Shown here piece by piece: positions 1-33,493 of a stretch of 33,493 nt of DNA (position 1 is the first letter of the stretch; the number at the start of each line of letters is the position of its first letter). A model generated the notes under the pieces. It was not told the origin of the DNA. It made no database searches and saw only the letters and a list, made by a program, of their open reading frames with translations. Made by a program: the position numbers and the translations under genes. Source of the DNA: an uncultured Lutibacter sp. (lineage in GTDB: Bacteria; Bacteroidota; Bacteroidia; Flavobacteriales; Flavobacteriaceae); assembly GCF_937891065.1 (NCBI RefSeq), contig NZ_CALAEQ010000206.1:1-33493 (forward strand), written 5' to 3'.

Positions 1-1268
1 AAAAAGATTTTATAAAAATACTAGCTATCTTTTCTCTTTTAATTTCGCATTCTATGCATGCGTCATTCATTTTAATTCCAATGGATGATGTAACACAAAC
101 CAATCATTTAAAAGCTTACGGAATTACTTATTGGTCTTTGCAACAGGGCAATACTGCAAAATGGTTATTAAATTATGAAGGTGGTTCTTTTTTATTAGAA
201 GATAATGAGCCTACTAGAAATGAATGTAAAATAAGAGGAGTTACTTTTCATGTAATTTCAGATACTCAAGCAGCGCAAATTTTAGAAGAAATAAGTAGTC
301 CATCAAAGAATATGGATGCCGTATTGTTAGAAAAAGCACCTAAAATTGCAGTGTACTCTCCAAAAGGTAATTTACCTTGGGATGATGCTGTTACTTTGGT
401 TTTAACGTACGCTGAAATTCCTTTTGATGTGATTTATGATGAAGAAGTTTTAGAAGAAAAACTGTTGTTGTATGAATGGTTGCATTTGCATCATGAAGAT
501 TTTACAGGTCAATTTGGTCGATTTTATGGAGCATATAAAACAGCACCTTGGTATATTGAACAAAAAAAAGACGCTGAAGAATTAGCACTAAAATTAGGGT
601 ATTCTAAAGTATCTAAGGAAAAATTAGCGGTTGCTTTTAAAATTAGAGATTTTGTAATTGGAGGAGGCTTTATGTTTGCTATGTGTTCAGCAACTGATAG
701 TTTTGATATTGCATTAGCTGCTGAAGGCGTGGATATTTGTGAAACAATGTTTGATGGAGATCCTTCTGAAATGGACTATCAAAATAAAATAGATTTCAAT
801 AAAACATTAGCTTTTAAGGATTTTACATTAATTAGAAACCCTATTGAATACGAATTTTCTTCAATTGATATGACTAGAAAAAGAAGTAATATTAAACGTA
901 CTTCAGATTATTTCTCATTGCAAGATTTTTCAGCAAAATGGGACCCAATACCAACGATGTTGTGTCAAAACCATACACAATTAGTAAAAGGATTTATGGG
1001 ACAAACAACATCTTTTGAAAGAGAATCGGTAAAATCAAATGTATTGGTATTAGGAGAAAATAAATCAAATAGAGAAGCACGATATATTCATGGCGTAAAA
1101 GGAAAAGGAATGTTTACTTTTTATGGGGGTCACGACCCTGAAGATTATCAGCATAGAGTAGGTGATCCAAAAACAGAACTCGATTTACACCCAAACTCAC
1201 CAGGATATAGATTAATATTAAATAATGTATTGTTTCCTGCTGCTAAAAAGAAAAAACAGAAAACTTAA
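1..1268 (+). CDS. Exported protein of the Flavobacteriia 'asparagine synthetase B' family, 5'-truncated
   Basis: The reading frame is open from the window edge (codons in frame with base 3), and the first in-window ATG (54) falls inside a hydrophobic stretch (FIKILAIFSLLISHSMHA) that reads as a signal peptide. The true start therefore lies upstream of the window and the mature protein begins near ASFILIPMD. About 400 residues follow, ending in a lysine-rich tail (AAKKKKQKT). Homologues in this family are, as I recall, often labelled asparagine synthetase B. I see neither the N-terminal nucleophile Cys2 of that enzyme nor an SGGxDS ATP-pyrophosphatase loop, so the label is probably wrong. A periplasmic or envelope location is inferred from the signal peptide. 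Function is unknown. It is followed at 94 nt by the transketolase half-gene, which has its own promoter box. Confidence 0.7.
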   Translation, partial: KDFIKILAIFSLLISHSMHASFILIPMDDVTQTNHLKAYGITYWSLQQGNTAKWLLNYEGGSFLLEDNEPTRNECKIRGVTFHVISDTQAAQILEEISSPSKNMDAVLLEKAPKIAVYSPKGNLPWDDAVTLVLTYAEIPFDVIYDEEVLEEKLLLYEWLHLHHEDFTGQFGRFYGAYKTAPWYIEQKKDAEELALKLGYSKVSKEKLAVAFKIRDFVIGGGFMFAMCSATDSFDIALAAEGVDICETMFDGDPSEMDYQNKIDFNKTLAFKDFTLIRNPIEYEFSSIDMTRKRSNIKRTSDYFSLQDFSAKWDPIPTMLCQNHTQLVKGFMGQTTSFERESVKSNVLVLGENKSNREARYIHGVKGKGMFTFYGGHDPEDYQHRVGDPKTELDLHPNSPGYRLILNNVLFPAAKKKKQKT

Positions 1269-1330
1269 TTTGTTGATAATGCAGCAATAACTTTATTTTA
1301 TAATTTTAGTATTTCAAGTTTCAAAAACAC

Positions 1331-1338
1331 TATTTTTG
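1331..1338 (+). promoter_or_regulatory. -7 box (TATTTTTG) of the transketolase gene
   Basis: TATTTTTG matches the Bacteroidota -7 consensus TAnnTTTG and lies 24 nt upstream of the transketolase ATG. No convincing TTG -33 element is seen at the usual distance, so the call rests on one box. Confidence 0.45.
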
Positions 1339-1362
1339 CTCCTTTAAATTAAATAATAAACA

Positions 1363-2208
1363 ATGGCAACTACACAAGAACTGCAAGATTTTGCACAACA
1401 AGTAAGAAGAGATATAGTTAGAATGGTACACGCTGTACAATCTGGACATCCAGGTGGTTCATTAGGTTGTAATGAATTTTTAACTGTGCTGTTTCAAGAA
1501 GTGATGGAGTATTCTACTGATTTCACAATGGATGGTAAAAATGAAGATTTATTCTTTTTATCAAACGGTCATATTTCACCAGTTTATTATAGTGTTTTAG
1601 CACGAAGTGGTTTTTTTCCAGTTGCTGAATTAGCAACTTTTAGAAAATTAAACACACGTTTACAAGGGCATCCAACAACACATGAAGGTTTACCAGGTAT
1701 TAGAATTGCGTCTGGCTCACTTGGTCAAGGCATGAGTGTTGCGTTAGGAGCTGCACAAGCTAAAAAATTGAATGGTGACAAAAAATTAGTGTATTCTTTA
1801 CACGGTGATGGAGAATTACAAGAAGGTCAAAATTGGGAAGCAATTATGTATGCTGCTGGTAAAAAAGTAGATAACTTAATCGCAACTGTAGATTATAATA
1901 AGCAGCAAATTGATGGAGCAACTAATGATGTAATGCCATTGGGAGACTTAAGAGCTAAATTTGAAGCTTTTGGTTGGATTGTTTTAGATGTTGAAAAAGG
2001 AAATGATATTGAAAGTATAAAAAATGGTTTGGCAGAAGCTAAATTGTTAACTGGAAAAGGAAAACCAGTTTGTATTTTATTGCATACTGAAATGGGGAAT
2101 GGAATAGATTTTATGATGCATACACATGCTTGGCATGGAAAAGCACCTAGTGACGCTCAATTAGAAAATGCTTTAAATCAAAATCCTGAAACTTTAGGAG
2201 ATTATTAA
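1363..2208 (+). CDS. Transketolase, N-terminal (ThDP-binding) subunit
   Basis: 281 residues corresponding to the pyrophosphate-binding half of transketolase, which shuttles two-carbon units in the non-oxidative pentose phosphate pathway. Visible motifs are GHPGGSLGCNEF near residue 29, GHPTTHEGLPGI and GSLGQGMSVALGAA near 105-130, and the ThDP signature HGDGELQEGQNWEA followed by the Asn/Asp of TVDYNKQQ. Many bacteria, including Bacteroidota, split the enzyme into N and C subunits that are usually adjacent. Here a terminator hairpin and then bshA follow directly, so the C-terminal partner must be elsewhere in the genome if the enzyme is functional. The ATG is preceded by a TAnnTTTG box and the length matches the family. 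Confidence 0.93.
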   Translation: MATTQELQDFAQQVRRDIVRMVHAVQSGHPGGSLGCNEFLTVLFQEVMEYSTDFTMDGKNEDLFFLSNGHISPVYYSVLARSGFFPVAELATFRKLNTRLQGHPTTHEGLPGIRIASGSLGQGMSVALGAAQAKKLNGDKKLVYSLHGDGELQEGQNWEAIMYAAGKKVDNLIATVDYNKQQIDGATNDVMPLGDLRAKFEAFGWIVLDVEKGNDIESIKNGLAEAKLLTGKGKPVCILLHTEMGNGIDFMMHTHAWHGKAPSDAQLENALNQNPETLGDY

Positions 2209-2230
2209 AAGTGTTCTATTTATAAATTAT

Positions 2231-2267
2231 AAAAACCTCTTTCATTATAGTTGAAGGGGGTTTTTTT
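2231..2267 (+). terminator. Rho-independent terminator after the transketolase gene
   Basis: AAAAACCTCTTTC pairs with GAAGGGGGTTTTT (two G-T wobbles, 9-nt loop) and is followed by a T run, 22 nt after the stop codon. Confidence 0.75.
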
Positions 2268-2393
2268 ATGATATATTTATAAGTTTCAAATCATAATATT
2301 GTAAGAATACTTTTATATTTACGACTAGTTTGGTTTTTATGATAATTGGAATTATTTTTCAATTTTTTAACAATAATTTTTGAATTAATATTT

Positions 2394-3527
2394 ATGAAAA
2401 TAGGAATTGTTTGTTATCCAACATTTGGAGGAAGTGGAGTAGTAGCAACCGAATTAGGAATAGCTTTGGCTGAAAGAGGTCATGAAGTACATTTTATTAC
2501 GTATAAGCAACCTGTTAGACTTGATTTAATTGCAAATGATATACATTTTCACGAAGTTTTTGTTGAAGAATATCCTTTATTTCATTTTCAACCTTATGAA
2601 TTAGCATTGTCTAGTAAAATGGTTGAAGTAGTAGAAATGTATGATTTAGAAATTTTACATGTTCATTACGCAATTCCGCATGCATATGCGGCGTATATGG
2701 CAAAACAAATGCTAAAGGAAAAAGGGATTGATATTAAAGTAGTTACTACACTGCATGGAACTGATATTACATTGGTTGGAAGTCATCCAAATTATAAAAC
2801 AGCTGTAGAATTTAGTATCAATAATTCGGATGTAGTAACCACAGTGTCAGAGAGTTTAAAAAAAGATACATTACGTTTATTCAATATCAGGAAAGATATA
2901 AAAGTGATTCACAATTTTATAGATTTTGAACAATATCCTGAAATTGGTTCAGAAGATTGTAAAAGACATACAATAGCCAATGAAAATGAACGAATTATTA
3001 CGCATATTAGTAACTTACGCCCAGTAAAAAGAGCTGCTGATGTTATTGATATTTTTTATAAAATTCAAAAAGAAATTCCTTCAAAATTATTATTGGTTGG
3101 TGAAGGTCCTGATAGAGAGCATATTGAATTACAGGCTAAAAATTTAGGAATATTAGATAAAGTTCTTTTTATGGGAAATAGTAACGAAGTTAGTAAGTTG
3201 CTTTGTTATTCAGATTTGTTTTTATTACCATCAGAAACTGAGAGTTTTGGTTTGGCAGCTTTGGAAGCTATGGCAGCAAGAACACCTGTTATTTCAACAA
3301 ATTCAGGAGGTTTGCCAGAAGTAAATATAAATGGAGTTACAGGGTTTTTGAGTAATGTTGGCGACACCACTGATATGGCTAAAAACGGTATTTATATATT
3401 AAAAGATTTAGAGAGACTTCAACAATTTAAACAAAATGCATTAAACCAAGCAAAACAATTTAGTTTAGAAAATGTTTTACCAGCCTATAAAGAAGTTTAT
3501 AGAGAATTAATTAAAAATTGTTGTTAA
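2394..3527 (+). CDS. bshA: N-acetyl-alpha-D-glucosaminyl L-malate synthase (bacillithiol pathway)
   Basis: GT4-family glycosyltransferase that joins GlcNAc from UDP-GlcNAc to L-malate, the first step of bacillithiol synthesis in the cytosol. The start is set at the ATG giving MKIGIVCYPTFGGSGVVA, because the open frame upstream begins only with a TTG and adds an unrelated 16-residue hydrophobic leader. With this start the protein has 377 residues, the usual BshA length. Visible features are the glycine-rich acceptor loop (GGSGVVATELG), HVHYAIPHAYAAY, the LHGTDITLVG motif, VSESLKKDTL, and the nucleotide-sugar site ISNLRPVKR with the E-x7-E motif ETESFGLAALE. bshB and bshC are not in the window. 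The 3' end overlaps the convergent aroB gene by 4 nt. Confidence 0.93.
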   Translation: MKIGIVCYPTFGGSGVVATELGIALAERGHEVHFITYKQPVRLDLIANDIHFHEVFVEEYPLFHFQPYELALSSKMVEVVEMYDLEILHVHYAIPHAYAAYMAKQMLKEKGIDIKVVTTLHGTDITLVGSHPNYKTAVEFSINNSDVVTTVSESLKKDTLRLFNIRKDIKVIHNFIDFEQYPEIGSEDCKRHTIANENERIITHISNLRPVKRAADVIDIFYKIQKEIPSKLLLVGEGPDREHIELQAKNLGILDKVLFMGNSNEVSKLLCYSDLFLLPSETESFGLAALEAMAARTPVISTNSGGLPEVNINGVTGFLSNVGDTTDMAKNGIYILKDLERLQQFKQNALNQAKQFSLENVLPAYKEVYRELIKNCC

Positions 3528-4591
3528 GAATTATAATAATTTAACGCTTCAATAATTAGTGATTTTTCCACGTTGCAATCTAATTTGTAATTCTCAAAAT
3601 CAGTTAATAATACAAAATTAACTTGTCCAGCAACATTCTTTTTATCGTGGATTAAAAGTTCAATAATGGCATCATAATCTAAGGTTTCAATTTTAACTCT
3701 TCCGAAGATATCAATAATTGAATTTTTTATATTTTTTAACCCTTCTGAAGGAAAACCTAATAAAACTTTAGAAATATAAGTTTCGGTAATCATACCAATA
3801 GCAATAGCTTCACCATGAGTTAAGTTTTCTTTATCTTCAGATTCTAAAAAATAAGATTCAATTGCGTGACCAAGTGTGTGACCAAAATTTAAAACTTTGC
3901 GAATTCCCGCTTCTTTTGGGTCTTTGGTAACTACTTCATTTTTAATTTCAACAGAGCGATGTATTATACTATTTAAATTACTAATAGTTAAATCTTTAAA
4001 ATTGATTACTTCATTCCAAACATTAATATCATATGTGATTCCATATTTAATAATTTCAGCCAAACCAGAACGGATCTCTCGTTTTGAAACTGTTTCTAAA
4101 TAAGAAGGGTCAATAATAACCATTTCGGGATCTGAAAATAACCCAATTTGATTTTTTAAAACACCTAAATCTACACCCGTTTTTCCACCAACTGAAGCAT
4201 CAACCATACTTAATAAAGTTGTAGGAATATTTACAAAAGAAATGCCTCGTTTGTACGTTGAAGCTACAAATCCACCCAAATCTGTTATTACACCACCACC
4301 TAAGTTTAAAAGTAAACTTTTTCTGTCAGCACCAAGTTCAGTTAAAGCATTCCAAACGCCTGAACAAGTGTCTAAATTTTTATTTATTTCACCAGGTTCA
4401 ATCTCAATTATTTCAATTGGTTGTTCAGTTTCAATCTGCTCAAGCAATAATGGTAGACAATCATCACCTGTGTTTTCATCAACTAAAATAAATATTATAG
4501 AAGGTTTATATTCTGAAATATACTTGTTAAACTTGATATAAGCATCTTCTTGAAAATTAACGTAATAATTATTGGATAAAATCGGATTCAT
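3524..4591 (-). CDS. aroB: 3-dehydroquinate synthase
   Basis: Second enzyme of the shikimate pathway, converting DAHP to 3-dehydroquinate with NAD and a divalent metal. 355 residues from the ATG at 4591 (MNPILSNNYY); the open frame extends upstream only to a TTG. Visible are the NAD-binding glycine cluster NLGGGVITDLGGFVAS, PTTLLSMVDASVGGKTGVD, and the metal-ligand motifs GLAEIIKYG, FGHTLGHAIE and THGEAIAIGM. It is divergent from the proline dehydrogenase gene and convergent with bshA, with the two stop codons interleaved (4-nt overlap). Confidence 0.95.
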   Translation of the reverse strand: MNPILSNNYYVNFQEDAYIKFNKYISEYKPSIIFILVDENTGDDCLPLLLEQIETEQPIEIIEIEPGEINKNLDTCSGVWNALTELGADRKSLLLNLGGGVITDLGGFVASTYKRGISFVNIPTTLLSMVDASVGGKTGVDLGVLKNQIGLFSDPEMVIIDPSYLETVSKREIRSGLAEIIKYGITYDINVWNEVINFKDLTISNLNSIIHRSVEIKNEVVTKDPKEAGIRKVLNFGHTLGHAIESYFLESEDKENLTHGEAIAIGMITETYISKVLLGFPSEGLKNIKNSIIDIFGRVKIETLDYDAIIELLIHDKKNVAGQVNFVLLTDFENYKLDCNVEKSLIIEALNYYNS

Positions 4592-4652
4592 TTTGGATAA
4601 TATGTTTGTGCAAATTAAGGGCAAAAAAACGAAAAAATAAACACTTTGTAAT

Positions 4653-4660
4653 TATCTTTG
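4653..4660 (+). promoter_or_regulatory. -7 box (TATCTTTG) of the proline dehydrogenase gene
   Basis: TATCTTTG matches TAnnTTTG and lies 18 nt before the ATG of the downstream gene. The -33 element is not evident. Confidence 0.45.
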
Positions 4661-4678
4661 ATATAAATATGAATTAAA

Positions 4679-5848
4679 ATGAGAGATTTATTTAATAATA
4701 CTGAAGTGGCTTTTAGCCTTAAATCAAATAATCAGGTTAATAGGGCTTATTATTTGTTTGAAATGATAAAACGAGAACCGCTTGTAAAAATAGGTACAGC
4801 AGTAACTAAATTTGCTTTAAAAACACATTTACCAGTTGAGGGTATCATTCGAGCTACAGTTTTTGACCATTTTTGCGGTGGTGTAAATGAAAAAGGCTGT
4901 ATGCGTATCATAGATAATATGTATACTAAAAATGTACATTCTGTTTTAGATTATTCTGCTGAAGGAAAAGAAGTTGAGGAGCATTTTGATTTATCAATGG
5001 AAAAAACTTTGAATACTATAAAAATATATGGTAAAGAAAAAGCTAGTATTCCATTTGCTGTATTTAAACCTACAGGTTTTGGTAGATTAGCTGTTTATCA
5101 AAAGGTTACCGAAGGAATAGCCCTAGATCCACATGAAGAAACTGAATGGAGAAGAATTAGAGAACGATATGAAATTGTTAGTAAGGCTGCTTTTGAAAAT
5201 AATGTACCATTATTAATTGACGCCGAGGAAACTTGGATGCAAGATGCTGCTGATGATTTAATTGAAGAAATGATGGTAAAATATAATAAAGAGAAGGTTA
5301 TTATATTTGGAACCTTACAATTATACCGTTGGGATCGTTTTGATTATTTAAAGAAAATGCATCAACGCGCTAAAGAACAAGGATTTAAAATTGGTATGAA
5401 GTTGGTACGTGGTGCTTATATGGAAAAAGAACGTGAGCGAGCTGAGGAATATGGTTATAAAGATCCAATTTGTGTTGATAAAGCGGCAACTGATAAATTG
5501 TACAATGAAGTTCAAGAATATATGATTAATAACATTGATGAAATGGCCGTTTTTTCAGGAACTCATAATGAAGAAAGTTCTTATGATTTAATGGATTTAA
5601 TTGAAAAGTATGAATTATCTAAAGATGACAAAAGAATTTGGTTTGGTCAATTATTCGGTATGAGTGATCATATTAGCTATAACTTAGCTAAAGAAGGCTA
5701 TAATGTAGCTAAATATTTGCCATATGGTCCTGTTAGAGATGTAATGCCTTATTTAATTAGACGAGCAGAGGAAAATACTTCTGTTGCTGGTCAAACTACT
5801 AGAGAACTAGAATTGTTAAAGCGTGAGCGAGAAAGACGTAAAATATAA
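4679..5848 (+). CDS. Proline dehydrogenase (monofunctional)
   Basis: 389-residue FAD-dependent proline dehydrogenase of the PRODH beta/alpha-barrel family, oxidising L-proline to pyrroline-5-carboxylate. Characteristic motifs are LLIDAEETWMQDAADDL (about residue 177), GMKLVRGAYMEKER (about 238) and the C-terminal substrate-site block YLPYGPVRDVMPYLIRRAEEN (about 345-365). No P5C dehydrogenase domain is attached, as in other Bacteroidota. A strong terminator follows, so the gene is probably monocistronic. Electrons would enter the quinone pool, so a membrane-peripheral location is likely; this is inferred. Confidence 0.93.
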   Translation: MRDLFNNTEVAFSLKSNNQVNRAYYLFEMIKREPLVKIGTAVTKFALKTHLPVEGIIRATVFDHFCGGVNEKGCMRIIDNMYTKNVHSVLDYSAEGKEVEEHFDLSMEKTLNTIKIYGKEKASIPFAVFKPTGFGRLAVYQKVTEGIALDPHEETEWRRIRERYEIVSKAAFENNVPLLIDAEETWMQDAADDLIEEMMVKYNKEKVIIFGTLQLYRWDRFDYLKKMHQRAKEQGFKIGMKLVRGAYMEKERERAEEYGYKDPICVDKAATDKLYNEVQEYMINNIDEMAVFSGTHNEESSYDLMDLIEKYELSKDDKRIWFGQLFGMSDHISYNLAKEGYNVAKYLPYGPVRDVMPYLIRRAEENTSVAGQTTRELELLKRERERRKI

Positions 5849-5868
5849 ATTCGTTAGTAATTAACTAT

Positions 5869-5897
5869 AAAAAGAGCTGATAAATCAGCTCTTTTTT
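5869..5897 (+). terminator. Terminator after proline dehydrogenase
   Basis: A perfect 10-bp stem AAAGAGCTGA / TCAGCTCTTT with loop TAAA and a T run, about 20 nt after the stop codon. Confidence 0.85.
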
Positions 5898-6000
5898 CTT
5901 TTAAGAATTTTTTTTATCATTTCTCATTGCTAAAACAAAACTTCACAAAAACATAACAAGTTAAAAATTAAAATCTTACAATATTTATCATTATTTAACT

Positions 6001-6036
6001 TTTGTGATATAATACGGAATAAAACAACTACTTTTG
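6001..6036 (+). promoter_or_regulatory. Promoter of typA
   Basis: TTTG at 6001-6004 (-33) and TACTTTTG at 6029-6036 (-7, fits TAnnTTTG), separated by 24 nt, slightly longer than the usual 17-23. The inferred transcript start is just upstream of the ATG at 6058, which supports that start over the TTG at 6034. Confidence 0.55.
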
Positions 6037-6057
6037 CAGCCTCTAAAAAATAAGAAA

Positions 6058-7827
6058 ATGCAATCTATCAGAAACATCGCTATAATAGCACACGTTGACC
6101 ACGGTAAAACTACATTGGTTGATAAAATTATTGACCAAGCTCATATCCTAGATGAGCGTAAGGTGAGAACAGAATTATTATTAGATAATAATGATTTAGA
6201 ACGTGAAAGAGGGATTACAATTTTATCTAAAAACGTTTCTATAATATATAAAGATGTAAAAATTAATGTTATTGATACACCTGGTCACGCGGATTTTGGA
6301 GGAGAAGTTGAACGTGTATTGAAAATGGCTGATGGGGTATTATTATTAGTTGATGCTTTTGAAGGTCCAATGCCACAAACTCGTTTTGTATTAGGAAAAG
6401 CCCTAGAATTAGGCTTAACCCCAATTGTTGTTATCAATAAAGTTGACAAACAAAACTGTACACCAGATTTGGTTCATGATAAAGTATTTGATTTAATGTT
6501 TGCTTTAGATGCAACTGAAGAACAGTTAAATTTTGCGTCAGTTTATGGTTCAGCAAAACAAGGTTGGATGAGTTATGACTGGAAAGAGGAAACAGATAAT
6601 ATTATTCCATTGTTAGATTCTATTATTGAAAATATTCCTGCATCTCCTTATTATGAAGGAACACCTCAAATGCAAATTACTTCATTAGATTTTACATCTT
6701 TTGTTGGTCGTATTGCAATTGGGCGTGTATTTAGAGGAGATTTAGAAGAAGGAAAGGATTATATGCTGTGTAAAGCAGATGGAAGTACTAAAAAAGTTAG
6801 AATTAAAGAATTGCATACTTTTGAAGGCTTAGGTAAAGATAGAGCTTCAAAAGTAAGAAGTGGAGACATTTGTGCGATTACGGGTATTGAAGGATTTGAA
6901 ATTGGTGATACAATTGCCGATTTAGAAAACCCAGAAGCATTACCAAGGTTAAAAGTAGATGAGCCTACAATGAGTATGTTATTTACTATTAATAACTCTC
7001 CTTTCTATGGAAAAGAGGGAAAATATGTTACCTCTCGTCACTTACGTGATAGATTATATAAAGAAACTGAAAAGAATTTAGCACTTAGAGTTGAAGATAC
7101 AGATACTGAAGATAAATTTAATGTTTTTGGCCGTGGAATTTTGCATTTATCAGTTTTAATTGAAACAATGCGTAGAGAAGGTTATGAGATGCAAGTTGGT
7201 CGTCCACAAGTTATCATAAAAGATATTGATGGCGTTAAATGTGAACCTTATGAGACTTTAGTAATTAATGTTCCTGAAGCATTAGCAAGTAAAGCTATTA
7301 ACTTGGTAACTATTAGAAAAGGAGATATGTTGGTTATGGAACCAAAAGGAGATATGCAACATTTAGAGTTTGATATTCCTTCACGTGGTTTAATAGGTTT
7401 GCGTAATAAAATATTAACAGCTACGCAAGGAGAGGCTATTATAAACCATAGATTACGTGGTTTTGATGCTTATAAAGGAGATATTTCAACTTCTAATAAT
7501 GGTGCTTTAATTTCAGGTGATGCTGGTAAAGCAACAGCGTATTCTATTGATAAACTAGGAGATAGAGGTATTTTCTTTATTGATATTAACCAAGAAATTT
7601 ACAAAGGACAAATTGTTGGCGAAAATAATAGACAAGATGATATGTCTATTAATTTAACGAAAGGTAAAAAATTAACAAACGTTCGTAAATCTGGAACAGA
7701 TACAGCTGTTAATATTGCTCCAAAGAAAGAATTTTCTTTAGAAGAATGTATGGAATATATTAAAGATGATGAGTATTTAGAGGTTACGCCGCTTAGTTTA
7801 CGAATGCGTAAAATTGAATATAGATAA
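6058..7827 (+). CDS. typA: Ribosome-associated translational GTPase TypA/BipA
   Basis: 589-residue GTPase of the EF-G-like superfamily that binds 70S ribosomes and helps growth under stress and cold. The ATG at 6058 gives [20 protein letters not shown]; the frame reaches a TTG at 6034, but the promoter -7 box overlaps that codon. The G1 loop AHVDHGKTT is at residues 11-19, switch [16 protein letters not shown] and NKVD follow, then the beta-barrel domain, the EF-G domain III/V-like region with [19 protein letters not shown], and the BipA-specific C-terminal domain ending in [16 protein letters not shown]. Full length. Flanked by terminators on both sides, so monocistronic. Confidence 0.97.
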
Positions 7828-7853
7828 AATTTTAAAAAAATATAAATTTTTTT

Positions 7854-7883
7854 AAAGCTTCCATTAATTTGGAAGCTTTTTTT
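7854..7883 (+). terminator. Terminator after typA
   Basis: AAAGCTTCC / GGAAGCTTT stem (9 bp) with a 7-nt loop and a seven-T tail, 27 nt after the stop codon. Confidence 0.85.
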
Positions 7884-8010
7884 ATGGTGATCAATCAAAA
7901 ACTTATTTAGTAAATATAAAAGTTGAATAGTAACTTTTGTTACCGTTATTGCTTCAAACTTTTACAATTATACGTGGTCAAAGAGTTATATAAAAAAACA
8001 AAAATATATA

Positions 8011-8634
8011 ATGAAAAATTTAACTTTATTTACTATGATTGCTAGTTTAACACTTATTAGTAGTTGTTCAGACAATGACACTGATGCCGATATAAACATC
8101 AAAGATGAAATTCTATCTATAGAAGAAATAGATGATTTAAAATTTTTAAGAGAAGAAGAGAAATTAGCACGTGATGTGTACTTATATTCATATAGTATAT
8201 ATAATCTTCAAATTTTTAAAAACATTTCTAATAGTGAGCAAATGCATATGGACATTGTATTGGAATTATTAAATACATATAATCTGCAAGATCCAGCCTC
8301 AGAAAGTATAGGAGAATTTAATAACCCTGAATTACAGAATATTTACAATGATTTAATTCAAAAATCATCAATTTCAATGTTAGATGCTTTGATAGTTGGA
8401 AATATTATTGAAGATTTAGATATAAAAGATATTGCTCTGAATGAAGGAAGATCTGATAATGTAGATATATTAAATGTGTATAGTTCCTTAAAATGTGGTT
8501 CAAGAAATCATTTAAGAAATTATTACGCACAACTTATTGAAAATGACGGTATTTATTCTCCTTCGTATATTTCATTAGAAGATTTTGAAGCCATTATTAC
8601 AACATCAAATGAACAATGTAATATTAATAATTAA
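8011..8634 (+). CDS. DUF2202 ferritin-like lipoprotein
   Basis: 207 residues. The N-terminus (MKNLTLFTMIASLTLISSC) is a lipoprotein signal with the lipid Cys at residue 19, so the protein should sit on a membrane facing the periplasm or outside. The remainder matches the DUF2202 pattern: an EEEKLARDVYLY helix near residue 51, SEQMHMDIVLELL near 74, and CGSRNHLRNYYAQL near 154. These Glu/His positions are spaced as in four-helix ferritin-like di-metal proteins. Metal binding is inferred and the biological role is unknown. The next gene, a cytochrome c lipoprotein, starts 13 nt downstream, which suggests a shared transcript and a redox context. Confidence 0.8.
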   Translation: MKNLTLFTMIASLTLISSCSDNDTDADINIKDEILSIEEIDDLKFLREEEKLARDVYLYSYSIYNLQIFKNISNSEQMHMDIVLELLNTYNLQDPASESIGEFNNPELQNIYNDLIQKSSISMLDALIVGNIIEDLDIKDIALNEGRSDNVDILNVYSSLKCGSRNHLRNYYAQLIENDGIYSPSYISLEDFEAIITTSNEQCNINN

Positions 8635-8647
8635 AATTTTAAAAATT

Positions 8648-9145
8648 ATGCGAAATAGTTTTATATTAATATTACTGGCATTTTCTTTAACTAATTGCAA
8701 TTCTTCAATAAAAAAATCAAAAATAACAGAGCTTAAAGTGGTCGATTTAAGTGAAAAGGAAGTTGAAGGTTTACTACTCTTACAACAAAAATGCTATCCC
8801 TGTCATTCCGTAATAGCCGAAACTCATGATAATATTATTGCACCTCCTATGGAAGCAATAAAAAGAAGATATAAGATTTCTTATAAAACGAAAGTAGAAT
8901 TTGTTGATGCAGTTACTATTTGGGTTATAGATCCAAAAGAAGAAAATGCTTTAATGCGTGGAGCAGTTAATCAATTTAAGGTTATGCCTAAGCAAGCCTT
9001 TATTAAAGAGGATATCATTAAAATTGCTGGATATATTTATGATAATGAATTAGAAAAGCCTATATGGTTTGAAAGTCATTTTAATGATGAGCACCCAAAT
9101 GGTATCGGAAACGGACAAGGAAGAGGAATGGGTAAAAAAAGTTAA
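8648..9145 (+). CDS. Monohaem cytochrome c lipoprotein
   Basis: 165 residues from the ATG at 8648. The open frame extends further upstream but overlaps the preceding gene and would bury the signal sequence. Residues 1-17 (MRNSFILILLAFSLTNC) are a lipoprotein signal with Cys17. One haem-attachment motif CYPCH is at residues 49-53. Met113 (VMP) or Met68 (PPM) may be the sixth haem ligand. The tail is Gly-rich (NGIGNGQGRGMGKKS). The fold is like small periplasmic class I cytochromes c used for electron transfer. It probably forms a two-gene unit with the DUF2202 lipoprotein. No oxidase or reductase partner is adjacent. Confidence 0.82.
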   Translation: MRNSFILILLAFSLTNCNSSIKKSKITELKVVDLSEKEVEGLLLLQQKCYPCHSVIAETHDNIIAPPMEAIKRRYKISYKTKVEFVDAVTIWVIDPKEENALMRGAVNQFKVMPKQAFIKEDIIKIAGYIYDNELEKPIWFESHFNDEHPNGIGNGQGRGMGKKS

Positions 9146-9202
9146 ATAAATAGATTGATTAGCCATTTGTAAACTGTATTTCAAAATATAAGTAAGTGTA
9201 CA

Positions 9203-9235
9203 AAAATAGCTTTGGGTCATAACTTAAGCTATTTT
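9203..9235. terminator. Hairpin, probably terminating the cytochrome c unit
   Basis: A perfect 10-bp stem AAAATAGCTT / AAGCTATTTT with a 13-nt loop, 58 nt after the cytochrome stop. It has A/T runs on both flanks and could act in both directions. Confidence 0.5.
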
Positions 9236-9307
9236 ATTAAATTTCAAATAGCAATAAATAAAGGTGAATATCTTTATGGTTAAACCATTTTTTTTAAAAC
9301 TAATTTT

Positions 9308-9703
9308 TTACTGATGATGATGGTTTTTACTTCCACAATTACAATTGCAACCTGATTTATTATAGGATACAGGAACTATAGCATCTAGTATCCTATTTAT
9401 TAGTTTTTCAATATCAAGATCTTTCTTCAATTTTATAACAAACCACATTATTTATAGCTAATTTTTGAATTTACTCTTCACCAATACCCCTTGTTAATAA
9501 AATACAATACCAGAAAAGGAACTATTAAAAATACCATTTTCATCATGAATAGTATGCTGTAAAGTTTTATTTTCTGTTAGCTCTAATGCTTTTAAACTTT
9601 CAATAATTGCGTCATTGTTGTGTAAATTTAAAATTACAAAGTTTAATCGCTTGTTCAGATATTATTTTTCCTTCTTAGAAGCCACAGTAACTCTTATTTT
9701 CAT
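9308..9703 (-). pseudogene. Remnant of a NifX-type (dinitrogenase iron-molybdenum cofactor family) protein
   Basis: Read on the minus strand from the ATG at 9703, the frame gives MKIRVTVASKKEK then stops. Further pieces in shifting frames read NNDAIIESLKALELTENKT, a TRGIGEE segment with a stop, then IQKLAINNVVCYKIEE, and after another frameshift DLDIEKLINRILD. The end is GCNCNCGSKNHHHQ and a stop at 9308. This order and the Cys/His-rich tail fit the small NifX/NifB-like metal-cluster-binding family found in anaerobes and facultative anaerobes. At least two in-frame stops and two frameshifts are needed to reconstruct it, so it is not functional. What remains covers most of a protein of about 130 residues. 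Confidence 0.65.
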
Positions 9704-10077
9704 AATACACTATTTTATACAAACATAGCTCTATTAACTAATGTGATTTCCATTCTAAGTTACTCCATTTTACCTTTTTTATAGTGATTATTTTACCCAT
9801 ATTAGAGTTATCCTTATTAACAATATTCATACTTATTAACAATTTTTAAAATATAATATAAGATATTAACTAATTCTTAAGAAGAGTATATTATGTTGTT
9901 TTTAGTATTGTTATAGTAAATATCAAAAATACAGAATAACCTAAAACACCTATAAACACTAAGAAAATATCACCTTAATTATTTATATTTAAGTTTCGTA
10001 ATCAAATGGTTAAATATAAATATGATTGCTTTTAAACTTTGAATTTTACAATAATCTAAAAGTTTTTAACAAAAATA
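9704..10077. other. Gene-free stretch with two possible minus-strand coding scraps
   Basis: No supported gene. On the minus strand 9830..9738 is a 30-codon ORF (MNIVNKDNSNMGK...), and 9974..9891 is an open 27-codon piece without an ATG that reads like one membrane helix (FLVFIGVLGYSVFLIFTITIL). Both could be debris from genes once next to the NifX remnant. Neither can be assigned. Confidence 0.3.
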
Positions 10078-10109
10078 TTTGTTTGTTTTAATAATTGTAC
10101 ATACATTTG
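10078..10109 (+). promoter_or_regulatory. Promoter of the marR-type gene
   Basis: TTTG at 10078-10081 and TACATTTG at 10102-10109 fit the Bacteroidota -33 / -7 consensus with 20 nt between them. This is the best complete match in the window. The inferred start of transcription is a few bases beyond 10109, within the right arm of an inverted repeat. Confidence 0.65.
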
Positions 10110-10121
10110 ATGTATATACAA
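10095..10121. promoter_or_regulatory. Inverted repeat over the promoter, likely MarR operator
   Basis: TTGTACATACAT / ATGTATATACAA, 12-bp arms with one mismatch, separated by TTG. It covers the -7 box and the expected transcription start of the downstream MarR-family gene, the classic position for autorepression. Binding is inferred. Confidence 0.6.
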
Positions 10122-10153
10122 TAGTAGTATAGATAATTGTTGTCCCCCCGAAG

Positions 10154-10600
10154 TTGAATAAAAATGATAAAAATGATGAGTTAAATTTACCTGACTTAAC
10201 AATTGCAAATATTTTGCATACAGGTAATTGGATGAATGAAAAGTTTTCAGATCATCTAAAACAATACGCATTATCTATTCAACAATTTCAAGTATTAAGT
10301 TCTTTAAGAGTATTGAAAGGTGAACCTGCAAATCTTTTAACCTTACAAGCCGAAATGGTGAGTAAGAATAGTAATACAACACGTTTGGTTGAAAAACTAA
10401 GATTGAAAGGTTTAATAACAAGAATTCAAAGTGAAGAAAATAGGAGGAAGGTTGAAATCAGAATTACAGATGCTGGTTTAAATTTATTGAATGAGATTGA
10501 AATTTTGCATTCAGATTTTCAAAATGACATTGTAGGTAATTTAACATACAATGAAATTTTAACTCTTAACAAATTATTGGAAAAAATAAGGAATAAATAA
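10154..10600 (+). CDS. MarR-family winged-helix transcriptional regulator
   Basis: 148 residues. The fold is recognisable from NWMNEKFSDHLKQYALSIQQFQVLSSLRVL (helices 1-2), the recognition region LTLQAEMVSKNSNTTRLVEKLRLKGLI and the wing TRIQSEENRRKVEIRITDAG. The start is a TTG at 10154; no ATG lies in frame upstream and the next Met (residue 27) would remove helix 1. Upstream are a consensus promoter and an overlapping palindrome, so autoregulation is likely. MarR proteins usually control a neighbouring gene, but downstream there is only repeat-rich non-coding DNA and upstream a dead NifX-type gene, so this regulator has lost, or never had, an adjacent target. The stop codon lies inside the first copy of a 21-bp repeat. 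Confidence 0.85.
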   Translation: MNKNDKNDELNLPDLTIANILHTGNWMNEKFSDHLKQYALSIQQFQVLSSLRVLKGEPANLLTLQAEMVSKNSNTTRLVEKLRLKGLITRIQSEENRRKVEIRITDAGLNLLNEIEILHSDFQNDIVGNLTYNEILTLNKLLEKIRNK

Positions 10601-10611
10601 GTCAACCCCAA
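10591..10611 (+). repeat. 21-bp CCCC repeat, copy 1
   Basis: Pattern GAATAAATAA-R-TC-R-ACCCCAA, with copies at 10713 and 10975 (two or three differences between any pair). This copy contains the marR stop codon, so the repeat may derive from, or be targeted to, the end of that gene. Confidence 0.6.
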
Positions 10612-10625
10612 GCACGAGTGATTTA

Positions 10626-10667
10626 TTATGATATAGCGTTTATCACCCCATGAATGCTATATCATAA
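10626..10667. repeat. Long hairpin with a CACCCC loop
   Basis: TTATGATATAGC pairs perfectly with GCTATATCATAA, and the pairing continues inward through a G-T and TTTAT/ATGAA (one G-T), giving about 18 bp with the six-base loop CACCCC. There is no T tail, so it is not a typical terminator. Confidence 0.7.
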
Positions 10668-10712
10668 AAGTCAAAAACAAGTTAGTATTAACAATTAATT
10701 AGTGAAAAGTAT

Positions 10713-10733
10713 GAATAAATAAATCGACCCCAA
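10713..10733 (+). repeat. 21-bp CCCC repeat, copy 2
   Basis: Same pattern as at 10591. It is followed directly by a small hairpin AACAAAA / TTTTGTT (10733-10750). Confidence 0.6.
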
Positions 10734-10974
10734 ACAAAATTGGTTTTGTTAAATAATATTAAATACCCAATAATATAATGATGGAAACCAAATTAGATTA
10801 TAAGCATGATTGAAAAGTAAGATCAAATTAATTAGTAAGAATTTGTAAACAATAAATCAGCACTAAGAGGTAGTCTCACTGTAGTCACATACAAAATAAA
10901 GCAGTCCGAAAAATGTTTTAAGATGTTAGATGATTAGTAAGAACTTTGTTTCTGCCTCTTTAATTTAAAGAAAA

Positions 10975-10995
10975 GAATAATTAAATCAACCCCAA
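10975..10995 (+). repeat. 21-bp CCCC repeat, copy 3
   Basis: Same pattern as at 10591, followed by a second CCCC (10999-11002) and by the ATG of the doubtful ORF at 11011. Confidence 0.6.
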
Positions 10996-11176
10996 AAACC
11001 CCAAAAAATTATGATTTCAAAATCATTAATTGTTTCAAAGTTTACTTATATAGTTGCTCCAATCAAAAGTTTTGTGATTAAAAGTAGTACTAGTACAACT
11101 TCTTCTTTGAAATATAATTTTACTTCAGTTTTAACTGATTTTGAAAATTTATTATTCTTTTTAGAAATAAAAAAAT

Positions 11177-11247
11177 CAGCCGTAACATATTTATCAATAT
11201 AAAAACCTTTCCCACAACGGTGTATTGTACGATAATAATTGCGGCTG
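11177..11247. repeat. 71-nt imperfect palindrome, family member A
   Basis: Outer arms CAGCCGTAA / TTGCGGCTG (one G-T), with further pairing TATTTATC / GATAATA. The centre contains CCCACAACGGTGTAT. It shares arm sequence, core and length with the palindromes at 11983 and 12084. The outer flanks are A-rich on the left and T-rich on the right. Confidence 0.65.
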
Positions 11248-11300
11248 TCTTTTTAAACTTATAAACTAGAATTTAACCCCAAATTTCAACCCCACAAACA

Positions 11301-11795
11301 ATGAACCCCTCAAAAATTAACCTACTATTATTCGCTTTCGTTTGCACTGTTATAACTTCTTGCTCTATAGAAGAAAATGGAATTTATTTTGATGAAATAA
11401 ATGAAGTAAAAGAAGGATATTCCATCATGGAATTAGAAATAATGGACTTAGTTAATAATCATAGAGAAGAATTAGGTCTGTTCCCATTAATTAATTTAAA
11501 CATTATATCTTCTGTAGCATTATCACATACAACCTATATGGTTGAAACAAACGTGGTAAACCACAATAATTTTGCAGAGAATCATAAAAACTTAGTTATA
11601 AAAGCTAATGCAAAATCTGTAGGTGAAAATGTAGCTTATGGTTTTGAAACAGCATCTGGAGTTGTAAATGGATGGTTAAATAGTGAAGGACACAAAGCAA
11701 TTTTAGAAAAAAGTAATTATACCCACTTTGGAATTTCAATTGAGCAAAATAGTGAAGGAAGAAATTATTTTACCCAAATATTTATTCAACAATAA
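11301..11795 (+). CDS. CAP-domain (SCP/PR1-like) lipoprotein
   Basis: 164 residues with a lipoprotein signal (lipid Cys21 in VITSC). The rest is a minimal CAP domain: MDLVNNHREELG (helix 1), VALSHTTYMVETNVVNHNNF with the conserved His residues, the SVGENVAYGF motif, GVVNGWLNSEGHKAIL and THFGISIEQ with a closing YFTQIF strand. CAP proteins are secreted or envelope proteins with varied roles; no activity can be assigned. The upstream region has three CCCC motifs (11277, 11290 and one just after the ATG), and palindromes of one family lie on both sides (11177 and 11983). This suggests it sits in a mobile or cassette-like setting. Confidence 0.85.
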   Translation: MNPSKINLLLFAFVCTVITSCSIEENGIYFDEINEVKEGYSIMELEIMDLVNNHREELGLFPLINLNIISSVALSHTTYMVETNVVNHNNFAENHKNLVIKANAKSVGENVAYGFETASGVVNGWLNSEGHKAILEKSNYTHFGISIEQNSEGRNYFTQIFIQQ

Positions 11796-11812
11796 ATTAT
11801 TAAATTTTAATT

Positions 11813-11956
11813 ATGATTTTATTAGAAAAAATCCCGGCTGAAAAGATAAAAACTAAATTCGAAAGAATTTATATAAATACAATTACTCCATATTTTGAGT
11901 TTAAAAATAAAGATGGAAGAGGCGTATTACCAATAAAACGATGTATTAGATTATAA
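11813..11956 (+). CDS. Possible small protein, 47 residues, unknown
   Basis: An ATG 17 nt after the CAP-gene stop opens a frame of 47 codons (MILLEKIPAEKIKTKFERIY... ending IKRCIRL). It is short, basic and without a signal peptide. Its last bases run into the hairpin at 11956. It may be a real downstream gene or the front end of a gene cut by the palindromes. I do not recognise it. Confidence 0.3.
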   Translation: MILLEKIPAEKIKTKFERIYINTITPYFEFKNKDGRGVLPIKRCIRL

Positions 11957-11982
11957 ATATTAAGTTGTCCCCACTTAATATT
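11956..11982. repeat. Hairpin with TGTCCCC loop
   Basis: A perfect 10-bp stem AATATTAAGT / ACTTAATATT around TGTCCCC. It abuts the next palindrome without a gap. No T run follows. Confidence 0.65.
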
Positions 11983-12056
11983 AAAACAGTTGTAAAATCT
12001 TATAATTGTCGTCCCCACAACGGTAGTATAATAAGAGTTTGAATTACAACTGTTTT
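11983..12056. repeat. 74-nt palindrome, family member C
   Basis: Perfect 13-bp outer arms AAAACAGTTGTAA / TTACAACTGTTTT, an inner TCTTAT / ATAAGA stem, and the core GTCGTCCCCACAACGG. Same architecture as the palindromes at 11177 and 12084. Confidence 0.7.
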
Positions 12057-12083
12057 ATTTTAAATTATTAAGTTTCATAAAAA

Positions 12084-12155
12084 ACAGCCGCAACATACTT
12101 GAAAAAAACTGTCGTCCCCACGATAATTTCTTATTATTCAGTTTATTACGACTGT
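12084..12155. repeat. 72-nt imperfect palindrome, family member B
   Basis: Outer arms ACAGCCGCAA / TTACGACTGT (8 of 10 paired), inner AAACTG / CAGTTT, and the centre GTCGTCCCCACGA. The left arm is nearly identical to the left arm of the 11177 copy (CAGCCGYAACATA). Confidence 0.6.
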
Positions 12156-12329
12156 AAATCTTTTAACCATATTTAGTAAATAATGTTAAAAGATTAAATA
12201 TTCTTGAACTATTTTTAGGTTTTGTAAATGTAATTTATAACATCTATAATTCCAATTATTTTTTACCTAAATTTAGATGCAGTTTTATACTGCATATTTT
12301 TAATTTGTCTTATTCATTTAATTTTTAAA
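12156..12329. terminator. Leader with terminator-like hairpin before the thioesterase gene
   Basis: This interval is otherwise empty. At 12277-12295 ATGCAGT / ACTGCAT forms a 7-bp hairpin with a 5-nt loop followed by ATTTTT, 34 nt before the thioesterase ATG. It may end transcription coming from the repeat region or act as a leader structure. Confidence 0.4.
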
Positions 12330-12734
12330 ATGGAAAATTTTAATAGATTTACTTTTACATTAATCGTCACCAATAATGAATTAGATGATTTAAATCATGT
12401 GAATAACATTCATTATATAAAATGGGTACAAGAAGCAGCTCAAAAACATTGGAAAATATTAAGTAACACCAATTTAGACACTAAATATGTATGGGTTGTT
12501 TTAAGACATGAAATAGATTACATAGCATCGGCTATATTACATGATATAATAACTGTAAACACTTGGATTGTAAAATCTTATGGTGTAAAGTCTGAACGTT
12601 TTGTTGAAATAAAAAAAGGTTCAAAAACAATTGCAAAAGCTAAAACTATTTGGTGTTTATTAGATAAAACAACGATGAAACCAGCAAGAATTCCTTCAGA
12701 AATTCTAGAAATTTTAGAGACTAAAAAAGAATAA
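12330..12734 (+). CDS. Acyl-CoA thioesterase, hotdog fold (4HBT type)
   Basis: 134 residues matching the YbgC/FatA-like 4-hydroxybenzoyl-CoA thioesterase fold. The motif DDLNHVNNIHYIKWVQEAAQKHW (residues 19-41) contains the conserved D-x-N-HVNN-x-Y helix start with the candidate catalytic residues, followed by antiparallel strands (WVVLRHEIDYIASA, DIITVNTWIVKS, SERFVEIKKGSKTIAKAKTIWCLLD). It would hydrolyse acyl-CoA or acyl-ACP in the cytosol; the chain-length preference cannot be read. It is convergent with the glycosyltransferase gene, 14 nt between stops. Confidence 0.88.
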   Translation: MENFNRFTFTLIVTNNELDDLNHVNNIHYIKWVQEAAQKHWKILSNTNLDTKYVWVVLRHEIDYIASAILHDIITVNTWIVKSYGVKSERFVEIKKGSKTIAKAKTIWCLLDKTTMKPARIPSEILEILETKKE

Positions 12735-12748
12735 AATATTAACTATTA

Positions 12749-13978
12749 TTACTTGTTTTTTTCTTCAATCCACTTAGCCATATATTTTGTACTTTTTAAC
12801 GTATGATGCATTAATATTGCTCCTGTAAAGTTGTTTAATCGATGTTCAAATGTATTTTTAATTAGAAATTCAATTTTCTTAATTAATTTTTTACTGAATT
12901 TTTCTTTTGAAAAACAGCGGTTAATAATTTCAACACCATTTTGTTGTGCTTTTAACCATAATTTTTCATTGGTATATAATTCTATTGCATTTAAAGCAAA
13001 CTCTTTCGGTTCATTAGTTATACAACCATTCCAGGGTAATTTACTATGCATAGCTTCAGCTCCAATAGTTGAAGTTATGCTAGGTGTTCCATACTGCATA
13101 GCATCAACTAATTTTCCTTTTAATCCAGCTCCGAATTGAAGTGGTGCTAAACATATTTTTGAATTCTTAAATATTTCTTTTGAACTTTCTGCCCAACCTT
13201 TTATTAAAAAACCTTCTTTTTCATTGTGCAATTGATATACTTTTTCGGTAGCGTAGGCTCCATAAACAAGCATCTTTGCATCAGGTAATTTTCGTTTAAT
13301 TAAAGGCCAAATGTTAGTCTTTAAATAGATAACAGCATTCCAATTGGGTTCATGTCTAAAATTTCCAATAGTCATAAAATGATTTCTATCTTGAAAAGTA
13401 GGGTAGGAGTTTAATAAATTTACATTCAAACTTTCAAGTAAAAAAGGAACATATTGCAAAAGCGATTTGTCCACTTTAAAAATATTCGTTAATAGCTTCA
13501 TTTCATATTTTGAAATAATAAGAGTTAAATCACAACGGTAAATACTTGCTAATTCGCGCTTTGTTAAATCATTCATTAATAAATCTAATGATACTTCAGC
13601 ATTATTTTTATGAGCTATTTGTCTTGCGTTTCTTAAAAAATGTAAATCTTCAGTATCTAATATTCTTAATGCATTAGGACAATTTTCAGCAATTCTCCAT
13701 CCAAATTGTTCTTCTATTAAAAATCTATCAAATAAAACAATTGTTGGATCTAATTCAAGTATAAAGGAATCGAAACTAGAATTATTTAGTTGAATTTCAG
13801 TTGTTTGAATATTAAATTTTTCTAAATTATATGAGTTGTCAGTTTTAGCTGCAGCACTAGCAAAAGTTATTTTATAATTATTAAGTTGAAATACTTCAAT
13901 AAGTTGAAGCATTCTAGTTCCTGCAGCAGTTGATGTAGGTTCGGGCCAAACAAACCCAATAATTAACAGTTTTTTCAT
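12749..13978 (-). CDS. Glycosyltransferase, GT4-like (GT-B fold)
   Basis: 409 residues. The N-terminal Rossmann domain starts KKLLIIGFVWPEPTSTAAGTRMLQLIEVF with the glycine-containing acceptor loop. The C-terminal domain has FMTIGNFRHEPNWNAVIYL (start of the donor domain), KMLVYGAYATEKVYQL, GWAESSKEIFKNSKICLAPLQFGAGLKGKLVDAMQYGTPSITSTIGAEAM, where the usual E-x7-E region is replaced by FGAGLKGKLVDAM as in several family 1 transferases. Donor and acceptor are unknown; a polysaccharide or surface-glycan role is an inference. No other glycan genes are adjacent, so it is solitary. A terminator belonging to the upstream membrane-protein gene separates the two. Confidence 0.85.
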   Translation of the reverse strand: MKKLLIIGFVWPEPTSTAAGTRMLQLIEVFQLNNYKITFASAAAKTDNSYNLEKFNIQTTEIQLNNSSFDSFILELDPTIVLFDRFLIEEQFGWRIAENCPNALRILDTEDLHFLRNARQIAHKNNAEVSLDLLMNDLTKRELASIYRCDLTLIISKYEMKLLTNIFKVDKSLLQYVPFLLESLNVNLLNSYPTFQDRNHFMTIGNFRHEPNWNAVIYLKTNIWPLIKRKLPDAKMLVYGAYATEKVYQLHNEKEGFLIKGWAESSKEIFKNSKICLAPLQFGAGLKGKLVDAMQYGTPSITSTIGAEAMHSKLPWNGCITNEPKEFALNAIELYTNEKLWLKAQQNGVEIINRCFSKEKFSKKLIKKIEFLIKNTFEHRLNNFTGAILMHHTLKSTKYMAKWIEEKNK

Positions 13979-14009
13979 ATAACTTCAAAAATAATAAAGT
14001 TTAAGCATA

Positions 14010-14041
14010 AAAAACCCTGAATTTTAAAATTCAGGGTTTTT
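14010..14041 (-). terminator. Terminator after the four-helix membrane protein gene
   Basis: A near-perfect palindrome AAAAACCCTGAATTT...AAATTCAGGGTTTTT, 26 nt beyond the stop codon on the minus strand. Confidence 0.8.
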
Positions 14042-14066
14042 ATAACTTGTTTAAGCTTAGTAATGG

Positions 14067-14495
14067 TTAAATCCATCCTTTTTCTTGACATTTTTTAGAA
14101 TACCAAATTAAAAATACAGCAATTCCTATAACAACTATTGGCATTATCGCTTTAGATGGAGATAATTCCATATAATCTTGTATAAAAAAGTTATAAACAA
14201 ACTGTACAAGAACTGTCAATAATGATATAATAAATAGAGTTACAGCCCATTTTTTTCTTATTAAAAGAGCAATACACCCTACAAAACCAGCAAAAACGGC
14301 AATTGCAAAAGCAGCAGTAACCCAAGCAGGAACGTTGGTGTAATATAGTTGGTCAGCTTCTGGCAGTGCACTTAAAATTTCATCGGTCATATAAGCTTGT
14401 CCTATATAAGCGGCTACTCCCATAATGTTCCAAAATAATGCTGCAACACCAATTACCCAAAAAGTTGGCGTTGGTTTGTTAAGTGAATTTGTCAT
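14067..14495 (-). CDS. Small integral membrane protein, four helices, unknown
   Basis: 142 residues from the ATG at 14495 (MTNSLNKPTPTFW); the frame upstream offers only a TTG. Four hydrophobic segments are evident: FWVIGVAALFWNIMGVAAYI, VTAAFAIAVFAGFVGCIALLI, WAVTLFIISLLTVLVQFVY and AIMPIVVIGIAVFLIWYS, with short polar loops and a C-terminal KKCQEKGWI. This is a conserved Bacteroidota membrane protein, sometimes labelled a sugar transporter in annotations as I recall, without evidence in the sequence. It stands alone with its own terminator. Confidence 0.75.
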   Translation of the reverse strand: MTNSLNKPTPTFWVIGVAALFWNIMGVAAYIGQAYMTDEILSALPEADQLYYTNVPAWVTAAFAIAVFAGFVGCIALLIRKKWAVTLFIISLLTVLVQFVYNFFIQDYMELSPSKAIMPIVVIGIAVFLIWYSKKCQEKGWI

Positions 14496-14501
14496 AATCA
14501 A

Positions 14502-14813
14502 AAGTTTTAAGTTAGTTAAATATTCTAGTTTAAATTGTCGATTACAAATTAAGTAAATATTTGAATTTACACAAGCTAAGAACTTTCAGTATAAAATTCA
14601 TATTAATAGCTTCTAAAATTAAATGTATTTTTACCTAAAAATAGAGTTAATTCATATTTAAATCTGGAATATTTAAGCTTTTATATTGATTTAAATAGGT
14701 GAATTTGTTAATGAGTTGTACAAAAAACCTATTAAAAATCGGCTTTTTTAGCTCTAAACAATTAAAAACAACTATTTTACTGAAATAGTTTTTAAAAATT
14801 AAAATTGAAATGT
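14502..14813. other. Divergent intergenic region without a gene
   Basis: This holds the upstream regions of the membrane protein gene and the cold-shock-domain gene. The only structure I see is a weak hairpin AACTATTT / AAATAGTT at 14770-14790 with a short T tail. A minus-strand open frame here is low-complexity and overlaps the start of the next gene, so it is not called. Confidence 0.4.
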
Positions 14814-14821
14814 TATATTTG
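14814..14821 (+). promoter_or_regulatory. -7 box (TATATTTG) of the cold-shock-domain gene
   Basis: Matches TAnnTTTG, 34 nt before the ATG. No clear -33 element. Confidence 0.45.
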
Positions 14822-14855
14822 CAAAAAATAAATAACCTAAAATATATAATAGTTA

Positions 14856-15296
14856 ATGGCTGGATCACAAGAAACCTTTGGTAAAAAAGAAAGAGAAAAA
14901 AAGCGTCTGAAGAAAAAACAAGATAAACTGTTGAAGAAAGAGGAGCGAAAAGCTAGTGGACAGGAGAATGAGTTTATTTATGTTGATGAATTTGGGCAGC
15001 TTACTGATACGCCAATGGATCCTTCTAAAAAAATTAAAGTTGATGCTTCAACTATTGAAATAGGAATACCTAAAAAAGAAGATAGAGAAGTAGAAGAAGT
15101 GGCTGATAAAGTAGGTAAAGTTTCTTTCTTTGATACTTCTAAAGGATTTGGTTTTATTATTGATACAACTTCTCAAGAGAAATATTTTGTACACGTAAGT
15201 GGATTATTAGAAGAAATTAAAGAAAACGATAAAGTAACTTTTGAATTAGAACGTGGTTTAAAAGGTATGAATGCTGTTAGAGTTAAGAAAGTTTAA
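14856..15296 (+). CDS. Cold-shock-domain protein with a basic N-terminal extension
   Basis: 146 residues. Residues 8-33 are very rich in Lys/Arg/Glu (FGKKEREKKRLKKKQDKLLKKEERK), probably a charged helix. A linker with EFIYVDEFGQLTDTP follows, then a complete cold-shock domain at about 87-146 with RNP1-like KGFGFII and RNP2-like YFVHVSGL. It should bind single-stranded RNA or DNA. The domain is clearly related to the small CspA encoded at 25772, but the extension sets it apart and may add RNA or ribosome contacts. Monocistronic: own -7 box and a strong terminator. Confidence 0.87.
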   Translation: MAGSQETFGKKEREKKRLKKKQDKLLKKEERKASGQENEFIYVDEFGQLTDTPMDPSKKIKVDASTIEIGIPKKEDREVEEVADKVGKVSFFDTSKGFGFIIDTTSQEKYFVHVSGLLEEIKENDKVTFELERGLKGMNAVRVKKV

Positions 15297-15356
15297 GTAT
15301 AAACCTTCTTAAATGATTCATGCTTAATTAGTTTAAAGTTATTGTAAATTTTTATA

Positions 15357-15388
15357 AAAAACCAGAGATATTAATTCTCTGGTTTTTT
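15357..15388 (+). terminator. Terminator after the cold-shock-domain gene
   Basis: A perfect 12-bp stem AAAAACCAGAGA / TCTCTGGTTTTT, 7-nt loop, T tail. Confidence 0.85.
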
Positions 15389-15591
15389 GCATTAATGCAT
15401 TAACTTGTCTTATAATAGTACTGAAATATAACAATTTTTATGATGTTTTTTTGTCAAAAAAAGCGCTCATAATTATAATAAGTATTACTTTTGAGCAACT
15501 TTTTCAAGTTAATTTTAAAAAAACTATAATTCTGTTTGGTCAATCTTCTAAATATTTAAATCTATAATGACAATTTTATACAAGCAATATT

Positions 15592-16437
15592 ATGGCAATT
15601 AAAAAAGCCATAAAACATATGCTTATTAGCACACTAGCTTTTGCTTGTATGAATGTTACAGTAAAATATTTAGAGAATGTAAATGCATTTCAAATTGTAT
15701 TTTTTAGATCCGCAAGCTCCTTATTTTTTACCTTCGGGTTTCTTTTGAAAGAAGGTATTCCAATTCTTGGAAATAATAAAAAATTGCTAATTATTAGAGG
15801 CTTGGTAGGTGTAACTTCTATGACACTTTTTTTTATGTCGATAAAATATTTATCAGTTGGTACTGCAGTTTCTTTAAGATATTTGGCTCCAATTTTTGCA
15901 GGTATTTTTGCTGTGATATTCATGAAGGAAAAAATATGGCCTTTGCAATGGTTGTTTTTTGTATTGGCATTTTTAGGCGTGCTTATATTAAAAGGTTTCG
16001 ATTCCCAATTAAACACTTTTGGTCTTATTTTGGTGTTAATTGCTTCCATAACTAGTGGATTGGTATACATAATTATTTCTAAAATCGGGAAAAGTGAACA
16101 TCCTGTTGTTGTTGTTAATTATTTTATGGTAATTGCAACTTTAGTAGGTGGTGTTTTATCTATTAAAAACTGGGTGAACCCTGAAGGAGTAGAGTGGCTC
16201 TTGCTATTAAGCTTAGGTGTTTTCGGTTATTATGGACAGTTAAACATGACCAAGGCTTTTCAAACAGGTAAAACCAACCAAGTGGCACCAGTTAAATATG
16301 TTGAAGTAATTTTTACTGTATTATTTGGTTTATTCTTATTCAATGAGGTTTATTCCTTTTGGAGTTTATTAGGTATCGCTATGATTATAGGTTCATTAGT
16401 ATTAAATGTGTTTTATAAAACTCATAAGGGAAACTAA
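15592..16437 (+). CDS. EamA-family (DMT superfamily) transporter
   Basis: 281 residues with about ten hydrophobic segments and two EamA repeats (about residues 5-135 and 143-275). Typical signatures are FQIVFFRSASSLFFTFGFLL in repeat 1, SLRYLAPIFAGIFAVIFMKEKIWPLQW at the end of repeat 1, and APVKYVEVIFTVLFGLFLFNEVYSFWSLLG at the end of repeat 2. These inner-membrane proteins export or exchange small metabolites; the substrate cannot be predicted. Solitary gene. Confidence 0.88.
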   Translation: MAIKKAIKHMLISTLAFACMNVTVKYLENVNAFQIVFFRSASSLFFTFGFLLKEGIPILGNNKKLLIIRGLVGVTSMTLFFMSIKYLSVGTAVSLRYLAPIFAGIFAVIFMKEKIWPLQWLFFVLAFLGVLILKGFDSQLNTFGLILVLIASITSGLVYIIISKIGKSEHPVVVVNYFMVIATLVGGVLSIKNWVNPEGVEWLLLLSLGVFGYYGQLNMTKAFQTGKTNQVAPVKYVEVIFTVLFGLFLFNEVYSFWSLLGIAMIIGSLVLNVFYKTHKGN

Positions 16438-16581
16438 TTATTTTTTTAAATAAAATACGTATAAAACTTACTAACAAAAAGAGGGAAGCATAATGTATTT
16501 AAAATTATGACTAATTTTAAATAACTATTTCATCTATAGGTTTTTACAAACTTAAATTTCAAAATATACCTAATGAGGTAA

Positions 16582-16650
16582 ACTATATTTCTAAAGAATT
16601 CTACGAATGGATATTTTGATAACGTATTTATCAAAAGAATATAATATAGT
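16582..16650. repeat. Nested inverted repeat upstream of the molybdoenzyme operon
   Basis: Outer arms ACTATATT / AATATAGT enclose a perfect 9-bp stem TTTTGATAA / TTATCAAAA (16614-16636, 5-nt centre CGTAT). The inner part looks like a dimeric regulator site. The half-sites resemble TTGAT/ATCAA of FNR, but the spacing is 9 rather than 4, so FNR is not claimed. Confidence 0.4.
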
Positions 16651-16669
16651 AGAAATAAAGGCTGCGTTT

Positions 16670-16693
16670 CCTAAAAAAAATCTTAATTTTAGG
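16670..16693 (+). promoter_or_regulatory. Leader hairpin before the molybdoenzyme gene
   Basis: CCTAAAA / TTTTAGG (7 bp, 10-nt loop) ends 32 nt before the ATG. It may be a leader structure or a weak terminator; no known riboswitch is recognised. Confidence 0.3.
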
Positions 16694-16725
16694 TTGCCAA
16701 AATTAAAGTAATTAACATACTGCCA

Positions 16726-18750
16726 ATGAAAATAATTTCAACTGTTTGTCCTCGAAATTGTTACAGTACTTGTAGCTTTAAAGTGGTAATTGAAAATAAT
16801 TTGGTTAAAAGTATTCAACCTCACTCAGGGAATCTTGCGACACTTGAAGGACCTTGCATAAAAGGACTAGCCTATATTGAGCGAGCCAATTCAAAAGATA
16901 GAATTTTACATCCTCAAAAAAGAATTGCTGCAGGAAAATATGAACGCATTAGCTGGGAAGAAGCAATTGAGACAATAGCCAGTAAGTTAAGTTATTACAA
17001 AGGTGATTTTGGCCCACACTCAGTGCTGTTTTTTGCATCAAGCGGTATGTCTGGTTTATTAAATGGTGTAAGCACATCATTTTGGAAAATGTTTGGTGGT
17101 GCCACAACAACTTATGGTAATTTATGTTGGCCAGCAGGTCTTGAAGCTACTCGTTTAACTTTAGGTGCTAATAATCACAATGCACCTTGGGATCTTGAAA
17201 ATGCAAAACTCATTATTGTTTGGGGTAAAAATCCTGCGGAATCTAATATTCAGCAAATGATTCCAATTGAAAAAGCTCAACAAAATGGGGCTAAATATAT
17301 TGTAATTGATCCTAGACGAACTTCTTCAAGTGAACGTGCTAATGTTTTATTTCAAATTAAGGCAGGAACAGATGCTGCTTTAGCTTTAGGACTTGCTAGA
17401 GAAATTATTAAGAATAACTGGATAGATACAGACTTTATAAATAAAAATGTTGTTGGTTTTGAGAGTTTTAAGAAACATGTAGCATCTTATACTCCTGAAA
17501 AAGTAGCTGAAATATGTCGTATTTCAACTTCTTCAATAATAGAGTTAGCCAGACTTATTGGAACCATAAAACCAATGACTCTTATTCCTGGTTATGGAAT
17601 GCAGCGTTATGAAAATGGCGGTCAAACAACACGTTGTTTGCTGGCTTTATCCGTTATAACAGGAAATATCGGTAAAAAAGGTGCTTGTTGGCATTATGCA
17701 AATCTTCAAAGTTATGTTTTTGATGATTTAAAAGAGCCAGAAAATTATTACCCTGGTTGTGAACATCCAAGCTTCCGAAGAAAAATATCTGTTGCAAAAT
17801 TAGGCGAGGATATGTTAAAAATGGTTAACCCAGAAATTAAAATGATTTGGGTAGAAAGAGGTAACCCTTTAACACAGAACCCAAACACAAACAAAATTAG
17901 AAAAGCTTTTAGAAAAGCTGATTTTAGAGTGGTAGTTGATCAATTTATGACAGATACAGCGTATGAAGCAGATATTATTTTACCTGCTAAAAATATGTTT
18001 GAACAATCTGATATTATTGGTTCTTATTGGAATCCATATGTGCAGTTAAAGCAAAAGGCGCTGGAACCAGCAGGAGAAGTAAAACCAGAAACAGAAATCT
18101 ATTGCTTATTGGCTCATAAATTAGGAATGAATTCAGATGAAATAAAAAAGAATATTCCAGAACCGAATGATGCAGAAGTTGAAAAATACTTAAATAAATT
18201 TTTAGAACCATTTCCAGAACTAACTTTAGAAAAATTAAAAGAAGGACCATTATTACCAAATTCTTTTGAAGAAATTCCATTTTCAGATACTATATTCCCT
18301 ACACCTTCAGGAAAAATAGAATTATATAGTGAAGAAGCTAAAAGCAGGTGGGGAGTTAATCCTTTGCCCGATTATGTTCCTTTAGTTCAAGAAAAAACAT
18401 ATCCATTACAACTATTATCACCAAACTCCAAAAATAGAATTCATTCTCAATTTGGAAATCTAAATATTATCAAACAATTTGAACCAGAAGCATATTTATT
18501 CATACATCCCAATGATGCTAATGATAGAGGAATTATAAATTTTGAATTGGTAAAACTATTTAATAATGAAGGAAGTGCTGAAGTTAAAGTTCAATTTGAT
18601 CTAGGATTAAGACTAGGAAATGTTGTTCTTACTAATGGACATTGGGCTGTTGATGGTGCTACACCAAATTTGTTTACAAAAGGGATTGAAACTGATATGG
18701 GACACGGAACAGCTTTTCACAACACTTGGGTTCAAATAAAAAAGATATAA
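16726..18750 (+). CDS. Molybdopterin oxidoreductase catalytic subunit (DMSO reductase family)
   Basis: 674 residues. An N-terminal [4Fe-4S] site C8-x3-C12-x3-C16-x27-C44 is followed by the family's molybdopterin domains. YGNLCWPAG around Cys134 lies where the Mo/W ligand is expected, suggesting cysteine ligation as in polysulfide/thiosulfate reductases and formate dehydrogenases rather than serine as in DMSO reductase; this alignment is by eye. Later blocks are VWGKNPAESN, IDPRRTSSSERA, GYGMQRYENGGQTTR, WVERGNPLTQNPN, the C-terminal MoCo domain (FPTPSGKIELYSEEA, NSKNRIHSQFGN, NGHWAVDGATPNLF). No Tat signal precedes the Fe-S site, so it is probably cytoplasmic-facing. It starts a tight three-gene unit with a ferredoxin/membrane-anchor fusion and a PLP enzyme. 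Substrate unknown; a sulfur oxyanion, sulfoxide or polysulfide is plausible. Confidence 0.9.
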   Translation: MKIISTVCPRNCYSTCSFKVVIENNLVKSIQPHSGNLATLEGPCIKGLAYIERANSKDRILHPQKRIAAGKYERISWEEAIETIASKLSYYKGDFGPHSVLFFASSGMSGLLNGVSTSFWKMFGGATTTYGNLCWPAGLEATRLTLGANNHNAPWDLENAKLIIVWGKNPAESNIQQMIPIEKAQQNGAKYIVIDPRRTSSSERANVLFQIKAGTDAALALGLAREIIKNNWIDTDFINKNVVGFESFKKHVASYTPEKVAEICRISTSSIIELARLIGTIKPMTLIPGYGMQRYENGGQTTRCLLALSVITGNIGKKGACWHYANLQSYVFDDLKEPENYYPGCEHPSFRRKISVAKLGEDMLKMVNPEIKMIWVERGNPLTQNPNTNKIRKAFRKADFRVVVDQFMTDTAYEADIILPAKNMFEQSDIIGSYWNPYVQLKQKALEPAGEVKPETEIYCLLAHKLGMNSDEIKKNIPEPNDAEVEKYLNKFLEPFPELTLEKLKEGPLLPNSFEEIPFSDTIFPTPSGKIELYSEEAKSRWGVNPLPDYVPLVQEKTYPLQLLSPNSKNRIHSQFGNLNIIKQFEPEAYLFIHPNDANDRGIINFELVKLFNNEGSAEVKVQFDLGLRLGNVVLTNGHWAVDGATPNLFTKGIETDMGHGTAFHNTWVQIKKI

Positions 18751-18752
18751 AT

Positions 18753-20144
18753 ATGGAGAAGAATGCGTTCATATTTAATACCAATAAATGCGTAGGTTGT
18801 ATGGCGTGCGTAGTTGGTTGTACTATTGAAAATGGAACAGAAATACCTCTTAATTGGCGCATAGTAAATGGTCACAACCATATAAAGCATCCTGAGCTTC
18901 CAGTATTTCATTTTTCATTGGCTTGTAACCATTGCGAAGATGCTCCTTGTATGAAACATTGTCCAGCATTAGCTTATACACGAGATAAAAAAACCGGAGT
19001 AATAATACATCATGCCGAAGCTTGTATCGGCTGCACGTATTGTACTTGGGTTTGTCCTTATGATGCTCCAAAATATAATGAAACAACAAGAATTGTTGAA
19101 AAATGTAATTTTTGCGTAGACAGAATTTCAGAAGGAACTAAACCTGCTTGTACAGAAGCATGTCCAACAGGAGCTTTAGATTTTAGCTTTCAAGAAGAAG
19201 TTGATTTAAATAATCATATTACACCAGGATTTGTAAATGTTGGTATTAAACCATCTATTCAATTAATTCCTTTACGTAAGGAACATACAAAACCAGAAAT
19301 AGTAAATATAGATGCTGTTAAAATTGATGCTGAATATTTGGATAATTATGTACCAAAACCTACATCAAAAATTCATTTACGAAAGGAATGGACTTTGGTA
19401 CTTTTTACACTTTCAGTTTCAGGTTTAGTAGCTTGGCAAGCATCTGGAATAACAAGTAATGTGTTCGTTTCACCTATAGCATTCTTTATTATTGCGATTT
19501 TCGCAATTGTACTTACGTCATTTCATGTTGGAAAAAAATTAAGAATGTGGCGCTTTATTTTAAATGTAAAAGGCTCTTGGCTAAGTAGAGAAATAGTTGG
19601 GTTTGGTATTTTTTTTAGTTTAGGAATTATTACATTATTTATTAAAGATAACATCTTTGATTTTAACGAGTTACTTCCATTTGTTAACAGTAATGCTTTA
19701 GGGTATATTACCATAATGTTTGGAATTTTTACTTTAATATCAATTGATATGGTATATAGTTTATTAGTTCGTAAAGACAAATTTAAACTGCATAGCGCTA
19801 TGGTTTGGCTTACTGGATTGTTGCTATTTGCTTGGTTTTCGGATTTTATTTTATTGATATTTTTAATTACATTATTTAAATGTGTTTTGTATTTAATGAG
19901 AAAACAAGCGCTTTTTAATCAAAAAATAACCTATTTTCCATTAATTACATCCATTAGATTATTAGTTTTAGTAATACCTTTGATTGTATTGATAGCTTTC
20001 CCAGAAATTTCAAATTCGAGTTTAGTAATTCTTGTTTTTATAGGTGAAATTATAGATCGAAGCGAATTTTACTATGAATCTGACGTAAAGACACCAAATG
20101 GAGCCTTGACTGATTTATTCCGAAATACTGTAAAAACAACATAA
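18753..20144 (+). CDS. Fused DmsB-like 4Fe-4S ferredoxin and DmsC-like membrane anchor
   Basis: 463 residues; the ATG is 2 nt after the upstream stop. Residues 1-200 carry four Cys clusters (C13VGCMACVVGC23; HCEDAPCMKHCP; CIGCTYCTWVCP; CNFCVDRISEG...CTEACP), as in the electron-transfer subunits of DMSO reductase-type enzymes. From about residue 215 (HLRKEWTLVLFTLSVSGLVAW) eight hydrophobic segments follow, a DmsC-type quinol-interacting anchor. In DmsABC these are separate proteins, so this is a gene fusion. It would bring electrons from the menaquinol pool to the molybdenum subunit, or take them the other way. Spacing implies co-transcription. Confidence 0.9.
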   Translation: MEKNAFIFNTNKCVGCMACVVGCTIENGTEIPLNWRIVNGHNHIKHPELPVFHFSLACNHCEDAPCMKHCPALAYTRDKKTGVIIHHAEACIGCTYCTWVCPYDAPKYNETTRIVEKCNFCVDRISEGTKPACTEACPTGALDFSFQEEVDLNNHITPGFVNVGIKPSIQLIPLRKEHTKPEIVNIDAVKIDAEYLDNYVPKPTSKIHLRKEWTLVLFTLSVSGLVAWQASGITSNVFVSPIAFFIIAIFAIVLTSFHVGKKLRMWRFILNVKGSWLSREIVGFGIFFSLGIITLFIKDNIFDFNELLPFVNSNALGYITIMFGIFTLISIDMVYSLLVRKDKFKLHSAMVWLTGLLLFAWFSDFILLIFLITLFKCVLYLMRKQALFNQKITYFPLITSIRLLVLVIPLIVLIAFPEISNSSLVILVFIGEIIDRSEFYYESDVKTPNGALTDLFRNTVKTT

Positions 20145-20173
20145 AAATTTAAAACTTTAAAAATAGTTACAGC

Positions 20174-21346
20174 ATGAAAATTAAAAATGTAAACGCATCA
20201 CATACACCGTTATATAGAGAAGCTGGTTTTAACTTAAAAAACTCAAAATTAACAAAAGAAACTTTTTCTAATGAACTTGAGCATCCTCATGAACCAGATA
20301 ATTATATTTATTCTCGTTACCGGAATCCTACTGTTGTGCAGGTAGAGAAGCAATTAATGAAACTAGAAGAATGTAATTGGGCGTTGTTAGTTGAAACTGG
20401 AATGGCAGCTATTGATGTAGCAGTTTCTGTTTTTCAGAAAGGAGCAAAAAAAAGGCCTTGGCTATTTTTTAATGAAATTTATGGAGGTACAAATTCATTC
20501 ATAGATTCCGTTTTAATTAAAAGAAGAGATTTAGATATTCATCGATTTTTTGCCAATAATGGAAGTTATGATTATGTTAAATTAGAAAATATACTTAAAG
20601 AAATAAAACCTGAGTTTTTATACTTTGAAGCAGTGTCAAACCCAATGCTTATTGTGGCTGATGTAAAACAAATTTTAGATCTTGCTAAAAAATATGAAAC
20701 GAAAATTATAGTTGATAACACTTTTGGAACTCCTTTTTTATGGAAGCCACTTGCTGATGGAGCTGATTTAGTGATTCACTCAGCAACAAAATATCTTAGC
20801 GGACACGGTAATATTACTGCAGGAGTTATTTGTGGTAATGATATTGAATTGATGAAAGAAGCCATTGAATACAGAAAATGGGCAGGACACTTTTTGAGTC
20901 CTGATGATGCTTATAGGTTAGGTTCACAATTAAAAAGTTTTAATTTAAGGTTTAAACAACACTGTGAAAATGCGATAGTTATTGCAAATTATTTAGAAAA
21001 CCATTCAAAAATAGAAAATGTACTTTATCCGGGACTAACATCACATCCAACTAATAAAGAAGCTGTTAGTTTATTTAAAAACAAAGGCTTTGGAGGTGTT
21101 ATTACTTTTGATATTAAAGGAGACAATGAGAAAGATAAAAGAGAAAAGTGTAATATCTTTATTGAGGCCATAAGCGAGTATATTCCTTTGGTTCCAACAT
21201 TGGGTGAAGCTGATACTATTTTATTACCTGTTGAACCTGTTTGGGGAGCAAAATATCCATTGCCTGGTGTTATTCGTTTATCTATTGGTATAGAAGAAAC
21301 TAAAGTTTTACAGGAGATAATAGAAATGGGATTAAGTCATTTATAA
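20174..21346 (+). CDS. Cys/Met-metabolism PLP-dependent enzyme (cystathionine lyase/synthase family)
   Basis: 390 residues, fold type I PLP enzyme of the cystathionine gamma-synthase / beta-lyase / methionine gamma-lyase family. Visible are YSRYRNPT (residues 46-53), ETGMAAID replacing the usual SGMAA, the phosphate and ring contacts around NEIYGGT, VDNTFGTPFLWKPLADGADLVIHSATKYLSGHG with Asp181 and PLP-lysine Lys206, and the C-terminal GVIRLSIGIE. The specific reaction cannot be told apart by motifs: cystathionine cleavage, C-S lysis of methionine-like compounds, or sulfhydrylation. It lies 29 nt after the ferredoxin/anchor gene in the molybdoenzyme unit, pointing to linked sulfur metabolism. 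Confidence 0.87.
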   Translation: MKIKNVNASHTPLYREAGFNLKNSKLTKETFSNELEHPHEPDNYIYSRYRNPTVVQVEKQLMKLEECNWALLVETGMAAIDVAVSVFQKGAKKRPWLFFNEIYGGTNSFIDSVLIKRRDLDIHRFFANNGSYDYVKLENILKEIKPEFLYFEAVSNPMLIVADVKQILDLAKKYETKIIVDNTFGTPFLWKPLADGADLVIHSATKYLSGHGNITAGVICGNDIELMKEAIEYRKWAGHFLSPDDAYRLGSQLKSFNLRFKQHCENAIVIANYLENHSKIENVLYPGLTSHPTNKEAVSLFKNKGFGGVITFDIKGDNEKDKREKCNIFIEAISEYIPLVPTLGEADTILLPVEPVWGAKYPLPGVIRLSIGIEETKVLQEIIEMGLSHL

Positions 21347-21352
21347 TTAAGT

Positions 21353-21544
21353 GTGAGTAAATTATAATATTAAATTGAGTTGAAATGTACTTTACTGAGA
21401 ATCGTATATTTGAATTTTTCTTAACCTAAGTACAGAATATCGTAAAGAAATAAAAGGCTTCTTAGATATTTTGCATAATATACAAAAGGAACACTTATTA
21501 TACTGACCAATGAAAGGAGAGAAGTGTAATAAGTGTGGAGTGAT
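21353..21544 (+). repeat. Degenerate dispersed repeat, copy 1
   Basis: This shares a 20-bp exact block (21395-21414) and a 15-bp block (21465-21479) with the 31.8-kb copy, and the block 21489-21544 with 27738-27793. The start (GTGAGTAA...) also resembles the 31.8-kb copy. Frames within it are broken by stops. It directly follows the PLP-enzyme stop and directly precedes a LytTR relic. Confidence 0.6.
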
Positions 21545-21546
21545 AA

Positions 21547-21609
21547 TTAACTATTATAAAGTTTATTAATACTCTTTTTATATGTTTGTCCAATTGGAAT
21601 TTTATATTG
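21547..21609 (-). pseudogene. C-terminal relic of a LytTR-domain protein
   Basis: The minus strand reads QYKIPIGQTYKKSINKLYNS and a stop. It lines up with the last residues of the LytTR regulator encoded at 27808-28626 (SIPVGRKYKDEVKIIL), and the adjacent downstream sequence is also shared. Only about 20 codons remain; the upstream part is missing and the esterase gene begins right there. Short, but the combined match to gene end plus flank supports the call. Confidence 0.5.
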
Positions 21610-21617
21610 ACAAGCTA

Positions 21618-22313
21618 TTATAAATTAATTATAGGTTCTAAAACAGTCCAAACATTATTTGCCAGTATTTTATGGCCATCAACCGTTGGGTGAATTCCAT
21701 CCGCCTGGTTTAGGGCTGGATTACCGCCAACATCTTTCAATAAAAATGGAATTAAATAGAGTTTGTTTTTTTTAGCTAATTCAGGAAAAATAGTTTTAAA
21801 CTCTGTAATATAATCGTGTCCCATATTTGGAGGTAATTGCATTCCAGCCAATATAATTTTAGTATCTGAATTTTTTTCTAACACAGCATCTATTATGGCT
21901 TGCAAATTTCCCCGTGTTTCTGTTAAAGGCACACCACGTAAACCATCATTAGCTCCTAATTCCAAAATAAAAATATCAATTTTTTGATTCAGCACCCAAT
22001 TTATTCTACTTTTTCCTCCAGCAGTTGTTTCACCACTCACGCCAGAATTAATAACGGTATAACCCAATGAAAGTGAGTCTATTTTAGTTTGAATTAGTGC
22101 TGGAAAAGCATCATTTACATCGTCTAAACCATAACCAGCTGTTAAACTATCACCAAAAACTAAAATAGTTTTTGTAGTACTACTTTCTTGAACATTATTT
22201 TCTGTTTCAACTAGAGCTTTTTCAGAAATTTTTTCTTTTTTTGAGGTGTCTGATCCACAAGAGAGTAACACTATTAATATTGAAAAATAACAAAACTTTA
22301 AGAAAATCTTCAT
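21618..22313 (-). CDS. SGNH-hydrolase arylesterase / lysophospholipase, lipoprotein
   Basis: 231 residues from the ATG at 22313, chosen because it places a lipoprotein signal at the N-terminus (FCYFSILIVLLSC, lipid Cys19); an upstream in-frame ATG at 22364 would add 17 polar residues. SGNH blocks: VFGDSLTAGYG with Ser56, SGVSGETTAGG, LELGANDG and DGIHPTVDGH. Related to TesA/arylesterase, hydrolysing acyl or aryl esters in the periplasm. It is divergent from an ABC transporter pair homologous to YbbA-YbbP, the same grouping as tesA-ybbA-ybbP in E. coli, so a shared role in lipid or envelope processing is likely. Confidence 0.88.
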   Translation of the reverse strand: MKIFLKFCYFSILIVLLSCGSDTSKKEKISEKALVETENNVQESSTTKTILVFGDSLTAGYGLDDVNDAFPALIQTKIDSLSLGYTVINSGVSGETTAGGKSRINWVLNQKIDIFILELGANDGLRGVPLTETRGNLQAIIDAVLEKNSDTKIILAGMQLPPNMGHDYITEFKTIFPELAKKNKLYLIPFLLKDVGGNPALNQADGIHPTVDGHKILANNVWTVLEPIINL

Positions 22314-22395
22314 TACATTATTGTTAAAATTCAAAATCAAATGTTTATTTTTCAAGTTCAGCATATTTTGACAGCATATATATTAAATAAGTACT

Positions 22396-23085
22396 ATGAC
22401 AAAGATATTAAAGATTCATGAACTAGAGAAAACTTATACTAGTGGTTCCAAAAAATTAACGGTATTATCCAATATTTCTTTTGAAATTGAAAAAGGAAGT
22501 ATTTTTTCTATTGTTGGTCCTTCTGGCAGTGGTAAAACTACTTTACTTGGTTTATGCGCGGGTTTAGATTACCCAAGCGCCGGTACTATAGAATTATGTG
22601 GAAGTAATTTAGAAAACTTAAATGAAGATGAACGAGCTCAATTACGTAATAAAGAAGTTGGTTTTATATTTCAGAATTTTCAATTATTACCTACATTAAC
22701 TGCTCTAGAAAATGTAATTGTTCCCTTAGAACTTCAAGGCGAAAAAAATGCAGCTAAATTTGGCATGGAATTGTTACAAAAAGTAGGATTAGCAGATCGT
22801 TCTCATCATTATCCATCGCAATTATCAGGTGGTGAACAGCAACGAGTAGCATTAGCTAGAGCTTTTTCTAACAAACCAAGTATTTTATTTGCCGATGAAC
22901 CTACGGGGAATTTAGATGAAGAAACAGGCGAAAAGGTTATTCAATTACTTTTTCAATTGAATAAAGAAGCAGGAACTACTTTAGTTATTATTACGCACGA
23001 TTTAGATTTAGCAAACAGAACACAACAAATATTGAGATTAAAAGGAGGAAAAATAATGTCTAACGAAAAAACAATTGCAGTTTAA
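22396..23085 (+). CDS. ABC transporter ATP-binding protein, YbbA/LolD-like
   Basis: 229 residues. Walker A GPSGSGKTT (41-49), Q-loop IFQNFQLLPTLTALENV, signature LSGGEQQRVALARAF, Walker B ILFADEPTGNLDEETG, and the switch His in IITHDLDLA. This is the MacB/LolD-type subclass that pairs with FtsX-type permeases. The stop codon overlaps the start of the permease gene by 1 nt (TAATG), so the two are translationally coupled. The role is probably extraction or release of lipid-linked or membrane compounds rather than import. Confidence 0.93.
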   Translation: MTKILKIHELEKTYTSGSKKLTVLSNISFEIEKGSIFSIVGPSGSGKTTLLGLCAGLDYPSAGTIELCGSNLENLNEDERAQLRNKEVGFIFQNFQLLPTLTALENVIVPLELQGEKNAAKFGMELLQKVGLADRSHHYPSQLSGGEQQRVALARAFSNKPSILFADEPTGNLDEETGEKVIQLLFQLNKEAGTTLVIITHDLDLANRTQQILRLKGGKIMSNEKTIAV

Positions 23086-25625
23086 TGAGCAATTTATCCT
23101 CAAAAGCTTCCGTGCAATGGCTATTTAAAATGGCTTGGAGAGATGGAAAAGCAAGTCTTTCTAGATTAATGCTTTTTATGGCATCTATTATTTTGGGTAT
23201 TGCAGCTGTTGTTTCTATTCAATTATTTAGTGAGAATTTAAAACAAAATATTAAAAATCAGTCAAAAGCTTTAATGGGTGCTGATTTTATTATTGATAGT
23301 AGACAGCTTCCATCTAAAAAAGTGCTAGCTATTATAGATTCTTTAAATGTAGCGGCTTCAGAAGTTAATTTCGTTTCTATGGCTGCATTTCCTAAAAATG
23401 ATGGAACAAAACTGGTGAAAGTACGTGCTATAGAAGGTGATTTTCCTTTTTACGGAACCTTAGACACCGAACCAATTAATGCCGCTACGCAATATCAAGA
23501 ATTAGGAGGGGCATTAGTAGATGCTACATTAATGCTTCAATTCAATTTAAAATCGGGTGATTCTATTAAATTAGGAAAACTAACTTTTCCAATTATTGGT
23601 GCTTTAAAATCTATTCCAGGTAGCACAGCTATTTCTACTTCAGTTGCACCTACTGTGCTTATTCCTTTTCGTTTTATTGACGAGACAGAATTATTACAAT
23701 TAGGAAGCAGAAAAGAATACCAATACTTTTTTATAGCCCCACCAACACTAGATTTGGAGTTATTAGATAAAAAATTAGATCCTATTTTAGATGCCGAAAA
23801 CGCAGATTTAGATACACATACCAGTACTAGTGAACGATTAGGTAGAAGATATGATAACGTAAGTAGGTTTTTAAATTTAGCAGCATTTATAGCCCTTTTA
23901 TTGGGTTGTGTAGGAATTGCAAGCTCTGTTCATATTTATATTAAAGAAAAATTGAAAAATGTAGCAGTTCTAAAATGCTTAGGGGCCACAAGAAAACAAA
24001 CATTTTTAATTTATCTAACACAAGTTGTTGGAATTGGGCTAATTGGAGGCCTTTTAGGTGCTGCTATTGGAATTGGATTGCAATATGCATTTCCTTATAT
24101 TTTACAAGATTTTTTACCTTTTAATGTTCAAATATCAATTACTGTACAACCATTAATAATGGGAGTAACTTTAGGTATTTTAATGTCAGTATTATTTGCT
24201 TTACTACCATTATTAGGTACTTGGTATGTTTCACCGTTGGAGGTTTTAAGAGGTACAGATGAAAACTTGGTAAAACCAAGAAAAGCAAGACTTTTTACTT
24301 TAGCGGCAATTTTACTTTTTATATTTTTATTTTCATTCTGGTTGTTGAGAGATGCCTTATTCGGATTGTTTTTTACTGTGGGAATTTTAATTACGTTTTC
24401 AATTATGGCTGGAATTTCAAGCCTTTTTATGAACCTTATTAAAAAATATTTTCCTAGTAATTGTGGGTTTACAAAACGACAAAGTTTGTTGAATTTATTT
24501 CGCCCAAACAATCAAACAATGGTGCTGATTCTAGCTATTGGTTTTGGAACTTTTTTAATTAGTACCTTGTATTTTACTAAAGATATTCTGTTAGCTAAAA
24601 CAGCTATTGAAAACAATTCAGCCAATCCAAATATTATTTTAATGGATGTGCAAACTTCACAAAAAGAAGCAGTTATAAATACAGTGCTTCCAAAAGGGTT
24701 AGAGGTAATTGATAACATTCCTATTGTAACGATGAGATTGCATCAAATTAAAGGTGAGTTGGTGAATACTATTAGAAAGGACACTACTTCAACTATGAAT
24801 CAATGGATTTTAAACCATGAATTTAGGGTAACATATCGTGATTCATTATTGGCATCAGAAGAACTTTTAGAAGGAACCTGGACTGGAGAAATAGGGCAGG
24901 GTGAACCTATTTTAATTTCAATATCAGATAATATTGCAAGAGATGCTTCTTTAGAAATTGGAGATCAGCTAGTTTTTAATGTTCAAGGAGTTTTACTGGA
25001 AACTGTAATTGGAAGTATTCGGAAAGTAGATTGGGGACGTATGCGATTGAATTTTTCTATTGTATTTCCAATTGGTGTTTTAGAAAATGCACCACAATTT
25101 AATGTGTTAACTACTTATGTGCCAAATGATGCTATTTCTGCAGACTTACAACGTGATTTGGTAAAGAATTTTCCAAATATTTCAGTGTTAGATTTAAGAC
25201 AGATTTATACCATAATTGAAGACATTCTAGATAAAATTTCTTGGATTATTAATTTTATGGCTTTCTTTAGTATTCTTACAGGAATTATTGTTTTAATTGG
25301 CTCTGTTAGAAATAGTAAATATCAACGAATTAAAGAAAGTGTGTTGTTAAGAACCTTAGGCGCAAAGAGCAAACAAATTATACAAATTACAGCGCTAGAA
25401 TATATCTATTTAGGAATGATAGGTAGTTTGGTAGGAATTTTATTATCTCTTATCAGTAGTCAATTACTAGCTGTGTTTTTATTTAAGGAGCCTTTTATTC
25501 CATCTGTTGTTCCATTTTTAGTGTTTCTTCCTGGAATTACTTTATTGGTTTTATTAATTGGTTTAAGTAATATTAGAAGTGTTTTAAAAAGTCCACCTTT
25601 AGAAGTACTAAGAAGAGAAGTTTAA
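23085..25625 (+). CDS. ABC transporter permease, FtsX family, YbbP-like
   Basis: 846 residues. An N-terminal membrane helix near residues 25-50 is followed by a large extracytoplasmic domain, an FtsX core with three helices (about 260-390, containing VAVLKCLGATRKQTFLIYL), a central pair of helices (about 405-455), a second periplasmic domain, and a second FtsX core at about 715-846 (SVLLRTLGAKSKQIIQI ... PLEVLRREV). The coupling-helix pattern LGA(T/K) occurs in both cores. Size and topology match E. coli YbbP. Coupled to the ATPase gene by a 1-nt overlap. Confidence 0.92.
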   Translation: MSNLSSKASVQWLFKMAWRDGKASLSRLMLFMASIILGIAAVVSIQLFSENLKQNIKNQSKALMGADFIIDSRQLPSKKVLAIIDSLNVAASEVNFVSMAAFPKNDGTKLVKVRAIEGDFPFYGTLDTEPINAATQYQELGGALVDATLMLQFNLKSGDSIKLGKLTFPIIGALKSIPGSTAISTSVAPTVLIPFRFIDETELLQLGSRKEYQYFFIAPPTLDLELLDKKLDPILDAENADLDTHTSTSERLGRRYDNVSRFLNLAAFIALLLGCVGIASSVHIYIKEKLKNVAVLKCLGATRKQTFLIYLTQVVGIGLIGGLLGAAIGIGLQYAFPYILQDFLPFNVQISITVQPLIMGVTLGILMSVLFALLPLLGTWYVSPLEVLRGTDENLVKPRKARLFTLAAILLFIFLFSFWLLRDALFGLFFTVGILITFSIMAGISSLFMNLIKKYFPSNCGFTKRQSLLNLFRPNNQTMVLILAIGFGTFLISTLYFTKDILLAKTAIENNSANPNIILMDVQTSQKEAVINTVLPKGLEVIDNIPIVTMRLHQIKGELVNTIRKDTTSTMNQWILNHEFRVTYRDSLLASEELLEGTWTGEIGQGEPILISISDNIARDASLEIGDQLVFNVQGVLLETVIGSIRKVDWGRMRLNFSIVFPIGVLENAPQFNVLTTYVPNDAISADLQRDLVKNFPNISVLDLRQIYTIIEDILDKISWIINFMAFFSILTGIIVLIGSVRNSKYQRIKESVLLRTLGAKSKQIIQITALEYIYLGMIGSLVGILLSLISSQLLAVFLFKEPFIPSVVPFLVFLPGITLLVLLIGLSNIRSVLKSPPLEVLRREV

Positions 25626-25702
25626 CTATGCTCAAAACTATTATATTACATTGGAAAACCAAACAACCAGATTTATAATAAATTGAAAAGAAGTCAATTA
25701 AA

Positions 25703-25735
25703 TTGATGTATGTTAGAAAAATGGCACCATCTTTG
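25703..25735 (+). promoter_or_regulatory. Promoter of cspA-like gene
   Basis: TTG at 25703 and CATCTTTG at 25728-25735 (one mismatch to TAnnTTTG), 22 nt apart. It leaves an mRNA leader of about 35 nt before the ATG at 25772, and speaks against any start further upstream. Confidence 0.45.
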
Positions 25736-25771
25736 CAAATTAATAATTATTATAAATTAAAATACATTAAA

Positions 25772-25963
25772 ATGAGTAAAGGAACAGTAAAATTTTTCAA
25801 TGAAACTAAAGGTTTTGGATTTATCACTGAAGAAGGAGTTGAAAAAGATCACTTTGTACACATTTCTGGATTAATTGATGAAATTCGTGAAGGCGACCAA
25901 GTTCAATTTGATTTACAAGATGGTAACAAAGGATTAAACGCAGTAAACGTAAAAGTTATTTAA
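25772..25963 (+). CDS. Small cold-shock protein, CspA family
   Basis: 63 residues (MSKGTVKFFNETKGFGFITEEG...), a single cold-shock domain with RNP1 KGFGFI and RNP2 HFVHISGL, length usual for the family. The ATG at 25772 is used because the upstream open frame passes through the promoter and has no homology. It binds single-stranded nucleic acid and acts as an RNA chaperone. The sequence is closely related to the C-terminal domain of the protein encoded at 14856. Own promoter and terminator. Confidence 0.94.
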   Translation: MSKGTVKFFNETKGFGFITEEGVEKDHFVHISGLIDEIREGDQVQFDLQDGNKGLNAVNVKVI

Positions 25964-25982
25964 TATATACTTCAAGTTTTAT

Positions 25983-26013
25983 AAAAGCCCATCAACAATG
26001 ATGGGCTTTTTTT
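25983..26013 (+). terminator. Terminator after cspA-like gene
   Basis: AAAAGCCCATC / GATGGGCTTTT, perfect 11-bp stem, 6-nt loop, T run. Confidence 0.88.
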
Positions 26014-26083
26014 ATGGTCAATTTTAAATATCTATAAAGCCAAATATATTTTACTTTTAACTTTATTTTAAAATATTTTTGTT

Positions 26084-26728
26084 TTATTCAAACGTATAGC
26101 GTTGTTCTTCTGTTGAAGACTCGTTTAGTAATTGGTTAAATGTTGCTATAGTATTAAAATCACGGGTGATTTCTCCAGATACTGCAATTCCAGAAATACC
26201 CGTTGTTAATATGTCTGTAACATCTTCTGTGGTTATGCCTCCAAAACCAATAATTGGTGTTTCAGTTTTTAATGTTTCTGTAATTGTAGTATAACCGCTT
26301 AAACCTAAAGCCTTACTTAAATTATCTTTGGTTGTTTTAACCCTAAAAGGGCTTAAACTAATATAATCGACATTTTTAACAATTAATGATTCGCAATCTT
26401 GCAAGGTGTGTGCTGTTCCGCCAATTAGTTGCCAAGTGTATAAATGCTCGCGCGCTATAGTAGGGCTGGAATCTGTTTTTCCTAAATGAACACCATCTGC
26501 TTTAATGGCTTTTGCTATTTTATAATAATTGTTTATAATTAATCTGGTTTGAAAATGAGCTGTGATTTCTCTAGCCTCATTGGCTAACTTTAAAAATTTC
26601 TTTTCTGAAACGTTTTTTAAATGTAATTGCACCAATTCTGCACCAGCTGAACAAGCTTTTTGGATGTTTTCAAGATGCTCTTTTGGAGAGTTTCCTTGAG
26701 ATATATAATGTAGTTTAGGTATTATCAT
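26084..26728 (-). CDS. Thiamine phosphate synthase-like protein (ThiE/TenI fold), altered active site
   Basis: 214 residues with the ThiE barrel pattern. The usual V-Q-L-R-x-K is VQLHLK here (His36 in place of Arg), the usual I-N-D is INN (Asn67 in place of the metal-ligand Asp), and HLGQxD is HLGKTD with Asp86 kept. GGTAHT (103-108) and the phosphate-binding GFGGI and GIAVSGEI are intact. True ThiE joins HMP-PP to thiazole phosphate; the related TenI is a thiazole tautomerase or non-catalytic. The altered residues make ordinary ThiE activity uncertain. No other thiamine genes are nearby. Upstream, 76 nt away on the same strand, is a DEAD-like protein gene. Confidence 0.78.
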   Translation of the reverse strand: MIIPKLHYISQGNSPKEHLENIQKACSAGAELVQLHLKNVSEKKFLKLANEAREITAHFQTRLIINNYYKIAKAIKADGVHLGKTDSSPTIAREHLYTWQLIGGTAHTLQDCESLIVKNVDYISLSPFRVKTTKDNLSKALGLSGYTTITETLKTETPIIGFGGITTEDVTDILTTGISGIAVSGEITRDFNTIATFNQLLNESSTEEQRYTFE

Positions 26729-26804
26729 GTCTTCGTATTTTGTTGGGGCATTATATCTATGAGAAAGTATACATTCTATTTATTACTCATAAATTATAGG
26801 TATC

Positions 26805-27416
26805 CTAAACCGTTACTTTTTTAGAGTATTCCATAAAATAGGATTCAAAGCGTTTGAGTAATGGGTGCATTTTTTCTAAATATAGCACATACTGGCACTT
26901 GTCAATACTTTGAGTAATCGACATCAACGCATTATATGCTTTTTTTTGAACTAAAAACTCAGCGTCATCAATGCTAAATATCTTTAATTGAGAAGTGCTT
27001 ACTCCATTTGATAAGAACAACTTATTTATTGTTGTGGGCGTAGAAATAAGAATATCTATACCTTCAAAGATTTCTGATTTTTGCACATCAATATGAAGCT
27101 GTTCATACCCTACATAAACTCGTAACGAATTATATCGCGTATATGTTAAAAAAGCATCAAATAATTCTAAGGCTCTTTCCTTATTTTCTACAAGAACTAT
27201 GGCCCTTGGAAGAGTTCCAACTGCCTCATATTTTAATTTTTGCAAGGTAGTAAGTATAAGCGAGGTTGTTTTTCCACTATCTTTTGCAGCGGTGCAATAA
27301 ACATTGGAACCACTTTTTATTACAGGAATACTCTTGCTCTGAAAAGGAGTAGGTGTTACTATTTCGAGATATTCTAGCTTCTCTTGTATATCAGAATGTA
27401 ATTTTTTAAAAGGCAT
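26805..27416 (-). CDS. One-domain DEAD-box-like ATPase
   Basis: 203 residues covering only the first RecA-like domain of a DEAD-box helicase. A Q-motif-like TPFQSKSIPVI lies at 24-34, motif I is AAKDSGKTTS (Lys49), motif Ib-like STPTTINKLF, and motif II reads DDAE near residue 150 instead of DEAD. The C-terminal helicase domain with motifs IV-VI is absent, and a stop follows at normal spacing with no helicase-like continuation seen, so this is a natural short form or an old truncation. Unwinding is unlikely without domain 2; it might bind RNA or a helicase partner. Such short proteins do occur in Flavobacteriia as I recall. Confidence 0.75.
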   Translation of the reverse strand: MPFKKLHSDIQEKLEYLEIVTPTPFQSKSIPVIKSGSNVYCTAAKDSGKTTSLILTTLQKLKYEAVGTLPRAIVLVENKERALELFDAFLTYTRYNSLRVYVGYEQLHIDVQKSEIFEGIDILISTPTTINKLFLSNGVSTSQLKIFSIDDAEFLVQKKAYNALMSITQSIDKCQYVLYLEKMHPLLKRFESYFMEYSKKVTV

Positions 27417-27527
27417 AAGAATTAAAGGAGTGACTAATTAGCGTAATATTAATAATGAAGGCAAATATACAACTAAATTGACGTGATTATTTTTTTCTAA
27501 TGAGCCATTTGTAATTGGTAACTAAGT

Positions 27528-27793
27528 AGTAATCACAAACACACCTTTATAAAATAAATATACTGTGAATAATTTAGCATAATGTTCTGCGTTACGTTAC
27601 TTTGCTTTGGTTAAAAGCAAAGTATTACTTTTCATTTTATGTAAAGTCTTATACTCGAAAGTTAATTCTACAATTTTAATGAAATCGATGAAAGGAGATT
27701 CACGAGCTCTTATTTGAAAAATAAAAGAGTTACGAGTAAACACTTATTAAACCTAATGACGAAAGGAGGGAAGTGCGATGTGTGTGGAATGAC
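27528..27793 (+). repeat. Degenerate dispersed repeat, copy 2
   Basis: 27528-27584 matches 31778-31834 at 50 of 57 positions without gaps. 27738-27793 matches 21489-21544 (26 of 33 in the last part). The middle holds a sequence not seen in the other copies (a CTTTGCT...AGCAAAG hairpin near 27601-27624). It lies just 3' of the LytTR gene and makes up most of the 391-nt gap to the DEAD-like gene; no gene is seen in that gap. Confidence 0.6.
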
Positions 27794-27807
27794 TAACTTA
27801 TTTATAT

Positions 27808-28626
27808 TTAAAAATAGCCTAAAATTATTTTTACTTCATCTTTATATTTTCTCCCAACCGGAATAGAAATTCCTTTGAGAATTAATTTACTTGGTGAAAA
27901 TGAGTCAATAAATTTAATGGCAACAATATAAGAACGGTGTACTCTTAAAAATTGTTTTTTAGGTAATAATTCTTCAATTGATGAAATACTTTTATGAGTA
28001 ATAATTTCTCTTTCTGTAGTTTTTAATTTTATGTAATTCTTCTGACTTTCAATATAAACAATGTCTTTCATGAAGACTTTTTGAAGTGATTTTTCTATTT
28101 TCAAATATATGAAATCTTCTTCCTTATTTTGCTTTAAATATTGCTGTTCTAATTCTATAGTTTTTTGATTTGTTTTTTGCCAGCTTTTTAAAAAAACATA
28201 TCCTAACGGGATAATTACTGCAAGATTAACATCTAAAACAGTATTCATGATTTCTGTAATTGCAAAGAAATGGTCACTCTTAAAACTATTTAAATACAGC
28301 GGTTGCACAACATAATAAATAATGGGTCTTTGAATAAAAACAGATACTATAATTAATAAAAGTAAAAATGACACGATAAACCCTGTATACTTCTTTTGAA
28401 GGAAAAAAGAAGGAATTAAAATGTATAAGGTTACATAAACTAAAGTTAATCTAGCAGGTAAACTAAAAACTTGAATCATGAAATTCCGATAATAGTCGTT
28501 ATCATATGTTCCCCATATAATTGTAAAAAAAAGGATAAACACCAACCAGTAGAGGCAATGTTTTCCAACTCTAATGGCAAAGTTACTATTCGTAAACAAA
28601 GGAAACTTTATATTATTAAAATTCAT
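27808..28626 (-). CDS. LytTR-family transcriptional regulator with membrane domain
   Basis: 272 residues. The N-terminal half has four hydrophobic segments (HCLYWLVFILFFTIIW, LTLVYVTLYILIPSFFL, GFIVSFLLLLIIVSVFI, LAVIIPLGYVFLKSW), then a coiled segment, then a LytTR DNA-binding domain at about 170-270 (KSLQKVFMKDIVYIESQKNYIKLKTTEREI, HKSISSIEELLPKKQFLRVHRSYIVAI, GISIPVGRKYKDEV). There is no receiver domain, so the membrane part probably senses the signal directly. It is divergent from the amylase-kinase operon, which makes that operon a candidate target. A relic of a second copy of its 3' end lies at 21547. Confidence 0.9.
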   Translation of the reverse strand: MNFNNIKFPLFTNSNFAIRVGKHCLYWLVFILFFTIIWGTYDNDYYRNFMIQVFSLPARLTLVYVTLYILIPSFFLQKKYTGFIVSFLLLLIIVSVFIQRPIIYYVVQPLYLNSFKSDHFFAITEIMNTVLDVNLAVIIPLGYVFLKSWQKTNQKTIELEQQYLKQNKEEDFIYLKIEKSLQKVFMKDIVYIESQKNYIKLKTTEREIITHKSISSIEELLPKKQFLRVHRSYIVAIKFIDSFSPSKLILKGISIPVGRKYKDEVKIILGYF

Positions 28627-28863
28627 ACAGCTAAAATCTGAAAAATAATCTGAATAACCATTAGTTAAGTATAAACAACTACTAATTTTATACAGATAAC
28701 AGCTTTAAATAGCATTTTACATTTTTATAAAACCGTTCCTTATTTTTATGAAAAACAGTTAAATAAAGTAGTTTGGCACATTTAAATAGTTTTCTGTACT
28801 ATCCGTTTGTTTGCTTTGAATTTCCGTTTTAATATTGACTTTTATAATTTAAAACTTAACAAA

Positions 28864-30711
28864 ATGTATTCACTATTTAGAGCTTTTATTACTTGTTTAT
28901 TCCTGTTTATTTCCATTCAAATTGTTAGCGCTCAAAGCGTAAATTTGAATAGAGTGGAACCTCCAAATTGGTGGATCGGAATGGAAAATACCGAATTACA
29001 ATTAATGATTTATGGAGAAAATATTAGTACAACAAAACCAATAATTCAATATGAAGGCGTTACTATTAATAGCATATCAAAACTTGAAAACGCTAATTAT
29101 TTATTCCTAAACCTTACTATTGATATGAATACAAAAGAAGGTGCTTTTGATATTGTTATTAATACTGATAGTGGGGAAAAATTAATTTATAAATATGAAT
29201 TAATGCAAAAAAAGAGTAGAAATAATCTAAGTCAATCAATTGATGCTTCTGATGTGATGTACTTAATAACACCAGATCGTTTTGCGAATGGAAATCCAAA
29301 AAATGATTCCACCGATGATACTATTGAAAAAGTAAATAGAAAAAATCCAGATGGTAGACACGGTGGAGACATTAAAGGTATTATAAATCATTTAGATTAC
29401 ATAGATAATTTAGGTGTCACAACATTATGGTTAAATCCATTTTTGGAAAACGACCAACCTGCATATTCTTATCATGGCTATGGAATATCAGATTTCTACA
29501 AAACTGATTCAAGGTTTGGAACTAATAATGATTATAAAAATTTGGTTAGTCTTTGCCATGAAAAAGGAATGAAGGTAATAATGGACCAAGTTTTTAATCA
29601 TTGTGGTGCAGGGCATTGGTGGATGAACGACTTACCTTCTAACGATTGGCTGAATCAATGGGATACATTTACAAGAAGCAATTTTACCAATATTGCGGCT
29701 TCTGATCCTCACGCTTCAAAAAGTGATTATGATTTATTTACAAAAGGTTGGTTTGATACTAATTTACCTGATTTAAACTTAGGAAATCCGTTTTTAGCAA
29801 CATATCTAATTCAAAATTCTATTTGGTGGATTGAATATGCTCAGTTAGATGGTATTAGAATGGATACGTATCCTTATCCTGATAAAAAAGTGATGGCAAC
29901 GTGGGTAGAAACTATTAATACAGAATACCCAAACTTTTATATTGTTGCAGAAACTTGGGAAGCAAAAGCATCCTCATTATCTTATTGGAATAATGGAGGA
30001 ATTAATAACGACGGTTATCAATCTCCAGTAAATAGTGTTTGTGATTATCCTTTATATTATGCAATGTTAAATGCATTTGGCGAAGAAGGAAATACATATA
30101 AGCTTTATGAAACGTTGGCTGAAGATTTTGTGTATGGAGATGCTTTTAATAATAAAATTTTTAATGGAAATCATGATGTAGGTAGGTTATTTACCTTATT
30201 GAATGAAGATATTGACAAACTAAAATTAAGTATGGCGTTTATTTTAACTACCAGAGGAATTCCGCAATTGTATTATGGAGATGAATTATTATTTAATGGA
30301 GATAAACCAGACGGTCAATTGCGAAAAGATTTTCCTGGCGGATGGAAATTGGATAAAAATAATGCCTTTACAAAAGAAGGTAGAACAACCCAAGAAAAGG
30401 ATAGTTATGATTTTGTGAGTACTATTTTAAATTGGAGGAAAACTGCTGAAGAAATACATTATGGAGAATTGAAACATTTTCAACCTTTAGAAAACATCTA
30501 TGTATATTTTAGATATACAGCTATAGAAAGTACCATGATTATTATAAATAACAACAAAAAAGATATTACCAATTATAGTTTAGAACGTTATAAAGAATCT
30601 TTGAGTGGATATTCATATGGAATGGATATTATAACCAAAAGGGAAATTTCCTCGTTAAAATCGTTACACTTAAAAGCTAATTCAGCTTTAATTATTAAAC
30701 TTAAAAACTGA
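28864..30711 (+). CDS. Exported alpha-amylase / neopullulanase, GH13 (SusA-like)
   Basis: 615 residues from the ATG at 28864, which puts a signal peptide at residues 1-24 (YSLFRAFITCLFLFISIQIVSAQ); the frame upstream has an unrelated leader. An N-terminal cyclomaltodextrinase-type beta domain begins VEPPNWWIGMENTELQLMIYG. The GH13 barrel has DQVFNH (region I), GIRMDTYPYPD with nucleophile Asp334, VAETWE with acid/base Glu363, and FNGNHDVGR with Asp438. It would degrade maltodextrins or pullulan in the periplasm. A TGATG overlap joins it to a PfkB sugar kinase gene. A LytTR regulator is divergent upstream. No SusC/SusD pair is in the window. Confidence 0.93.
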   Translation: MYSLFRAFITCLFLFISIQIVSAQSVNLNRVEPPNWWIGMENTELQLMIYGENISTTKPIIQYEGVTINSISKLENANYLFLNLTIDMNTKEGAFDIVINTDSGEKLIYKYELMQKKSRNNLSQSIDASDVMYLITPDRFANGNPKNDSTDDTIEKVNRKNPDGRHGGDIKGIINHLDYIDNLGVTTLWLNPFLENDQPAYSYHGYGISDFYKTDSRFGTNNDYKNLVSLCHEKGMKVIMDQVFNHCGAGHWWMNDLPSNDWLNQWDTFTRSNFTNIAASDPHASKSDYDLFTKGWFDTNLPDLNLGNPFLATYLIQNSIWWIEYAQLDGIRMDTYPYPDKKVMATWVETINTEYPNFYIVAETWEAKASSLSYWNNGGINNDGYQSPVNSVCDYPLYYAMLNAFGEEGNTYKLYETLAEDFVYGDAFNNKIFNGNHDVGRLFTLLNEDIDKLKLSMAFILTTRGIPQLYYGDELLFNGDKPDGQLRKDFPGGWKLDKNNAFTKEGRTTQEKDSYDFVSTILNWRKTAEEIHYGELKHFQPLENIYVYFRYTAIESTMIIINNNKKDITNYSLERYKESLSGYSYGMDIITKREISSLKSLHLKANSALIIKLKN

Positions 30712-31604
30712 TGAAAAATATATTTATTATTGGTGGAGCATCCTACAATTCAGTAATTACTTTAGATGAATTTCCAAAAGCAATTCCTCAAACCATTCAT
30801 AACTGTTATTTTAATGAAACAATTGGAAATACTGGAGCAGGTAAAGCACTAACGCTATCAAAATTGGGTTTTAATACTACTTTTCATTCATTAATAGGTG
30901 ATGACTCTTTTGGGAATAAAGTGCGTTCATATTTAGAAGAGTCAAATCTGAATTTTATTTCAGATATAGATTCAAAAGGAACTGAACGGCATTTAAATAT
31001 TATGAATAGTAGAGGAGAGCGCATTTCTATTTTTATAAATCCTAGTTCTGATACTCCAGAAATTGACTATTCAAAATTTGAAAAGAATATAAAAAAGTCA
31101 GATTATATCATCGTAAATATTGCTAATTATTGCCGAAATATTTTACCGATTTGCAAGCAATTAAATAAAGACATTTGGACAGATTTACACGATTATGATG
31201 GTAAAAACGAATACCATCAAGATTTTATAGCTGCTGCCAATTATATTTTTTTAAGTTCCGATAATTTACCCTATTATAAACCATTTATGCTGCAACAAAT
31301 AGCAAATGGAAAAAAATTAGTTGTTTGCACTCACGGAAAAGGTGGAGCCACTGCATATACCAAAGAAGGCGGTTGGATTGAAACACCAATAATAGATGCT
31401 TATAAAATGAGAAATGCCAACGGAGCAGGAGATTCTTTCTTTTCGGGGTTTTTATATGGTTTTTCTAAAGGGTATGACACAAAAAAATGTATGCAATTTG
31501 GTACTATTACGTCAGGTTTGTGTATAGAGTCAGAGTTGATTGCTAACGATAAATTAAGTAAAACATTAGTTGAAAGAGAGTTTTTAAATTATTATGTTAA
31601 ATAG
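30711..31604 (+). CDS. PfkB-family carbohydrate kinase
   Basis: 297 residues of the ribokinase/PfkB family. It begins KNIFIIGGASYNSVITLDEFP, has the di-glycine-type substrate site NTGAGKALTLSKLGFNTTFHSLIGDD, and the anion hole with catalytic base NANGAGDSFFSGF (Asp241). It phosphorylates a sugar or nucleoside with ATP; the substrate is not evident. The start overlaps the amylase stop by 1 nt, which indicates translational coupling and a role in sugars released by that enzyme, though maltodextrin routes usually use glucokinases of other families. The last four codons and the stop lie within a 24-bp sequence repeated at 32174. Confidence 0.9.
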   Translation: MKNIFIIGGASYNSVITLDEFPKAIPQTIHNCYFNETIGNTGAGKALTLSKLGFNTTFHSLIGDDSFGNKVRSYLEESNLNFISDIDSKGTERHLNIMNSRGERISIFINPSSDTPEIDYSKFEKNIKKSDYIIVNIANYCRNILPICKQLNKDIWTDLHDYDGKNEYHQDFIAAANYIFLSSDNLPYYKPFMLQQIANGKKLVVCTHGKGGATAYTKEGGWIETPIIDAYKMRNANGAGDSFFSGFLYGFSKGYDTKKCMQFGTITSGLCIESELIANDKLSKTLVEREFLNYYVK

Positions 31605-31613
31605 AATGTTTAA
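31590..31613 (+). repeat. 24-bp direct repeat, copy 1, over the pfkB stop codon
   Basis: Identical over 24 bases to 32174-32197 (contains ATTATGTTAAATAG, then AATGTTTAA). The two copies bracket 560 bp. Confidence 0.85.
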
Positions 31614-31777
31614 AACGGCCTCATAAAACTTTGGCTAAAACAATAGATTACTTTTTATTGGCGTTGGCAAGCGGCTGCAAATTACTCGTCTGTTTTTTAT
31701 TTGTTTTTATTTGAACTCGTGAATGCTGCGCATTTGTGTTTACAAAACAATAAAGCGCTTGGTAGCGGCAACTACGA

Positions 31778-32012
31778 AGTAATCACGAACACAGATTTAT
31801 AAAATAAAAAAGCTGTGAGTAATTTAGCATAATGGCAAATTATAGCTACAAATTGTGTTAGATTGTTGTTTGCTGAGAATCGTATATTTGAAAATTTATG
31901 GGGTATTGTACAGAATATTGGATTTAAGCGCAATGCTAATACTAGAATGATTCATGACCCAAGTATAAAAGTTTCTTATGAAAGTAAAAAATTGTGCGAT
32001 ATTTTGCATAAT
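31778..32012 (+). repeat. Degenerate dispersed repeat, copy 3
   Basis: 31778-31834 matches 27528-27584 (50 of 57). 31873-31892 is identical over 20 bp to 21395-21414, and 31998-32012 over 15 bp to 21465-21479. The order of blocks is the same as in the other two copies. Confidence 0.65.
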
Positions 32013-32042
32013 GTAGAATTACAACTTACAAATAAAATCTAG
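31863..32042 (+). pseudogene. Relic or doubtful small ORF inside the repeat
   Basis: From a TTG at 31863 the frame reads LFAENRIFENLWGIVQNIG... and ends DILHNVELQLTNKI (59 codons); it is open back to 31833 but has no ATG. The 21.4-kb copy has an ATG giving MYFTENRIFEFF and then stops. This suggests a decayed coding sequence that I cannot identify. Confidence 0.3.
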
Positions 32043-32053
32043 AACTATAAGCC

Positions 32054-32151
32054 GTAATTGCTTTTAACATAATTGTTGACGATATAGACCTAAAGGCACT
32101 ATATCTGCAATTATGTGTAAATAGCCTGAAATTCGGCTATACAGCAATTAC
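32054..32151. repeat. 98-nt branched palindrome
   Basis: Perfect outer arms GTAATTGC / GCAATTAC close two hairpins. One has perfect stems ACATAATTG / CAATTATGT and GATATAG / CTATATC (32067-32116). The other is ATAGCC / GGCTAT (32121-32140). A cloverleaf-like three-way shape follows. It is followed by TATATTTG, a possible -7 box. It may be a structured RNA or a single-strand recombination site. Confidence 0.65.
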
Positions 32152-32173
32152 TGTATATTTGTATTATAATTTA

Positions 32174-32197
32174 TATTATGTTAAATAGAATGTTTAA
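32174..32197 (+). repeat. 24-bp direct repeat, copy 2
   Basis: Exact copy of 31590-31613, including what would be the last codons and stop of pfkB, here with no gene in front. Confidence 0.85.
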
Positions 32198-32221
32198 TTT
32201 AATCAAACCCTAACAAAATAG

Positions 32222-32824
32222 TTACCCTCTCTTTTCAATGACCAATGTTGTCATACTTCTTTTTTTTTCAACAATTGTTGTTTTTACATCTTCTATCATT
32301 AAAACACATTCTCTATTTATAATGTCTTGCAGAATATTAGTTGTTAATAAAAACCGAGTTGAACCATCAGGTAATTTATAAATTCCATTTTCTAAAACTT
32401 TTACTTGATCTTCAATTCCAAAATTAGATGCAGTTCTTATAAATAAACTCCCTTGAGGTTTTAATATTCTCATCAATTCATTAAGCATTTGTGTAAAATG
32501 GCTTAAATCTTTAGCAAAATGTAAAACCGCATTGCAAATCACATGATTAAAAGTATTTGATTCAAACGACATTTGATCTACTGAAGCCACACTAAAATTT
32601 TCATTTTGTAATTTATAGAGTTCTTTGCAATATTGTATGTCTTCTAAATTTATATCAATTCCATAGGTTTGAAAACCTGAATTATAAAACCACTTCAAAT
32701 TTCTACTACTTCCGCATCCTGCATCTAAAATTTTTGAGCCAATCGGGTATCTATCTTTTAAAATTTGATCTATAATATAAATATCAACACCTTCAATACT
32801 TTCCTTCAGCGCTTTTATGTTCAT
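32222..32824 (-). CDS. Class I SAM-dependent methyltransferase
   Basis: 200 residues. Motif I ILDAGCGSSRNLKWF (about 33-47) with the GxGxxR-type loop, motif II acidic YGIDINLEDI, VASVDQMSFESNTFNHVICNAVLHFAKD (motifs III-IV), and LNELMRILKPQGSLFIRTAS (motif V-VI) are all present. Methyltransferase type 11 family; substrate unknown. It is transcribed toward the pfkB gene and is divergent from the efflux gene. The stop is 24 nt beyond the right-hand direct repeat. Confidence 0.9.
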   Translation of the reverse strand: MNIKALKESIEGVDIYIIDQILKDRYPIGSKILDAGCGSSRNLKWFYNSGFQTYGIDINLEDIQYCKELYKLQNENFSVASVDQMSFESNTFNHVICNAVLHFAKDLSHFTQMLNELMRILKPQGSLFIRTASNFGIEDQVKVLENGIYKLPDGSTRFLLTTNILQDIINRECVLMIEDVKTTIVEKKRSMTTLVIEKRG

Positions 32825-32915
32825 GAATGAGAAATTTAAGAATGCAAATTACAAATTCTTATTTAGTGATAACATTTTACAATGACAAAAACGCAATACC
32901 ATAACACAATTACTG

Positions 32916-32923
32916 TACATTTG
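32916..32923 (+). promoter_or_regulatory. -7 box (TACATTTG) of the efflux gene
   Basis: Matches TAnnTTTG and ends only 4 nt before the ATG at 32928, so the mRNA may be leaderless or nearly so. A 17-bp sequence ending in this box recurs with one change at 32145-32161. No -33 element is evident. Confidence 0.35.
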
Positions 32924-32927
32924 CCAA

Positions 32928-33493
32928 ATGCAAAAACAGCATTCCTCCCAATTTGAATTTATAGCATTAATGGCATCTTTAATGTCTATAGCTGCACTCG
33001 CTATTGACGCTCTCCTACCTGCTTTAGAATATATTGGTTTTTCAATTGGTACAACAAACGTAATTGATAATCAATTATTAATTACCATGATATTTTTAGG
33101 ATTGGGATTAGGTCCATTATTTTTTGGACCAATTTCTGATAGTTTGGGTAGAAAACCTATTGTATATATGGGATTTGGTCTATTTATAATTGCAAGTATT
33201 ATTTGTGTTTTATCAGAAAGTTTAGAAATGATGGTTTTTGGAAGAATTTTACAAGGAATTGGACTTTCAGCACCTAGAACCATTAGTATTGCAATGGTTC
33301 GTGATACCTACAATGGTGATTATATGGCACGTATTATGTCGTTTGTAACAGTGGTTTTTATCTTTGTTCCTATCATTGCTCCTGCTCTAGGAAAATTTAT
33401 ACTAGATTATTATAATTGGCAAGCGATATTTTATATTCAACTGATATTTAGCGTGTTAGTATCTTGGTGGTTTTGGAAAAGACAGCCTGAAAC
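32928..33493 (+). CDS. MFS multidrug efflux transporter, Bcr/CflA type, 3'-truncated by window
   Basis: 188 codons from the ATG to the window edge (MQKQHSSQFEFIALMASLMSIAALAIDALLPAL). The first helix carries the family's A-x-D-x-LPAL motif, loop 2-3 has motif A as GPISDSLGRKPIVY, then helices with GRILQGIGLSAPRTISIAMVRDTY (motif B-like, with the conserved Arg) and FVTVVFIFVPIIAPALGKFIL (motif C-like, Pro-rich). About five of the twelve helices are in the window. Drug/proton antiport at the inner membrane is the family role; the substrate is unknown. The C-terminus lies outside the window. Confidence 0.88.
   Translation, partial: MQKQHSSQFEFIALMASLMSIAALAIDALLPALEYIGFSIGTTNVIDNQLLITMIFLGLGLGPLFFGPISDSLGRKPIVYMGFGLFIIASIICVLSESLEMMVFGRILQGIGLSAPRTISIAMVRDTYNGDYMARIMSFVTVVFIFVPIIAPALGKFILDYYNWQAIFYIQLIFSVLVSWWFWKRQPE

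Follow-up and report, generated by a model that had tools for sequence, protein, structure and literature searches.

A predicted cytosol-facing molybdoenzyme complex and its recurrent PLP-enzyme partner in an uncultured Lutibacter and in Bacteroidales

What might a membrane-anchored molybdoenzyme and an enzyme of cysteine and methionine metabolism do side by side? The question is raised by three genes (A, B and C; Table 1) on contig NZ_CALAEQ010000206.1 from the 3.2 Mb draft genome (G000) of an uncultured Lutibacter sp. (GCF_937891065.1), of which positions 1-33,493 of the forward strand (33,493 nucleotides, hereafter the window) were analyzed. The three plus-strand genes fill the region 16726-21346, and their ends, as well as the interval of 29 nt between genes B and C, coincide exactly with those given in a first-pass annotation of this DNA. 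Gene B starts at the ATG at 18753, two bases past the stop codon of gene A, and the TTG at 18726 used by the mechanical open-reading frame is unneeded. A promoter scan gave no more hits than were obtained in shuffled sequences.

Table 1. Positions of the three genes and their main features in the window
Feature	Position	Strand	Basis
Gene A: Mo/W-bisMGD oxidoreductase, predicted cytosolic, 674 aa	16726..18750	+	Pfam/NCBIfam, tree, AlphaFold, Foldseek
Gene A Cys134 codon, predicted metal ligand, motif YGNLCWPAG	17125..17127	+	Alignments; invariant in 36/36
Gene B: ferredoxin (four [4Fe-4S])-membrane anchor fusion, 463 aa	18753..20144	+	Profiles, model, Cys count
Gene B ferredoxin domain, DmsB/PsrB-type, 16 Cys, without export signal	18753..19232	+	TIGR02951 138 bits; Cys count
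Gene B anchor, eight-helix, DmsC/PsrC-like, N terminus predicted inside	19389..20081	+	PF04976; 2vpw_C; loop charges
Gene C: PLP enzyme of Cys/Met metabolism, own clade, 390 aa, Lys206 as Schiff-base lysine	20174..21346	+	PF01053 259 bits; tree; active-site columns

The product of gene A has the Pfam domains Molybdop_Fe4S4, Molybdopterin and Molydop_binding, as in bis-MGD molybdoenzymes, and a single N-terminal [4Fe-4S] motif (CPRNCYSTC), which usually starts at about residue 8 in the 36 family members. In the sequence alignment, Cys134 falls in the column of Cys173 of Thermus PsrA and Sec140 of FdhF, both of which are metal ligands, and Trp135 occupies the position of His141, a catalytic residue of formate dehydrogenase (FdhF). 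Because this His is absent (Cys134-Trp135), a formate dehydrogenase was rejected as the identity of gene A. The motifs YG[N/S]LCW[P/S]AG and CPRNCY..C are kept in all 36 of the collected relatives, and a twin-Arg (Tat) motif was found in none of the 36; the candidate Cys ligand and the missing Tat signal that had been noticed at first pass are thus features of the whole family. Every member family of NCBIfam scored below its cut-off, the best being Fdh-alpha (317; cut-off 666), DmsA/YnfE TIGR02166 (310; 778) and PhsA (222; 694). With enzymes of E. coli and Thermus as references in a tree (Thermus PsrA entered as a partial sequence), the gene A family forms one clade (support 100) and joins soluble, Cys-ligated, uncharacterized enzymes of Bacillota (support 98), apart from the Ser-ligated DmsA/YnfE/YnfF, from PsrA and from FdhF/NapA. 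Among characterized enzymes, the DmsA/YnfE clade is the nearest; PsrA clusters with L003, another protein of the window genome, and not with gene A. The phylogeny against PsrA/PhsA, DmsA and formate dehydrogenases that had been proposed at first pass therefore assigns gene A to none of them. The AlphaFold model of gene A has a pLDDT of 88, and its Foldseek neighbours span the whole DMSO-reductase superfamily with similar scores, so the fold does not narrow the function.

The Bacillota enzymes of the sister clade, which we take to be of the YyaE type, show about 32% identity to gene A and are likewise cytosolic and Cys-ligated, but have no B partner adjacent; no conserved neighbours of these homologs were found, and hence their surroundings give no functional hints. 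Further relatives of gene A are present on a Streptomyces plasmid (L246, 5986-8073) and an Agrobacterium vitis plasmid (L245, 5977-8103), surrounded by a putative amino-acid-type set (dapF, aminotransferase, 2OG-Fe dioxygenase and aldo/keto reductase) or by ferredoxin, an FAD oxidoreductase and MoaA, which represent alternative electron partners for this type of enzyme. The window genome itself also encodes formate-dehydrogenase-like, PsrA-like (with a ferredoxin subunit) and NapA-like molybdoenzymes (L002, L003 and L007).

Gene B is a single reading frame, which bears out the fusion of electron-transfer and membrane subunits reported at first pass, and the fusion recurs in relatives and is not specific to the window. 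Residues 1-160 contain 16 cluster cysteines in the DmsB/PsrB pattern and are fused to an eight-helix anchor of the DmsC/PsrC type. The anchor scores just above the cut-off of the DmsC-like family PF04976 (25.5 bits; cut-off 22.3), and its best solved fold is PsrC (2vpw_C; probability 1.0, E 0.02, target TM 0.54); the model is poor in its ferredoxin half. The loops on the side of the N-terminus and the Fe-S clusters carry positive charges and neither A nor B has an export signal, so the complex is predicted to be cytosolic; A-B appears to face the cytosol. The label "respiratory-type" given to it earlier needs care in view of this orientation. The same set of a bis-MGD subunit, a four-cluster ferredoxin and an eight-helix anchor is found in DmsABC/YnfEFGH, the DMSO and selenate reductases of E. 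coli; however, DmsA is Tat-exported with a Ser ligand, whereas gene A is predicted to be cytosolic and has Cys, and the ferredoxin and the anchor are fused only in B. PsrABC/PhsABC share the Cys ligand and the PsrC anchor fold with A-B but differ from gene A in clade and export, and the PhsA model scores far below its cut-off.

Gene C matches PF01053 above the cut-off and keeps the Schiff-base lysine (in the SATKY motif) and the gamma-family active-site motifs YSR, YGGT and SATKY-GHG. In a tree of 20 gene C proteins, the paralogs from the same genomes, and MetB and MetC of E. coli, the 20 proteins separate from every other sequence as a clade of their own (support 100; stem 1.61). A housekeeping MetB/MetC origin of gene C was accordingly rejected, and the grouping with these enzymes that had been named beforehand as speaking against the first-pass reading did not occur. 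The window genome encodes three further members of the PLP family (31-32% identity to gene C), so gene C is not the sole MetB/MetC-like gene there. Against the methionine gamma-lyase model TIGR01328, gene C reaches 208 bits, below the cut-off of 549.7, and near-members of TIGR01328 are present separately in several of the genomes. Members of the gene C clade have PVEPVWG.KYP in place of the C-terminal loop with HPA.MTH, and gene C scores 177 bits with a model of the archaeal Ala/Glu racemase, which belongs to the same fold family.

The three residues that bind the far end of the substrate in cystathionine gamma-lyase (CGL; numbering partly after PMC6073527) are replaced in all 20 gene C proteins: Glu59 by Ile, Arg119 by Ser, Thr, Ala or Gln, and Glu339 by Pro. 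In CGL, the Glu59/Glu339 pair coordinates the cysteinyl moiety of cystathionine, and a hydrophobic residue at Glu339 leads to more H2S from cysteine (PMC6073527). The absence of these ligands argues for, but does not prove, a substrate whose far end is uncharged (methionine or homocysteine, for example), and the far pocket of gene C is hydrophobic like that of methionine gamma-lyase. Gene C, which shares its fold family, PLP lysine and gamma-family motifs with methionine gamma-lyase and CGL and differs from them in its separate clade, its C-terminal loop and the lack of the CGL far-end ligands, probably breaks sulfur amino acids.

A-B-C were found together in five genomes (the window genome, L008, L009, L010 and L133), and because of this recurrence the grouping is not due to chance. 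Gene C adjoins B or an anchor in eight of about 20 genomes, in four lineages; a B-C pair exists in L108, with A on another short contig, and C-B in L134, with A elsewhere. The conservation of the PLP gene in its neighbourhood, on which the first-pass reading depended, is thus recurrent, but adjacency is not constant. Among 393 genomes of Bacteroidales (the order of Ancylomarina), gene A was found in 29, gene C in 17 and both in 14 (Fisher p 2.5e-15, kinship being ignored), which is far above chance and supports a functional link. Since A-B and C are mostly on separate contigs or far apart, adjacency alone cannot explain the association. The distances of A and C correlate (Mantel r 0.83, p 1e-4, 17 genomes, kinship again being ignored), and the carriers of gene C group together on the A tree (6 changes vs 12.4 when shuffled). 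A and C probably serve one sulfur-compound pathway, to judge from these patterns. About half of the A-B genomes (15/29) are without gene C, so A-B must also have a use alone. No third conserved partner was found near A or C, the neighbours being lineage-local (DUF1987-like, short-chain dehydrogenase, V-ATPase and pyrB).

In Ancylomarina, genes for Ptb, an aminotransferase and a four-subunit 2-oxoacid:ferredoxin oxidoreductase (PorGDAB-like) lie directly upstream of A and are preceded by Lrp, and butyrate kinase (Buk) is present in addition in L010. Judging from its gene content, this cluster is the oxidative arm of an amino-acid fermentation, into which gene C fits because a gamma-lyase yields a 2-oxo acid. 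No hidden extra gene was found in the gap between A and B in Ancylomarina.

Based on these features, we tentatively favor A-B as a cytosolic, menaquinone-linked reductase of an oxidized sulfur amino acid, accompanied by a methionine-gamma-lyase-like gene C; its orientation, quinone use, electron direction and substrates are what we infer. In the membrane-bound, cytosol-facing molybdoenzyme, electrons would travel between the Mo-Cys site of A and menaquinone bound to the PsrC/DmsC-like anchor by way of the single cluster of A and the four of B, and menaquinol would be used to reduce an oxidized sulfur amino acid, for example free methionine sulfoxide. Gene C, as a gamma-lyase-type enzyme with a pocket suited to a methionine-like substrate, would split the C-S bond and release a thiol and ammonia together with a 2-oxo acid. 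In Ancylomarina, this acid could enter the adjacent 2-oxoacid:ferredoxin oxidoreductase and yield ATP by way of Ptb and Buk. In favor of this reading, MtsZ, a DMSO-reductase-family enzyme, reduces free methionine sulfoxide (PMC5122715). MtsZ and BisC (reductases of methionine sulfoxide and biotin sulfoxide) share the superfamily and the proposed substrate with A, but they are of the Ser-ligated Dor/Tor type, belong to another clade and have no B-like anchor (PMC5122715; TorA in our tree). The main argument against the sulfoxide reading is the Cys site in A, as opposed to the Ser ligand in DmsA and the TorA/MtsZ type. Also against the preferred reading stand the Gly of gene C at the position that we take to be Cys116 of the Pseudomonas methionine gamma-lyase, the A-B genomes without C, and the Ptb/POR context, which was seen only in Ancylomarina and not in the other lineages. 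Somewhat more doubtful is a wider proposal, namely that Bacteroidales have a cytosolic pathway for dissimilating an oxidized sulfur amino acid through a menaquinone-linked molybdoenzyme acting jointly with a methionine-gamma-lyase-like enzyme dedicated to it, and that this pathway supplies the quinone pool as well as ATP formation at the substrate level. The pathway suggested at first pass, in which a sulfur compound is reduced and its sulfur used or released, has a plausible sulfur role from the residues of C and the Ancylomarina context, whereas the reduction of a sulfur compound is something that we infer.

Four other explanations were weighed. It is unlikely that A-B reduces polysulfide, persulfide or thiosulfate in the cytosol and that the sulfide is produced or consumed by C, acting as a cysteine/homocysteine desulfhydrase or sulfhydrylase. 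Such a system would account for the Cys ligand shared with PsrA, the anchor fold nearest to PsrC, the sulfur amino-acid PLP family of gene C and the annotation of a thiosulfate reductase in Marinifilaceae (PMC9765461); however, A falls outside the clade of PsrA, to which L003 of the same genome belongs, the score of A with the PhsA model (222 bits) is far from the cut-off of 694, and PsrA/PhsA are exported while A is not. Polysulfide reduction, one of the options named at first pass, is disfavoured by this clade position and by the separate PsrA-like L003. With no substrate candidate at hand, and formate disfavoured by the change of His141 to Trp, A-B is also not likely to be a dehydrogenase that oxidizes, on the cytosolic side, a product of C or of the amino-acid pathway and passes the electrons to menaquinone, even though the sequence gives no electron direction, genes for amino-acid oxidation lie upstream in Ancylomarina, and related soluble or ferredoxin/FAD-linked enzymes occur in amino-acid-type gene sets (Streptomyces L246 and Agrobacterium L245). 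The racemase score of 177 bits and the exchanged C-terminal loop would suit a gene C with chemistry other than C-S cleavage (such as racemization or gamma-replacement), linked to A-B through a non-sulfur amino-acid derivative, but the conserved PLP lysine and YSR, YGGT and SATKY-GHG motifs speak against this, and it is unlikely. Finally, that A, B and C are mere neighbours, with C a housekeeping or lineage co-inherited gene, agrees with the 15 of 29 A-B genomes without C, the lack of a third partner and an A-C association figure that ignores phylogeny, but is improbable given the C clade separate from MetB/MetC, the three other PLP paralogs already in the window genome, the C-B linkage in four lineages and the apparent joint transfer described below.

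Each component of the preferred reductase and gamma-lyase-like system belongs to a known superfamily, and no description of a cytosolic fused Cys-type complex with a PLP partner was found in the papers searched, subscription journals being mostly outside the search; within this scope, the first-pass statement that no such system had been described agrees with ours. Papers linking methionine sulfoxide, molybdenum and methanethiol were also not found in the literature searched. Molybdoenzymes of the host group, perhaps including gene A, have been given names such as "thiosulfate reductase" and "DMSO reductase" (PMC9765461), and the coherent gene A clade fits neither name. The conserved partner C offers a way to test the substrate of gene A. 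Should the sulfur amino-acid reading be right, these genes would add to the sources from which methanethiol or sulfide arises in anoxic marine sediments, and would provide a new sink for electrons.

How did A-B-C come to be in a flavobacterium? At E <= 1e-100, gene A was found in none of 300 further genomes from the family to which the window belongs, and the closest relatives are from Bacteroidales, namely L008 (A/B/C 82/65/75%) and two Ancylomarina. The place of the trio is a point of rearrangement (window 15297-21617): in G271, a genome of the same genus, the counterparts of the left flank (to 15296) and the right flank (from 21618) are on different contigs (L237 and L238), with A-B-C absent. 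Taken together, the family genomes without A, the G271 flanks without the trio and the nearest relatives in Bacteroidales indicate that the host probably received A-B-C by transfer, as a unit. A chimeric contig is disfavoured by the GC content of the trio (31-33%), as compared with 29% for the contig and 39-42% for L008 and Ancylomarina, and further by the match of the flanking genes to the same-genus genome.

Several other arrangements were seen around these genes. Small genes, often in tandem and presumably DUF1987/SiaC-like, lie beside A-B in one lineage (L176, L177 and L180) and beside C in others (L135, L136 and L137). In L127, L128 and L129, which belong to one lineage, gene C immediately precedes an operon for a V/A-type ATPase, and in some of these a small PAS-domain-like gene is divergent from C. 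L132:8368-9138 is an anchor-only relative of B that has no ferredoxin and overlaps the start of gene C, A not being found in the L132 genome. Besides an intact A gene, the genome G826 has another copy that is truncated and contains an internal stop (L175:17592-18281, about 49% identity), and B in this genome adjoins C instead of A.
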